A program made the position numbers and the translations under genes. Under the pieces are notes generated by a model. The model was given only the letters and a program-made list of their open reading frames with translations, was not told the DNA's origin and searched no databases. From contig CAMDKK010000021.1 of assembly GCA_945901045.1 (NCBI GenBank), positions 1 to 56,865 on the forward strand: a stretch of DNA of 56,865 nt, written 5' to 3'. This DNA comes from Limnohabitans sp. Rim8. Its GTDB lineage: Bacteria > Pseudomonadota > Gammaproteobacteria > Burkholderiales > Burkholderiaceae_C. Positions 1 through 56,865 of the stretch are shown here, one piece after another. Within the stretch, counting starts at the first letter, position 1. Each line of letters starts with the position of its first letter.

Positions 1-81
1 GGTGAGATTTATTAACAGTCTTTCACACACCAAACGCAGCTGCCAATTGCAGTGGCTGCGGTGAAAGTTTTGGAGAAAACA
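1..81 (+). promoter_or_regulatory. Leader/spacer ahead of rplC
   Basis: This should be the spacer between rpsJ (outside the window) and rplC, judged from the conserved order of the S10 operon. It holds an imperfect dyad, CGCAGC at 35-40 and GCTGCG at 55-60, with a smaller CTGC/GCAG stem nested inside. A purine-rich GGAG at 72-75 is the likely ribosome binding site for the ATG at 82. I see no gene in it. Confidence 0.4.
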
Positions 82-747
82 ATGAGTCTTAGCAACTCCC
101 TCGGGTTGCTGGGTCGCAAGGTGGGCATGATGCGTCTGTTCACTGATGATGGGGATTCCGTTCCTGTCACAGTGTTGGATGTGTCTAACAACCGTGTATC
201 CCAGGTCAAAACCCAAGAGAACGATGGCTATGTCGCTTTGCAAGTGACATTTGGTGCCCGCAAGGCATCGCGCGTGACCAAGCCCATCGCTGGTCACCTG
301 GCCAAAGCCGGTGTTGAAGCCGGTGAAATTATTCAAGAATTTAAAGTGACTGCTGAAGCTGCAGCCCAGTACGCCGCTGGCGCTGCTGTGCCTGCGTCGG
401 CTGTGTTTGCTGTGGGCCAGAAAGTGGACGTGCAAGGCACTTCCATCGGTAAAGGCTTCGCCGGCACGATCAAACGTCACAACTTCAAATCGCAGCGCGC
501 ATCGCACGGTAACAGCCGTTCGCACAACGTGCCCGGTTCGATTTCGATGGCGCAAGATCCAGGTCGCGTGTTTCCAGGTAAGCGCATGTCCGGTCACCTC
601 GGTGATGTGACTTGCACCACCCAGAACCTCGACATCGTACGCATCGATGAAGTCCGTGGTTTGCTCCTGATCAAAGGCGCTATTCCTGGTTCCAAAGGTG
701 GTTTCGTGACTGTGCGTCACGCCATCAAAGTCAAAGGAGCGAACTGA
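82..747 (+). CDS. rplC: 50S ribosomal protein L3
   Basis: L3 is a primary binder of 23S rRNA near the peptidyl-transferase centre and helps start 50S assembly. The 221-residue product begins [20 protein letters not shown], the usual L3 opening, and ends with the conserved [14 protein letters not shown] tail. The central basic loop carrying the [12 protein letters not shown] and [10 protein letters not shown] stretches, which reaches into the ribosome core, is intact. An upstream in-frame start would add ten residues unlike the family, and GGAG lies 7 bases before ATG 82, so I chose 82. The stop overlaps the rplD start by one base (TGATG), which implies translational coupling. Confidence 0.97.
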
Positions 748-1367
748 TGCAAATCGAACTCCTGAACGACCAAGGTCAAGCCGCATCGAAATTCGATGCG
801 CCTGAGACTGTCTTCGGTCGTGAATACAACGAAGACCTGATCCATCAGATCGTGGTGGCTTATCAAGCCAATGCACGTCAAGGCACCCGCGCCCAAAAGG
901 ACCGTGAACAAGTTCACCACTCCACCAAAAAGCCCTTTAAACAAAAAGGCACAGGTCGCGCACGTGCGGGTATGACTTCCTCGCCTTTGTGGCGTGGCGG
1001 TGGTCGGATTTTCCCGAACATGCCTGACGAGAATTTCACACAAAAGATCAACAAAAAGATGTACCGCGCCGGTATGGCTTCGATCTTGTCGCAGCTGGCC
1101 CGCGAAGGCCGTTTGGCGGTGGTGGACTCGCTCACAGTGGAATCTCCAAAGACCAAGCAATTGGCAGCTAAATTCAAGGCGATGAACCTTGAAAACGTGT
1201 TGGTGATCACTGAAGAAATTGACGAAAACCTTTACTTGGCTTCGCGTAACCTGGTCAACATCCTGATCGTTGAGCCCCGTTATGCCGATCCCGTGTCCTT
1301 GGTTCACTTCAAGAAAGTGATCGTCACCAAAGGTGCTATCGAAAAACTCAAGGAGATGTTCGCATGA
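747..1367 (+). CDS. rplD: 50S ribosomal protein L4
   Basis: L4 binds domain I of 23S rRNA, and its extended loop lines the peptide exit tunnel. In Escherichia coli it also represses the S10 operon; whether it does so here cannot be judged, because the operon leader is outside the window. The 206-residue length is normal. The tunnel loop is recognisable: [20 protein letters not shown], then [20 protein letters not shown] at roughly residues 45-90. Its start overlaps the rplC stop by one base and its stop overlaps the rplW start by four (ATGA). Confidence 0.97.
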
Positions 1368-1684
1368 GCGCGCAGAAAAAAGGGTTTGACGAAGGTCGCC
1401 TGATGGCTGTGTTGGTGGCCCCCATCGTGTCTGAAAAAGCCACGATGGTTGCTGAAAAATCCAATGCAGTGACTTTCAAAGTGCTGCAGGACGCAACCAA
1501 GCCTGAAATCAAAGCCGCAGTGGAATTGATGTTCAAGGTTGAGGTTAAAGGCGTGTCTGTGGTGAACACCAAAGGCAAGACCAAGCGTTTTGGCAAAACC
1601 ATCGGCCGCCGCGACAACATTCGCAAGGCCTATGTCACGTTGCAACCAGGTCAAGAGCTGAATCTGTCTGGGGAGGCCGCATAA
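1364..1684 (+). CDS. rplW: 50S ribosomal protein L23
   Basis: L23 sits at the exit of the peptide tunnel and docks trigger factor and the signal recognition particle. The 106-residue product has the family core, including PIVSEKATM near the N terminus, the [22 protein letters not shown]-binding loop and [13 protein letters not shown] near the C terminus. It starts within the rplD stop codon (ATGA overlap) and ends one base before the rplB ATG, so all three are probably translated together. Compared with E. coli it carries a short N-terminal extension rich in charged residues. Confidence 0.96.
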
Positions 1685-1685
1685 C

Positions 1686-2510
1686 ATGGCAGTCATCAAG
1701 ATGAAACCCACTTCACCAGGCCAACGTGGCGTGGTGAAAGTGACCCGGGACCACCTGTACAAAGGTGATGGCCACGCGCCATTGTTGGAACCACAGCACC
1801 AAAAAGCAGGTCGTAACAACAATGGCCATATCACCACCCGTCACAAAGGCGGTGGTCATAAGCATCACTACCGCGTGGTGGATTTCGTTCGAAACAAAGA
1901 CGCGATCCCTGCAAAAGTGGAACGCATTGAGTACGATCCGAACCGGACTGCGCACATCGCTTTGGTGTGCTATGCAGACGGCGAGCGTCGTTACATCATC
2001 GCACCACGTGGCCTGGAAGTCGGGGCAACGCTCTTGAGCGGCGCAGAAGCACCGATCCGCGCTGGTAACACACTGCCAATTCGCAACATCCCTGTGGGCT
2101 CGACCATTCACTGTATCGAGCTCAAGCCCGGTGCGGGAGCTCAGATCGCCCGCTCGGCGGGGACGTCAGCAACTTTGCTGGCACGCGAAGGCATCTACGC
2201 TCAAGTGCGTATGCGCTCCGGCGAAGTTCGCAAGGTACACATTGAGTGCCGTGCGACCATCGGCGAAGTCGCCAACGAAGAACACAGCCTGCGTCGCCTC
2301 GGTAAAGCCGGTGTCAAGCGCTGGATGGGTATTCGTCCAACGGTGCGTGGCGTGGCCATGAACCCAGTGGATCACCCACACGGTGGTGGCGAAGGCCGTA
2401 CCGGTGAAGGCCGTCATGCAGTTGACCCATGGGGTAACCTGACCAAAGGCTACCGTACCCGTAACAACAAGCGCACACAGGTCATGATCGTGTCGCGTCG
2501 TAAGAAGTAA
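1686..2510 (+). CDS. rplB: 50S ribosomal protein L2
   Basis: L2 is one of the most conserved ribosomal proteins; it helps subunit association and the peptidyl-transferase centre. The 274-residue length is typical. The N-terminal [19 protein letters not shown], the [23 protein letters not shown]-binding stretch and the C-terminal [15 protein letters not shown] motif, with the histidine close to the active centre, are intact. It follows rplW by a single base and precedes rpsS by ten bases that carry an AGGGG ribosome binding site. Confidence 0.98.
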
Positions 2511-2520
2511 GGGGTAGCCA

Positions 2521-2799
2521 ATGACTCGCTCTCTGAAAAAAGGTCCATTCGTTGACCACCATTTGTTGGCCAAGGTTGAAAAAGCCGTTGCCACTAAAGA
2601 TAAAAAGCCTGTGAAGACATGGTCGCGTCGCTCCATGGTCCTGCCCGATTTCATCGGCTTGACCATTGCCGTTCATAACGGCAAGCAACACATTCCCGTC
2701 TACGTGACTGACCAAATGGTTGGCCACAAATTGGGCGAATTCGCATTGACCCGGACATTCAAGGGTCATCCTGCGGATAAAAAAGTCCAAAAGAAATAA
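2521..2799 (+). CDS. rpsS: 30S ribosomal protein S19
   Basis: S19 lies in the head of the 30S subunit, binds 16S rRNA with S13 and contacts the 50S bridge. The 92-residue product begins [15 protein letters not shown] and contains [16 protein letters not shown] and the [17 protein letters not shown] signature, all typical of the family. It sits between rplB and rplV in the order found in almost all bacteria. Short spacers with purine-rich sites (AAGGGGT before, AAGGAAAG after) support reading from one S10 transcript. Confidence 0.97.
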
Positions 2800-2808
2800 G
2801 GAAAGACC

Positions 2809-3138
2809 ATGGAAACACGTGCAGTCCTCCGGGGCGTCCGTTTGTCGGTCGATAAAGGCCGTCTGGTCGCCGATTTGATTCGCGGCAAAAAAGTGGATCA
2901 AGCGCTGAACATTTTGACCTTTACGCAGAAAAAAGCTGCCGGTATTGTCAAAAAGGTTCTCGAGTCCGCTATTGCCAACGCTGAACATAACGATGGCGCC
3001 GACATCGACGAATTGAAAGTGAAAACGATCTACGTCGAACAAGGCGCAACGCTCAAGCGTTTCACCGCCCGCGCCAAGGGGCGTGGCAACCGCATCAGCA
3101 AGCCCACATGCCATGTGTATGTGACGGTCGGCAATTAA
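2809..3138 (+). CDS. rplV: 50S ribosomal protein L22
   Basis: L22 binds several 23S rRNA domains, and its beta-hairpin lines the exit tunnel, where changes in other species confer macrolide resistance. The 109-residue product starts [20 protein letters not shown] and ends with [20 protein letters not shown]; the hairpin tip [13 protein letters not shown] is intact. I see no deletion of the kind linked to macrolide resistance. An AAGGAAAG site lies before the ATG, and rpsC follows after 12 bases. Confidence 0.97.
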
Positions 3139-3150
3139 TCAGGAAGAACT

Positions 3151-4044
3151 ATGGGACAGAAAATCCATCCTACCGGTTTCCGCCTGTCAGTTAGCCGTAA
3201 CTGGGCAAGCCGTTGGTACGCAAGCAACAAAGACTTCGCTGGCATGCTGGCCGAAGACATTAAAGTTCGCGAATACCTCAAAGCCAAACTCAAGAATGCG
3301 TCCGTATCGCGCATCTTGATTGAGCGTCCTGCCAAAAATGCACGCATCACCATTTTCTCGTCTCGTCCGGGCGTGGTGATCGGCAAAAAAGGTGAAGACA
3401 TTGAGAACCTCAAAAAGGAACTCGCTCAGCGCTTGGGCGTGCCCGTGGCCGTGAACATCGAAGAAGTGCGCAAGCCCGAAATCGATGCGCAACTGATCGC
3501 TGACAGCATCACACAACAGCTCGAAAAGCGGATCATGTTCCGCCGCGCCATGAAGCGTGCCATGCAAAACGCCATGCGTCTGGGTGCCTTGGGCATCAAG
3601 ATCATGTCGGCAGGTCGCTTGAACGGCATCGAGATCGCACGTACCGAGTGGTACCGTGAAGGCCGCGTGCCTTTGCACACTCTGCGCGCTGACATTGACT
3701 ACGGCACATCCGAAGCCAAAACAACGTACGGCATTATTGGCGTCAAAGTGTGGGTCTACAAAGGCGACACACTGGGCCGCAATGATGCGCCAGCGTTGTC
3801 TGAGCCTCGTGCCGAAGAAGAGCGTCGCCCACGTGGTCCCCGCCGTGATGCCCGCCCAGGCGAGCGACCAGGTGGTGACCGCCGCGGTGCGCCAGGTGCA
3901 CCACGCCGTGCCGGTGGCACGAACACAGCACCCACTGACGGCAGCGATAAGCCCGCCGAAGCAGGGGGTGATAAACCCGCCGTTAAGCGCGTACGTAAAG
4001 TCCCCGCGCCAGCTGCAGCAGCTGACGGTGCTAAAGGAGAGTAA
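3151..4044 (+). CDS. rpsC: 30S ribosomal protein S3 with long Arg/Gly/Pro tail
   Basis: S3 helps form the mRNA entry channel and has helicase activity with S4 and S5. Residues 1-210 show the family layout: [12 protein letters not shown] start, a KH domain with [15 protein letters not shown] near 70-85, and the C-terminal domain ending about [15 protein letters not shown]. The protein has 297 residues against 233 in E. coli. The extra roughly 75 residues are low-complexity and disordered-looking, rich in Arg, Gly, Pro and Ala ([13 protein letters not shown]-type), ending in a Lys/Ala/Pro stretch. Long tails occur in other betaproteobacterial S3 proteins. rplP follows after two bases. Confidence 0.97.
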
Positions 4045-4046
4045 AT

Positions 4047-4463
4047 ATGCTGCAACCCGCTCGCAGAAAGTTCCGTAAGGAGCAAAAGGGCCGCAACACA
4101 GGTATCGCTACACGTGGCAACACAGTAGCTTTCGGTGATTTCGGTCTGAAGTCTACAGATCGAGGCCGTCTAACGGCCCGCCAGATCGAATCCGCTCGCC
4201 GTGCGATTTCTCGTCACGTCAAACGGGGCGGTCGAATCTGGATTCGTGTGTTCCCTGACAAACCGATTTCCACCAAGCCTGCTGAAGTGCGTATGGGTAA
4301 CGGAAAAGGTAACCCCGAGTACTACGTGGCTGAAATTCAGCCCGGTAAGGTGCTGTATGAAATCGTCGGTGTGCCAGAAGAGTTGGCTCGTCAGGCGTTC
4401 AAATTGGCCGCCGCAAAGCTGCCTCTGCGTACGACCTTCGTGTCCCGCATGATTGGCCAGTAA
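4047..4463 (+). CDS. rplP: 50S ribosomal protein L16
   Basis: L16 organises the A-site side of the 50S subunit and contacts tRNA. The 138-residue product has the standard length and opening ([16 protein letters not shown]). [28 protein letters not shown] and [13 protein letters not shown] are conserved, including the Arg-containing loop that is hydroxylated by YcfD in some gammaproteobacteria. Its ATG lies two bases after the rpsC stop; the AAAGGAGAG site overlaps the rpsC end, which suggests coupling. Confidence 0.97.
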
Positions 4464-4480
4464 TTCAGGAGAAACAAGAA

Positions 4481-4675
4481 ATGAATACGACTGAACTGCG
4501 CCAAAAAGACGCCAACGGCATCAAAGCCGAAATCAAGGCCTTGCAAAAGGCCCATTTTGGACTGCGCATGCAAAAAGCAACTCAACAATTGGGTAACACG
4601 AACCAACTGCACGAAACCCGCCGCAGTGTGGCCCGTGCCAAGACCATTCTTGCTGAAAAGCAAGCCGCCAAATAA
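4481..4675 (+). CDS. rpmC: 50S ribosomal protein L29
   Basis: L29 is a small helical-hairpin protein at the tunnel exit next to L23, part of the landing site for nascent-chain factors. The 64-residue product is predicted to be almost entirely helical and carries LFxLRMQKATQQL-type spacing (AHFGLRMQKATQQLGNTNQL) and the RRSVARAKTIL family signature. An AGGAGAAA site lies eight bases before its ATG, and rpsQ follows after nine bases with an AAGGAGCG site. Confidence 0.95.
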   Translation: MNTTELRQKDANGIKAEIKALQKAHFGLRMQKATQQLGNTNQLHETRRSVARAKTILAEKQAAK

Positions 4676-4684
4676 GGAGCGACC

Positions 4685-4954
4685 ATGACGGAAGCTAAGA
4701 CATCCCTCAAGCGCACCTTGATCGGCAAGGTGGTCAGCGACAAGCGTGCCAAAACCGTGACGGTTTTGGTGGAGCGTCGCGTGAAACATGCTTTGTACGG
4801 CAAGATTGTTGCCAAATCGAGCAAGTACCACGCACATGACGAAACAGGTCATTTCAATCTCGGCGACGTGATTGAAATTACCGAAAGCAGGCCTATCTCC
4901 AAAACCAAGAATTGGGTTGCGACCCGTTTGGTGACAAAGGCTGCGGTGATTTAA
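4685..4954 (+). CDS. rpsQ: 30S ribosomal protein S17
   Basis: S17 is an OB-fold protein that binds 16S rRNA early in 30S assembly. The 89-residue product contains [19 protein letters not shown] and [19 protein letters not shown], both characteristic. It is the last gene of the S10 transcript here: a strong intrinsic terminator begins 36 bases after its stop, and rplN, which follows directly in many other bacteria, is absent. The spc operon must therefore start elsewhere or have its own promoter. Confidence 0.96.
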
Positions 4955-4990
4955 GCCCATAAGGCTTTCACGCTGCACAGCTTGCAAAAA

Positions 4991-5018
4991 CGACTCACAA
5001 TAGTGAGTCGTTTTTTTT
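4991..5018 (+). terminator. Intrinsic terminator of the S10 operon
   Basis: A perfect 8-bp stem, CGACTCAC at 4991-4998 and GTGAGTCG at 5003-5010, with an AATA loop is followed by eight T residues at 5011-5018. Five A residues lie just before the stem, so it could also act weakly on the opposite strand. It follows rpsQ. Confidence 0.92.
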
Positions 5019-5020
5019 CG

Positions 5021-5037
5021 ACTGTACCGGGTACAGT
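5021..5037. promoter_or_regulatory. Perfect 17-bp dyad before the peroxiredoxin gene
   Basis: ACTGTACC (5021-5028), one base, then GGTACAGT (5030-5037) form a perfect inverted repeat 31 bases before the ATG at 5069. Its position suits an operator in the peroxiredoxin promoter. It does not fit the OxyR consensus, and its CTGT-N7-ACAG spacing is one base short of the usual proteobacterial LexA box. The binding protein is unknown. Confidence 0.45.
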
Positions 5038-5068
5038 TATTTTTTAAAACTTTTGGAAGGATATTTTC

Positions 5069-5575
5069 ATGATCAAAGTCGGAGACACATTGCCAGCTGG
5101 CACCCTGATGGAGTTTGTTGAGGTGGAGGGCAATGGTTGCAGCATTGGCCCCAACCCCGTGGATGTGACCCAAGCCTCTGCGGGCAAAACCATTGCCTTG
5201 TTTGCGCTGCCAGGTGCGTTCACGCCCACTTGCTCGGCCAGGCATGTGCCCAGTTACGTTGAACAGCACGACGCACTGAAAGCGGCCGGTGTCGACGAAA
5301 TCTGGTGTGTCAGTGTGAATGATGCGTTTGTAATGGGTGCTTGGGCACGTGAACTGAAGACCGGCGCCAAGGTGCGCATGCTGGGCGACGGCAGCGCAGA
5401 TTTCAGCAAGGCCACTGGCCTGACCTTGGACCTGACTGCGCGTGGCATGGGTGTGCGAAGCAACCGTTATTCCATGTTGGTCAAGGACGGCAAAGTGGCG
5501 GTCTTGAACAATGAAGGTCCCGGTAAATTTGAAGTGAGTGACGCGGCCACCTTGTTGGCCCAAGCCAAGGCTTGA
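5069..5575 (+). CDS. Peroxiredoxin of the Prx5 (AhpC/TSA redoxin) type
   Basis: Likely a cytoplasmic thiol peroxidase that reduces hydrogen peroxide and organic hydroperoxides using glutathione, glutaredoxin or thioredoxin. The 168-residue product has the single redoxin domain and the Prx5-type active site PGAFTPTCS, with peroxidatic Cys55 and Thr52. A second cysteine (Cys80) lies in DEIWCVSVND. The C-terminal RSNRYSMLVKDGKV stretch is also typical. GGAAGG lies eight bases before the ATG. It is a single-gene unit between two terminators, with a palindrome in the upstream region that may regulate it. Confidence 0.92.
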   Translation: MIKVGDTLPAGTLMEFVEVEGNGCSIGPNPVDVTQASAGKTIALFALPGAFTPTCSARHVPSYVEQHDALKAAGVDEIWCVSVNDAFVMGAWARELKTGAKVRMLGDGSADFSKATGLTLDLTARGMGVRSNRYSMLVKDGKVAVLNNEGPGKFEVSDAATLLAQAKA

Positions 5576-5596
5576 TTCAGTCCTTGCGTAGCAGAC

Positions 5597-5627
5597 AAAA
5601 AAAGAGGGCTTCGGCCCTCTTTTTTTG
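5597..5627. terminator. Bidirectional terminator between peroxiredoxin and GNAT genes
   Basis: AGAGGGC (5603-5609), TTCG tetraloop, then GCCCTCT (5614-5620), with T residues on the right (5621-5627) and A residues on the left (5597-5602). It can end the peroxiredoxin transcript on the plus strand and the convergent acetyltransferase transcript on the minus strand. Confidence 0.9.
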
Positions 5628-5649
5628 TAGCGCATGAAGAGTAGAGCGT

Positions 5650-6138
5650 TTACAGCTCAACTTTCAGGTAGTGAGCTCCCGCGTGCGGGTTGTGATAATA
5701 GGGCGGGATCTCATCAAAGCCCAAGTCTTCGTAAAGCGCGCGGGCAGACTCCATTTCGTCCAAGGTGTCGAGCAGAACGCAGCTGTAATCCGCCAATCTT
5801 GCCGCATCCAAAATGGCTTCAGCCAGCATGCGGCCCAGGCCAAAACGGCGAAATGCCTTTCGCACGAAAAGCCGCTTCATTTCCGCCGCGTTCGAGTAGT
5901 CCACATTGTCTATTGGGCGCAACGCGCAGCAACCGGCCACTTCGCCATCCACCAAGACCAACAGCAAGGCGCCGCGTGGAGCAGCATAATCGCCTGGCAG
6001 TGCCGTCAACTCAGCGTCAAAATCCTGAAAACACAGATCCACGCTGAGAGAGTCGGCGTAGTCTTGGAAAATGTGTTTAACGGCATCCATCTCTTCGGCA
6101 GAAGACGGCACCAGCAATGAAACGACAGGTGGAGACAA
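5650..6138 (-). CDS. GNAT family N-acetyltransferase
   Basis: A 162-residue single-domain GCN5-related acetyltransferase, expected to move the acetyl group of acetyl-CoA to an amine of unknown substrate. Motif A, which holds the CoA pyrophosphate, is MKRLFVRKAFRRFGLGRML (Arg/Gly loop around residues 97-104). Motif B ends in ESARALYEDLGFDEI, the usual fold end. The open frame starts at a TTG; the first ATG is at residue 18, but the residues before it resemble the first family strand, so I keep the longer form with some doubt. It shares a bidirectional terminator with the peroxiredoxin gene. Confidence 0.8.
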   Translation of the reverse strand: MSPPVVSLLVPSSAEEMDAVKHIFQDYADSLSVDLCFQDFDAELTALPGDYAAPRGALLLVLVDGEVAGCCALRPIDNVDYSNAAEMKRLFVRKAFRRFGLGRMLAEAILDAARLADYSCVLLDTLDEMESARALYEDLGFDEIPPYYHNPHAGAHYLKVEL

Positions 6139-6220
6139 AATAAAAATTCAGAATGAAATCAGGACCAAGTTTACAGTCTTGGCAAGAGTCAGGAAACCCT
6201 GAAAACCCCAGTGTAGACCT

Positions 6221-6880
6221 TCATGGCGCCTGTTGCGAGAGAGCAAACACAAGCCCGGCGCAAACGCAAAACAAAAGCAAAGCAAGCAGCCGAGAAGAAG
6301 CATCATCCCTGGAAGGGGTGGGTGAACCGGAAAGCAACTGATCACCCCGTACCATGGCTTGTGTGAGCGCTTGTTTCTTGAACCGACGGTAAAACCATAT
6401 GGCGGCCAGATGCAAAGCAATCAGCAACAACAAAATCGGTTTGCCTTTGGAGGTATGCCAATGGGTTGCCAAAGCGGACAACGAAGACGAAACCCATGGC
6501 ACAAAGGGTCCTGAAGTGGCAATTTCATCGTCGCTGATCAAACCCGAGGCAACTTGAAAAAGCAACATCAAAAGCAACGCCAAGACGGACAGTGAACCCA
6601 AGGGGTTGTGACCTGCCTGCACGGAAGCGGGAGGTGAACGCAGGTAGGCTAAAACCGTTTTCGGGTGAATAGGCAAATGCGACCAACGTGACCAATGGCC
6701 GCCGCAAAACCCCCAAACCAAACGAAACAACAACAAAGACAAGACTGTAAAACCTAAACGGAAATGCCAAACCATGACCTCACCTCCGATATTGCCTGTG
6801 ATCACCAGTGCCAAAACACAAAACGCCAGAGCCCAGTGAAACAGCCGAGTGGGTAAATCCCATATCCGTACATTGGTCAT
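6221..6880 (-). CDS. Cytochrome b561-family membrane protein
   Basis: A 219-residue integral membrane protein with about four core helices and a fifth near the C terminus. The opening VRIWDLPTRLFHWALAF carries the first haem-ligand histidine, and VWHFRLGFTVLSLLLFRLVWGF a second, matching di-haem b-type cytochromes (COG3658-like) that take electrons from quinols and pass them to periplasmic c-type cytochromes. Further histidines are in ATHWHTSKGK and ALHLAAIWFYRRF. It is divergent from a cytochrome c' gene starting 89 bases away, a likely redox partner (inference). Confidence 0.8.
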   Translation of the reverse strand: MTNVRIWDLPTRLFHWALAFCVLALVITGNIGGEVMVWHFRLGFTVLSLLLFRLVWGFCGGHWSRWSHLPIHPKTVLAYLRSPPASVQAGHNPLGSLSVLALLLMLLFQVASGLISDDEIATSGPFVPWVSSSLSALATHWHTSKGKPILLLLIALHLAAIWFYRRFKKQALTQAMVRGDQLLSGSPTPSRDDASSRLLALLLFCVCAGLVFALSQQAP

Positions 6881-6968
6881 ACATATTCCAAATCCGCATG
6901 CCTATGCGGGTGAATTAAAAACGTGAGACACTTCATCAGTGAATGATTTTGAACTACCAAGGAAACCC

Positions 6969-7421
6969 ATGAAAACATCGATTGCTTTGATCTTAGCCGC
7001 TCTGGCAGCGGCAATAGCGCTTCCAGCTTCTGCACAGTTTGCCAAACCTGAAGATGCTGTCAAGTACCGTAAAGCCAGTTTGACCGTTATGGGCGCGCAC
7101 TTTTCCCGTGTGGGTGCCATGGCGAGCGGGCGTGTCCCGTTTGATGCCAAAGTGGCGGCTGAAAATGCAGACCTGGTCGCCACCTTGGCGAAATTGCCGT
7201 GGGCCGCTTTTCCAGAGGGGACAGACAAAGGCGACACCCGCGCCAAGGCAGAAATCTGGAAAGACGCGGACAAGTTCAAAGAGGCTGCTGACAGGCTACA
7301 GGCTGAGTCGGTCAAGCTTCAAGCCGCTGCCAAATCCGGTAACCTGGATGCCATCAAAACAGCATTTGGCGCGACTGGGGCAAGTTGCAAAGCTTGCCAC
7401 GACACTTTCCGCAAAGACTGA
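6969..7421 (+). CDS. Cytochrome c' / c-556 family, periplasmic
   Basis: A 150-residue exported haem protein. The signal peptide is MKTSIALILAALAAAIALPASAQ (shown in two parts: a charged start, then a hydrophobic core ending ASAQ at residue 23). A four-helix bundle follows and the haem-attachment motif CKACH (Cys140, Cys143, His144) is near the C terminus, as in cytochrome c'. Met41 in TVMGAHF could be a sixth ligand, which would favour the low-spin c-556 subtype. An in-frame start 30 bases upstream would spoil the signal peptide, and AAGGAAA precedes ATG 6969. It is divergent from cytochrome b561. Confidence 0.88.
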   Translation: MKTSIALILAALAAAIALPASAQFAKPEDAVKYRKASLTVMGAHFSRVGAMASGRVPFDAKVAAENADLVATLAKLPWAAFPEGTDKGDTRAKAEIWKDADKFKEAADRLQAESVKLQAAAKSGNLDAIKTAFGATGASCKACHDTFRKD

Positions 7422-7446
7422 GGGCATTCCCAGCGGGCTGGCCGCT

Positions 7447-7465
7447 CATGAAGTCACACTTCATG
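7447..7465. repeat. Perfect dyad between convergent genes
   Basis: CATGAAGT (7447-7454), CAC, ACTTCATG (7458-7465) lies between the ends of the cytochrome c' and TlpA-like genes. No T run follows on either strand, so it is not a standard intrinsic terminator, though it could fold in both transcripts. Confidence 0.45.
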
Positions 7466-7469
7466 CCGT

Positions 7470-7964
7470 TCAGGTAGCCGCCAGCAGCTTCTCGATCAAC
7501 TGATTCATTTCCTTGAAGTCAGGCGTGCCCACGTACCTTTTGACAATGGCCCCTTGCTTGTCAACGAGGTAAGTAGTGGGTGTGAGTTTGGTGTCCCCCC
7601 AAGCCTTGGCGACTGCGCCTGTGTTGTCTATCGCCACCTTGAAAGGCAGTTTGCGAGTCTGGGCAAAGTTAACCACATAACTGGGTGGGTCATAACTCAT
7701 GGCGACGGCCACCGTCTCAAATCCCCGAGACTGGTATTGGTTGTAAGTTGAGATGATTTGGGGCATTTCAGCCACGCACGCGGTGCAACTGGTGGCCCAA
7801 AAATTGATCAGCGTTACTTTTCCTCGCAATTGAGTTGTACTGGTTTGAGAGCCATCGAGTAAAACGAAGTTAGATTCAGGGGCGGATTGCGAAGTGCAAG
7901 CCCACAAAAGGCCGTACAGTGGAACGCACAACAGCCATCGCAAATGTGTCAAAACAAGTGTCAT
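7470..7964 (-). CDS. TlpA-like thioredoxin-fold lipoprotein
   Basis: A 164-residue exported thiol-disulfide protein of the TlpA/ResA type, which in other bacteria reduces apocytochrome c or other periplasmic proteins. A hydrophobic N terminus ends in a lipobox-like LLWAC (Cys23), so it is probably anchored to the membrane as a lipoprotein. The active site is ATSCTACVAEMP (Cys60 and Cys63), and the cis-proline loop is KLTPTTYLV. Its neighbours are c- and b-type cytochromes, which fits a role in haem-protein maturation (inference). It starts 21 bases from the divergent DUF4197 gene. Confidence 0.86.
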   Translation of the reverse strand: MTLVLTHLRWLLCVPLYGLLWACTSQSAPESNFVLLDGSQTSTTQLRGKVTLINFWATSCTACVAEMPQIISTYNQYQSRGFETVAVAMSYDPPSYVVNFAQTRKLPFKVAIDNTGAVAKAWGDTKLTPTTYLVDKQGAIVKRYVGTPDFKEMNQLIEKLLAAT

Positions 7965-7985
7965 GAATTAAAAGGAAGAAAAAAA

Positions 7986-8687
7986 ATGCTCAAACGACAG
8001 TTCAGTGCCTTCACCCTGATCTCTGCAGTATCGCTCATGGCACATTTTCGCGACGCGCAAGCGATATCCTGGGCCGATGTGACGGGAAACGACGCGTCAT
8101 CAGGACTGCAATTGGTGCTTGAAAAAGGCGCTGCCGCAGCGGTGGGCATGCTCGGCGCACAAGATGGTTTCATGGGCAATGACAAAGTGCGCATAGCCTT
8201 GCCGGGGCATTTGAATGAAGTCGCCAAATGGTTCAAGAAGATGGGCCAAGGCCAAAAAGTGGACGAATTGATCTTGGGTATGAACCGCGCGGCAGAGTCG
8301 GCCATGCCGATGGCAAAAGACATGCTGGTGGGCGCGGTCAAGTCGATGAGTCTGAGTGACGCAAAAACCATTTTGCTGGGTGGGGTCACTTCGGCCACGG
8401 ACTACTTCAACAGCAAAACCCGAGAGCCACTGGGTGTTAAATTTCTGCCAGTGATCACGCAAGCCACGGCCAAAGTGGGCTTGACAGAGAAATACAACGC
8501 GGTGGCAGGCAAAGCCGCCAGCTTAGGCATGCTCAAGCCGCAACAAGCCAGTGTAGAAGCCTACGTTACAGGCAAGGCATTGGACGGCTTGTACCTGATG
8601 ATTGCCGAAGAAGAAAAGAAAATCCGGCAAAATCCGATGGCCTCAGGCAGCGCTTTATTGGCCAAGGTCTTTGGCGCCAGCAAGTAA
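7986..8687 (+). CDS. DUF4197 family protein, exported
   Basis: A 233-residue protein of the uncharacterised DUF4197 family. After a signal peptide (MLKRQFSAFTLISAVSLMAH, then cleavage near DAQA) it shows the family marks: a KVRIALPGHL segment, the AAESAMPMAKDMLVGAVKSM helix, and DAKTILLGGVTSATDYFNSK followed by TREPLGVKF. No enzymatic motif is visible and the function is unknown. GGAAG lies eight bases before the ATG at 7986; a longer frame upstream runs through the divergent tlpA-like gene and is not credible. It ends seven bases from the convergent CoA-transferase. Confidence 0.82.
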   Translation: MLKRQFSAFTLISAVSLMAHFRDAQAISWADVTGNDASSGLQLVLEKGAAAAVGMLGAQDGFMGNDKVRIALPGHLNEVAKWFKKMGQGQKVDELILGMNRAAESAMPMAKDMLVGAVKSMSLSDAKTILLGGVTSATDYFNSKTREPLGVKFLPVITQATAKVGLTEKYNAVAGKAASLGMLKPQQASVEAYVTGKALDGLYLMIAEEEKKIRQNPMASGSALLAKVFGASK

Positions 8688-8694
8688 GCGCGGC

Positions 8695-9939
8695 TCAAAT
8701 CACGCCTTGCCCACGCATTTGGGCCAGTTGCGTGGCCGAGTAACCCAGCAACTGAGTCAACACCTCATCGGTATGTTGGCCCAACAAGGGGGGCGGCAAA
8801 TCCGTGCGAACAGGCGTTTCGCTGAGTTTGAGCGGGCTGGCCATCAAACGCAGTTTGGGCTCGATGGGGTGATTCCAGGACGTGATCATGTGACGCGCTT
8901 GCACATGCGGATCGGCCACCACCTCGGCCAAATTGTTGATGGCGCCGCAAGGCACTTTGGCCGCTTCCAACGCGGTTAACCATTCGGCTTTGCTGCGTGT
9001 TTTTAAGATAGCCTCAAGCAAAGGGACCAGCTCAGCACGGTTGATCACCCGGCCTGAGTTTTTGGCATAACGCGGGTCGGCGGCAATCTCGGGGTGACCA
9101 GCGACAGCGCAAAACTTGACAAACTGGCCATCGTTGCCCACGGCCAAGATCAAATGGTCCTTGACTCCGGGTGCCGCGTTGGGTGGTGCTTGGACCTCAA
9201 ACACCTGGTAAGGCACGATGTTTTGGTGCGCATTGCCCGCACGACCTGGCACTTTGCCACTCACCAGGTAGTTGGCACCCAGATTGGCGAGCATCGCCAC
9301 TTGGGTGTCCAACAGAGACATGTCCACCCATTGCCCTTGGCCGGTTTGATCGGCATGACGCAGCGCCGCCAAAATACCCACCGTGGCGTACATGCCGGTG
9401 AATAAATCGGCTACTGCGACCCCTACTTTCTGCGGGCCGCCGCCCAAATCGTCGCGCTCGCCGGTGATGCTCATCAAGCCGCCTATGCCTTGCACCGCAT
9501 AGTCGTAGCCTGCGCGGTCGGCATAGGGGCCTGTTTGGCCAAAACCAGTCACGCTGCAATACACCAACTTGGGGTTGAGTATTTTCAGACTGTCGTAATC
9601 CAGTCCGTACCGCGCCATGTCCCCAACCTTGAAGTTTTCAATGAACACATTGCAATGCAGCACCAATTCACGAATCAAGGCTTGGCCCACAGGCGAGGCA
9701 ATGTCGCAGGTCAGTGAGCGTTTATTCCGGTTGGTGCCCAAGAAGTAGGCTGCTTCGGCGGTGTCACGCCCTTGCGCGTCTTTCAAAAAAGGCGGCCCCC
9801 AGGTGCGTGTGTCGTCGCCCGTGACGGGGCGTTCGATTTTGATGACATCGGCGCCCAGATCCGCCAGGGTCTGGGTACACCATGGACCGGCCAATACGCG
9901 GGACAGGTCAAGAACGCGAATACCATGCAAAGAGTTCAT
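8695..9939 (-). CDS. CaiB/BaiF family (class III) CoA-transferase
   Basis: A 414-residue class III CoA-transferase that would move CoA between carboxylic acids; formyl-, succinyl- or carnitine-type substrates are all possible. The start MNSLHGIRVLDLSRVLAGPWCTQ and the DLGADVIKIERP strand are typical. The catalytic aspartate should be in RAGYDYAVQGIGGLM, followed by GVAVADLFTGMYATVGILAAL and GQWVDMSLLDTQ. The open frame continues 89 codons upstream but loses family similarity, so the ATG at 9939 is chosen. The substrate cannot be told from the sequence. The start lies 43 bases from the divergent lipoprotein gene. Confidence 0.9.
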   Translation of the reverse strand: MNSLHGIRVLDLSRVLAGPWCTQTLADLGADVIKIERPVTGDDTRTWGPPFLKDAQGRDTAEAAYFLGTNRNKRSLTCDIASPVGQALIRELVLHCNVFIENFKVGDMARYGLDYDSLKILNPKLVYCSVTGFGQTGPYADRAGYDYAVQGIGGLMSITGERDDLGGGPQKVGVAVADLFTGMYATVGILAALRHADQTGQGQWVDMSLLDTQVAMLANLGANYLVSGKVPGRAGNAHQNIVPYQVFEVQAPPNAAPGVKDHLILAVGNDGQFVKFCAVAGHPEIAADPRYAKNSGRVINRAELVPLLEAILKTRSKAEWLTALEAAKVPCGAINNLAEVVADPHVQARHMITSWNHPIEPKLRLMASPLKLSETPVRTDLPPPLLGQHTDEVLTQLLGYSATQLAQMRGQGVI

Positions 9940-9982
9940 GCTGTCATTGTCGCGAAATTCCGAAGCGCAGATGGACACGATA

Positions 9983-10507
9983 ATGACAGCCATGCGAATA
10001 TTTATTGGGCTCTGGGTGTGCTTGCTCACCGCCTGCCAACCCACACACAACTGGCGGGACGTCACTTTCGAGGGCACACAGCTCAAGGCCCAGTTGCCAT
10101 GCAAGCCAGATCGAGCCACCCGCGAAGTCACCATCGGGCAAGCCCAGGTGAAGTTGCAAGTTGCTGGCTGCGAGGCGGGCAATGGCATGTGGGTTGTCAT
10201 GACCACACGGATGAATCAAGGCCTAGACCCCTCTCAGGTGTTGCAAGGATGGCAGGCCGCCACTTGGCGTACCCTGCAAGCGGTGTCTCTTCAATCCAGG
10301 CCATGGCCTGCACCCCAGGCCGTGCCCGGCGCGGTGCGGGTCAGTGCAAACGGCAGTCAAGCCAACGGACAGCCCACGCAAGCGCAAGGGGTCTGGGTGG
10401 CCTGGCCTGAGGGCGATGGTGTGCAATGGGTTAACGCCATGGTCTACCAAACCCACATTCAGGCTGAGACGGCCGACACATTTTTTGAAGGCATCCGACG
10501 ACCATGA
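9983..10507 (+). CDS. Predicted lipoprotein of unknown function
   Basis: I do not recognise this family. The product (about 174 residues from ATG 9983; ATG 9992 is equally possible) starts with a short hydrophobic segment and a lipobox, LLTACQ, so it is probably an outer- or inner-membrane lipoprotein. The mature part has two further cysteines (LPCKPDR and AGCEAG) that could form a disulfide, and predicted beta structure. It overlaps the MFS transporter start by four bases (ATGA), so it is the first gene of the operon running into the PTS genes. A role in sensing or binding the transported substrate is only a guess. Confidence 0.65.
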   Translation: MTAMRIFIGLWVCLLTACQPTHNWRDVTFEGTQLKAQLPCKPDRATREVTIGQAQVKLQVAGCEAGNGMWVVMTTRMNQGLDPSQVLQGWQAATWRTLQAVSLQSRPWPAPQAVPGAVRVSANGSQANGQPTQAQGVWVAWPEGDGVQWVNAMVYQTHIQAETADTFFEGIRRP

Positions 10508-11760
10508 CTCTTTCCAAGGCGCACCCCTTGCTGTCACGCCGTTCTGCGATCACGGTATTTCTGGCCTTTGCCAGTGCTTATTTTCTTTCGACGTTGATTC
10601 GGGGCATCACGGCCACCTTATCCCCCACATTGACGGTCGAAATGGGCTTGAACGCCCGCGACCTGGGCTTGTTAGCCGGGGGCTATTTTCTGGGGTTTTC
10701 GTTCACCCAATTGCCATTGGGGTCGTGGCTTGATCGATTTGGGCCGAAAAAAGTTAATTTGGCATTTTTGGCCGTGGCCGTTTTGGGGTGTCTTGCTTTC
10801 GCCACAGCCACCAGCTTCATAGGTTTGCTGGCCGCACGCATGTTGTGCGGCGTGGGCTTGAGTGCTTGCTTGATGGCGCCCTTGACCGGATACCGCCGAT
10901 GGTTTGACGCCTCAGCCCAACTGCGTACCAACTCATGGATGCTGATGACCGGTTCGTTGGGCATGCTGATGTCAACTTTGCCAGTGCAATGGTTAATGCC
11001 CTTGTTCGGATGGCGCGCTTTGTTCGTTGGATTGGCCGTATTCGTCATGTTGACCATGTTGCTGATCGCCTGGCTGGTCCCTGCTTGGCAGAATGCCACA
11101 CCTGCAACAGATTCAGAAAAGTCTGTGACAGATTCTGGTTACAGCGAGGTCTGGCGAAACCGGTACTTCTGGCGCATGACGCCAGTGGGTTTCTTTTCTT
11201 ATGGAGGCATGGTGGCCATTCAGACCTTGTGGGCGGGGCCTTGGCTGACCGAAGTCGCGGGCTGGACATCGGTCGAGGCCGCGACGGGTTTGTTTGGCAT
11301 CAACTTCATCATGTTGTTGACGTTTTGGACATGGGGTTTGATCACACCCAAGCTTTCTCGGAACGGTATTCATCCTGATCTGCTGATCACCTGGGGCCTG
11401 CCTTTGAGCTTGGGGGTGATGTGCCTCTTGATCATTGGAGCAGATCAATTGGCAGGATGGACGGCCGTGGTTTTGGCCTTGTTTTGTCTGACCAGCAGTT
11501 TTGTGTCTTTGGCCCAGCCGGCCGTCGGGCAGGCCTTTCCTGCCGCCTTGGCAGGACGTGCATTGTCTGCCTACAACCTGGTGATATTTTCTGGCATCTT
11601 TGTTGTGCAATGGGGAATTGGTTTGGCGGTAGACCTTTTCAAAAGCTTGGGGTGGGGTACCGTGGCTTCATTCCAAGCGGCCATGACCGGCTTTTTGATC
11701 TGTTCCGTCATTTCCTACGGCTATTTCTTGTGGTCTAAGCCTGATAATCAGCAACCATGA
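10504..11760 (+). CDS. MFS transporter
   Basis: A 418-residue major facilitator with about twelve predicted membrane helices. The MFS signature between helices 2 and 3 is GSWLDRFGPKKVNLA (G-x-x-x-D-R-x-G), and RMLCGVGLSACLMAP fits helix 4. The substrate is unknown; the family includes nitrate, cyanate and organic-acid carriers. It overlaps the preceding lipoprotein gene by four bases and the EIIA gene by four bases, so it is translationally linked to a phosphotransferase cascade. That link suggests transport controlled by PTS phosphorylation state (inference). Confidence 0.88.
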   Translation: MTLSKAHPLLSRRSAITVFLAFASAYFLSTLIRGITATLSPTLTVEMGLNARDLGLLAGGYFLGFSFTQLPLGSWLDRFGPKKVNLAFLAVAVLGCLAFATATSFIGLLAARMLCGVGLSACLMAPLTGYRRWFDASAQLRTNSWMLMTGSLGMLMSTLPVQWLMPLFGWRALFVGLAVFVMLTMLLIAWLVPAWQNATPATDSEKSVTDSGYSEVWRNRYFWRMTPVGFFSYGGMVAIQTLWAGPWLTEVAGWTSVEAATGLFGINFIMLLTFWTWGLITPKLSRNGIHPDLLITWGLPLSLGVMCLLIIGADQLAGWTAVVLALFCLTSSFVSLAQPAVGQAFPAALAGRALSAYNLVIFSGIFVVQWGIGLAVDLFKSLGWGTVASFQAAMTGFLICSVISYGYFLWSKPDNQQP

Positions 11761-12200
11761 TCGGCATCCTCATCATCGCTCACGCTCCGCTGGCCAGTGC
11801 CCTGCGCGATTGCGCTCTGCACGTGTTTCCTGACTGTGGCTCGGGTGTGTTGGCCATTGATGTTCTGCCGAACGATGCCCCTGAAGACACCTTGGAGTCC
11901 GCAGCACACGCCTTAAACAGCTTAGGGACGCAAGAGGTTCTTTTGTTGACCGATGTCTTTGGCGCTACACCCTGCAACATTGCGCAAAAATTGACCGATG
12001 GCGTGCAAACCCGCTTGCTAGCAGGCGCCAACTTGCCAATGCTTTTGCGCAGTGTGTGCTACAGACACGAAAGCTTGGACGCCTTGACTGCGCGTGCCCA
12101 AGCGGGCGGTATTCAGGGCGTGATGCCGGTAGGCAGCACCGCACCACACCACCAATCTGGAAGATTAAATGCCACAAGCCAGCACGATCATCAGCAATAA
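11757..12200 (+). CDS. PTS EIIA component, mannose (EIIA-Man) family
   Basis: A stand-alone 147-residue EIIA of the mannose/sorbose type. The phosphoryl-acceptor histidine is His9 in MIGILIIAHAPLASAL, and LLLTDVFGATPCNIA is the second conserved segment. No membrane EIIC is encoded nearby, so it most likely regulates rather than imports sugar, as with the EIIA-HPr-EI sets of other betaproteobacteria. The final 15 or so residues are His/Gln-rich and are encoded in the 32-base overlap with ptsH, so this tail may be a by-product of the overlap. Confidence 0.9.
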   Translation: MIGILIIAHAPLASALRDCALHVFPDCGSGVLAIDVLPNDAPEDTLESAAHALNSLGTQEVLLLTDVFGATPCNIAQKLTDGVQTRLLAGANLPMLLRSVCYRHESLDALTARAQAGGIQGVMPVGSTAPHHQSGRLNATSQHDHQQ

Positions 12201-12438
12201 ATTAGGACTGCACGCGCGTGCATCGGCCAAGCTCACCAAACTGGCAGGGAGTTTTCCTTGCGAAGTCTGGATCGCCAAAGGCGAGCGCCGTGTGAATGCC
12301 AAAAGCATCATGGGGGTCATGATGTTGGCCGCAGGCTTTGGCAGTGAAGTCAGCATCGATACAGATGGCGAACAAGCCCAAGAAGCGCTGGACGCCCTGC
12401 TGGCGCAGATGGCCGACAAGTTCGGTGAGAGCGAATGA
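12169..12438 (+). CDS. ptsH: Phosphocarrier protein HPr
   Basis: HPr relays phosphate from enzyme I to EIIA. The 89-residue product has His15 in NKLGLHARASAKL, the EI-dependent phosphorylation site, and Ser46 in VNAKSIMGVMML, the site used by HPr kinase/phosphorylase. Keeping Ser46 in this context suggests that an hprK gene exists elsewhere in the genome. It overlaps the EIIA gene by 32 bases and ptsI by four, an unusually tight arrangement that would enforce fixed ratios. Confidence 0.95.
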   Translation: MPQASTIISNKLGLHARASAKLTKLAGSFPCEVWIAKGERRVNAKSIMGVMMLAAGFGSEVSIDTDGEQAQEALDALLAQMADKFGESE

Positions 12439-14183
12439 CATTCAGCATTCACGGTCTGGCAGTGGCACGCGGCATCGCTATCGGGCGGGCGGTGCTGGTG
12501 GCATCGAGCCGGCTGGATGTGGCCCACTACTTCATCACACCAGCACAAATTCCGACCGAGATTGAGCGTCTACGCCAAGCACGCGATGCGGTGGTGCAAG
12601 AGTTGCAGCGACTGCAGCACGACATGCCCAAGGATGCGCCACATGAACTGGCCGCGCTGCTCGACGTGCATTTGATGCTGTTGCAAGATGAATTGCTGGC
12701 CAAGAGCGTCAAGCATTGGATTGAAGACCGCCTGTACAACGCCGAATGGGCACTGACCAGCCAACTGGAAGTCATTGCAAGGCAGTTCGATGAAATGGAA
12801 GACCCCTACTTGCGCGAGCGCAAGGCCGATTTGGAGCAAGTGACCGAGCGGGTATTGCATTGCATGAAGGGCGGAGTTTCTCCTATTGCACAAACTCGGC
12901 CGACATCGCGGCCGCAACAAGAATTGCAATTGGGCGACACCATGGATGTGCCGCTGGTTTTGGTCGCGCATGATCTGTCGCCCGCCGACATGATCCAGTT
13001 CAAACAAAGTGTGTTTGTCGGCTTTGTCACCGATGTGGGTGGTAAAACGTCGCACACCGCCATAGTTGCCCGCAGCATGGACATTCCGGCCGTTGTCGGC
13101 GCACGCACGGCCAGTCAGTTGGTGCGACAGGATGATTGGGTCATCATCGACGGTGATGCGGGCGTGATCATTGTCGATCCCTCCCCCATCATCCTGGCCG
13201 AATACGGCTTCAAGCAACGCCAAGGCGACCTGGAGCGAGAACGTCTGACCCGCTTGCGGCACACCCCCGCCATCACGATGGACGGTCAAAAAATAGAATT
13301 GCTGGCCAACATCGAAATGCCCGAAGACACTAAAGCCGCCATGCAAGTGGGTGCGGTGGGCGTGGGCTTGTTCAGGAGTGAATTTTTATTCATGGGTCGC
13401 CAAGGGCACTTGCCTGACGAGGAAGAGCAGTTCGATGCCTACCGCCGCGCTGTGGAAGGCATGGCCGGCTTGCCCGTGACCATCCGCACCGTGGATGTGG
13501 GTGCAGACAAGCCCCTGGACGAAGCCCGTCACGATGCGGCGCACCTGAACCCAGCATTGGGATTGCGGGCGATTCGCTGGAGCCTGGCCGATCCGGCCAT
13601 GTTCCTCAATCAGCTGCGCGCCATATTGCGTGCCGCCGCACACGGTCAGGTTAACTTGCTGATTCCTATGCTGGCACACGCCAGTGAAATCCGGCAAACC
13701 GTGGCCCTGGTTGAGCAAGCCAAGCGCGATCTGGACCAACGGGGCCTTGCCTATGGCGCTGTGCGCTTGGGCGCCATGATCGAAATTCCAGCCGCTGCCT
13801 TGTCGCTGCGCCTGTTCCTGAAACACTTTGACTATTTGTCCATAGGCACCAACGACCTGATCCAGTACACCTTGGCCATTGACCGTGCCGACGAGTCGGT
13901 GGCGCATCTGTATGACCCGCTGCATCCAGCAGTGCTCAAGCTGGTGGCCGACACCATTACCGAATGCCAACGCCAAGGCAAGGGCGTGACGGTGTGCGGT
14001 GAAATGGCTGGCGACGTGACCATGACCCGTTTGCTGTTGGGCTTGGGTCTGCGCAGTTTCTCTATGCACCCTTCGCAGGTGCTGGCCGTCAAACAACAAA
14101 TCTTGCGTTCAGACACGGCCAAACTCAAAATTTGGGCTCAACGCATATTGGAGTCTGAAGACCCCGCCCAGTTGATGGGCTGA
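12435..14183 (+). CDS. ptsI: PTS enzyme I (phosphoenolpyruvate-protein phosphotransferase)
   Basis: Enzyme I takes phosphate from phosphoenolpyruvate and passes it to HPr. The 582-residue length is normal. Order of domains: HPr-binding helical domain (about 30-145), the swivelling domain with active His207 in GGKTSHTAIVARSMDIPAVVG (the run broken here at GGKTSHTAIVAR), then the PEP-binding barrel with GVGLFRSEFLFM, the NPALGLRAIR segment, the DYLSIGTNDLIQYTLA motif and VCGEMAGD. It overlaps ptsH by four bases and ends the operon. The convergent EamA gene ends 23 bases further on. Confidence 0.96.
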   Translation: MTFSIHGLAVARGIAIGRAVLVASSRLDVAHYFITPAQIPTEIERLRQARDAVVQELQRLQHDMPKDAPHELAALLDVHLMLLQDELLAKSVKHWIEDRLYNAEWALTSQLEVIARQFDEMEDPYLRERKADLEQVTERVLHCMKGGVSPIAQTRPTSRPQQELQLGDTMDVPLVLVAHDLSPADMIQFKQSVFVGFVTDVGGKTSHTAIVARSMDIPAVVGARTASQLVRQDDWVIIDGDAGVIIVDPSPIILAEYGFKQRQGDLERERLTRLRHTPAITMDGQKIELLANIEMPEDTKAAMQVGAVGVGLFRSEFLFMGRQGHLPDEEEQFDAYRRAVEGMAGLPVTIRTVDVGADKPLDEARHDAAHLNPALGLRAIRWSLADPAMFLNQLRAILRAAAHGQVNLLIPMLAHASEIRQTVALVEQAKRDLDQRGLAYGAVRLGAMIEIPAAALSLRLFLKHFDYLSIGTNDLIQYTLAIDRADESVAHLYDPLHPAVLKLVADTITECQRQGKGVTVCGEMAGDVTMTRLLLGLGLRSFSMHPSQVLAVKQQILRSDTAKLKIWAQRILESEDPAQLMG

Positions 14184-14206
14184 TTGCGCGGCTTTTTGCG
14201 GATAAG

Positions 14207-15049
14207 TTATGCCTTGCGAGTACCCACCCAAGCTGCACCCACAATCAAAGCCGCAGACAACGCCAACGACAGACTGGGCCTCTCGCCTCGAACCCACAAC
14301 AACAGCATGGTTGAGCCCAGCGGTGTCAAAAAACTGAGTACACCAATTTGGCGCGCATCGCCCAATTTGAGCGCTGCATCCCACAAGTAAAACGCCGCAC
14401 CCAAGGGGCCGAGGCCCATGGCGATCAGGTACAGCCAGTCAATTGAGCTCAAGGCCGTGGCCGGCTCCAGCGCCACATGGCATAAGAGTGCCAGCAAGCC
14501 AGACACCAGACCGAACAGGCCCAAAGCGGCCGTAGTAAAGCCGGCCACCCGCTGAGTCATCAAGGAATAACTGGCCCAGACAAAAGCGGCACCTAACGCC
14601 CAGACATAACCCCAGCTCGGGACGACCGCCAAGCTTTGCCCTGCGGTGATGGCCAGGGCGGCACCGGCAAAACCTATCAGGCCTGCCATCAGGTGTTGGG
14701 GCGTCGCCTTCGTGCCGGGTAAAAACCGGGGCGCCATCACCACCATGCCCAAAGGCCACAGGTAGTTGATCAAATTAGCTTGAACCGGTGGCGCATCACG
14801 CAGCGCCATGAACAGCAAAAAGTGGTAACCAAACAAGCCGTAAACACCCAGCGCCAAGGTGCTCAAAGGCACGCGCAAAACGCGCCAGTCAAAACGCGAC
14901 AGCGGCAAAGACACCAAACTGCCAATCAAGAGTGCAACGCCGGTCAGCAAAAAAGGGGGGATGTGTTGCAACGCAACTCCCAGTGTGGCAAGGCTGACCC
15001 ACAAGGCCATGGCGCTCAAGGCCAATACATTTGCACGTGTGAAGATCAT
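14207..15049 (-). CDS. DMT superfamily (EamA) transporter
   Basis: A 280-residue membrane protein with ten predicted helices in two EamA repeats. The first half contains YGLFGYHFLLFMALRDAPPV, and ANLINYLWPLGMVVMAP; the second contains WASYSLMTQRVAGF and LGPLGAAFYLWDAALKLGD with IGVLSFLTPLGSTMLLL. This is close to the YddG-type aromatic amino-acid exporters and related metabolite exporters, but the substrate cannot be assigned. A TTG start at 15079 would add ten residues; I prefer the ATG at 15049 just before the first helix. Confidence 0.84.
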   Translation of the reverse strand: MIFTRANVLALSAMALWVSLATLGVALQHIPPFLLTGVALLIGSLVSLPLSRFDWRVLRVPLSTLALGVYGLFGYHFLLFMALRDAPPVQANLINYLWPLGMVVMAPRFLPGTKATPQHLMAGLIGFAGAALAITAGQSLAVVPSWGYVWALGAAFVWASYSLMTQRVAGFTTAALGLFGLVSGLLALLCHVALEPATALSSIDWLYLIAMGLGPLGAAFYLWDAALKLGDARQIGVLSFLTPLGSTMLLLWVRGERPSLSLALSAALIVGAAWVGTRKA

Positions 15050-15213
15050 GATGTCGGAAGAAAAAGCAAAGGTGGGCAATCATGTACAGCGCCCGCCAAG
15101 CACGGCGTCTTCAACAGATTCATTGAAGATCAGCTTCGCTATGGACAATAAGAGGAGAGCATTGCAAAAGTTTTTTTCATAAAACCATTTGCATAATAAG
15201 TCATTCTTGCAGC

Positions 15214-15248
15214 AAAACGGCCAAGCGGTTTTGAGCCCGCTTGGCCGT
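15214..15248 (-). terminator. Probable terminator after the amidase gene
   Basis: A perfect 12-bp inverted repeat, ACGGCCAAGCGG at 15217-15228 and CCGCTTGGCCGT at 15237-15248, with an 8-base loop, is followed on the minus strand by four T residues (15214-15217). A second smaller stem, CCGGCC/GGCCGG at 15264-15279, lies between it and the amidase stop. The stem is strong but the T run short. Confidence 0.6.
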
Positions 15249-15283
15249 GATGTGGAAGTCCAACCGGCCACTTGGCCGGATTT

Positions 15284-16903
15284 TTAGATGGCGGGCGCTT
15301 TGAGCGAGCCCCAAACGCCTTCGATGCCCATGCCAATAGCAAGCAAATTAGCGTCGCTTCCTAAGGGGCCGTCAATCTGCATGCCCACGGGCAAGCCACC
15401 AGCCGTTAGACCCGCAGGGATTGACAGGCTGGGGATGCCGGCATTAGTGCAAGGATCGGTATTGCGGATGCAAGTGCCAAAGGTGTCGCCCGTTTTCGCA
15501 ACGCCACCGACTGTGTACTTGACTTCGCTGGAACCTTTGGCTGCATCGATCTTGGGCGCTGCCAAGAGAGTCGTTGGGAACAAAACACACTCTACGCCTG
15601 CCGCAGCAAAGTAGTCTTTGTAGAGTTTTTGCAGTTGTGCGCGGCCACCTGACGTGGGGACCATGGCCGCGTCATAAGCGGCGGCAAACACATCACCCGC
15701 AATCGCGCCAAAAGCACCGATCACGTCAGGGCTGGCCAATCCGGCTTGCACTTGTGCAACGGTGGTAACGGGCGCGCTGTTGGCGCTCAAGTAAGCAGGA
15801 ATCGCTGCGACGGGTTCGTGCAATGCAATTGGGAAAGAGATCGCGTCGTTGAGCGCCATAATGCCGTTCAAATCAGCCGTGCTGGCCTCCACAAAAACCA
15901 CGCCAGCATCTGCCAGCTTTTTCTTCGCTGCATCAGCCACAGTCTTCACGCTGTCATCCAGATCCTTCCAGAAGGCAGAGGGAAGACCGATCTTCAGACC
16001 TTTAAGCGCTTTGGCTGTTGGCACAGTACCGCCCGTGATGACGGCATCGAGCAAAGCAATGTCGGCAACGGTGCGGGCCATGGGGCCAACGGTGTCGCGC
16101 GTAGTGCTGATCGGCAGCGCGTCATTGACGCCATCGGCGTAACGGCGGCCTTTGCCGGCGCCATCGCCAACGGAGGGGCGAAAGCCCGCAATGCCAGAAA
16201 AAGATGCAGGCTCTCTTGTCGAGCCACCTGTATCCGTGCCCAAACCTGCGGGTGCAAAGCGTGCGGCCAAAGCGACGGCAGTGCCACCGGATGAGCCCCC
16301 CGGAATGCGACTGGTGTCGTAGGGGTTTTTACAAGGACGTGTGGCCATCTTGCTGATGGGGTCGATGCCCAAAGTGAAGTTGGTGCTGGTGATACCAAAA
16401 GCCCACTCATGCAAATTGGATTTGCCCAACACAATGGCGCCGGCATCGATCAGTTTTTGCAGCGAAGGCGCGTTGGTCGTGGGCTGGAAGTTGCGCAGTG
16501 AATAAGTGCCGCCGGTGGTCTTCATACCTTTGGTGTTGATGTTGTCTTTAACGACAATGGGCAAACCGGCCAAGGCCCCCAGTGCTTTGCCGGCAGCGCG
16601 GTCGGCATCGAACTGTTTGGCAGCAGCCATGGCGCCGACTTCGTCGAGTGTGATCATGGCGTTCAAGTCGGACACCGCTTTGGCGCGGGAGATCAAGGTG
16701 CTCACATAGGTTGTTGCGCTCAGGTTGCCTGACCTGAGAGCCGCTACTGCTTGCGTAGCGGTCAAGGCCAGTTGCTCATCCGAAGATAGGAATGGCGTCG
16801 AATCGCCGCCGCAGGCCACCAAGGCGGTGCTGCCGAGCAAGCTCGAGGCTGAAATGGCGCCCGATGTTTTGAAAAAGTTTCGTCGTGAGGGTGAATGTTG
16901 CAT
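15284..16903 (-). CDS. Exported amidase (amidase signature family), Tat lipoprotein-like
   Basis: A 539-residue amidase-signature enzyme that would hydrolyse an amide of unknown identity. The catalytic Ser-cisSer-Lys triad is present: Lys in PIVVKDNINTKG, the cis-serine in GTDTGGSTREPAS, and the nucleophile region IPGGSSGGTAVALAAR. The N terminus has a twin-arginine signal (SRRNFFKTSGAI) followed by a hydrophobic stretch ending in a lipobox, TALVAC, so it is probably exported folded and anchored as a lipoprotein. An AGGAGA site precedes ATG 16903; the open frame extends 14 codons upstream. The adjacent LuxR gene and a shared dyad suggest control by that regulator. Confidence 0.88.
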   Translation of the reverse strand: MQHSPSRRNFFKTSGAISASSLLGSTALVACGGDSTPFLSSDEQLALTATQAVAALRSGNLSATTYVSTLISRAKAVSDLNAMITLDEVGAMAAAKQFDADRAAGKALGALAGLPIVVKDNINTKGMKTTGGTYSLRNFQPTTNAPSLQKLIDAGAIVLGKSNLHEWAFGITSTNFTLGIDPISKMATRPCKNPYDTSRIPGGSSGGTAVALAARFAPAGLGTDTGGSTREPASFSGIAGFRPSVGDGAGKGRRYADGVNDALPISTTRDTVGPMARTVADIALLDAVITGGTVPTAKALKGLKIGLPSAFWKDLDDSVKTVADAAKKKLADAGVVFVEASTADLNGIMALNDAISFPIALHEPVAAIPAYLSANSAPVTTVAQVQAGLASPDVIGAFGAIAGDVFAAAYDAAMVPTSGGRAQLQKLYKDYFAAAGVECVLFPTTLLAAPKIDAAKGSSEVKYTVGGVAKTGDTFGTCIRNTDPCTNAGIPSLSIPAGLTAGGLPVGMQIDGPLGSDANLLAIGMGIEGVWGSLKAPAI

Positions 16904-16980
16904 GCGGTGTCTCCTGAATGAAATCGTGCACAAGGCTTTGTGCAAATTTCATACTAAGGAGAGATGGCGCAACACGGTAT

Positions 16981-16998
16981 CCCTCAAATTGAGGAGGG
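16981..16998. promoter_or_regulatory. Candidate LuxR-type operator upstream of the amidase gene
   Basis: CCCTCAAATTGAGGAGGG contains the perfect dyad CCTCAA-A-TTGAGG. It lies 78-95 bases upstream of the amidase ATG. On the minus strand it reads CCCTCCTCAATTTGAGGG, sharing its first 13 bases, CCCTCCTCAATTT, with the element at 17831-17852 before luxR. Two matching dyads at similar distances from two adjacent genes suggest one regulator. Confidence 0.5.
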
Positions 16999-17008
16999 TG
17001 AAAACCAC

Positions 17009-17740
17009 TTAATTCAAAATTTTGTGGGCCAGACCCGCCCGATTGCTGGCGCCTGTTTTTTTGAAAGCGTGCTCCAAATGCGTACGCACTGTGGTGGCCG
17101 AAATATTTAAGCGTCGGGCAATCTCTTTGTCGGACAAACCTTGGGCCACCAACTGGGCTGCCTCTTGCTCTCTCGGGCTGAGTTTGATGATGAGAGATGA
17201 CGTTGTCTTGCGTATGCCGCTCTGGTTGTGGGCTCTGGCCAATGCGCTGGTGAAAGCCGGTTGGATCATGTCAAGCATGCGCAAATCGTCTTCCGAGAAA
17301 TTTTCTCTTCTGCGGTCGCGCCAGATGCGCATGTCGCCCAAGTTGTTCCCTTGGTGCCAAGCGTACAAATTGACGCCCCAGTACAGGCCATCTCTATACA
17401 AGAAATCATTGAAAAACTCGGTTTTTCGCAGCGCATCGTGCTTGAGTACGTCCGTAGCCCTGACGGCGACTTCATAGCGCTTCATCAAAGGCGTGATCGG
17501 GTCATTGAATTGAAAGTAAGTTTCATACTGCTTGATGTTGGCAGGGTCCATGTTGATCTGAACCGACTGACCGAATGAAGCGCTTTCTGGCTGCCAGACA
17601 AAACTGGCATAAAACTGCGCTTGCAGTAACTGCATGACCAGATCGCCCACAATTTCGCGGATCTCATGCTCATGATGAGACTCGGCAAAAGCCTGCATGA
17701 TTTTGGCCATCAGGCCCATTTGTTTGCCCGTCAAATACAC
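17009..17740 (-). CDS. LuxR-family transcriptional regulator
   Basis: A 243-residue DNA-binding regulator. Residues about 1-170 form a variable sensor region with many aromatic residues (FYASFVWQPESASF, GLYWGVNLYAWHQG), which does not match a response-regulator receiver, and I see no autoinducer-binding signature I would trust. The C-terminal LuxR helix-turn-helix is clear: LSPREQEAAQLVAQGLSDKE, then IARRLNISATTVRTHLEHAF. It lies downstream of lipA on the same strand and upstream of the amidase gene. Similar dyads precede both luxR and the amidase, consistent with self-regulation and control of the amidase. Confidence 0.86.
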   Translation of the reverse strand: MYLTGKQMGLMAKIMQAFAESHHEHEIREIVGDLVMQLLQAQFYASFVWQPESASFGQSVQINMDPANIKQYETYFQFNDPITPLMKRYEVAVRATDVLKHDALRKTEFFNDFLYRDGLYWGVNLYAWHQGNNLGDMRIWRDRRRENFSEDDLRMLDMIQPAFTSALARAHNQSGIRKTTSSLIIKLSPREQEAAQLVAQGLSDKEIARRLNISATTVRTHLEHAFKKTGASNRAGLAHKILN

Positions 17741-17830
17741 GAAGGAACTCCGCCTTGGATATTGGGCTTAAATAATGAGCGCATAGCCAGATTACATCCC
17801 GTCAGAATGCTGGCACCAATCGGGTTTTCC

Positions 17831-17852
17831 CCCTCCTCAATTTAGAGGAGGG
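17831..17852. promoter_or_regulatory. Candidate LuxR-type operator upstream of luxR
   Basis: CCCTCCTC (17831-17838), six bases AATTTA, then GAGGAGGG (17845-17852) make a perfect 8-bp dyad 91-112 bases before the luxR ATG and just after the lipA stop. It has no T run on the minus strand, so it is unlikely to be the lipA terminator. Its left 13 bases recur before the amidase gene. Confidence 0.5.
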
Positions 17853-17862
17853 TTCGCATTTT

Positions 17863-18855
17863 TCAACTGGCGTTGAGCTTCATGGCCGAATGTGCTTGCT
17901 GATCCGCGTGGTAACTCGATCGCACCATGGCACCTACCGCGGCATGGTTAAAACCCATTTCATACGCTTTGGCTTCGAACATTTTGAAAGTGTCCGGATG
18001 CACGTAGCGGCGCACCGGCAAGTGGCTGGTGGACGGGGCCAGGTACTGGCCGATGGTCAACATGTCGATGTTGTGCGCACGCATGTCGCGCATCACTGCC
18101 AAGATTTCTTCGTCAGTCTCGCCCAAGCCCACCATCAAGCCACTTTTGGTCGGTACCTTGGGAAACAGTGCTTTGAACTTTTTGAGCAAATTCAACGAGA
18201 ACGCATAGTCCGAACCGGGGCGAGCTTCCTTGTACAGGCGCGGCACAGTTTCCATGTTGTGGTTCATGACGTCGGGTGGCGCGGCTTTCAAAATGTCCAA
18301 GGCACGGTCATCGCGCCCACGGAAATCGGGCACCAAGATTTCGATTTGTGTGAGGGGCGACAGCGCGCGCGTGCGGCTGATGCAATCCACAAAATGCTGG
18401 CTGCCGCCGTCGCGCAAATCGTCACGGTCCACGCTGGTGATCACCACGTACTTCAGTTTGAGTTGTGCAATGGTCTTGGCCAGGTTCTCCGGCTCGTTCA
18501 CGTCAAGCGGATCGGGGCGGCCGTGACCCACGTCGCAAAACGGGCAGCGGCGGGTGCATTTGTCGCCCATGATCATGAAGGTGGCCGTGCCTTTGCCAAA
18601 GCATTCACCAATGTTGGGGCAGCTGGCTTCTTCGCACACGGTGACCAGTTTATTGGCCCGCAGAACATCTTTGATTTCGTAAAATCGGGTCGTCGGTGAG
18701 CCGGCCTTGACGCGAATCCAGTCGGGTTTTTTGAGCACTTCGCCCGCTTGGACCTTGATCGGAATGCGCGAGAGTTTGGCCCCAGCCTTTTGTTTGGCTG
18801 TCGGGTCGTAGTTCTCGACCGATTGTGCTTCGCGCACCACGTTAGGAGTCGTCAT
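17863..18855 (-). CDS. lipA: Lipoyl synthase (radical SAM)
   Basis: LipA inserts two sulfur atoms into octanoyl groups on E2 subunits and GcvH to make the lipoyl cofactor. The 330-residue product has both iron-sulfur cluster motifs: Cys74, Cys79 and Cys85 ([12 protein letters not shown]) for the sacrificial auxiliary cluster, and Cys100, Cys104 and Cys107 (CTRRCPFC) for the radical SAM cluster. The conserved C-terminal arginine-serine pair for the auxiliary cluster is seen in [10 protein letters not shown]. It follows lipB by ten bases on the same strand. Confidence 0.97.
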
Positions 18856-18865
18856 GATGGATTTC

Positions 18866-19534
18866 TCAAGGGGCTAAAAGGGCCATGAGCTTTTGGCTCA
18901 AAAGGTGCGCAGCTTCTGACCACGGCACCTGGACTCCGATTGTAGAAAGGTCTACGGCCCGCAAACCGACATAACCACATGGATTGATGCATTCAAACGG
19001 CGACAAGTCCATGGCCACGTTCAGCGCCAGCCCGTGGTAGGTGCAATGGCGGCTGACCTTGATGCCCAGGGCGCTGATTTTGCCCAGGCCTTTGAAGGGG
19101 TCGCTTGGGTCGGCTGGCCCCACCAGGGCTGTGTGGGCAAACGGGTCTTCCAGCCGCACATAAATACCAGGTGCCCCCGCCACGCGGTGACCCGTCACGC
19201 CCACATGGGCCAGGGTGCGGATCACGGCTTCTTCGAGTTTGTAGACGTATTCTTTGACGTAATAGCCGGCTCGCTTGAGGTCGATCAGCGGGTAGGCCAT
19301 GACTTGGCCCGGTCCGTGGTAAGTCACTTGTCCGCCGCGGTTGGTGGCCATCACGGGAATGTCGCCCGCGTTCAGCACATGGCCGGCCAGACCGGCCAGA
19401 CCCTGCGTAAAGACGGGGGGGTGCTCGGCCAGCCAAAGGGCATCCGGGGTGGTTTCACCGCGCTCAGCGGTGAAAATTTGCATGGCCGTATAGGTTTTCA
19501 GGTAGTCCACCTGTCCCCAGTTGCGCAAGTCCAT
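18866..19534 (-). CDS. lipB: Octanoyl-ACP:protein octanoyltransferase
   Basis: LipB transfers octanoate from acyl carrier protein to lipoate-dependent enzymes, feeding LipA. The 222-residue product carries the family signatures [20 protein letters not shown] and [20 protein letters not shown], the latter holding the catalytic lysine (about 152) and cysteine (about 164). A roughly 20-residue insertion rich in Asp and Pro ([19 protein letters not shown]) lies between the two motifs and is not in E. coli LipB. I use ATG 19534; a TTG six bases upstream is possible. It forms an operon with the DUF493 gene before it and lipA after it. Confidence 0.95.
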
Positions 19535-19543
19535 ACTCAATTC

Positions 19544-19843
19544 TTACAGGACGATTTTGACCATCGGGTGCGAGGACAGGGCGCGGTACAAATTGTCCAG
19601 CTGCTCACGGCTGGTGGCCGTTACCGACAAAGTCACGCCCAAATACTTGCCGCCTTTGCTGGGCCGCAATTCGACCGTGGCGGCATCAAAGCCGGGGTCA
19701 AATTGCTGCGCTACTTGCACCATGGCATGTACAAAACCATCGTACGATGCACCCATGACCTTGATCGGAAAGATGCTGGGGTACTCGATCAACGTGTCTT
19801 TGCGCGGGTCGTCGGATGCCGGCGGTAGGGCTGAAGCGCTCAT
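19544..19843 (-). CDS. DUF493 (YbeD-like) protein
   Basis: A 99-residue ACT-like-fold protein of the YbeD/DUF493 family, commonly found just upstream of lipB in proteobacteria. The family core is visible: IEYPSIFPIKVMG near residue 20 and SKGGKYLGVTLSVTATSREQ then LDNLYRALSSHPMVKIVL at the C terminus. A regulatory role in lipoate metabolism has been proposed for the family from its ACT-like fold and position but is not established. ATG 19843 is chosen over an upstream TTG. lipB follows after nine bases. Confidence 0.88.
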   Translation of the reverse strand: MSASALPPASDDPRKDTLIEYPSIFPIKVMGASYDGFVHAMVQVAQQFDPGFDAATVELRPSKGGKYLGVTLSVTATSREQLDNLYRALSSHPMVKIVL

Positions 19844-19861
19844 GGCGGGTAGCAATACAAA

Positions 19862-20308
19862 TTATCGCCAGATAATCACGGCGGCAACGGCCAGCCAGCC
19901 CAAACCAAAATTGGCCAGCACCAAAATATGAATTTGAGCCAATTGTTTGGCGGCCGCAGGCCAATCGCCCAGCGCGCTAGCGCGCTGTAAGCGGCGAAAA
20001 GGCACAAAGTACAAATGACCAAAAATCACGCACATTAAAAGTCCCAGGCCCAGCATGGCGTGCCAGCCAGTGGGGGCTACTTTCATGTCAACACCTGCAA
20101 ACATCAGGCCGCCGGTCACCAAGAGCAGGACAACGCACACGGCCACCAAACCAAAAAACCTGGCCAAAACACCGGTCATTAAAGGAATGCGCACCGGCGG
20201 TTCGAGCTGGGCAGCAGCCGTCGGGCGAACGGCCCAAAGCAGCGTGGTCATGCCCCCGAGCCAGATCAAGCCGGCTGCCAAATGAAAAAATTTAGTCAAT
20301 TCGTACAT
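19862..20308 (-). CDS. CopD-like four-helix membrane protein
   Basis: A 148-residue membrane protein with four predicted helices. Conserved histidines occur at the membrane edges: KFFHLAAGLIWLGGM in helix 1, GWHAMLGLGLLMC and IFGHLYFVPFRRLQ around helix 3, and QIHILVLANFGLGW before helix 4. This resembles the CopD domain and related di-histidine membrane proteins, sometimes tied to copper or haem. The exact family is uncertain and the function unknown. It is the first gene of the minus-strand group ending in lipA, and a 26-bp palindrome lies 45 bases upstream of its start. Confidence 0.65.
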   Translation of the reverse strand: MYELTKFFHLAAGLIWLGGMTTLLWAVRPTAAAQLEPPVRIPLMTGVLARFFGLVAVCVVLLLVTGGLMFAGVDMKVAPTGWHAMLGLGLLMCVIFGHLYFVPFRRLQRASALGDWPAAAKQLAQIHILVLANFGLGWLAVAAVIIWR

Positions 20309-20352
20309 GCAAAGGCTTTCTTATTCAAGGTTGACGTGCCCATCAGATCCTC

Positions 20353-20378
20353 TAGATTGTGCCGTACGGCACAATCTA
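20353..20378. promoter_or_regulatory. 26-bp perfect palindrome between copD-like gene and atpI
   Basis: The left half TAGATTGTGCCGT is followed at once by its exact reverse complement, giving 26 bases of uninterrupted dyad symmetry. It lies in the divergent promoter region, 45 bases before the copD-like ATG and 115 bases before atpI. No T run follows, so it is not a terminator. Its length and lack of spacer suit an operator for a dimeric or tetrameric repressor; the regulator is unknown. Confidence 0.6.
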
Positions 20379-20410
20379 AGGCCTAAAGTAGTGCATGCAA
20401 TCCAAAGGAC

Positions 20411-20440
20411 TTTTCAGTCGTTTGGGTTATCCCTTATACT
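20411..20440 (+). promoter_or_regulatory. Candidate sigma-70 promoter of the atp operon
   Basis: A good -10 box, TATACT (20435-20440), lies 18 bases after a weak -35, TTTTCA (20411-20416), about 52 bases before the atpI start. The 26-bp palindrome is just upstream of the -35, so a bound factor there could act on this promoter. Confidence 0.4.
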
Positions 20441-20492
20441 CGTTGGCTTTGGTGTTGAATGTTTCGGGTTTGTAAACTGGTTGTAATTGAAC

Positions 20493-21002
20493 ATGATGAC
20501 AATCGTGACCCAGACCGAACATGAAGATGCACAAGACGCTGAGTCATTTCAGCCCCTGACCTCGCAAGAGGCGCAGTTGCTCAGGCAGAAATTGCCCCTG
20601 ATCTCCGTTTGGAGGGTGGTGGCAGCGCAGGTTCTGGTGGGTGTGGTGGTGGCCTTGCTTGCAGGGTTGATGACTTCGAAATGGAATGTGGCCTGGTCAG
20701 CCGGTTACGGTGCCTTGGCAGTGACAGTGCCTGCTGCATTGTTTGCCAGGGGAATGACCAGCCCGGTGACGTCTGCCAGTGTGGGGGCGTCTGTAACGGG
20801 TTTCCTTTTGTGGGAAATCGTAAAAATTGGACTGACTTTGGCAATGCTTATGTTGGCGCCAAAGGTGGTACCGCAAGTCAGTTGGCCCGCCATGTTGGTG
20901 GGTCTGGTTTTAACAATGAAGGTTTATTGGATGGTATTGGGCGCAAGCTCCTTGTTTTATCCAAAAGTCAATTTCAAATCAGAACAAAAGAATGTCAGCT
21001 GA
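20493..21002 (+). CDS. atpI: ATP synthase protein I
   Basis: AtpI is a small membrane protein that helps assemble the c-ring. The 169-residue product has a charged N-terminal segment and four predicted helices (about 38-60, 66-88, 100-120, 125-150), as in the family. It is the first gene of the atp operon and its end overlaps atpB by 11 bases. ATG codons at 20493 and 20496 are both possible starts; the ribosome binding site is weak. AtpI sequences diverge widely, and this assignment rests mainly on position and topology. Confidence 0.85.
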   Translation: MMTIVTQTEHEDAQDAESFQPLTSQEAQLLRQKLPLISVWRVVAAQVLVGVVVALLAGLMTSKWNVAWSAGYGALAVTVPAALFARGMTSPVTSASVGASVTGFLLWEIVKIGLTLAMLMLAPKVVPQVSWPAMLVGLVLTMKVYWMVLGASSLFYPKVNFKSEQKNVS

Positions 21003-21837
21003 ATCTGCTCCGAGCGCTGGTGCCTACATTGGCCATCACCTCACCCACTTGCAAAACAAGCCCATGAGTGGCGTTATCGACTTTTCAGTCTTCAACCTCG
21101 ACTCCATGTTCTGGTCGCTCCTGTTGGGGGTGGTCGGCAGTTTGTTGCTCTGGAAAGCGGCGCGCAATGTGACCTCGGGCGTGCCTGGCCGCTTTCAGGC
21201 GGCTGTCGAGATCCTGGTCGAAATGGTAGACAACCAAGCCAAAGGCATCGTGCACAACGCAGAGAGCCGCAAGCTGGTGTCCCCTTTGGCCCTGACGGTG
21301 TTTGTTTGGATTTTCCTGCTCAATTCCATGGACTTTTTGCCCGTGGACTTGTTCCACAAAGTCTTTGAGTGGACGGGCCTTGACCACAGCATCCACTATT
21401 TCCGCGTCGTGCCCACGGCCGACTTGTCAAGCACTTTGGGTATGTCTACTTCGGTGTTGTTGATCTGCGTTTTCTACAACATCAAGATCAAAGGCATTGG
21501 CGGCTGGTTCCATGAACTCACCACGGCCCCCTTTGGCTCGCACCCCATTTTGTGGCCCTTCAATTTTGTCTTTCAGATGATTGAATTTGTAGCCAAGACT
21601 GTTTCGCATGGCATGCGACTGTTTGGCAACATGTACGCGGGCGAACTGATTTTCATGCTGATTGCCCTGATGGGTGGCGCTGCAGCCATGTCCTTGACAG
21701 GTATTTTGTTGCCCATCGGCCATGTGATTGCCGGCTCCATCTGGGCTGTTTTTCACATCATGATCGTTGCATTGCAAGCCTTTATTTTCATGATGTTGAC
21801 CTTGGTCTACATCGGTCAAGCGCACGACGCGCACTGA
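20992..21837 (+). CDS. atpB: F0F1 ATP synthase subunit a
   Basis: Subunit a forms the proton half-channels beside the c-ring. The 281-residue product has the essential arginine in SHGMRLFGNMYAGELIFMLI, helix 5-6 residues in HIMIVALQAFIFMMLTLVYIG, and a long N terminus ending in the first helix FWSLLLGVVGSLLLWKAA. Its start is 11 bases inside the atpI end, so its translation is probably coupled to atpI. The 48-base gap to atpE holds a strong GGAGTAAC site. Confidence 0.97.
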   Translation: MSAESAPSAGAYIGHHLTHLQNKPMSGVIDFSVFNLDSMFWSLLLGVVGSLLLWKAARNVTSGVPGRFQAAVEILVEMVDNQAKGIVHNAESRKLVSPLALTVFVWIFLLNSMDFLPVDLFHKVFEWTGLDHSIHYFRVVPTADLSSTLGMSTSVLLICVFYNIKIKGIGGWFHELTTAPFGSHPILWPFNFVFQMIEFVAKTVSHGMRLFGNMYAGELIFMLIALMGGAAAMSLTGILLPIGHVIAGSIWAVFHIMIVALQAFIFMMLTLVYIGQAHDAH

Positions 21838-22134
<297 letters not shown>

Positions 22135-22165
22135 TTCCTGCAACAACCAAAAGAAAGGTGTTGCC

Positions 22166-22636
22166 GTGAGTATCAATGCAACCCTGTTTTTCCAGGCCGT
22201 CGTTTTTGCAATTCTGGTGTGGTTCACGATGAAATTCGTGTGGCCGCCCATTGCCAACGCACTGGATGAACGCGCACACAAAATCGCCAACGGCCTTGCA
22301 GCAGCAGATAAAGCCAAATCCGAACTCGCCACGGCCTACCAGCGTGTTGAAGTCGAATTGAGCCAATCGCGCACTGAAACGGCCGCACGTTTGGCCGACG
22401 CCGAACGACGCGCCCAGGCCCTCATTGAGGATGCCAAAGCACGTGCCACTGAAGAAGGTCAAAAGATCATCGCTGCTGCCAAGGTGGAAGCCGAACAGCA
22501 AGTGGTCAAAGCCCGTGAAGAATTGCGTGAGCAAGTCGCGGTCTTGGCTGTCAAAGGCGCCGAACAGATTCTCCGCAAGGAAGTCAATGCCGGTGTCCAC
22601 GCAGACCTCTTGAGCCGTCTGAAGACCGAGCTGTAA
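22166..22636 (+). CDS. atpF: F0F1 ATP synthase subunit b
   Basis: Subunit b is the peripheral stalk that anchors F1 to the membrane. The 156-residue product has one N-terminal helix ([20 protein letters not shown]) followed by a long charged coiled coil rich in Ala, Glu, Lys and Arg. It starts with GTG at 22166, preceded by GAAAGG at 22154-22159; the GTG is supported by the conserved N-terminal SINATLFFQ sequence and lack of a suitable ATG. A weaker start may lower its amount against subunit c, which is needed in more copies. Confidence 0.96.
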
Positions 22637-22656
22637 TTACATCGCCAGAGAAGACC

Positions 22657-23160
22657 ATGGCCGAACTTGCAACCATCGCCCGTCCATACGCCGAAGCGCT
22701 TTACAAAGCCCAAGCTGCAGACCTCGCAGGCACAGCATCCTGGCTGGACGAACTCGCAGCGATTGCACAAAATGCGCAACTGCTCGCGTTTTCCGACAGC
22801 CCCAAGGTGACCGATGCGCAGTTGTTTGATCTGATCTCTGGTGTGGTGAAAACTACGTTGCCAGAGGCCGGGAAAAACTTCTTGCGACTGGCGATTGAGA
22901 ATCGCCGACTTGTTGCAGTGCCCGAAATTGCCAAGCAATTGCGGGTCCTGAAAAATGCACAGAGCGGCACTGCAGACGCCACCGTCTTCAGCGCCTTTGC
23001 GATCGATGCAACTGCATTGGCCGATCTGTCATCAACGCTCGAAAAACGCTTTGCCCGCAAACTCAACCTGCGTGTTGAGATCGATGCGTCACTCATTGGC
23101 GGCATTCGTGTGGTCGTGGGTGATGAAGTGCTCGACACTTCCGTCAAAGCCCGTCTGTAA
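22657..23160 (+). CDS. atpH: F0F1 ATP synthase subunit delta
   Basis: Delta joins the b stalk to the top of F1. The 167-residue product has the N-terminal family pattern [15 protein letters not shown] and the C-terminal signature region [20 protein letters not shown] with SVKARL at the end, both classic marks. Length is a little under the 177 of E. coli. An AGAGAAG purine stretch precedes the ATG. Confidence 0.96.
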
Positions 23161-23231
23161 CAAATGAAAGCGGCTCTGACCGCTTAAGGCGGTGGGAGAC
23201 CGGACCTATTTAAAGAAAGAAGGAAAGAGTC

Positions 23232-24785
23232 ATGCAACTCAATCCCGCAGAAATTTCTGAGCTGATCAAGAGCCGTATTCAAGGCTTGTCTGCCGACGCA
23301 GACATCCGCAATCAAGGCACCGTGGTGTCAGTGACTGACGGTATCGTGCGCGTGCACGGCCTGTCGGACGTGATGCAAGGCGAGATGTTGGAATTCCCAG
23401 CAACCGCTGAAGGCGTGCCCACATTCGGTTTGGCATTGAACCTCGAGCGTGACTCGGTTGGCGCTGTGATCTTGGGTGAATACGAACACATCTCAGAAGG
23501 TGACACTGTCAAGTGCACAGGCCGTATTCTGGAAGTGCCCGTGGGCCCTGAGCTGATTGGCCGCGTGGTCAACGCCTTGGGTCAACCGATCGACGGCAAA
23601 GGCCCGATCAACGCCAAAATGACCGATGTGATCGAAAAAGTCGCCCCCGGCGTGATTGCACGTAAATCTGTCGACCAGCCGATGCAAACCGGCTTGAAGT
23701 CCATTGATTCCATGGTGCCGATTGGCCGTGGCCAGCGTGAATTGATCATTGGTGACCGTCAGACCGGTAAGACCGCTGTTGCGATCGACGCCATCATCAA
23801 CCAAAAAGGTCAAAACATGACCTGCGTTTACGTCGCGATTGGCCAAAAAGCCTCTTCGATCAAAAACGTGGTTCGCGCTTTGGAACAAGCCGGTGCCATG
23901 GCCTACACCATCGTGGTGGCGGCATCCGCATCTGAGTCTGCCGCGATGCAATACGTATCGGCCTACTCCGGCTGTACCATGGGCGAATACTTCCGCGATC
24001 GCGGCGAAGACGCCTTGATCGTTTATGACGATTTGTCCAAGCAAGCTGTGGCCTACCGCCAAGTGTCTTTGCTTTTGCGTCGCCCACCAGGCCGTGAAGC
24101 CTACCCCGGCGATGTGTTCTATCTCCACAGCCGTCTGCTTGAGCGTGCAGCCCGCGTGAACGCCGACTATGTTGAGCACTTCACCAAAGGCGCTGTAAAA
24201 GGTAAAACAGGTTCCTTGACGGCACTGCCTATCATCGAAACCCAAGCCGGTGACGTGTCTGCCTTCGTGCCTACCAACGTGATTTCAATCACCGACGGTC
24301 AGATCTTCTTGGAAACCAGTCTGTTCAATGCCGGTATTCGCCCTGCGATCAACGCCGGTATTTCGGTGTCTCGCGTCGGTAGCGCTGCGCAAACCAAGAT
24401 CATCAAAGGCCAATCTGGCGGTATCCGTACCGACTTGGCCCAGTACCGTGAATTGGCAGCCTTTGCCCAGTTTGCTTCTGACTTGGACGAATCCACTCGC
24501 AAGCAACTCGACCGCGGTGCCCGCGTGACCGAACTGCTCAAGCAAGCCCAATACAGCCCTCTGCCCATCAGCTTGATGGGCGCCACACTTTTTGCAGTGA
24601 ACAAGGGCTTCATGGACGACATCCAAGTCAAACAAGTTTTGCCATTCGAGCATGGTCTGCACGCTTACCTCAAAGACAAGTGTGCTGCTTTGCTGGCCAA
24701 ACTTGAAAGCTCACAAGCCCTGGACAAAGAAGCCGAAGCTGAATTGATCGCCGCTGTGACCGCTTTCAAGAAAAGCTTTGCTTAA
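23232..24785 (+). CDS. atpA: F0F1 ATP synthase subunit alpha
   Basis: Alpha forms half of the F1 hexamer and carries non-catalytic nucleotide sites. The 517-residue length is normal. The P-loop is [12 protein letters not shown] (residues 174-185), and the family signature near the C terminus, [17 protein letters not shown], is intact, with the arginine that reaches into the catalytic site of beta. The 71-base gap before it contains an AAGAAGGAAAG ribosome binding site. Confidence 0.98.
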
Positions 24786-24812
24786 TTTCTACCTGACCCA
24801 AAGGAGCCTCTG

Positions 24813-27139
<2,327 letters not shown>

Positions 27140-27207
27140 AGCGCATGGGGTTGAGCCTTAAAACGCCCAGCCCTTTGACTTCACATTCACCATTTTCAGG
27201 AGTTGAT

Positions 27208-27624
27208 ATGAACACCATCCACGTCAATGTGGTCAGCGCTGAAGAGTCCATCTTCTCGGGTGAAGCCCGATTTGTGGCCCTGCCCGGCGAGTCGGGTGAG
27301 TTGGGTATTTTCCCCCGCCACACCCCGCTGATCACACGCATCAAGCCCGGTTCGGTGCGCATCGAAATGGCTGACGGCAGCGAAGAATTTATATTCGTCG
27401 CCGGTGGCATTCTCGAAGTGCAACCCGACCGCGTGACCGTCTTGTCCGACACCGCTATTCGCGGTAAAGACCTGGACGAAGAAAAATCCAACGCTGCCAA
27501 GACCTTGGCCGAAGAGACTTTGCGCAACGCCAAAAGTGATTTTGACTTGGCCCACGCCCAGTCTGAACTGGCCGTTTTGGCCGCGCAGTTGTCTGCCCTG
27601 CGCAGATTCCGCGGCAACAAATAA
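27208..27624 (+). CDS. atpC: F0F1 ATP synthase subunit epsilon
   Basis: Epsilon turns with gamma and inhibits ATP hydrolysis. The 138-residue product has the beta-sandwich with the [20 protein letters not shown] motif, [15 protein letters not shown], and a C-terminal helical hairpin ending in [21 protein letters not shown] 27208 is preceded by CAGGAG; an upstream in-frame ATG at 27145 would add an unlikely 21-residue extension. It is the last atp gene and is followed by an intrinsic terminator. Confidence 0.96.
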
Positions 27625-27648
27625 ACCCGCTTATTGCATCCTTTACAG

Positions 27649-27675
27649 TACCCAGCTTTTGCTGGGTATTTTTTT
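27649..27675 (+). terminator. Intrinsic terminator of the atp operon
   Basis: TACCCAGC (27649-27656), TTTT loop, then GCTGGGTA (27661-27668) form a perfect 8-bp stem followed by seven T residues (27669-27675). It lies 25 bases after the atpC stop. Confidence 0.92.
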
Positions 27676-27715
27676 GGTTGCACAATAGAACTCCTGCGAA
27701 TACTGCCAATACCCT

Positions 27716-28165
27716 ATGACACAAGCCAAACTTCGAGCCGCGACCCTGGGAGGCAGCGCGGACGACATTGAGAATGCGTTCTATGAAGCATTGCACACTG
27801 CAGACATTCAAAAGCTCATGGGCTGCTGGGCAGATGAAGAAGACATTGTCTGCGTCCACCCCGGCGGGCCACGCCTGATTGGCGCGGGTGCGATCCGTGC
27901 AGCTTTTGAGGCCATGTTTGCCAATGGCAATATTCAAGCCTATCCAGAGCGCATTCACAAAATCGAATCATTGGCCAGTGCAGTTCACCATCTGGTGGAA
28001 CGGGTTGAAGTCATGACCCCGCAAGGCCCGCAAAAGGCCTGGGTCATTGCCACCAACGTGTTTCATAAAACGCCGCAAGGCTGGCGCATGGTCGCCCACC
28101 ACACCAGCCCTGGTACCGCCAACGAAGCAATCGACGTTGGCGTTAAGCCCATGGTGCTGCATTGA
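27716..28165 (+). CDS. SnoaL/NTF2-like protein
   Basis: A 149-residue cone-shaped-fold protein of the ketosteroid isomerase/SnoaL type. Family-like features: the N-terminal helix DDIENAFYEALHTADIQKLM, then CWADEEDIVCVHPGGPRLIG, the GAGAIRAAFEAMFANG helix, and the strand AWVIATNVFHKTPQGWRMVA ending HHTSP. The HHTS end occurs in a common proteobacterial subset. No catalytic residues can be assigned, so the substrate is unknown. Its stop overlaps the next gene start by four bases. Confidence 0.8.
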   Translation: MTQAKLRAATLGGSADDIENAFYEALHTADIQKLMGCWADEEDIVCVHPGGPRLIGAGAIRAAFEAMFANGNIQAYPERIHKIESLASAVHHLVERVEVMTPQGPQKAWVIATNVFHKTPQGWRMVAHHTSPGTANEAIDVGVKPMVLH

Positions 28166-29148
28166 AACAACACACGGCACCTTGGTGGTTGCCTGGCGGA
28201 CACATTCAAACCATCTGGCCCGCTTTGTATGCGCAACCCCTGCAAGGCCCTGCGCCCCGGTTTGAGCGCGAAAGGTGGGCAACGCCTGATGGCGACTTTA
28301 TTGATGTCGATTTCTTGGCAACTTCCGCGCCACCGCACACGCCAACCTTGGTGCTTTTCCATGGGCTTGAAGGTTCTTCTGCAAGCCATTATGCGCAATC
28401 CTTTGCCAGTTGGGCTGACAACGCGCAGGTCCGATTTGCCTTGCCGCATTTCAGAGGATGCAGCGGGGAGTTGAATCTTGCCCCGCGGGCTTACCACTCA
28501 GGAGACCATCAAGAGATAGACTGGATCCTCAAACGCATCAAGCAACGGCAAGGCCCGCACGCCCCACTGGTGGCGGCGGGTGTGTCATTGGGCGGCAACG
28601 CCTTGATGCGCTGGGCGGGCGAACAAGGGCACTGTGCTGCGCAAACTCTCCAAGCCGTTGCGTCAATTTGTTCGCCTCTGGACTTGACCTCAAGCGGCCA
28701 CGCCATAGGTCAAGGCATCAACCGACAGGTCTACACCCGCATGTTTTTGCGCAGCATGAAGCCCAAAGCCATGGCCAAGTTGAAACAACATCCCGGCCTG
28801 TTTGACCCCCAAGCCTTGTCAGCAGCAAAAGACCTCTTCACCTTTGACAATATTTTCACGGCGCCCTTGCACGGCTTCAAAGACACGCCCGACTACTGGG
28901 CCCGCGCTTCGGCTAAACCGCTGATGCACCAAATTGCTGTGCCCGCCTTGGCCTTGAATGCACAAAATGACCCGTTCATTCCTGTGCACAGTCTGCCGCA
29001 GAAGAAAGACATCAGTCGGCAAGTTGAGCTGTGGCGGCCAGCGCATGGCGGACATGTAGGTTTTGCGACCGGTCCCATGCCAGGCTATTTGGCCGAAATG
29101 CCTCGCGCTGTCGGAGCTTGGTTATTACAGAAAGTTGCAAATGGATGA
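28162..29148 (+). CDS. YheT-family alpha/beta hydrolase
   Basis: A 328-residue alpha/beta hydrolase of the YheT/ABHD1-3 type, esterases or lipases of uncertain substrate. The start WWLPGGHIQTIWPALYAQ, the oxyanion segment LVLFHGLEGSSAS, the nucleophile elbow GVSLGGNAL (Ser142), the acid in NAQNDPFIP and the final histidine in HGGHVGF are all present. It starts with TTG at 28162, overlapping the stop of the previous gene (TTGA); no ATG fits, since conserved sequence begins at residue 8. It overlaps the next gene by eight bases. Confidence 0.88.
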   Translation: MKQHTAPWWLPGGHIQTIWPALYAQPLQGPAPRFERERWATPDGDFIDVDFLATSAPPHTPTLVLFHGLEGSSASHYAQSFASWADNAQVRFALPHFRGCSGELNLAPRAYHSGDHQEIDWILKRIKQRQGPHAPLVAAGVSLGGNALMRWAGEQGHCAAQTLQAVASICSPLDLTSSGHAIGQGINRQVYTRMFLRSMKPKAMAKLKQHPGLFDPQALSAAKDLFTFDNIFTAPLHGFKDTPDYWARASAKPLMHQIAVPALALNAQNDPFIPVHSLPQKKDISRQVELWRPAHGGHVGFATGPMPGYLAEMPRAVGAWLLQKVANG

Positions 29149-29707
29149 CATCGTCCAACAAGCCATGCGCAAATGGCCCAACGTACCCGACTGCTACGGT
29201 TGGTTGGGCCTCGATGAGCGCGGCCAATGGTTCATGCGCGACGAAACCGCGCAGGCCCAAGGCCACTTTCAAAGTGGTCGGCCAGGTGCCAAAGGCGCGC
29301 TGCTCACCCACAACAAACTGATCGATTTCATTGAGCGCAATTACGAAGCCGATGCGGCTGGCTGTTGGTACTTTCAAAACGGACCCCAGCGAGTGTATGT
29401 CGAGCTGCAAGCCACACCGTGGATATGGCGGCTCGAAGCCGATCTGCGCATCACAGCCCACACCGGACGGCCTGCGCAATTGCGTGAATGCCTGGTGGAC
29501 GAAAATGGTCGCGTCTACCTGCACACTGACCTCGGCCTCGGCCTGGTCCACACCATGGACGTCAGCACCGTTGCCCAAGCACTGGAGATGGGCACATGGC
29601 GCTTGATTGAAATTCAGGGCGCAGAAATACCCCAAAAATACCATTACATCCCAAGTCCACAGGGCGCTCAGGCACAGGGCCAGCTGCAGCATCAATCACA
29701 GGCATAA
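29141..29707 (+). CDS. Conserved protein of unknown function, linked to YheT gene
   Basis: A 188-residue cytoplasmic-looking protein without signal or membrane segments. I believe it belongs to a family seen beside YheT-type hydrolases in Burkholderiales, possibly the one named DUF2946, but I cannot verify the name. Marked segments are MRKWPNVPDCYGWLGLDERG, the aromatic NGPQRVYVELQATPWIWRLE and TDLGLGLVHTMDV. No catalytic pattern is clear. It begins eight bases before the hydrolase stop, so the two are co-translated and may act together. Confidence 0.7.
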   Translation: MDDIVQQAMRKWPNVPDCYGWLGLDERGQWFMRDETAQAQGHFQSGRPGAKGALLTHNKLIDFIERNYEADAAGCWYFQNGPQRVYVELQATPWIWRLEADLRITAHTGRPAQLRECLVDENGRVYLHTDLGLGLVHTMDVSTVAQALEMGTWRLIEIQGAEIPQKYHYIPSPQGAQAQGQLQHQSQA

Positions 29708-29732
29708 AAAAACCGGCTCCAAGAGCCGGTTT
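29706..29732. terminator. Terminator between convergent genes
   Basis: AAACCGGCTC (29710-29719), CAA, GAGCCGGTTT (29723-29732) is a perfect 10-bp stem. On the minus strand it is followed by a seven-T run (29706-29712 read in reverse), so it mainly ends the cytochrome c gene; on the plus strand the T run is short. Confidence 0.85.
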
Positions 29733-29753
29733 GACAGTGTAAAAATTATTATC

Positions 29754-30293
29754 TTATTTGGCTTGTGCAACAGGCGCAGCAGCAGCGGCAGGTGCTTTTG
29801 CTTCTTCGAACTTGGCACCAGCTGCATTGGCCATGAAGGCAACCGCGCGGCCGATTTCAATGTCAGAGAAATCACCGCCACCTTGCGCACCCATGGCGCC
29901 CTTGCCCTTCAGGGACGAATTCATCAAAGCCGCATAACCTGTTTTGATGCGAGGACCCCAAGCAGCAGCATCGCCAAACTTGGGCGCTCCCGCAGCGCCT
30001 GCAGCGTGGCAGGCTGTACATTGTGCTTTGTACACTTCTTCGCCTAACTTGAGCGGACGGTTGGCGTCACGCACTTCCACCGAGCCGACTTTTTGAATCC
30101 GCATGGCCACTGCCTTTTGGGCATTTTCTGCACCAGGCGCTTCTTTGTTGGCAGATGTCACGAAATAAACCAAGCCAATGATCACAAAAATCGGAATTAC
30201 AAAAGAAAAGAAACTTAACAGCAACATTTGCATGGGTGTTTTCACGGGACCCGTATGGTCTTCGTGAGCTTGTGCATGGTTTTTGTCGCTCAT
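29754..30293 (-). CDS. Membrane-anchored cytochrome c5-like protein
   Basis: A 179-residue c-type cytochrome. A hydrophilic start (MSDKNHAQAHEDHTGPVKTP) leads into one membrane helix at about residues 22-46, then a periplasmic domain with the haem motif CTACH (Cys92, Cys95, His96) in VYKAQCTACHAAGAAGAPKF. The likely axial methionine is in KGAMGAQGG. The tail is Ala/Pro/Lys-rich. It probably carries electrons to a terminal oxidase. ATG 30293 has a GAGGA site; the frame extends upstream through the antisense of a tRNA, which is not coding. A dyad lies in its 5' leader. Confidence 0.88.
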   Translation of the reverse strand: MSDKNHAQAHEDHTGPVKTPMQMLLLSFFSFVIPIFVIIGLVYFVTSANKEAPGAENAQKAVAMRIQKVGSVEVRDANRPLKLGEEVYKAQCTACHAAGAAGAPKFGDAAAWGPRIKTGYAALMNSSLKGKGAMGAQGGGDFSDIEIGRAVAFMANAAGAKFEEAKAPAAAAAPVAQAK

Positions 30294-30320
30294 AGCGTCC
30301 TCAAATGGGTCAGGGTTCTT

Positions 30321-30345
30321 GAAACGAAAAAATACCTTTCGTTTC
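30321..30345. promoter_or_regulatory. Perfect 9-bp dyad upstream of cytochrome c5 gene
   Basis: GAAACGAAA (30321-30329), seven bases, TTTCGTTTC (30337-30345), placed 28-52 bases before the ATG at 30293. It could be an operator or a leader hairpin affecting translation. No T run follows closely on the minus strand. Confidence 0.45.
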
Positions 30346-30440
30346 TTGCAAATTAGCCTTCGATTATAGCCAATCCCCATGAACAATCTGGCCAGCAAGA
30401 ACGTCTGCATGCGATAATTATGGCTCCAAACTAATGACAA

Positions 30441-30516
30441 GCGGCTGTAGCTCAGTGGATAGAGTATTGGCCTCCGAAGCCAAGGGTCGTGGGTTCGATC
30501 CCCGCCAGCCGCACCA
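30441..30516 (+). tRNA. tRNA-Arg, anticodon CCG
   Basis: A 76-base cloverleaf with a perfect 7-bp acceptor stem (GCGGCTG at 30441-30447 with CAGCCGC at 30506-30512), discriminator A and an encoded CCA end (30514-30516). The anticodon stem TTGGC/GCCAA encloses the loop CTCCGAA, giving anticodon CCG at 30474-30476, which reads CGG arginine codons. The T loop GGTTCGATCCC is standard. A GATAAT box at 30413-30418 may be its -10. Confidence 0.96.
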
Positions 30517-30526
30517 TAAAAGGCGT

Positions 30527-30646
30527 TCAATCTATTTGAGCCGTCATGCCCAATTTTTGAGCACAAACTTTGAGGGTTGACGTGATACTCGGCTTGACCG
30601 GGTAGCCCTCAGCACACACGTTGGCGGGTGTGACAAACCCCTTTTG
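30527..30646 (-). pseudogene. Possible remnant of a HigA/antidote-type antitoxin C terminus
   Basis: Within the gap between the tRNA and mrdA the minus strand has a 39-codon open stretch, bounded upstream by a stop and lacking a good start. It ends KPSITSTLKVCAQKLGMTAQ and ID. This pattern, with a proline-serine turn, a helix ending in LKV and then a LG-x-x-x strand, resembles the C termini of small helix-turn-helix antidote proteins. The match is short and made by eye, so this is tentative. The rest of 30517-30755 holds only a weak CCCCA/TGGGG stem, nothing I can name. Confidence 0.25.
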
Positions 30647-30755
30647 CTACGCGTAAAGCTGAATCCGAAAGGAAGAACTGTTGCGACGCAGGCCCCATCC
30701 GATTGGGGGTTAACGCGCACTGCTTGCGCTGTCAGCTAGCCAAGACAAACAGTCC

Positions 30756-32714
30756 TCAATTCATGCGCACGTCCGATTTATGGCGTGAAATACCGATCGG
30801 CGTAGGCGCCATCCCTTTTTGGACTGCGGCCACGTCTTCTTCGCTGGGATATTGGTTGAGCAGCCAATAATCAAACACGCGGCGGGCTATTGGGGCCGCA
30901 TGGGCAGCACCAAAACCGGCATTTTCTACCAGCACGGCCAGCGCAATTTTGGGGTTTTCTGCGGGGGCAAAGGCCATGTACAGTGCATGGTCGCGTTGAC
31001 TTTCTTCCAGTTTGCCTGCGTTGTATTTGTCTTTCTGGCCGATGGTCACTGCTTGTGCCGTGCCCGTTTTACCTGCGCTTTGGTAGCCTGCACCCGCAAA
31101 CACGCGAGCCGAGGTGCCTTCGCGTGCGACGCCGATCAGCCCTTTATGAACCACGGCAACATGGTCAGGATTGAAGCCGAGGTCTGTTGGCTGGCTGGTT
31201 GCGACCGGTAAATTGGCATGGCTTAAAGCGTCTTGTGTGCCCATGACCAGCCGTGGGGTGTATTTGATGCCGCCTTTGGCCAATGTGGCGGTGGCGTGGG
31301 CCAGTTGCAACATGGTAAAGGCGTTGTAACCCTGACCAATGCCCAGGGAGATGGTTTCGCCTGCGAACCATTTTTGTTGCTCTGTTCGTTTGTAGTTGTT
31401 GCGCTTCCATTCGGTGCTGGGCAAGACGCCGCGGACTTCGCCAGGCAGGTCCAAGCCTGTTGATTGGCCAAAGCCCATCGGCTTCATGAAGTCGTGGATG
31501 GTATCTACGCCCAGGTCATTGGCCAAGGAGTAGTAGTACACGTTGCTCGACAAAACGATCGAACGCACCATGTCCACAGGCCCCAGTCCGGCATCGCCGT
31601 GACTGCGAAAGGTGTGGTTGCCAAAGGTCCACGAGCCGTTGTCGTTGATGAGGGTGTTGGCTGCGCGCTTGCCTGTGGAGAGCGCTGCCATGGCCATGAA
31701 GGGCTTGTAGGTGGAGCCTGGTGGGTAGGTGCCGCGCAGGGCGCGGTTGAGCAAGGGTTTGTCAATCGATTCACTCAAGGATTTCCAGTTCTCAACGTCA
31801 ATGCCTTCCACAAACAAATTGGGGTCAAAAGTCGGTTTGCTGACAAAAGCCAGCACCTCGCCACTGTTCGGATCGATCGCGACCAGCGCACCGCGGCGGT
31901 TGCCAAACAGGTCTTCGACCATTTTTTGCAGTTTGATGTCGAGGGTCAGTACCACGTTTTGACCCGGCGTTGCGGGGTGACTGGCCAATCGGCGTACCGC
32001 TCTGCCGCCCGCCGAGGTCTCGATTTCTTGCACGCCTGTGATGCCATGCAAGGCATGTTCGTAGCGTTGCTCGATGCCCAGTTTGCCTATGTATTCGGTG
32101 CCCCGGTAGTTGCCTTCTTCGTCTTCATCTTGAAGACGTGCTTTTTCTTTGGGGCTGATGCGACCGATATAGCCGATGACGTGGCTGGCCAGATCGCCAT
32201 AGGGGTATTGGCGGAACAGGCGGGCCTTGATGTCAACCCCAGGGAAGCGGTAGCGCTGGGCTGCAAATCGGGCCACTTCGGTGTCGGTCAAGCGGGTGCG
32301 GATGGGCAGCGAGTCAAAGCCTTTCGATTCTTCGCGCAGGCGTTTGAAACGGCGTTTATCACGGGCCTGGATGTCGATCAGTTGTGACAGTCCTTCGATC
32401 GTAGCTTCCACGTCCGGCACTTTGACAGGCGTGATCTCCAAGGTGTAGGCCGAGTAGTTGCTGGCCAGAATTTCGCCATTGCGGTCAAAAATAATGCCGC
32501 GCGTAGGGACCGTTGGAATGATGGCGGTGCGATTGTCTTCGGCTTGCTCTTGAAGGTCTTCGTGGCGAATGACTTGCAAATAAGCCAGTCGTGCAACCAA
32601 CAAGCCAAAGCAGAAAATGATGAAAAATTGGGTGGCCACCACCCGGATGCGGAATTTGTGAATTTCCAACTGCGAGTTGCGAAGTTCGGCCAGCGAGGGC
32701 AACCAGGACGCCAT
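30756..32714 (-). CDS. mrdA: Penicillin-binding protein 2 (elongasome transpeptidase)
   Basis: PBP2 cross-links peptidoglycan during cell elongation. The 652-residue product has an N-terminal membrane helix at about 26-46, the dimerisation domain starting TRGIIFDRNGEILASN, and the transpeptidase domain with Ser334-Thr-Tyr-Lys337 (PPGSTYKPFM), Ser389-Ser390-Asn391 and Lys548-Thr-Gly550. ATG 32714 lies one base past the mreD stop; a start 12 codons upstream would overlap mreD. The usual partner rodA is not next to it here. Confidence 0.95.
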   Translation of the reverse strand: MASWLPSLAELRNSQLEIHKFRIRVVATQFFIIFCFGLLVARLAYLQVIRHEDLQEQAEDNRTAIIPTVPTRGIIFDRNGEILASNYSAYTLEITPVKVPDVEATIEGLSQLIDIQARDKRRFKRLREESKGFDSLPIRTRLTDTEVARFAAQRYRFPGVDIKARLFRQYPYGDLASHVIGYIGRISPKEKARLQDEDEEGNYRGTEYIGKLGIEQRYEHALHGITGVQEIETSAGGRAVRRLASHPATPGQNVVLTLDIKLQKMVEDLFGNRRGALVAIDPNSGEVLAFVSKPTFDPNLFVEGIDVENWKSLSESIDKPLLNRALRGTYPPGSTYKPFMAMAALSTGKRAANTLINDNGSWTFGNHTFRSHGDAGLGPVDMVRSIVLSSNVYYYSLANDLGVDTIHDFMKPMGFGQSTGLDLPGEVRGVLPSTEWKRNNYKRTEQQKWFAGETISLGIGQGYNAFTMLQLAHATATLAKGGIKYTPRLVMGTQDALSHANLPVATSQPTDLGFNPDHVAVVHKGLIGVAREGTSARVFAGAGYQSAGKTGTAQAVTIGQKDKYNAGKLEESQRDHALYMAFAPAENPKIALAVLVENAGFGAAHAAPIARRVFDYWLLNQYPSEEDVAAVQKGMAPTPIGISRHKSDVRMN

Positions 32715-32715
32715 G

Positions 32716-33237
32716 TCAGAGCGTGCGATTGAGCACAGAAGACCGGTCACGCCGCTGAGGAATCAGCAGCAAGGTGCTCAGGACGGGCCACAACACCGCT
32801 TGAATCAAGGGGGCTAACAACAAGCCCCAGTTGAAAAGGGCCTGGCCAACGAACGAGCGCGTGATCCATTCGGTCAAGGCTGCGAGCGCAAACAAGGGCA
32901 GTACTTGTATGGATTGCTGATGCACTGGAAACCACAACAGTCGCCGGTGAATGCTGATGGCGCCAAAACAGAGCAGGGTGTAGGCCAGTGCATTTTGTCC
33001 GAGCAGGGCGGATTCATGAACGTCCATCAACAGGCCGAACACAAAAGCAGCACCGATGCCCACCCGTCGCGGTTGGTGCACGCTCCAAAACACCAGGCTC
33101 ATGGCCAGCAGGTCGGGCGTCCAAAAGTAGTTGCCCAATCCGATCAACATGTTCAAGATCAGGGTCAAAAACAAACTGAACCAGATGAAAGTGGGATCGA
33201 CTGGGGACAACAAGGGCTTGCCGCGTTCCATGATCAT
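32716..33237 (-). CDS. mreD: Rod shape-determining protein MreD
   Basis: MreD is a membrane part of the elongasome. The 173-residue product has five or six predicted helices and segments typical of the family: LLSPVDPTFIWFSLFLTLIL, and PDLLAMSLVFWSVHQPRRVG, then FVFGLLMDVHESALLGQNAL. It overlaps mreC by four bases and is one base from mrdA, consistent with a single mreBCD-mrdA transcript. Confidence 0.92.
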   Translation of the reverse strand: MIMERGKPLLSPVDPTFIWFSLFLTLILNMLIGLGNYFWTPDLLAMSLVFWSVHQPRRVGIGAAFVFGLLMDVHESALLGQNALAYTLLCFGAISIHRRLLWFPVHQQSIQVLPLFALAALTEWITRSFVGQALFNWGLLLAPLIQAVLWPVLSTLLLIPQRRDRSSVLNRTL

Positions 33238-34208
33238 GGTCGAACTCCTTGGGCACCAACGTCACTGGTGTCCAGGGCGGGTAGCTGGTCTTTAGCGCCA
33301 CCGATTTTTTTGCTGCGAACGGGTTTGGGTGCTATTTCTACGGGCGGCGGGTCGAGTTCTTTGGATTGTTGCAGGACCAGTAAATGGCGCCCCTCTTTGT
33401 TGGACAGCGGCGTGGCGTGGATGCGTGCAAAAGCCGCATCGGTGCGCCTGTCGATGCGGCTGATCTTGGCCACATGCAAACCGGCGGGATAGACCCCGTC
33501 AATGCCGCTGGTAGAGAGCATGTCGCCAACTTCCACATCGGCCCCAGGGGGGACAAAACGCAGCTCAAGAGCGCCGCTGGCGTGTCCTGGATTGCCAAAA
33601 GCGATGTTGCGTTGCCCGGTGCGTACATTCATCACCGGAATGCTTTGATCGCGGTCGGTGAGCAAGGTGACTTCACTGACCAAAGGGTAGACGCGGGTGA
33701 CCTGGCCCAGAACACCGGATTCGTCGATCACGGGTGAGCCCACAACGACGCCTTCTGTCATGCCCTTGTCGATCACAATGCGCTGGCTAAAGGGGTCGGG
33801 CGTTTCGTACAGCACCTGAACAGTTTTGGCACTCACTGACAATTGAGGGCGTAAATTCAGGAGCCTGCGCAAGTGCGCATTTTCAATTTGAAGTTGCTCA
33901 ATTTTTTGCAGCTTCAAGCTGTCCAAGGACAGTTTTTTGTCGTTTTGGGCTGCCAGAGACCGGGCTTCCTGCAAAGACACAAAATAACCGCCCAAGTAGC
34001 CGATCGCATGACTGGGCTGGAGGATCAGCCACTGAAGCGGCGACATGACGGTCGCAATCGTCGAACGCAAAGGGTTGGTGATCTTGAAGCGTTCGTCCGA
34101 CACCATCAAGAGCACAGCGAAAAGCCCAAACAGGGTGACCTTGGAAAATGCCGATATGCCTTGCCTGAAAAAAGGTGGGGGCGTGTGGTCAATCGACTCC
34201 AGAGACAT
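33234..34208 (-). CDS. mreC: Rod shape-determining protein MreC
   Basis: MreC is a single-pass periplasmic scaffold of the elongasome. The 324-residue product starts MSLESIDHTPPPFFRQGISA, has a membrane helix about 20-37, a coiled coil about 80-110 (SLDSLKLQKIEQLQIENAHL), and the beta-domain signatures VIDESGVLGQVTRVYPLVSE and VEVGDMLSTSGIDGVYPAGL. The tail is rich in Pro and Lys. An alternative start 33 codons upstream would run into mreB, so I use ATG 34208, although no clear ribosome binding site precedes it. Confidence 0.93.
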   Translation of the reverse strand: MSLESIDHTPPPFFRQGISAFSKVTLFGLFAVLLMVSDERFKITNPLRSTIATVMSPLQWLILQPSHAIGYLGGYFVSLQEARSLAAQNDKKLSLDSLKLQKIEQLQIENAHLRRLLNLRPQLSVSAKTVQVLYETPDPFSQRIVIDKGMTEGVVVGSPVIDESGVLGQVTRVYPLVSEVTLLTDRDQSIPVMNVRTGQRNIAFGNPGHASGALELRFVPPGADVEVGDMLSTSGIDGVYPAGLHVAKISRIDRRTDAAFARIHATPLSNKEGRHLLVLQQSKELDPPPVEIAPKPVRSKKIGGAKDQLPALDTSDVGAQGVRP

Positions 34209-34236
34209 AAAAGGGAGCGCAAACGTATGCGCGGGC

Positions 34237-35340
<1,104 letters not shown>

Positions 35341-35379
35341 CTAAAAGGTCAGCGGTAAGCCTGTTGCACGACGACTGCA

Positions 35380-35395
35380 TTAGCGCATACGCTAA
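35380..35395. promoter_or_regulatory. Small dyad in the mreB/gatC divergent promoter region
   Basis: TTAGCG (35380-35385), CATA, CGCTAA (35390-35395) lies roughly midway between the divergent mreB (35280) and gatC (35487) starts. It may be an operator or chance symmetry; the arms are only six bases. Confidence 0.3.
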
Positions 35396-35486
35396 ACACT
35401 GGATAATAACGCATCCCCTGTGAAAAGATGGTTAGACCACCCTTTAATTCACGGCTTAACAGGCTCATCACTTCATTTGTATACCT

Positions 35487-35786
35487 ATGTCATTGACCTC
35501 TCAGGACATCGACCGGATCGCCAATTTGGCCCGGTTGGATCTCCAACCGGAAGAACGCGAGCGCATGCTGGCGCAAATCAATGGCTTTTTTGGCATCGTC
35601 GAAGCCATGCAGGCCGTGGACACCACCGGCATCGAGCCGATGGCCCACCCCGTGGCCGCCATCCAGGACATTACGCTGCGTCTTCGCCCCGACGTGGCCA
35701 GCGAGCCCAACCAACGCGAAGCCAACCAACGCAGCGCTCCCGCTGTTGAGCGTGGCCTGTTTTTGGTACCGAAAGTGATCGAGTAA
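35487..35786 (+). CDS. gatC: Asp-tRNA(Asn)/Glu-tRNA(Gln) amidotransferase subunit C
   Basis: GatC stabilises the GatCAB complex, which turns misacylated Glu-tRNA(Gln) or Asp-tRNA(Asn) into the correct amides. The 99-residue product has the family pattern: [20 protein letters not shown], then a linker [20 protein letters not shown] and the C-terminal [15 protein letters not shown]. gatA follows after three bases. The gene order gatC-gatA is usual; the next expected gene, gatB, is displaced by 2.2 kb. Confidence 0.95.
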
Positions 35787-35789
35787 GCC

Positions 35790-37250
35790 ATGAGTGATCT
35801 GCACACCCTCAGTGTGAAAGCGTTGGCCAGCCTTTTACAAACCAAACAAGTCAGCGCCGTCGAAGTGGCCACCCGCTTTCTGGCCCGCTTGGGCGGCAAT
35901 CCGCACAACGCCTTTTTGGACATCGACAGCGAAGTCACGCTGGCCCAGGCCCGCGCTTCGGACGCCAAATTGGCGGCCGCAACCGCCGGTCCGCTCGAAG
36001 GCGTGCCGGTGGCCCACAAAGACGTGTTTGTCACCCGCGACTTCGTCACCACCGCAGGCTCCAAAATTTTGCAAGGCTACCGCTCGCCGTTTGACGCGAC
36101 TGTGGTGCAGCGCTTGGCGCAAGCCGGTATGGTCTCCCTGGGCAAGCTCAATTGCGACGAGTTCGCCATGGGCTCGGCCAACGAAAACTCGGCCTATGGC
36201 GCCGTGACCAACCCCTGGGACACGGCCCGCGTGCCCGGCGGTTCGTCGGGTGGCAGCGCCGCTGCCGTGGCTGCGCGACTGGTGCCCGCCGCCACCGGCA
36301 CCGACACGGGCGGCTCAATCCGCCAACCGGCCAGCTTTTGCGGCATCACCGGCATCAAGCCGACCTATGGCCGCGCCAGCCGCTACGGCATGATCGCCTA
36401 CGCCTCCAGCCTCGACCAAGCCGGCCCCATCGCCCGCAGCGCCGAAGACTGCGCCCTGTTGCTGAGCGCCATGTGCGGCCCCGACCTGGACCGCGACTCC
36501 ACCTCGCTGGACATGCCCTGCGAGGACTTCAACGCTGGGTTGAACAACCCGATTGAAGGCCTGCGCATTGGCATTCCGAAAGAGTTTTTTGGCGAAGGCC
36601 TGCACGCCGATGTGCGCGCTGCCGTGGACGGCGCTTTGCGCGAATTCGAAAAGCTGGGCGCCCAACTGGTGCCCATCAGCCTGCCGCGCACCGAGTTGTC
36701 GATTCCGGTGTACTACATCATTGCCCCGGCCGAAGCCAGCTCCAACCTGAGCCGCTTTGACGGCGTGAAGTTCGGCCATCGCGCCAAGGACTATGTGGAC
36801 CTGATAGACATGTACAAAAAGACCCGCGCCGAAGGCTTTGGCAACGAGGTCAAACGCCGCATCATGACCGGTGCCTATGTGCTGAGCCACGGCTACTACG
36901 ATGCGTATTACCTGCAAGCGCAAAAGATCCGCCGCATGATTGCCGACGATTTCCAAAACGCCTTTAAAACATGCGATGTGATCGCTGGCCCTGTCGCCCC
37001 GTCTGTGGCCTGGAAGATGGGTGAGAACGCCAACGACCCGGTGGCCGACTATTTGGCCGACATCTTCACCCTGCCTGCATCGTTGGCCGGTCTGCCCGGT
37101 ATGAGCTTGCCCGCAGGCTTTGGCGCGCATGGCATGCCCGTTGGCCTGCAATTGATTGGCAACTACTTCAAAGAAGCCCAGTTGCTGAACGCTGCGCACT
37201 GCTTGCAGCAAGCCACCGATTGGCACTCACAAAAGCCCAAGGAAATTTGA
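35790..37250 (+). CDS. gatA: Asp-tRNA(Asn)/Glu-tRNA(Gln) amidotransferase subunit A
   Basis: GatA is the glutaminase subunit that frees ammonia for GatB. The 486-residue product has the amidase-signature triad Lys77 ([10 protein letters not shown]), Ser152 in [13 protein letters not shown] and the nucleophile Ser176 in [14 protein letters not shown]. The conserved [20 protein letters not shown] segment distinguishes GatA from other amidases. Base composition is clearly GC-rich, unlike the cassette that follows one base after its stop. An AAGGAAA site in its last codons serves the next gene. Confidence 0.97.
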
Positions 37251-37251
37251 C

Positions 37252-38469
37252 ATGCAAAACGCATCTGATGAAGCCATTGCCCACCTTATCGCAGTTGGTG
37301 AGTCCTATCGATGCGAATTTAAAAGCAACTTCTCTAGCAAAGGAGATGGCAAGGAAAAAATATGTCGCACGATCTGTGCATTTGCAAACGACTTGAACGG
37401 AAAAGAAGAATTTGGTGTTATTGCCTTGGGTATAAATGACGATGGAACCCCAAGTGGCCTCACCATTGATGACGAGCTCGAGCAAAAGGTCATGTCCATT
37501 CGTGGCGATGGTAAGGTCATTCCTTTCCCCAGTTTTATTGCAGTTCGGCGCAAGCACAGAGGTCAAGTTTTTTTATCAATTGAGGTGCGCCCAAGCACTT
37601 CACCTCCTGTTAAATATGATCAGCGCATCTGGGTACGCCCAGGCAACACCACTCAGTTGGCAAATGGCCAAGAAGAGCTTCTTCTGAATGAGAAGCGTCG
37701 CAACAAAGATCAACCTGATGACACCCAAGTTCTTGAGGGTTTTTATCTCAATGACTTGAATCTCGACTATTTCAAAAGTCAATATTTGGTGCAAGCCTTT
37801 GCCACTGATGTGCTTCAAGCCAATGGACGTACCGATAATGAACGCCTTGCCAGCACAAAGATGATTGGCTATGGAAGGGACGGTGCGCTGTACCCCACCG
37901 TTCTGGGGATGCTGTGCCTTGGCCTTTCCCCCGCAGACGCTGTGCCAGGGGCCTATGTGCAATTTGTCCGCTTCGCAGGCGACGACGAAGCCTGCCCAGT
38001 GATGGATCAACAGGAAGTTCACGGCAACATCGCCGATGTCATTCAAAGCATCGAAGCGAAGTTCAATGCCCACAACCAGATACCAATTGACTTCACTTCA
38101 CAAGACCGTGAACAGCAGTTTTCACAATACCCCAAAGTCGCGTTTCAACAATTATTTCGCAATGCTGTGATGCATCGAAGCTACTTTGGCAGCAACGCCC
38201 CCATTCGTGTGTATTGGTTCAATGACCGAATTCGCATTACCAATCCTGGTGGACCATTTGGAATGGGACTTGAAGAATTCGGCAGACCCTATGCTGTCGG
38301 ATATCGCAACCCGAACTTGGCTGGTGCATTGAAAGACCTTGGCTTTGTGCAACGCTTTGGTGCTGGCATTGGTCTGGCACGCACCGAACTGCACAACAAC
38401 GGCAATCCGCCCTTAGAGCCAGACCCCAGTGCAAACTACGTGAGCATGACCATGCGAAAACGACCATGA
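37252..38469 (+). CDS. AlbA_2 (Schlafen-like) plus GHKL ATPase protein, inserted in gat operon
   Basis: A 405-residue two-domain protein. Residues about 14-150 resemble the AlbA_2/Schlafen-like putative nucleic-acid-binding domain: ESYRCEFKSNF, ICRTICAFANDLNGKEEFGV, then RIWVRPGNTTQLA. Residues about 290-400 resemble the RecG-like GHKL ATPase module: FQQLFRNAVMHRSYF (Asn304, His308), DRIRITNPGGPF and QRFGAGIGLAR. Proteins of this layout act as regulators or defence components elsewhere; the role here is unknown. It starts one base after gatA, overlaps the ParA-like gene by four bases, and is less GC-rich than the gat genes, suggesting transfer. Confidence 0.82.
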   Translation: MQNASDEAIAHLIAVGESYRCEFKSNFSSKGDGKEKICRTICAFANDLNGKEEFGVIALGINDDGTPSGLTIDDELEQKVMSIRGDGKVIPFPSFIAVRRKHRGQVFLSIEVRPSTSPPVKYDQRIWVRPGNTTQLANGQEELLLNEKRRNKDQPDDTQVLEGFYLNDLNLDYFKSQYLVQAFATDVLQANGRTDNERLASTKMIGYGRDGALYPTVLGMLCLGLSPADAVPGAYVQFVRFAGDDEACPVMDQQEVHGNIADVIQSIEAKFNAHNQIPIDFTSQDREQQFSQYPKVAFQQLFRNAVMHRSYFGSNAPIRVYWFNDRIRITNPGGPFGMGLEEFGRPYAVGYRNPNLAGALKDLGFVQRFGAGIGLARTELHNNGNPPLEPDPSANYVSMTMRKRP

Positions 38470-39473
38470 CCAAACCCGTTTTTACTTTTTTCAATAACAA
38501 AGGTGGTGTCGGAAAAACCACTTTGGTCTATCACATCGCGCACATGTTTGCGCTGATGGGTGTAAGCGTCTTGGCAGTCGATTGCGATCCACAGGCGAAC
38601 CTCAGTGCTGCATTTTTGCGAGATGAAGCACTCCAAGAGCTTTGGGACGACGCAGCGTGCGCTCAAACCATTTACCGCGCTGTGCGACCGATGGTTAGAA
38701 AAGGCGATTACGTTTCTCCAAAATTACTTGAGATCACACCGAATTTACACCTGATTGCTGGAGACTTGGGTCTGTCTTCGTTTGAAGATCAATTGTCTGA
38801 GCAATGGAGCAATGCCAATTCTGACAACCTAGACACCTATGGGCGGGCATTTGATATCTTGACCGCGTTTTGGCGCTGCGCCCAAGAAGCGGCCACAAAC
38901 TGCCAAGCTGAGATCATCATCTTCGATATAGGGCCGAATTTGGGAGCTATCAATCGATCTGTTTTGTTGGGCACTGACCACGTCATAGTTCCGTTGGGTG
39001 CAGATTTATTTTCTTTGCGCGGCTTGCAAAACATAGGACCTGCTTTGCGTGAGTGGCATCGCTCTTGGGAAACCCGCAGTACCAAGCCGTTCAGTGACTA
39101 CGACTTACCTAAAGGCGATATGCATGTTCTGGGCTATGTCGCCATGCAGCACCAAGAGCGCCTGTACCGTCCAGTCCAAGCCTACAAACAGTGGGTAGAC
39201 CGCATTCCTTCTGATTACCGCAGGTACATTGAAGAAGTTTCAACAGACGATGTACCAAAAATTGAAGATGATCCCTTTGCACTGGCGCTACTACGCCACT
39301 ACAAAAGCATTATCCCCATCGGACAAGAGGCCCGTAAACCCATTTTTTCTTTGAAAACCGCAGATGGCGTGAGTGGTTCGCAAATGGCTACTGTTAAAGC
39401 AGCTTATGACGACTTTCAAAGCCTTGCATTTCAAATATTGGCCAAATCCAATCTCAGTGATCTTGTTTTATGA
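38466..39473 (+). CDS. ParA/MinD-family ATPase, inserted in gat operon
   Basis: A 335-residue deviant Walker-type ATPase. The P-loop is [11 protein letters not shown] (residues 10-20) with the signature lysine; the A' motif is [16 protein letters not shown] and Walker [16 protein letters not shown]. It is longer than typical plasmid ParA, with an extended C-terminal third that includes [20 protein letters not shown] and no helix-turn-helix I can see. No ParB gene or parS-like site is adjacent, so classical partition is unlikely. It overlaps the AlbA_2/GHKL gene by four bases and gatB by four, so it is bound into the operon at both ends. Confidence 0.85.
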
Positions 39474-40969
39474 CATCCAAACTTGTCCAAGGCTACGAAG
39501 TCGTCATCGGCTTTGAAACGCACACCCAGCTCTCTACACAGAGCAAAATTTTCAGCCGCGCATCGGTGGCGTTTGGCGCCGAGCCCAACACCCAAGCCTG
39601 CGCGGTCGATATGGCTCTGCCAGGCGCCTTGCCGGTGATGAACGTGGGCGCGGTGGAACGCGCCATCGAGTTCGGCTTGGCGGTGAATTCGCACATTGCC
39701 GAACGCAGCATCTTTGCGCGCAAAAACTACTTCTACCCCGACCTGCCCAAGGGCTACCAGATCAGCCAATTTGAGATCCCGGTGGTGCAAGGCGGCGAGG
39801 TGTCGTTCTTCATGGATGAAGGCAAGGAAACCGTGCGCAAAACAGTCCGGCTGGAGCGTGCCCACCTCGAAGAAGACGCGGGCAAATCGCTGCACGAGGA
39901 TTCGAGCTTGGGAGCCTCCACCGGAGATGGCCGGGGCCAATCTGGCATCGACTTGAACCGCGCCGGCACGCCGCTGCTGGAAATCGTGACCCAGCCCGAC
40001 ATGCGCTCCAGCGCCGAAGCTGTGGCCTATGCCAAAGAACTGCACAAGATCGTGACCTGGGTCGGCATCTGCGACGGCAACATGCAAGAAGGCAGTTTCC
40101 GTTGCGACGCCAATGTGTCAGTGCGCAAGCCCGGCGATCCGCTGGGCACGCGCCGCGAGATCAAGAACCTGAACAGTTTCAAGTTCATGCAGCAGGCCAT
40201 CGACTACGAAGTGCGCTGGCAGATCGACCAGATCGAAGACGGCCACGCCATCCAGCAAGCCACGGTGCTGTTCGACCCCGACACGGGCGAGACGCGTGCC
40301 ATGCGCACCAAGGAAGACGCCGCCGACTACCGCTACTTTCCTGATCCGGACCTGCCGCCGCTGGTGATAAGCCGCGACTGGGTCGAGCGCGTGCGCAGCG
40401 AAATGGCTGAGCTGCCCCGCGTGATGGCCGAGCGTTTTGTCAAAGACTACGCACTGCCCGAATACGATGCGACCCAGTTGACGCAAAGCAAAGCCGTTGC
40501 CGCCTACTTTGAGGCCACGGCCAAAGCCTGCGGCCAGGCCAAACTGGCCAGCAACTGGATCATGGGCGAAGTCTCACGCCGCCTGAACGCGAGTGAAATG
40601 GGTATCGAGCAAGCGCCGGTGAGCGCCGCGCAGCTGGCCGCCTTGATCGGCCGCATCAGCGACAACACCATCAGCAACAACGCGGCGCGCCAGGTGTTTG
40701 AAGGCCTTTGGAACAAAGAAGGCCCCTCTGGTAGCGAGGGCGATGTCGACGCCCTCATCGAAGCCAAAGGCCTCAAGCAGATGAACGACACCGGCGAGCT
40801 GGAAAAAATCATCGACGATGTGCTTGCCGCCAACCCCAAGAACGTGGAAGAGTTCAAGGCGGGCAACACCAAAGCACTGAACGGCCTGGTCGGCCCGATC
40901 ATGAAGGCCAGCAAAGGCAAGGCCAATCCAGGTCAGGTGAATGCGCTGTTGATGAAGAAGCTGAGGTAA
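39470..40969 (+). CDS. gatB: Asp-tRNA(Asn)/Glu-tRNA(Gln) amidotransferase subunit B
   Basis: GatB binds tRNA, phosphorylates the misacylated residue and amidates it. The 499-residue product shows the cradle-domain signatures [20 protein letters not shown] and [20 protein letters not shown], the family pattern [20 protein letters not shown], and the C-terminal YqeY-like tail ending [20 protein letters not shown]. It starts inside the stop of the ParA-like gene (ATGA) with no clear ribosome binding site, so it now depends on coupling to the inserted cassette. Confidence 0.97.
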
Positions 40970-40979
40970 GCGTTAAAAT

Positions 40980-41003
40980 TATGCGCATACCTACATGCGC
41001 ATG
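40980..41003. promoter_or_regulatory. Twin 10-bp palindromes at the ccdA start
   Basis: TATGCGCATA (40980-40989) and CATGCGCATG (40994-41003) share the palindromic core ATGCGCAT, with the cores 14 bases apart. They lie just before the ccdA coding region. Paired palindromes at this place are usual for antitoxin self-repression, so this is a candidate CcdA operator. Confidence 0.5.
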
Positions 41004-41012
41004 CAGATCGCT

Positions 41013-41276
41013 ATGCCCGCCACCTACACTGCCCGTCGCGTGCGCACCAGCGCATCTGGCAAACGCGCGACCAACCTGAGCTTGAGCAGCGATGTGCTTG
41101 ACGCGGCAAAGCACCTCGAAATCAACATTTCGCAGGTCTGCGACAACCACCTGCGTGAAGTGGTGCGCCGCGAACAGGCGCGCAAATGGCGCGAGGATCA
41201 CGCCGATTTCATCGCGGCGTACAACACGACCATCGAGTCTGAAGGCCTGCCACTGGACGAGTGGAAAAGTTTCTGA
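41013..41276 (+). CDS. ccdA: CcdA-family antitoxin
   Basis: The antitoxin of a CcdAB-type module, which normally binds and neutralises the gyrase poison CcdB and represses its own operon. The 87-residue product has a DNA-binding ribbon-helix-helix start (RATNLSLSSDVLDAAKHLEI) and the toxin-binding tail AYNTTIESEGLPLDEWKSF, a strong family mark. ATG 41013 gives the usual start and leaves the twin palindromes upstream; ATG 40995 is also in frame. Its stop overlaps the ccdB start by one base (TGATG). Confidence 0.88.
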   Translation: MPATYTARRVRTSASGKRATNLSLSSDVLDAAKHLEINISQVCDNHLREVVRREQARKWREDHADFIAAYNTTIESEGLPLDEWKSF

Positions 41277-41455
41277 TGGCACGCTTTGACGTCTACGCCA
41301 ACCCTGGCAGTCAAGCAAGCACCACGCCCTACCTGCTGGAAACACCCAAAATGGGCGTGGTCCCAATGCGGGTTCTGAAGTCGCCCGTGACCTCGCTCGC
41401 TCAATTCCAAGACCAGATCACCGCTGCAATGGATTTTCTGTTCCAAGGCTACTGA
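41276..41455 (+). pseudogene. ccdB: CcdB toxin with internal in-frame deletion
   Basis: CcdB is about 100 residues and poisons DNA gyrase. This frame encodes only 59: the normal start MARFDVYANPGSQASTTPYLLE is joined directly to the normal end TPKMGVVPMRVLKSPVTSLA and AMDFLFQGY. About 40 central residues, which form much of the beta core, are missing without a frameshift. The C-terminal helix used for gyrase contact and antitoxin binding remains. It is probably non-toxic, though it might still bind CcdA. Alignment was by eye against remembered family sequences. Confidence 0.75.
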
Positions 41456-41510
41456 CAGGGCCTTCGTGACTTGCATTGCGCTCGCGCTTGAGGTGTTTCG
41501 ACCTTCCAAG

Positions 41511-41740
41511 TCACCGAATCTGCAGCAGCGCCTTGATCTTGTCTTGAACTTCCTGCATCACCTCTTCAGACACCGCGCCTTTCTTTTGGCTTTTCGCACA
41601 CGCCAGTCCAGTAACATGACCTGGTCAGACAAAACCACACTTGGCTTGGCGCTGATTTGAGTCTGGACTTCAAAGGGGTAGCCTTTGATTTGTGTGGGCA
41701 ACTGGCAGCAGATCATCAGCGCCTTATTGACAAGCAATTT
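41511..41740 (-). pseudogene. MazF/PemK toxin remnant, truncated and frameshifted
   Basis: MazF cuts mRNA at specific sites. The minus strand encodes the C-terminal two thirds: NKALMICCQLPTQIKGYPFE, then VVLSDQVMLLDWRVRKAK. The frame is then lost and resumes as KGAVSEEVMQEVQDKIKALL with QIR and a stop at 41511. One lost A in the run opposite 41584-41587 explains the shift. The first 35-40 residues, including the start, are absent. It lies just upstream of the phd gene on the opposite strand, and a possible mazE remnant lies beyond vapC. Apart from this, 41456-41783 shows nothing else. Confidence 0.7.
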
Positions 41741-41783
41741 CAATGTCGTAACATACAAGCATTAAACATTTGGGGTTCCGATC

Positions 41784-42044
41784 ATGTCCATTCACACCGT
41801 ATCCAGCCGCGACTTCACGCGTGACGTGTCCGCTGCCAAACGCGCAGCCGTGGACGGCCCCGTGTTCATCACCGACAGGGGGCGACCTGCATTTGCCTTG
41901 CTAAAGATCGACGACTATTACCGCATGACCGGAAAACTGCCGCCATCCCTCTTAGATGTGATGGATGGCATTGCGGGCGGAGAGCACATCGATTTCGATC
42001 CGCCCCGGCTGAATATCCTGATCCAGGCGGCCTCACTGGATTGA
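41784..42044 (+). CDS. Phd/YefM-family antitoxin
   Basis: An 86-residue antitoxin that should bind DNA through its N-terminal Phd fold and neutralise the toxin with its C-terminal part. Family marks are IHTVSSRDFTRDVSAAKRAA, then GPVFITDRGRPAFALLKIDD and YYRMTG. It is followed nine bases later by a PIN-domain toxin gene with an AGGGAGCC site, a common antitoxin-toxin order. The pair sits between remnants that look like mazF and mazE on the other strand. Confidence 0.88.
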   Translation: MSIHTVSSRDFTRDVSAAKRAAVDGPVFITDRGRPAFALLKIDDYYRMTGKLPPSLLDVMDGIAGGEHIDFDPPRLNILIQAASLD

Positions 42045-42053
42045 GGGAGCCTT

Positions 42054-42467
42054 ATGTTCATCTTGGACACCAACGTCATTTCCGAACTGCGCCAAGGCAA
42101 AACCGCGCAATCCATGGCTGTTCGCCAGTGGGCTTCGACACAACCCAGCAATCAGCTTTTCCTGTCCGCTATCACGCTTTTGGAACTGGAGTTGGGCATT
42201 CAAGCCTTACAGCGTAAAACGCCCCCGCAAGGCAGTGCTTTGCGGGCTTGGCTTACGGGTGTTCGCGCCGCTTTTGCAGGGCGCATTTTGCCGTTTGCGG
42301 AAAACACCGCACCCTTGTGTGCATCTCTGCACATTCCCAATCCACGCTCGGAACGCGACGCGATGATTGCCGCGACCGCCCTTGAGCACAAATTCACCGT
42401 GGTGACGCGCAACGTGTCGGACTTTGAGGCCACAGGTGTTGCGCTGTTGAATCCTTGGTTCGGTTAA
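42054..42467 (+). CDS. vapC: VapC-type PIN-domain toxin
   Basis: A 137-residue PIN-domain ribonuclease toxin; the family cuts tRNA or rRNA. The acidic metal ligands look intact: Asp5 in MFILDTNVIS, Glu44 in ITLLELELGI, Asp102 in NPRSERDAMIAATA, with Asn120 and Asp123 in TRNVSDFEATG. The end LLNPW is common in the subgroup paired with Phd antitoxins. It is intact, unlike the decayed relative at 45681-45930. Confidence 0.9.
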   Translation: MFILDTNVISELRQGKTAQSMAVRQWASTQPSNQLFLSAITLLELELGIQALQRKTPPQGSALRAWLTGVRAAFAGRILPFAENTAPLCASLHIPNPRSERDAMIAATALEHKFTVVTRNVSDFEATGVALLNPWFG

Positions 42468-42479
42468 CAAAAGCCATTC

Positions 42480-42578
42480 TCAAAGGACTTCGTCAACAAC
42501 CGTCACTTCAAAGTCCACGGCATCTTGTGCGTTGCCTTGGGTCATGCCTGCCAACATTTTCTTTGGTTTGTATTCCTG
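42480..42578 (-). pseudogene. Possible MazE antitoxin C-terminal remnant
   Basis: On the minus strand a 32-codon stretch bounded by stops reads QEYKPKKMLAGMTQGNAQDA then VDFEVTVVDEVL. This resembles the MazE C terminus, which has a Leu-rich helix, MTPEN-type turn and a final acidic-tryptophan end. It is in the right orientation to have been followed by the mazF remnant at 41511-41740 before phd-vapC came between. The match is short and judged by eye. The remaining bases up to 42590 show no gene. Confidence 0.45.
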
Positions 42579-42590
42579 TTAGCCCTCACC

Positions 42591-43307
42591 ATGACACACC
42601 CCTGTTTAATTTTGGTTCCCGGCCTGATGTGCGATGCCAGTTCCTGGGCGCCCATGCTGTCCTATTTGGACGGCCATGCAAGCTACACAGTGGTCGATCA
42701 CGGGCAAGCTGATTCGTTCGAAAAAATGGCGTATCAAATTCTGGCTACCGCACCGCCGCAGTTTCATTTGGCGGGTCACTCCATGGGTGGCCGTGTAGCC
42801 CTGCAGGTGGTGCGTTTGGCGCCCGAGCGGGTGCAAGGTTTGGCATTGCTGGGCACAGGCCATCGCCCCAAAGAAGCCGGCGAGGCGGGCGAGAAAGAAG
42901 TGCAAGCTCGTCAAACCTTGCTGGATGTGGCCCGCCAACAAGGCATTCGCGCCATGGCCTTGAATTGGGTGCAGAACATGGTGGCACCTTCACGTTTGAA
43001 AGATGCTGCCTTCATAGAAGACATTGTGCAGATGTTCGAGCGCAAGTCCGAAGCGATTTTCAAATGCCAAATTCATGCCTTGTTGACGCGGCCCGATGCC
43101 ACGCAGGTCTTGCAGCAAGTGCGTGTGCCCACCTTGGTCATGGCCGGTGAATTTGACGGCTGGGCACCGCCATCGCAGCACCAGGCCATGGCCGACTTGA
43201 TTCCCGCACACCCGCTCATCGATGTGATCACCGGTTCCGGCCACATGATGATGATGGAAGCCCCAGAAGCCGTGGCCGAGTGCTTTGTGCGTTGGTTGAA
43301 GGCTTAG
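42591..43307 (+). CDS. Alpha/beta hydrolase
   Basis: A 238-residue alpha/beta hydrolase of unknown substrate. It has the oxyanion segment CLILVPGLMCDASSWAPML, nucleophile Ser64 in LAGHSMGGRVAL, the acid in VMAGEFDGWAPPSQH and the last histidine in GSGHMMMMEAPEAV. The layout fits esterases and lactone hydrolases. ATG 42591 gives the natural start; the frame extends upstream through the mazE-like remnant. It ends 12 bases before the convergent pyrE gene. Confidence 0.85.
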   Translation: MTHPCLILVPGLMCDASSWAPMLSYLDGHASYTVVDHGQADSFEKMAYQILATAPPQFHLAGHSMGGRVALQVVRLAPERVQGLALLGTGHRPKEAGEAGEKEVQARQTLLDVARQQGIRAMALNWVQNMVAPSRLKDAAFIEDIVQMFERKSEAIFKCQIHALLTRPDATQVLQQVRVPTLVMAGEFDGWAPPSQHQAMADLIPAHPLIDVITGSGHMMMMEAPEAVAECFVRWLKA

Positions 43308-43319
43308 CGCCTTGATACC

Positions 43320-44021
43320 TCATTGCACGCCGTAACGCTCCCGGTAAGCTTGCGTGCGGGTCAGGTGCTCGCCCATGTCGTTGCCGGCTTGGGTGTTCAA
43401 AAAAGTCAACAGGTCAGACAACTCGGCAATCGCGCACACCTGCATGCCCAAGGTATTGCGCACGTACTGCACCGCGCTGTAGGGCACGTCTCGGGTGCTG
43501 CCATCGGCTTGTTTTTCGGTGGCCATTTCCTGGCGGTCCAGCGCAATCGCCACCGCGTGGGCCGTGGCACCAGCGGCTTGGATCAAGGCAATCGACTCGC
43601 GGGCAGCCGTGCCTGCGCTCATCACGTCGTCGACAATCAAGACACGCCCTTGGAGCGGTGCGCCCACCAGGCTGCCGCCTTCGCCGTGGTCTTTGGCCTC
43701 TTTGCGGTTGTAGGCAAAGGGCACATTCCGGCCCAAGCGGGCCAACTCGATGGACACAGCCGCACCCAGCGGGATGCCTTTGTAAGCGGGACCAAAAATC
43801 ATGTCGAACTCGATACCACTGGCGACCAACGCTTTTGCATAGAATTGGGCCAGCTTGCCCAACTTGGCGCCGTCGTCAAACAAGCCTGCATTGAAAAAGT
43901 AAGGGCTCAGGCGGCCGGCTTTGGTTTTGAACTCGCCAAAGCGCAGCACGCCCGACGCGATTGCAAATTGCACAAATTCTTGCGCCAGCGCGCTTGTGGC
44001 TGGCGTGTTGCCTGACACCAT
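43320..44021 (-). CDS. pyrE: Orotate phosphoribosyltransferase
   Basis: PyrE joins orotate to phosphoribosyl pyrophosphate in pyrimidine synthesis. The 233-residue product has [20 protein letters not shown], the [20 protein letters not shown] segment, and the PRPP loop [20 protein letters not shown]. Length is a little above the E. coli enzyme, with an extended C terminus. Its ATG lies only 11 bases from the divergent xthA start, so each promoter must lie inside the other gene. Confidence 0.95.
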
Positions 44022-44032
44022 GGGGAAATTCC

Positions 44033-44824
44033 TTGTTTAAATTAACCAGCCTGAACCTGAACGGCATTCGCTCTGCCACCACCAAGGGCGTCGAGGCCTG
44101 GATTGCGCAAACCATGCCTGATTGTATTTGCGTCCAAGAAGTCAAAGCCCAAGCCGCTGACATGGCCGGCAAGTTTGAGTCTTTGGCCGGCATGGCCGGG
44201 TACTTTCATTTTGCCGAAAAGAAAGGCTATTCCGGCGTGGGCGTGTATTCGCGCCACGAACCCTCGGATGTGGTGGTGGGTTTTGATGGCGGCGAGTTTG
44301 ACACTGAGGGTCGTTATGTGGAGTTGCGCTTTGACACGCCGCAGCTCAAGCGCTCCATCATCAGCTGCTACTTTCCGAGCGGCTCGTCCGGGCCCGAGCG
44401 GCAAGAGGCGAAGTTCCGTTTTCTGGCGGGCATGGCCCCCCATTTGGCGGCGCTCAAAGCCGAGCGCGACTTTGTGCTGTGCGGTGATGTGAACATTGCC
44501 CACCAGCAGGCGGACTTGAAGAACTGGCGCAGCAACCAAAAAAATAGCGGCTTCTTGCCTGAAGAACGCGCTTGGATGACCGAGCTGACCACCCAGGGCG
44601 GCTTGGTCGATGTGTACCGCCGTCTGCAACCCGAGGCCACCGACGCTTGCTACACCTGGTGGAGCAACCGGGGCCAGGCCTACGCCAACAACGTGGGTTG
44701 GCGCTTGGACTACCACCTGGCGACCCCTGCCTTTGCCGAGAAAGCGCGTGCGGAGTCGATTTACAAAGCGCAGAAATTTTCCGACCACGCGCCCATCACC
44801 ATTGAATACGAGGGCTTGCTGTAA
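44033..44824 (+). CDS. xthA: Exodeoxyribonuclease III
   Basis: ExoIII is the main apurinic-site endonuclease and 3' exonuclease of base-excision repair. The 263-residue product has the family motifs in order: [16 protein letters not shown], the metal-binding glutamate in [10 protein letters not shown], the active region [21 protein letters not shown] and the final histidine in [11 protein letters not shown]. It starts with TTG at 44033 after GGGGAAA; no ATG is in a suitable place because conserved sequence begins at residue 3. It is convergent with the methyltransferase gene. Confidence 0.94.
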
Positions 44825-44830
44825 AGCGCC

Positions 44831-45568
44831 TCAATGCCGGGTGTACGTCAGCATGCGCCCTTTGTAGGCGGCCTGGCTGAGGTGGCCCACACTGGCCTCA
44901 ATGGCGGGGCGGTCCAGCAGCACCTCATCCAGTGCAAAGCCCAGAGCCGCCATGTTGCGGTTGAAGTGCGAGCGGTTGCCCCGGTTCGGGTCCACCACCC
45001 ACACCTCAGCGCCGGGTGCTGCGTGGCTGTCGATGAAATGGGCCAACGTGCCCTGTTCATCGCGCTCATACAAAATATCGCTGCCCACAATCAAATTGAA
45101 TTGACCGGTCAAAGCAATGTCGCTGTTTTGAATCACCGGTTGCGACCCCCATTGCCCATGGCGGTAGTCCATTGGTGCCAGGCCATTCAGGCGCAGGTTT
45201 TCCAATAAAAAACGGGCGGTCTCGGGGTGGCAATCGCTGGCGGTCATGTGGGCGCCGCGCCGGTGCCCAACCAGACTGGACAGGGCCAGGCCGCAGCCGA
45301 TTTCCAAGATGCGCTCGAGGGGATTGACGGGTCTGAGCGCGATGCGCTCGGCCAAGCGAGAGCCCGAGGGCCACAACAAACCAAATATCGGCCAAGTGGC
45401 CGACGAAATACCCAGGTGCAGGGCCAGTCCCAAGGGATCGTGAAACTGTTGTTTGTCCAGCAGCGAGCGGATGACCAAGTCATCGACACCGTCAATGAGG
45501 AAATTCTCTTGCTTGGTTTGGTAGCCAAGGTCGCTGGCTACAGCCGATGGGGGAACGGGAGGGAACAA
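44831..45568 (-). CDS. Class I SAM-dependent methyltransferase (lysine-type, METTL21-like)
   Basis: A 245-residue methyltransferase. Motif I is RILEIGCGLALSSLVG, the acidic residue after strand 2 is in MTASDCHPETARFLLENLRL and motif IV is NLIVGSDILYERDEQG. The N-terminal TWPIFGLLWPSGSRLAERI resembles the methyltransferase 16 family, which modifies protein lysines, but the substrate here is unknown. The frame has no ATG before residue 108; TTG 45568 is the best start seen. It ends six bases from xthA. Confidence 0.78.
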   Translation of the reverse strand: MFPPVPPSAVASDLGYQTKQENFLIDGVDDLVIRSLLDKQQFHDPLGLALHLGISSATWPIFGLLWPSGSRLAERIALRPVNPLERILEIGCGLALSSLVGHRRGAHMTASDCHPETARFLLENLRLNGLAPMDYRHGQWGSQPVIQNSDIALTGQFNLIVGSDILYERDEQGTLAHFIDSHAAPGAEVWVVDPNRGNRSHFNRNMAALGFALDEVLLDRPAIEASVGHLSQAAYKGRMLTYTRH

Positions 45569-45680
45569 AAGAGCAATCGTGTCAGCGCAAGGGCGCTGGA
45601 ATACACGGACTTTACGCTTTAAACGCTTGACCTCTGTCGCGTTGACTCAAAGAAACCCTTTTGCAATTGCTCACCCATGC

Positions 45681-45930
45681 TCACGCATCCCAAGGGTTGA
45701 AAACCGTGACGCCGGCGATGGCAAAGTCGGACGCATTGCACGTGACCACCGTAAAAACCATGCGCGATCGCTGTGGCTGGGGTCTTGGCACCACGCTCAG
45801 ATCGTGGGTTGGCCACATGCAGCGAAGCACACAATGTCGCCGTGATATCGGTGAACGGCAAGATACGGCCAGGGAATGCTTTGCACAAGCCAAACAGCCA
45901 GGTGAATAAGGACCGAGCTGACGCAATGCG
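45681..45930 (-). pseudogene. Decayed VapC-type PIN-domain toxin
   Basis: The minus strand encodes the last half of a relative of the vapC at 42054. It reads LFTWLFGLCKAFPGRILPF, then TATLCASLHVANPRSERGAK and ATAIAHGF; then, after a one-base shift, FTVVTCNASDFAIAGVTVFN and PWDA. A single extra T in the run opposite 45753-45757 explains the shift. The Asp of the SERDA motif is now Gly, and the N-terminal half with the first acidic residues is missing. The rest of 45569-45988 shows no gene. Confidence 0.75.
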
Positions 45931-45988
45931 AGGCTGAATTTTGAAGCGAAAATTCTTCATCTGCTGGATGCTGCGGGGCCCAACTCGC

Positions 45989-48352
45989 TCAATGCGTGGG
46001 TGTACGGTAGTTGCCTAAACCAGCATCAGACGTTCCTACCATTTGCTCAAACGCTTCCTCCATGGCACGCGTGTGAGCGACCACGTCCCAGGCTGGGCGG
46101 CCTTGTTGCTGCTCACGCAAGCCACGCTTCAGGGCCAGTAGCGCGTTGCGGTCTTGCGCCATGTGTAAGGCCACACGCACATAGCCCGCATCGTCTTGCG
46201 CTACCCACTCGGGCAGGCCGGCGGCCGTCATAAAGCTCGCGCCCATGCGCGAGACAAAGTTGTGGCCGCGTTGCGTCACCACAGGCACACCCATCCACAT
46301 CGCTTGTAAGCTGGTGGTGCCGCCGTTGTAGGGCACCGGGTCCAAGGCAATGTCTACATCGGCGTACTCGGCCATCATGTCACTCAAGCCCGAGGGGCCA
46401 CGAAACTCCACGCGGGCCAAGTCCACCCCCAGTTTTTTCAAACGCTCGCCAAACAAGCGCACCGCGCCGTTGTCTGAAAAACTAGGCGCCTTGAGTAACA
46501 GGCGTGAGTCAGGGGTCGCGTGCAAAATTTGCGCCCACAGGGCCAAGGTGCGGGGTGTGAGTTTAGGCACGTTGTTGAACGAGCCAAAGGTCAAAGGTCG
46601 CTGAGCGACCGTGTCGGTAAACCTCGGGTACGGGTAATCCACCTCAGGCGAAAAACAAAACACCGTGCCCGACAAACGCGCAATGCGTTCGGAGTAAAGG
46701 CCATCGCTGCCCTCAGGGGTGACCACCGCATCGCCCAGTACCCAATCCATATTCGGCACGCCAGTCGAGCCGGGGTAACCCAGATAAGTGGCCTGCACGG
46801 GTGCGGCGCGCTTGCCAAACAAATTCATGCGCTGCTGGCCGGTGTGGCCCGCCAGGTCCAGCAGCAGGTCAATGGCGTCGGCGTCGATGCGCTTGGCCAG
46901 TTGCGTGTCGTTCAGCGTAGTCGACTCCACCCAATGCGCGGCACGCTCTTGCGCTAGGCGAGTCTGGTCGTCGTAGCTCACGCCGGTGAAGTACACAAAC
47001 AACTCAAAGCGACTGCGGTCCAGCTCGCGCAACACCGGCTGCATAAAAATATTCACCGGATGCTGATGATGAAAATCTGCCGTCACCAGCCCCAGCCGAA
47101 TGCGTCGCCCCGCCAAGGGCGCCCGCACAAAACTCTCTGGCGCACGCGCGCCCCGACCCAGCGGTGCAAACAGCTGCACATGCAAATTGGCCACCTCTTG
47201 CGCATTGAGTTGGTCGCTGTAAAGCGACGACATGGCCGAGCTGGACGCCAAGTTGCTCGGCGCATTGGACTCAGCAGCCAACTCTTGGTACAAGCGCAGC
47301 GCCGTGTCGGCATCGCCCTGGCGCCCGGCAATCGAGGCGCGCATGCTCTTGGCCCCTGGCATGGGGCCCATGGCCTCGGCCTCTTGCAGCACCTGCTCGG
47401 CTTCGTCCATTTGCCAGCTCTCTGCCAGTAAATGCGCCAAGTTCCAGCGCGCTGTAGGGCTTTGAGGGTACAGCGCCACGCACTTGCGCAGAACCATCAA
47501 AGCCTCTTGCCATAGGTTGTGCCTGAAAGACAAAGCGCCCAAACGCGCCAAGGTCAACTCCTCTGTCGCGGCCGAAGCCTCGGTCAGCGTCTGCAACGCT
47601 GCCGGCTGCTGGCCCAAGCGCAGCAAAGCCTCACCCAAGTCAATCTGCACTTCGGCCACGCGGTCTACATGGGCCTTCGCCCCCTCTGCGCCGTCGCCCT
47701 GGCTGGTCAGTCGATGCGCCTGTAAAGCCAAACGCAGCACCTGCACCGCGCCTAGGTTGTCGCCCAGCTCCAGCAGGTATTGGCCCATCCGGTGGGACAC
47801 CTTGGCGCGCAGCGCTGCCGGGCCTGTGGCCTTGGCGTTTGACATGGCCTGTGTAAAGGCCTGGCTGGCCAACTCCTTTTGGTCCAACTGGTGCAGCACC
47901 CGCGCTATGGCCAAAGGTGCTTCATAACGCTCTGGCGCTGCATCCATTGCGCGCTGGTAAGCACCGGCCGCCTGCTGTAACTCGCCCATTTGGCGGCACA
48001 AATGCCCAGCCTCCAGCCAGCCGCTGAACTGCTGCGGGTAGGCGACCAGCAAACTGGTAAAGGCCTCCCGTGCGGGCATCCACTGGCCTAACTCTACCAA
48101 GGCGCGTGCGCGGCCGAGCAAGGCAAATTCAAAGGTGGGCTCCAAGGCCAAAGCCGCTTCGTATTCGGTCAAAGCCCGCACCCAGTTTTGCGTGCGCCCA
48201 GCGGCATTGCCGGCGTTAAAGCGTTCAACCAATGCTTCATGGTCACTTTTTTCAGTCAGTTCGAGCAGGGTGGGCGCTTCGATTCCGGGGTGTGTCGCAT
48301 TGGCCTGCGCGGTAGGCTCCAATGCAAGAGGTGTGCTCTGTTTCTTTGACAT
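45989..48352 (-). CDS. TPR and GT41 glycosyltransferase (OGT/SPINDLY-like), long form
   Basis: A 787-residue protein with about ten tetratricopeptide repeats (residues about 40-400) and a C-terminal GT41 domain like eukaryotic O-GlcNAc transferase and bacterial homologues. GT41 motifs: VTADFHHQHPVNIFMQPVL, LLDLAGHTGQQRMNLFGKRA then PVQATYLGYPGSTG, FGSFNNVPKLTPRTLALWAQ, and DIALDPVPYNGGTTSLQAMW followed by MGVPVVTQRG. It probably adds a sugar to Ser/Thr of a protein; the RTX protein further along is a candidate. ATG 48352 starts MSKKQSTPLAL. It follows a tolC'-'hlyD remnant. Confidence 0.88.
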   Translation of the reverse strand: MSKKQSTPLALEPTAQANATHPGIEAPTLLELTEKSDHEALVERFNAGNAAGRTQNWVRALTEYEAALALEPTFEFALLGRARALVELGQWMPAREAFTSLLVAYPQQFSGWLEAGHLCRQMGELQQAAGAYQRAMDAAPERYEAPLAIARVLHQLDQKELASQAFTQAMSNAKATGPAALRAKVSHRMGQYLLELGDNLGAVQVLRLALQAHRLTSQGDGAEGAKAHVDRVAEVQIDLGEALLRLGQQPAALQTLTEASAATEELTLARLGALSFRHNLWQEALMVLRKCVALYPQSPTARWNLAHLLAESWQMDEAEQVLQEAEAMGPMPGAKSMRASIAGRQGDADTALRLYQELAAESNAPSNLASSSAMSSLYSDQLNAQEVANLHVQLFAPLGRGARAPESFVRAPLAGRRIRLGLVTADFHHQHPVNIFMQPVLRELDRSRFELFVYFTGVSYDDQTRLAQERAAHWVESTTLNDTQLAKRIDADAIDLLLDLAGHTGQQRMNLFGKRAAPVQATYLGYPGSTGVPNMDWVLGDAVVTPEGSDGLYSERIARLSGTVFCFSPEVDYPYPRFTDTVAQRPLTFGSFNNVPKLTPRTLALWAQILHATPDSRLLLKAPSFSDNGAVRLFGERLKKLGVDLARVEFRGPSGLSDMMAEYADVDIALDPVPYNGGTTSLQAMWMGVPVVTQRGHNFVSRMGASFMTAAGLPEWVAQDDAGYVRVALHMAQDRNALLALKRGLREQQQGRPAWDVVAHTRAMEEAFEQMVGTSDAGLGNYRTPTH

Positions 48353-48377
48353 TTTTTTACTTACGAAAATCAAGTTG

Positions 48378-48893
48378 TCAAAGTCGATGGGATCGCCAAA
48401 GCCAACGCGTTGTAGGAGTCCACCTGCAAGTGATGGGGATCTTTTTTAACTGGGCTCGGTAAAAAGCAACAGCTTGTCCGCTGGGAGTCTGGTTGACGAG
48501 GGTGTCTGCACTGAGATAGCCCAGGCGACCACTCAGACTTTTGCAGACCGAATAATCAAAGGCGTCTAACTGAATGGAGACCGGCAGGCCAATTTTCAGT
48601 TGGCCAATGTCGATGGGGTTCAGTTTGATTTCAAGCACCATGGCAACTTCGGTCGGAGAAATTTGCATGCGTTCATCTCCTGCGCGCAAAACGCCACCAA
48701 TCGTATTGACCTTGAGAGTCTTGACACTGCCAGCCACTGGCGCAGTCAGCGCCGTATGCTTAGGTACGCTGCGTCGCTCCTCTAATTTGTATCTAACGGA
48801 ATTGGCTCTGCCCTGTAATTCGTTCAGTTGACGTTTGGCGCGCACCACCTCGAGCCGGCTGGTGTCGCCTGTTTTGAGAAGCTTCTCGTTCAT
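48378..48893 (-). pseudogene. HlyD-family membrane fusion protein remnant
   Basis: HlyD-type proteins link the inner-membrane ABC exporter to TolC in type I secretion. Here only the C-terminal part is left: LLKTGDTSRLEVVRAKRQLN, then LTAPVAGSVKTLKVNTIGGV, MQISPTEVAMVLEIKLNPID and IGQLKIGLPVSIQLDAFDYS. About 20 residues of the coiled coil are missing between GRANSVR and YKLEERRS. After YRAQLKK the frame leaves the family and the membrane anchor region is lost. The 5' end abuts, out of frame, a tolC fragment, as if a deletion had removed everything between them. Confidence 0.75.
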
Positions 48894-48894
48894 T

Positions 48895-49140
48895 TCAACT
48901 GGCATTTTGAGCCAGTACTGAAAGCAAAGGCCAAAATTGCCAATGTGCACTGGCCAGCTCTGCTTGAGCCGAAACCTGTTGGGATTGCGCAGAGCGGGTT
49001 ACAGGGTGATCTCTCAATGCGGCGGCGATGAAGCCTTCCAGTGACTGCCCTTGTGCAATGAACGGCAACATGAGCACGAAAATTCGCAGTGCTAACCGAG
49101 CTGTTCTGCCACCGAATAGGTTTGCTCGATTGAGTGACAT
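48895..49140 (-). pseudogene. TolC-family outer-membrane protein, N-terminal fragment
   Basis: The fragment encodes about 80 residues: a signal-like segment (RTARLALRIFVLMLPFIAQG), then SLEGFIAAALRDHPVTRSAQ and AQAELASAHWQFWPLLSVLA. This is the typical start of TolC-type channels used with RTX exporters. The frame ends soon after, where the sequence switches to hlyD-like coding. The start is taken as ATG 49140, though 49182 is also in frame. A normal TolC has over 400 residues. Confidence 0.65.
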
Positions 49141-49182
49141 AGCAAACACCAAAAAAAAGATCTCACAGCTTATCGCGTGCAT

Positions 49183-49420
49183 GTGACCTTATATTTCAAA
49201 ATATTTCAAAAAATAATAATGACAACAAAGCCATGAAATAAGCTAAAGTAAATGAAATATTTGTCAAATTTGATATCTCTATCGGTGAAATAAAAATTTT
49301 CAGTTTCAGATCAACACCTCTTTTGTAACTGAACAAATCAGGGATTGCATTTATTTTTTTAACTCGGCTGATCAGTTTCTACGCGTTTATTTTCACTTAC
49401 AGCAATCATGACTTTTGCGT
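49183..49420. other. AT-rich intergenic region before the histidine kinase gene
   Basis: This stretch is far more AT-rich than the rest of the window. The motif ATATTTCAAA is repeated in tandem around 49191-49212, and there are several A and T runs. It separates the tolC fragment from the sensor-kinase operon, running the other way, and probably holds both promoters. AT-rich DNA like this is often bound by H-NS-type silencers (known in general, not shown here). I see no gene. Confidence 0.5.
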
Positions 49421-51343
49421 ATGACATCACTTAATCTGATCGCAGCTTTTGCGCGGTGTTGTCTGATCTGGGTTTTTGCCTCATTTCATTTACATGGCGT
49501 TGCATTGCCAGTGCCGCTCGCACAGGATCCGCTGGATCTGATCAGTTCGCGCGCCTGGCTTGATGATCCTTCCAACAGCCTCGGTCCTGATCAAGTCAAG
49601 GCGATGACGTGGACACCTTACAACGGACCGCTCAGGCGCGGATTCATGTCGTCCACAACTTGGTTGCGACTCAAAATTGACCCCCCCATCGATCAAAGTC
49701 GATTCCAGGCCCAACGTCAGACCAGGTTGATATTGCGCATCCAACCGGGTCAACTCGATGAACTTGCGCTTTTTGACCCCAGGTTTCCCGACCAACCGCC
49801 ACAGTTAGCCGGGGATACGTATGACTGGCGGCTGAGCGAGTACCGATCGTTCAATCAAAACTTTGTGATTACGAGCCCCAGCGAGCCTATCGAGGTCCTG
49901 TTGCGTATGCGAACCACAAGCCATCACGGCATTCATGTCGAGGCCATGCATTGGGATGATGCCGAATCGAAAGATCGACTGAACCAACTGTTTAAAGACG
50001 GCGTTATTGCGTTCTTACTGATGATCCTGTTATGGTCAATGAACGCGTGGAAGGTGTCCCAAGATCGGGTGATCGGCGCCTTCATTGTTCACCAGACATT
50101 CTCGCTCCTTTTTACCCTTTCACTTTTTGGCTTTCCTCGGGTTTACTTATCAGACTGGTTGAGTGCGCCGATGATTGATCGCCTCACCTCAATGGTATTT
50201 TCGATGACTGTAACTGCCCTGGTTTGGTTTCACTGGCATTTTTTGCGCGAGTTCAATCCGCCACAAATCGGCATGCGTTTTTTGAAATTACTGGTGATGG
50301 CATCCCCACTGACGCTGGTCATGCAGTTGTTCGGTCTGGTGAGCCCATCCCTTCAGATCGTTTCAGTACTTTCCTCCCTGAGCCCGTTGCTGTTTCTGCT
50401 GCTGGCTTGGCGCATAGAAATGCCTGCACCCAACGCCCCCCTTCGACTGACGCGCCAGCGATTGATCTGGATCTATCTGTCCACGTCTTTCATTATGGCT
50501 TCCGCTGCACTGCCCGCTTTAGGCCTGCTGCCCAGCGCAACCTGGTCGATTTACAGCGCGACTACCTATGGCCTGGTGAGCGCTGCACTGCTGTTCAGCG
50601 CGATGAATTTAAGGCGCCAACATGCTGCGACTGTCAGCCGTCAGGTTGAGTCCGAGCTTGCCCTCAGCGCAGCCATGGTGAGCTATGAAAAGGAAAAGCG
50701 AAAAGAGCAAGAGCAATTTATGACCATGCTCATGCACGAACTGACCAACCCCCTGGCCACAGCCCATCTCGCCATTGGTAGTCTGGCCGCAAAATCGCCA
50801 ATGCGTGGGCGCGGCTATCGAGCTATCGACAGCATGCGCGACATCATCCGGCGCTGCTCCCTCACTGGAGAGTTTGAGGTAAATGCTGCCGCGCCCCAAT
50901 TCGCCCCAGTCAATGTTCAAGCCCTGTTGCAAGAGCTGATTGTCCAGTTACCTGCCGATTCCAAGATCATGCTGAGCACGGCACCAACGTTGCCTGAATG
51001 TGCTACCGATCGGCAATTGCTCAGGGTCATTCTGAACAACCTGCTTGACAACGCTTTGAAATACCGTGTGCAAAGCAGCCTCATTGAGGTGACGGCGAGC
51101 CCGCATATGCGGGGGGCCTTGGCCGGTCTGCAACTGTGCGTGATGAATGCATGCGGCGATGCGGACCTGCCAGACCCTCAATACCTGTTTACAAAATACT
51201 GGCGCGGCCTTGGCGCAAAACGCCTTGCCGGTTCGGGACTAGGCTTGTACCTGTCGTCGCTGATTGCCCAACGTATTGGTGGCGAACTGCGTTACCAACC
51301 TGAGAATTCCAATGTGAGGTTTGAACTGTGGCTGCCCATCTGA
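49421..51343 (+). CDS. 7TM-DISM sensor histidine kinase
   Basis: A 640-residue membrane sensor kinase. After a signal-like N terminus, residues about 30-185 resemble the 7TMR-DISMED2 extracellular domain, often tied to carbohydrate sensing (TTWLRLKIDP near the middle). Seven predicted helices follow at about 195-400. The kinase core has the phospho-acceptor His439 in MLMHELTNPLATAHLAI, the N box NNLLDNALKYR, an F-type box LFTKYWRG and the G box GSGLGLYLSSLIAQ. It overlaps the response-regulator gene by 16 bases. ATG 49421 is chosen over a TTG two codons upstream. Confidence 0.87.
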   Translation: MTSLNLIAAFARCCLIWVFASFHLHGVALPVPLAQDPLDLISSRAWLDDPSNSLGPDQVKAMTWTPYNGPLRRGFMSSTTWLRLKIDPPIDQSRFQAQRQTRLILRIQPGQLDELALFDPRFPDQPPQLAGDTYDWRLSEYRSFNQNFVITSPSEPIEVLLRMRTTSHHGIHVEAMHWDDAESKDRLNQLFKDGVIAFLLMILLWSMNAWKVSQDRVIGAFIVHQTFSLLFTLSLFGFPRVYLSDWLSAPMIDRLTSMVFSMTVTALVWFHWHFLREFNPPQIGMRFLKLLVMASPLTLVMQLFGLVSPSLQIVSVLSSLSPLLFLLLAWRIEMPAPNAPLRLTRQRLIWIYLSTSFIMASAALPALGLLPSATWSIYSATTYGLVSAALLFSAMNLRRQHAATVSRQVESELALSAAMVSYEKEKRKEQEQFMTMLMHELTNPLATAHLAIGSLAAKSPMRGRGYRAIDSMRDIIRRCSLTGEFEVNAAAPQFAPVNVQALLQELIVQLPADSKIMLSTAPTLPECATDRQLLRVILNNLLDNALKYRVQSSLIEVTASPHMRGALAGLQLCVMNACGDADLPDPQYLFTKYWRGLGAKRLAGSGLGLYLSSLIAQRIGGELRYQPENSNVRFELWLPI

Positions 51344-52020
51344 ACATTGCAGTGGTGGAAGATAACGACGATCTGCGCGAAGCCATCGTCGAAGTACTCA
51401 CCGCACTCGGTCATCGTGTGTTTGGACTCTCCTGCGCCGAAGAGCTCAGTGACGGGGATTCGCAGGCCATGATTGATCTGCTTGTGGTCGACTTGAACCT
51501 TCCCGGTGAAGACGGCGTCAGTCTTTCTCGCCGCTTGCGCGGTACCCAGCCCGGTTTGTCCATCCTGATGATGACTGCGCGAGACACGGTGCACGACAAA
51601 GTCGCAGGCTATGAGGCCGGGGCTGACATCTATCTGACCAAGCCGGTCAGCATTGAAGAACTGCAGGCGGCCGTCAAGTCACTTGCAAGGCGAATGGAAA
51701 AACTGCTGCTGGATAACCAGGCTTTACTGACCGTTCAAATCGCAGGCTTGAAAGCACAAGGCCCTGGAGGAAACATCTATTTGAACACTGTTGAGGTTGA
51801 TATTCTCGCCGCACTGTCGCGCTCTCCGGATCGTCGACTGGCCTACTGGCAATTGCTGGAAATCTTGTCGCCGAGTATAGAAGGTGCAACCCAAAGCAAT
51901 CTGTCGGTTCGCATGACGCGATTACGCAAGAAACTTCTTGATATCGGCTTTGATGGCACGACCTTGCAAGTGATTCGCAACGAGGGTTACCAACTTTGCC
52001 TGCCGGTGCAATTGGTATGA
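51328..52020 (+). CDS. OmpR/PhoB-type response regulator
   Basis: A 230-residue two-domain regulator. The receiver domain has acidic residues EDNDD at 11-15, phospho-acceptor Asp55 in LLVVDLNLPGEDG and the conserved Lys in DIYLTKPVS. Residues about 145-228 form a winged-helix domain (NLSVRMTRLRKKLLDIGFDG then VIRNEGYQLC), although the usual DNA-recognition helix is somewhat unlike PhoB. It starts with GTG inside the end of the kinase gene and overlaps the methyltransferase gene by four bases, so the three are coupled. Confidence 0.88.
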   Translation: MAAHLNIAVVEDNDDLREAIVEVLTALGHRVFGLSCAEELSDGDSQAMIDLLVVDLNLPGEDGVSLSRRLRGTQPGLSILMMTARDTVHDKVAGYEAGADIYLTKPVSIEELQAAVKSLARRMEKLLLDNQALLTVQIAGLKAQGPGGNIYLNTVEVDILAALSRSPDRRLAYWQLLEILSPSIEGATQSNLSVRMTRLRKKLLDIGFDGTTLQVIRNEGYQLCLPVQLV

Positions 52021-52724
52021 GACAGTCAAATCGATCGGGTGATTTGACCCCCGCCTCGCTGAATATCGCTGCGACGGCCTCTTTGTCGCGCTGGCTTAAC
52101 GTGGGAAGCGGCGTTGCCGGCTCAGGGTTACGGCCGCCCGGCATGTGTGAGCCCAACTGGGTAGAGGTGCGCCTAGACGCAGACCCTGCTGTCCTTCCAG
52201 ATATTGAGAGCGCGGCCAATGATTTGCATGGCGTTAGCAGCGCCTCCTTCGACGCTGTTTTTTCGTCTCACTGTATCGAGCATTTATACCTGGATCAAGC
52301 GCTGCCTGCGCTCTGCGAATGGCGCCGAGTTCTGCGTGAGCAAGGATTTTTGCTGTTGGTTTGCCCCGACTTGCAGGCTGCCGCAGAGATGATTGCCGAT
52401 GACCGCTTGTTCGACGTTGCCTATGCGGGCATTACGCCATTCGATATCGTTTTTAGCCATCAAGGCCTCGTCTCTCAAGGGCGGGCTGCCGGCCATCACT
52501 GGATGGAGCATCGCAGCGGCTACACCTTGAGCAGTCTGACCCAACTGGTCTCGCAAGCTGGATTCGAGGGTTTTGCTGGATTGCGTTTGCGGCCACGTTT
52601 CGAACTATGGCTTGTTGCCACAGTCAACAAGCGCAGTGAAGAAGCGCTCAGGCAATTGGCTCAGCAGCATTTCTTACATGTCCAGCGGCAGCAGCAGGAC
52701 CATTCACAAAAACCCAGACCATGA
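52017..52724 (+). CDS. SAM-dependent methyltransferase (type 11-like)
   Basis: A 235-residue protein of the methyltransferase-11 type often found in glycan loci. Motif I is reduced (SRWLNVGSGVAGSG), followed by FDAVFSSHCIEHLYLDQALP and the segment WRRVLREQGFLLLVCPDLQA, typical of the family. YAGITPFDIVFSHQGLVSQG and the HHWMEHRSGYT stretch also recur in polysaccharide-linked members. It may methylate a sugar or a glycoprotein. It overlaps the regulator gene and the next gene by four bases each. Confidence 0.75.
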   Translation: MRQSNRSGDLTPASLNIAATASLSRWLNVGSGVAGSGLRPPGMCEPNWVEVRLDADPAVLPDIESAANDLHGVSSASFDAVFSSHCIEHLYLDQALPALCEWRRVLREQGFLLLVCPDLQAAAEMIADDRLFDVAYAGITPFDIVFSHQGLVSQGRAAGHHWMEHRSGYTLSSLTQLVSQAGFEGFAGLRLRPRFELWLVATVNKRSEEALRQLAQQHFLHVQRQQQDHSQKPRP

Positions 52725-53395
52725 CGCTGATCATTGTGACTGCCACCCGAGACAGTCAAGAAAATTTTGAGCTGAACTCGGCGCTGGCACCATCGCTTGC
52801 TGCAGTGCACCAGTTAACGCCTTTGCGCTTACGCTTGTTCGGTGAAAACCAACTGCCCCTGTCCCATTGCTATAACCAAGCCATCGAAGAGGCCAACGCC
52901 GACGATGTACTGATGTTCGTACACGACGATGTGAGACTCGATGACTGGATGATCGGTTGGCGTTTGCAAGAAGCTTTACTGCATTTCGATGTGGTCGGTG
53001 TTGCAGGAAACCGGCGACGCCAAGCAGAGCAAATTATTTGGACCGTGCTGCCGCACACCCAGGAATGGGACCGTGCAGAGCTGAGCGGCGCCGTCAGGCA
53101 TGGCCAAACGGGTTCGCAAAGCGTGACTTATTTTGGACAGACACCCTCACAGGTCATGTTGCTGGATGGCGTTTTGATTGCCGCCCGGGCGGGCAAATTG
53201 CATGAACATGACGTCAGGTTTGATACTCGGTTCGATTTCCATTTTTATGACCTGGACTTTTGTCGCAGCGCCATCCAAGGTGGTTTGAAAATTGGCACTT
53301 GGCCTTTGGCAATCACGCATACCAGCAAAGGCGGATTCGGCTCACCTGATTGGCATCGCAATGCAAACGAGTACTTGAAAAAATGGGGCTCTTGA
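52721..53395 (+). CDS. Glycosyltransferase, GT2-like
   Basis: A 224-residue single-domain protein with a nucleotide-sugar transferase fold. The metal-binding acidic motif is VLMFVHDDVRLDDWMIGWRL; the acceptor-side segment is RFDTRFDFHFYDLDFCRSAI, with a HxSKGGFG end at about 205. No signal or membrane helix is seen, so it acts in the cytoplasm. The sugar cannot be told. Being fourth in the kinase-regulator-methyltransferase operon, it is probably made under control of that sensor. Confidence 0.75.
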   Translation: MTLIIVTATRDSQENFELNSALAPSLAAVHQLTPLRLRLFGENQLPLSHCYNQAIEEANADDVLMFVHDDVRLDDWMIGWRLQEALLHFDVVGVAGNRRRQAEQIIWTVLPHTQEWDRAELSGAVRHGQTGSQSVTYFGQTPSQVMLLDGVLIAARAGKLHEHDVRFDTRFDFHFYDLDFCRSAIQGGLKIGTWPLAITHTSKGGFGSPDWHRNANEYLKKWGS

Positions 53396-53500
53396 AGTCA
53401 GCTTGGGAAAATCAGGTTTTGAAATTTTTTTAAACACGAGGTGCAGTGTTACGCCCCGCTCTGGCTTGCGTCTAAGCCCCATTTAAGTCAGGGCTAAGGC

Positions 53501-55168
53501 CTATTCTGCGCAATGGTCAGCCCACATTTGCTGAAGCAGCGTTTGGAAATGAATTGCGTATCCATCAAGATCGCAGATTGAAGAGGCTGCCAACTGCTTG
53601 CGCAAGAAAGCTCTTCCCAAGCGCAAAGCGGCAACATCACGCGCCAGGTTCACGGCCGCTGTCACATAGTCACTCTCGTTCTCAGTCACCCAGCCAGCTT
53701 GCCCCAGTGCGTGGAGCAAACTCGCCCCCAGCCTTGACGCCGCATGACCACCCTTCAGGGTGACGACGGGTACCCCCATCCACAACGCCTGAAGCGTCGT
53801 TGCGCAACCGTTGAAAGGCGTGGGGTCCAATGCGATATCCATCTGACCATGAGCTTGTGCCATTTCGGCTGGCTCGCTGTGACCTGAAAAGTAGATCCGT
53901 TCACTGACAACACCATGGGCAGCAAACTGAGTCTTAAAAACGGATTGAACTGCTGCCTCGCCAAATGATGAAGCGCTGAGGAGCAGTTGGGAGCCTGGCA
54001 CTGCATTCAAAACTTTTGCCCACAGCGCGATACAGCGCGGCGTCAGGTGTATGGCCTGATTCAATGAACCAAATACCACGGCTGCTTTGACGTGGCGTGG
54101 CGGGGGTAAGGGATCGTCTCGTTCTGGTAACCAGGCAAACATACATCTGGGTAAATGGGCAATGGTCTCACTGAACAGGGGGGCATGCTCGAGAGGGCTC
54201 ACAACCTCGTCGCCGACCCACCAATCCATCGACGCCATACCCGTAGAGTGGGGGTAACCTAAAAAACTGACCTGCACGGGCGCCACTCGGCGGGCGAAGA
54301 GTCCTAATCTGTTGCCTGGTTGGTGGCCAGCCAAGTCAACCAAAATGTCAACCCCATCGGCGACCACGACTTGATGCAATTGTGCATCGTCAAGGTCTGT
54401 CGTATCTAGCCATCTGTCCGCACAGGCTTTCAGCGCCTCACTGTGCGCTGAACCACTTTCATACACCATCACCTGCATCGCTGAGTGATTGAGCCGTGCA
54501 AGCCACGGAAGTAAAAAAGGCTCGACCACAGGGTTGTGTGCTGCAACCAGACCCACGCGCAATTGACGCACCATGCGGCGATCGTTGCCAAACTCGATTT
54601 TTTGAGGGACGGCCGCTTGCAACGCAGCGCACAAGCTGCGGTGCAGTGAGGCCAAATCGGCCGCATCCAATTCGCCTGCATACAACGAGCTCAATGCCAC
54701 GCTTGAGCCGAGTATGCTTACCAGCCTTTGGGCCTGAACCTCAGCAAGGCTGGGGCCTGCGCCAGGCCTCATTGCTGGAGTCAATTTACGATGGGCCTTC
54801 ATGCTCTGCTGAAGCGTCTCAAACTGTCCAGCTGCATCGCCCATCTGGCCCTGGAGATCGGCCTCAAACAGACGCAAGGCGGGAAGTGCCGATGCCAGAC
54901 TGTGAGAGGTTTTTTCCCTCAGCAAACTACGTTCGGCACGGTCCACAGTTTCATCCACGTGACCCCTTGCTGACGCAGACCCGATTTTCAAGATCGCATG
55001 AGGTCTGCCAGAGACAGGCTCCAGAAGCTCCCCATGGCGAGTTGCAATGCCGGCCTGCCAATGCATGCCCTTTGTGGCATAGGCTTGCGCCAGCTCGAAC
55101 CAAAGGTCGGCCTGGTCTGGAGTCAGTTGCAAACGCTGCCAAATCAATGTGATTTCGTTGCTATGCAT
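53501..55168 (-). CDS. GT41 glycosyltransferase (OGT/SPINDLY-like), short form
   Basis: A 555-residue relative of the long OGT at 45989, with only two or three TPR-like repeats before the GT41 domain. Matching motifs: VGLVAAHNPVVEPFLLPWLA, DGVDILVDLAGHQPGNRLGL, then RVAPVQVSFLGYPHSTGMAS, FGSLNQAIHLTPRCIALWAK, and DIALDPTPFNGCATTLQALW. The histidine pair HHQHP of the long form is replaced by HNPVVEP, so acceptor use may differ. ATG 55168 is chosen; the frame runs 25 codons further. It is just downstream of the RTX gene, which suggests that gene as its target. Confidence 0.86.
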   Translation of the reverse strand: MHSNEITLIWQRLQLTPDQADLWFELAQAYATKGMHWQAGIATRHGELLEPVSGRPHAILKIGSASARGHVDETVDRAERSLLREKTSHSLASALPALRLFEADLQGQMGDAAGQFETLQQSMKAHRKLTPAMRPGAGPSLAEVQAQRLVSILGSSVALSSLYAGELDAADLASLHRSLCAALQAAVPQKIEFGNDRRMVRQLRVGLVAAHNPVVEPFLLPWLARLNHSAMQVMVYESGSAHSEALKACADRWLDTTDLDDAQLHQVVVADGVDILVDLAGHQPGNRLGLFARRVAPVQVSFLGYPHSTGMASMDWWVGDEVVSPLEHAPLFSETIAHLPRCMFAWLPERDDPLPPPRHVKAAVVFGSLNQAIHLTPRCIALWAKVLNAVPGSQLLLSASSFGEAAVQSVFKTQFAAHGVVSERIYFSGHSEPAEMAQAHGQMDIALDPTPFNGCATTLQALWMGVPVVTLKGGHAASRLGASLLHALGQAGWVTENESDYVTAAVNLARDVAALRLGRAFLRKQLAASSICDLDGYAIHFQTLLQQMWADHCAE

Positions 55169-55284
55169 GCGCCGCCCTTTGAAGGGGAGGGGCAACATGC
55201 AGGGCATCACACAAAGTAGAACGACAAGGACATGACGCCCCACTTTTTGCTTGGTGGCTCATTCGAAGGTGCTTCGTTGCCATA

Positions 55285-56865
55285 TCAAGGTCCCAACGTT
55301 GGACCGTTTTGCAAAATCAGCAGCTGAGCCAGGCCTTGGTTGTAGACGTCGTATACATGCCCACTGTTGCTGACCGTCCCCACTGTGCTTCCCCAGCCCG
55401 AACTCATCACTTGGTCTGCCGCATCGCCATCGACCACCAATTGGTGACGCTGCTCTGGCAACACACCGTTCAAGCCACCTGTGGCGAGGTTGTAAGTGCC
55501 ATCAAACCAGCCGTTGGCGTTATTGAAACTGTTCATGCCGGTCATATCGACCACATCCTGCAGTGTCAATTTGAGCGTGTTGTTGCCGCTGCCCGTCAAA
55601 TCAATGCGTTCAATCGACTCGATGCGCGAGCTGCTGCCTGGTATGCCTGCGCCCTGGTTGACGATGGCCGTAAAGTCCAGCGTGATGCCCGCGCCGTCCA
55701 GCACCAAGGTGTCCATGCCACCACCGCCATCCACTCGTGCCAGTTGCGTGGTGTTGCCACCCGCGCCAAAACCCGCCTGCAGCGCATCCACGTTGCTTGC
55801 TTTGATGACGATGCGGTCATTGCCTGCACCGCCCAGCAGCACATCAGCGCCGCCAAAGCCGGTGAGGGTGTCATGGCCCGCTCCGCCGGCCAGGGTCTGG
55901 CCCATGCCGGTGCCGCTCAGGCTGTCATTGCCCACAGTGCCCAAGATGTCAACCTGGGACAACACAAAGGCGCCGCCAGTCGAGCCAAAGATCACATAGC
56001 CGCGTCCGGCGCTGGCGCCTGCGGTGGGGTCACTCAGGTCGGCGCCCACGATCAGGTCGGCCAGGCCATCGCCGTTGACGTCGCCCGCCGCTGCCACGCT
56101 GACGCCGCTGCCATCGCTGGCGCTCTGGCCGTTGATGACAAAACCGCCGCTGCCGTTGGCAACCGCACTGAGGTCCACCGACGCCGTGCCCGTCTTGCCA
56201 AACACCAGGTAGCTGCGCCCTGCATCCATGCCGGCGCTGGCATCAGCGCCCTTGGCGCCAATGATCAGGTCAGCCAGGCCGTCGCCGTTGATGTCGCCCG
56301 CGCTGGCCACGCTCCAACTGCTGTTGTCGCCGCTGCCGACACCGTTGATCACGAAGCCGCCCGTGCCTGCGGCCACCACGCTGAGCTCCACGGCCGCACT
56401 GCCGCCCTTGCCGAACACCACATAGCTGCGCCCCGCGTTGGCACCGGCTGCGAGGTCGCTGTTGGGCGCGCCGACAATCAGGTCGGCCAAGCCGTCACCG
56501 TTGACATCACCGGCACTGGCTACGCTCCAACCGCTGTTGTCGCCGCTGACGCCGCCGTTGATCACAAAGCCGCCCGTCCCGCCGGCCACCGCGCTGAGGT
56601 TGATGGCCGTGCCCGCCGTGGTGCCAAACACCACGTAGCTGCGCCCGGCATCGGCCCGGGCCGTGGTGCCCGGGTCGCTGTTCGGAGCGCCCACAATCAG
56701 GTCGGCCAGGCCGTCACCGTTGACGTCGCCTGCTCCCATCACACTGAAACCGCTCTGGTCCAGCGTGCACTGGCCGTTGAGGACAAAGCCGCCCGTTCCT
56801 GCGGCCACCGCACTGAGCTCGACCGCTGTGCTGCTGCCTTTGCCAAACACCACATAGCTGCGCCC
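55285..56865 (-). CDS. FG-GAP/RTX repeat protein, C-terminal part (cut by window edge)
   Basis: The last 525 or so residues of a larger secreted protein; the frame stays open to the window edge. It begins with at least four FG-GAP (integrin-alpha-like) repeats of 71-73 residues, each with a calcium loop such as [15 protein letters not shown] and a GxxYVVFG strand. Then come RTX nonapeptide-like repeats ([28 protein letters not shown]) and a C-terminal domain without further repeats, where a type I secretion signal is expected. It is probably exported and calcium-stabilised. Two OGT genes and a broken exporter lie nearby. Confidence 0.88.
56050..56740 (-). repeat. Tandem FG-GAP coding repeats, 213-219 bp units
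   Basis: The calcium-loop coding block recurs at about 56056, 56269, 56482 and 56701, giving spacings of 213, 213 and 219 bases. The repeats are very similar at DNA level (for example GTTGACGTCGCC or a near match in each), so recombination could change their number. Confidence 0.8.

Follow-up and report, generated by a model that had tools for sequence, protein, structure and literature searches.

Organization of the locus

The gat operon on the forward strand of the window (the whole 56,865-nucleotide stretch of DNA analyzed) contains two additional genes between gatA and gatB. Upstream lie gatC (35487..35786), collinear in relatives, and gatA (35790..37250; Pfam Amidase, E 8.7e-150), and the operon resumes with gatB (39470..40969; Pfam GatB_N, E 4.5e-112, and also GatB_Yqey). 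The first intervening gene, ALB (37252..38469), encodes the proposed effector, a 405-aa protein with an SLFN_AlbA_2 domain and a C-terminal GHKL ATP-binding domain. The second, PARA (38466..39473), encodes a 335-aa deviant Walker ATPase of the ParA type, the proposed regulator, antitoxin or sensor. ALB begins one base after gatA, and ALB/PARA and PARA/gatB each overlap by 4 bases, both times as an ATGA that joins stop and start (38466..38469 and 39470..39473, respectively). An earlier reading, made from the sequence alone, had described this gene order, gap and pair of overlaps, and all are exact to the base. Among the 10 distinct gat copies of the cassette, the -4 spacing is found in 8 at the ALB/PARA junction and in all 10 at the PARA/gatB junction, making translational coupling between PARA and gatB likely.

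The cassette is poorer in GC than its host operon, as the same reading had noted, and the contrast holds gene by gene. GC and GC3 are 48.9% and 48.3% in ALB and 47.7% and 47.9% in PARA, vs. 62.3% and 78.0% in gatA and 60.5% and 78.6% in gatB; overall, the gat genes have a GC of 60-62% and a GC3 of 74-79%, compared to 48-49% and 48% for the ALB-PARA pair. In every gat-located relative measured, the GC of ALB and PARA was likewise below that of the measured gatA or gatB.

Toxin-antitoxin-type genes lie nearby. A CcdA antitoxin gene directly follows gatB in the window, and is itself followed by a 59-aa CcdB remnant covering only profile positions 62-101 (40995-41455). Further downstream is a pair encoding a Phd/YefM-like antitoxin (slightly below the Pfam cut-off) and a PIN toxin (41784-42467), relatives of which, 84-89% identical, lie 2-3 kb past gatB at loci L021 and L022. 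At L022 (Limnohabitans sp. WS1), the C-terminal part of gatB is also duplicated immediately 3′ of the gene (8487-8813).

ALB has a predicted Schlafen nuclease domain and PARA intact nucleotide-binding motifs

The SLFN_AlbA_2 domain spans residues 17-137 of ALB (E 1.3e-16) and the GHKL domain, Pfam HATPase_c_4, residues 316-400 (E 1.9e-12), ending five residues before the C-terminus; the Pfam scan gave neither an HTH nor a HEPN match. Two glutamates, E17 and E22, are each conserved in 35 of 36 alignment rows, the remaining row being a gap, and have the same spacing as the catalytic Glu pair of SLFN13 (E205, E210). The position of a third catalytic residue is less certain. D63 is conserved in 34 of the 36 rows; the sole residue-level alignment, an ungapped, noise-level match to SLFN11 (E 0.095, with two interferon chains scoring better at 0.06), places the catalytic Asp of SLFN11/13 (SLFN13 D248) on the variable position 62, one residue before D63. 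The fold predicted for the N-terminal domain is of the Schlafen type. Few fold matches of the model extend past residue 160, where model confidence is low, and none to the GHKL part was seen. This part may bind ATP, perhaps with little hydrolysis, since the N-box Glu is replaced by Gln in 27 of the 36 rows. The best solved relative of ALB is PDB 3lmm (DIP2311 of Corynebacterium diphtheriae).

PARA matches Pfam AAA_31 (E 1.2e-24), and its deviant Walker A, Walker A′ and Walker B motifs are intact, with conservation of 0.95 for K12, 0.97 for K17 and 1.00 for D39, D41 and D154 over 62 rows. The residue counts for both proteins (36 and 62 rows) still include L038-L040, repeat fetches of L003-L005. 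The closest solved structure is PDB 3pg5 (E 7.7e-32, residues 6-322), which we take to be DIP2308, from the same species as 3lmm; if so, the two genes would be close together in C. diphtheriae. In PADLOC-DB 2.0.0, neither protein has a full-length match; ALB partially matches a pAgo-class model and one other, and PARA matches over a 39-residue P-loop stretch.

ALB and PARA also occur as a pair outside gat

ALB adjoins PARA in 38 of 39 distinct loci fetched by tblastn in which PARA is at least 36% identical, a threshold chosen after the data were seen (at L074, where identity is 35%, ALB is missing). The single exception, L075, begins inside PARA at a contig end. Ten of the 39 loci lie in gat, one of them (L026) showing the gatB side only. 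In a family sample of 299 genomes, PARA had a match at E 1e-15 or better in 19 and a match at least 36% identical in 11; ALB lies directly upstream of PARA in all 11. The gat operon houses four of these pairs (G000, G029, G110 and G283), and seven lie elsewhere. Named gat carriers are Limnohabitans sp. WS1 and T6-5, Rhodoferax sp. UBA6134 and Allofranklinella schreckenbergeri, along with two MAGs from the Comamonadaceae and one from the Burkholderiales.

The distribution is patchy. Only 4 of 60 genomes sampled from the genus, the window included, carry PARA, or 4 of 36 if the sample is restricted to genomes with completeness of 90% or more and contamination of 5% or less; the other 56 of the 60, some of them incomplete, are without a PARA match. 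Three of the four carriers have the cassette in gat, namely the window and two genomes that share their DNA sequence exactly with the loci of PBBC1 and Limnohabitans sp. T6-5, while the fourth has no gat gene within the 2.6 kb fetched. A phylum sample gave PARA matches at E 1e-18 or better in 31 of 398 genomes. Rather than being carried by all close relatives with normal codon use, the pair is thus absent from most of the relatives sampled, and it co-occurs at other loci. A second ParA match in the window genome (L002, 22% identical) was left out of every tally. No close relative of ALB turned up in one scan of viral contigs.

The cassette was probably acquired once by gat and is under purifying selection

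The 10 gat-located PARA sequences form one clade (99/92), as do their ALB partners (100/100), in trees of 59 and 31 rows, respectively. Both trees exclude PARA sequences shorter than 290 aa and repeat fetches (L023, L038-L047, L084-L097 and L099-L103), the ALB tree additionally L054 and L073. Pairwise distances of the two proteins are correlated (r 0.84, n 31). Divergence within the cassette is out of step with that of its flanks, in both directions. In the comparison of L021 with L022, synonymous divergence comes to 0.05 for ALB and 0.02 for PARA vs. 0.22 for gatA and 0.29 for gatB; for the window against L021, the values are 1.71 and 1.28, respectively, vs. 0.51 and 0.57, a difference to which gat codon bias may contribute. 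Identities between L021 and L024 are 89-100% for ALB, 74-85% for PARA and 85-98% for gatA and gatB. Together with the 4 carriers among 60 genus genomes, the single gat clade and the lower GC, this discordance supports the horizontal gain proposed in the sequence-only reading. Since the gat copies form one clade, the cassette probably entered the gatA-gatB junction once in the Comamonadaceae, where it would then have been inherited, lost and exchanged.

Both genes show dN/dS values of 0.036-0.139 (7 of 8 pairs with finite dS), indicating purifying selection on each. Broken copies also occur, mostly in fragmented genomes. Three loci have a broken ALB together with an open PARA: at L059/L088 a transposase-like gene (HTH_38, rve) lies inside ALB, L060/L089 has lost the nuclease in frame, and L068 carries a frameshifted deletion. 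Against this, both genes are split in L071 and L072, and PARA in L073, so the loss does not always fall on ALB. The first three loci hint weakly that ALB is the costly part of the pair.

The gatA-gatB junction is a recurrent insertion point

Among genomes of the 299 searched that had both genes among the matches listed, gaps of more than 250 bases, read by hand, were found in 10 of 134 gatA-gatB junctions vs. 0 of 129 gatC-gatA junctions (Fisher p 0.0017, or 0.007 if G173 and one of the two inserts from a single genus are left out; these values overstate independence because three cassette cases belong to one clade). The gatA-gatB junction is therefore a recurrent insertion point, with few independent events. 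Three of the 10 gaps hold ALB-PARA; the fourth cassette locus of the family sample, G110, has no gatB match, its contig ending there. EcoO109I-type restriction genes occupy the junction in two other Comamonadaceae genera (L028, 1759-2892; L029, 1699-3441), in one case sharing a frame with a DNA methylase. Two genomes of one genus have a DUF3800 gene there, oriented like the gat genes (L034, 1774-2487; L035, 1696-2409; 236 of 237 residues identical); in a third genome of that genus (G188), the gatA-gatB gap is short. Two inserts of about 0.5 kb, in G146 and G079, contain small frames only. The last, a 23-kb stretch in G173, was rejected as cargo and read as a rearrangement of chromosomal genes, since the ten frames scanned encode transporters, proline dehydrogenase, Band_7 and ATP-grasp proteins, with no match for four.

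Restriction genes accompany the pair at some loci

Type III restriction genes accompany ALB-PARA at 3 of the 7 non-gat loci of the family sample, in the orders ResIII-ALB-PARA-MTase, ResIII-ALB-PARA followed by the first ~70 residues of an MTase, and MTase-ALB-PARA. Ten large neighbors scanned at nine further non-gat loci included no recognized defense gene; they were sensor kinases, MutS, an SbcC-like ATPase, FtsX, HlyD and a CoA-ligase-like protein, with three giving no match. The defense context suggested by the sequence-only reading is thus borne out in part, by the type III and type II restriction genes and by the SIR2, HEPN and RelA/SpoT genes that distant relatives of PARA have as partners (see below), but not at these nine loci, and the idea that the pair always sits in a defense island is unsupported.

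Proposed function of the ALB-PARA pair

We consider it somewhat probable that ALB and PARA form a ParA-controlled Schlafen RNase module working like a toxin-antitoxin or abortive-infection system. This proposal is built on the domains of the two proteins, the two Schlafen glutamates, the Schlafen-type fold, the ParA motifs, the near-constant pairing and the horizontal exchange, and also on the restriction genes found at some loci and the toxin-type partners of distant ParA relatives. ALB would be the effector, cutting tRNA or other RNA and thereby stopping translation, probably upon phage infection. PARA would act as an ATP-switched dimer, either keeping ALB inactive or freeing it at an infection signal, and the cassette would ride on gat operon expression through its start-stop overlaps.

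The main rival is that the pair is a selfish addiction module with no real anti-phage role, ALB being the toxin, PARA the antitoxin, and the gat site serving only for expression and retention. Its anatomy is indeed like that of the ParA-HEPN dyad postulated as a toxin-antitoxin system in PMC3710099; the CcdA gene with its CcdB remnant and the Phd/PIN pair lie shortly past gatB, and the three loci with ALB broken and PARA open are suggestive, if nothing more. The near-constant pairing, the strong purifying selection acting on ALB and PARA alike and the company of restriction genes argue against it, though not decisively, and we regard this explanation as rather unlikely. Distinctly less likely is that ALB is a RecG-like or AlbA_2-type regulator devoid of RNase activity, with PARA as an accessory ATPase: HATPase_c_4 takes its name from RecG-like proteins, the annotations of relatives on plasmids speak of HTH, RNA-binding-domain or RecG proteins, and the third catalytic residue is not secured, but ALB stops right past its GHKL domain with no HTH match, and E17 and E22 are kept in all rows but one.

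A role in the host operon itself would have ALB trim or sense tRNA acceptor stems and, with PARA, tune GatCAB output. GatCAB acts on misacylated tRNA, and the overlap with gatB is never lost among the gat copies; in addition, Schlafen13 is described as working on the tRNA acceptor stem. However, with most loci outside gat (7 of 11 in the family sample), a gat-specific tRNA regulator is only a weak rival. The gat site was probably taken once, the same slot is used by restriction genes, and nearly all genus genomes do without a PARA match, making this possibility very improbable. The cassette might also be what is left of a partition system from a plasmid or phage, PARA being a ParA with distant relatives on plasmids and phages. 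Yet its direct neighbors are ALB and gatB and not a ParB, as the sequence-only reading had pointed out in setting the locus apart from ordinary partition systems; given also the near-constant ALB partner and the purifying selection, we reject this scarcely credible option.

In the literature searched, mostly outside bioRxiv and subscription papers and judged by titles and abstract openings, we found neither a ParA-Schlafen pair nor a gat-inserted cassette. The sequence-only reading, which knew of no described system with this exact pair inside gat, nevertheless put the matter too strongly, in view of two precedents. The ParA/Soj-HEPN (MAE_18760) dyad, with ParA as the antitoxin, was postulated in 2013 by Anantharaman et al. 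(PMC3710099), so that ALB-PARA belongs to a known, so far predicted type. Like ALB-PARA, this dyad consists of two genes, one for a ParA/Soj ATPase and one for an RNase-type partner, and HEPN-linked ParA proteins are distant relatives of PARA; the HEPN_RiboL-PSP genes we saw, which may or may not be of the MAE_18760 type, lie downstream of ParA, whereas ALB, with its Schlafen AlbA_2 and GHKL domains, lies upstream. The second precedent, described in PMC12839542, is a group of RNases combining Schlafen, minimal histidine kinase and wHTH domains beside BREX in at least 1017 taxa. In these RNases, as in ALB, a histidine-kinase-type ATPase domain comes after the Schlafen domain, and a relative 28% identical to ALB sits between brxC and pglX on an Azotobacter plasmid; unlike them, ALB has no wHTH match, gat rather than BREX neighbors and a ParA partner. 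Bacterial Schlafens act against phages, going by the title of a 2025 preprint by Taboada et al. cited in PMC12839542. Compared to the mammalian Schlafens and the SAMD9 tRNase domain, ALB has an uncertain third catalytic residue and other C-terminal parts, and its RNase activity is predicted from sequence.

Distant relatives of PARA have other toxin-type partners

We looked at 26 fetched loci with PARA relatives below 36% identity, a non-random set of 17 genome loci, 6 of 3764 matching plasmid records and 3 of 46 phage records, with some partner types assigned by similarity to a scanned representative. ParA lies directly upstream of a SIR2 gene in 10 of the 26, and is directly followed by a HEPN_RiboL-PSP gene in 5 and a RelA_SpoT gene in 4; three further partners lack a Pfam match, and at the other 4 loci no partner was seen. 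Two scanned SIR2 partners partly match the PADLOC profiles ThsA, Dsr1 and Dsr2 of SIR2 defense effectors, but these SIR2 genes accompany a different ParA clade rather than ALB-PARA. In the PARA tree, ALB-linked (34 rows) and SIR2-linked (9 rows) sequences form one group each (100/99), so partner type is stable within these two large clades. HEPN- and RelA-linked ParA are scattered over more than one place, and partners may have been exchanged among these remaining groups.

These data raise the broader, and more tentative, possibility that one type of ParA is the infection sensor or brake of an unnamed class of immune modules, different clades driving a Schlafen RNase, a SIR2 NADase, a HEPN RNase or a RelA/SpoT-type synthetase. 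Such modules would be carried by chromosomes, plasmids and phages alike, and their Schlafen branch would be able to lodge in operons (gat, type III restriction) via stop-start overlaps. If so, bacterial immunity would gain a ParA-controlled Schlafen branch, and a single regulator family would tie together four known toxin types. It would suggest that ParA-type ATPases, best known for DNA movement, have been co-opted as cell-suicide brakes or sensors, and that such a cassette can be kept within a protein-synthesis operon through start-stop overlaps. It would also give a likely role to 3pg5 and 3lmm, deposited as uncharacterized structures. ALB and PARA, two small genes with conserved residues, are open to testing.

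Some of the distant loci have features of their own. A gene family of 183-189 aa precedes ParA, with a RelA_SpoT gene following, in L076 (911-1462) and L013 (2190-2759), possibly a three-gene version; the one member scanned had no Pfam match. A 233-aa gene family, also without a Pfam match, follows distant ParA relatives in L017 (778-1479) and L018 (2536-3237). Lastly, in phage Pf1 an unannotated 175-aa HEPN_RiboL-PSP frame (L105, 4513-5040) overlaps the 3′ end of Orf317, which is annotated and ParA-like; this filamentous phage thus has a ParA-HEPN pair as well.
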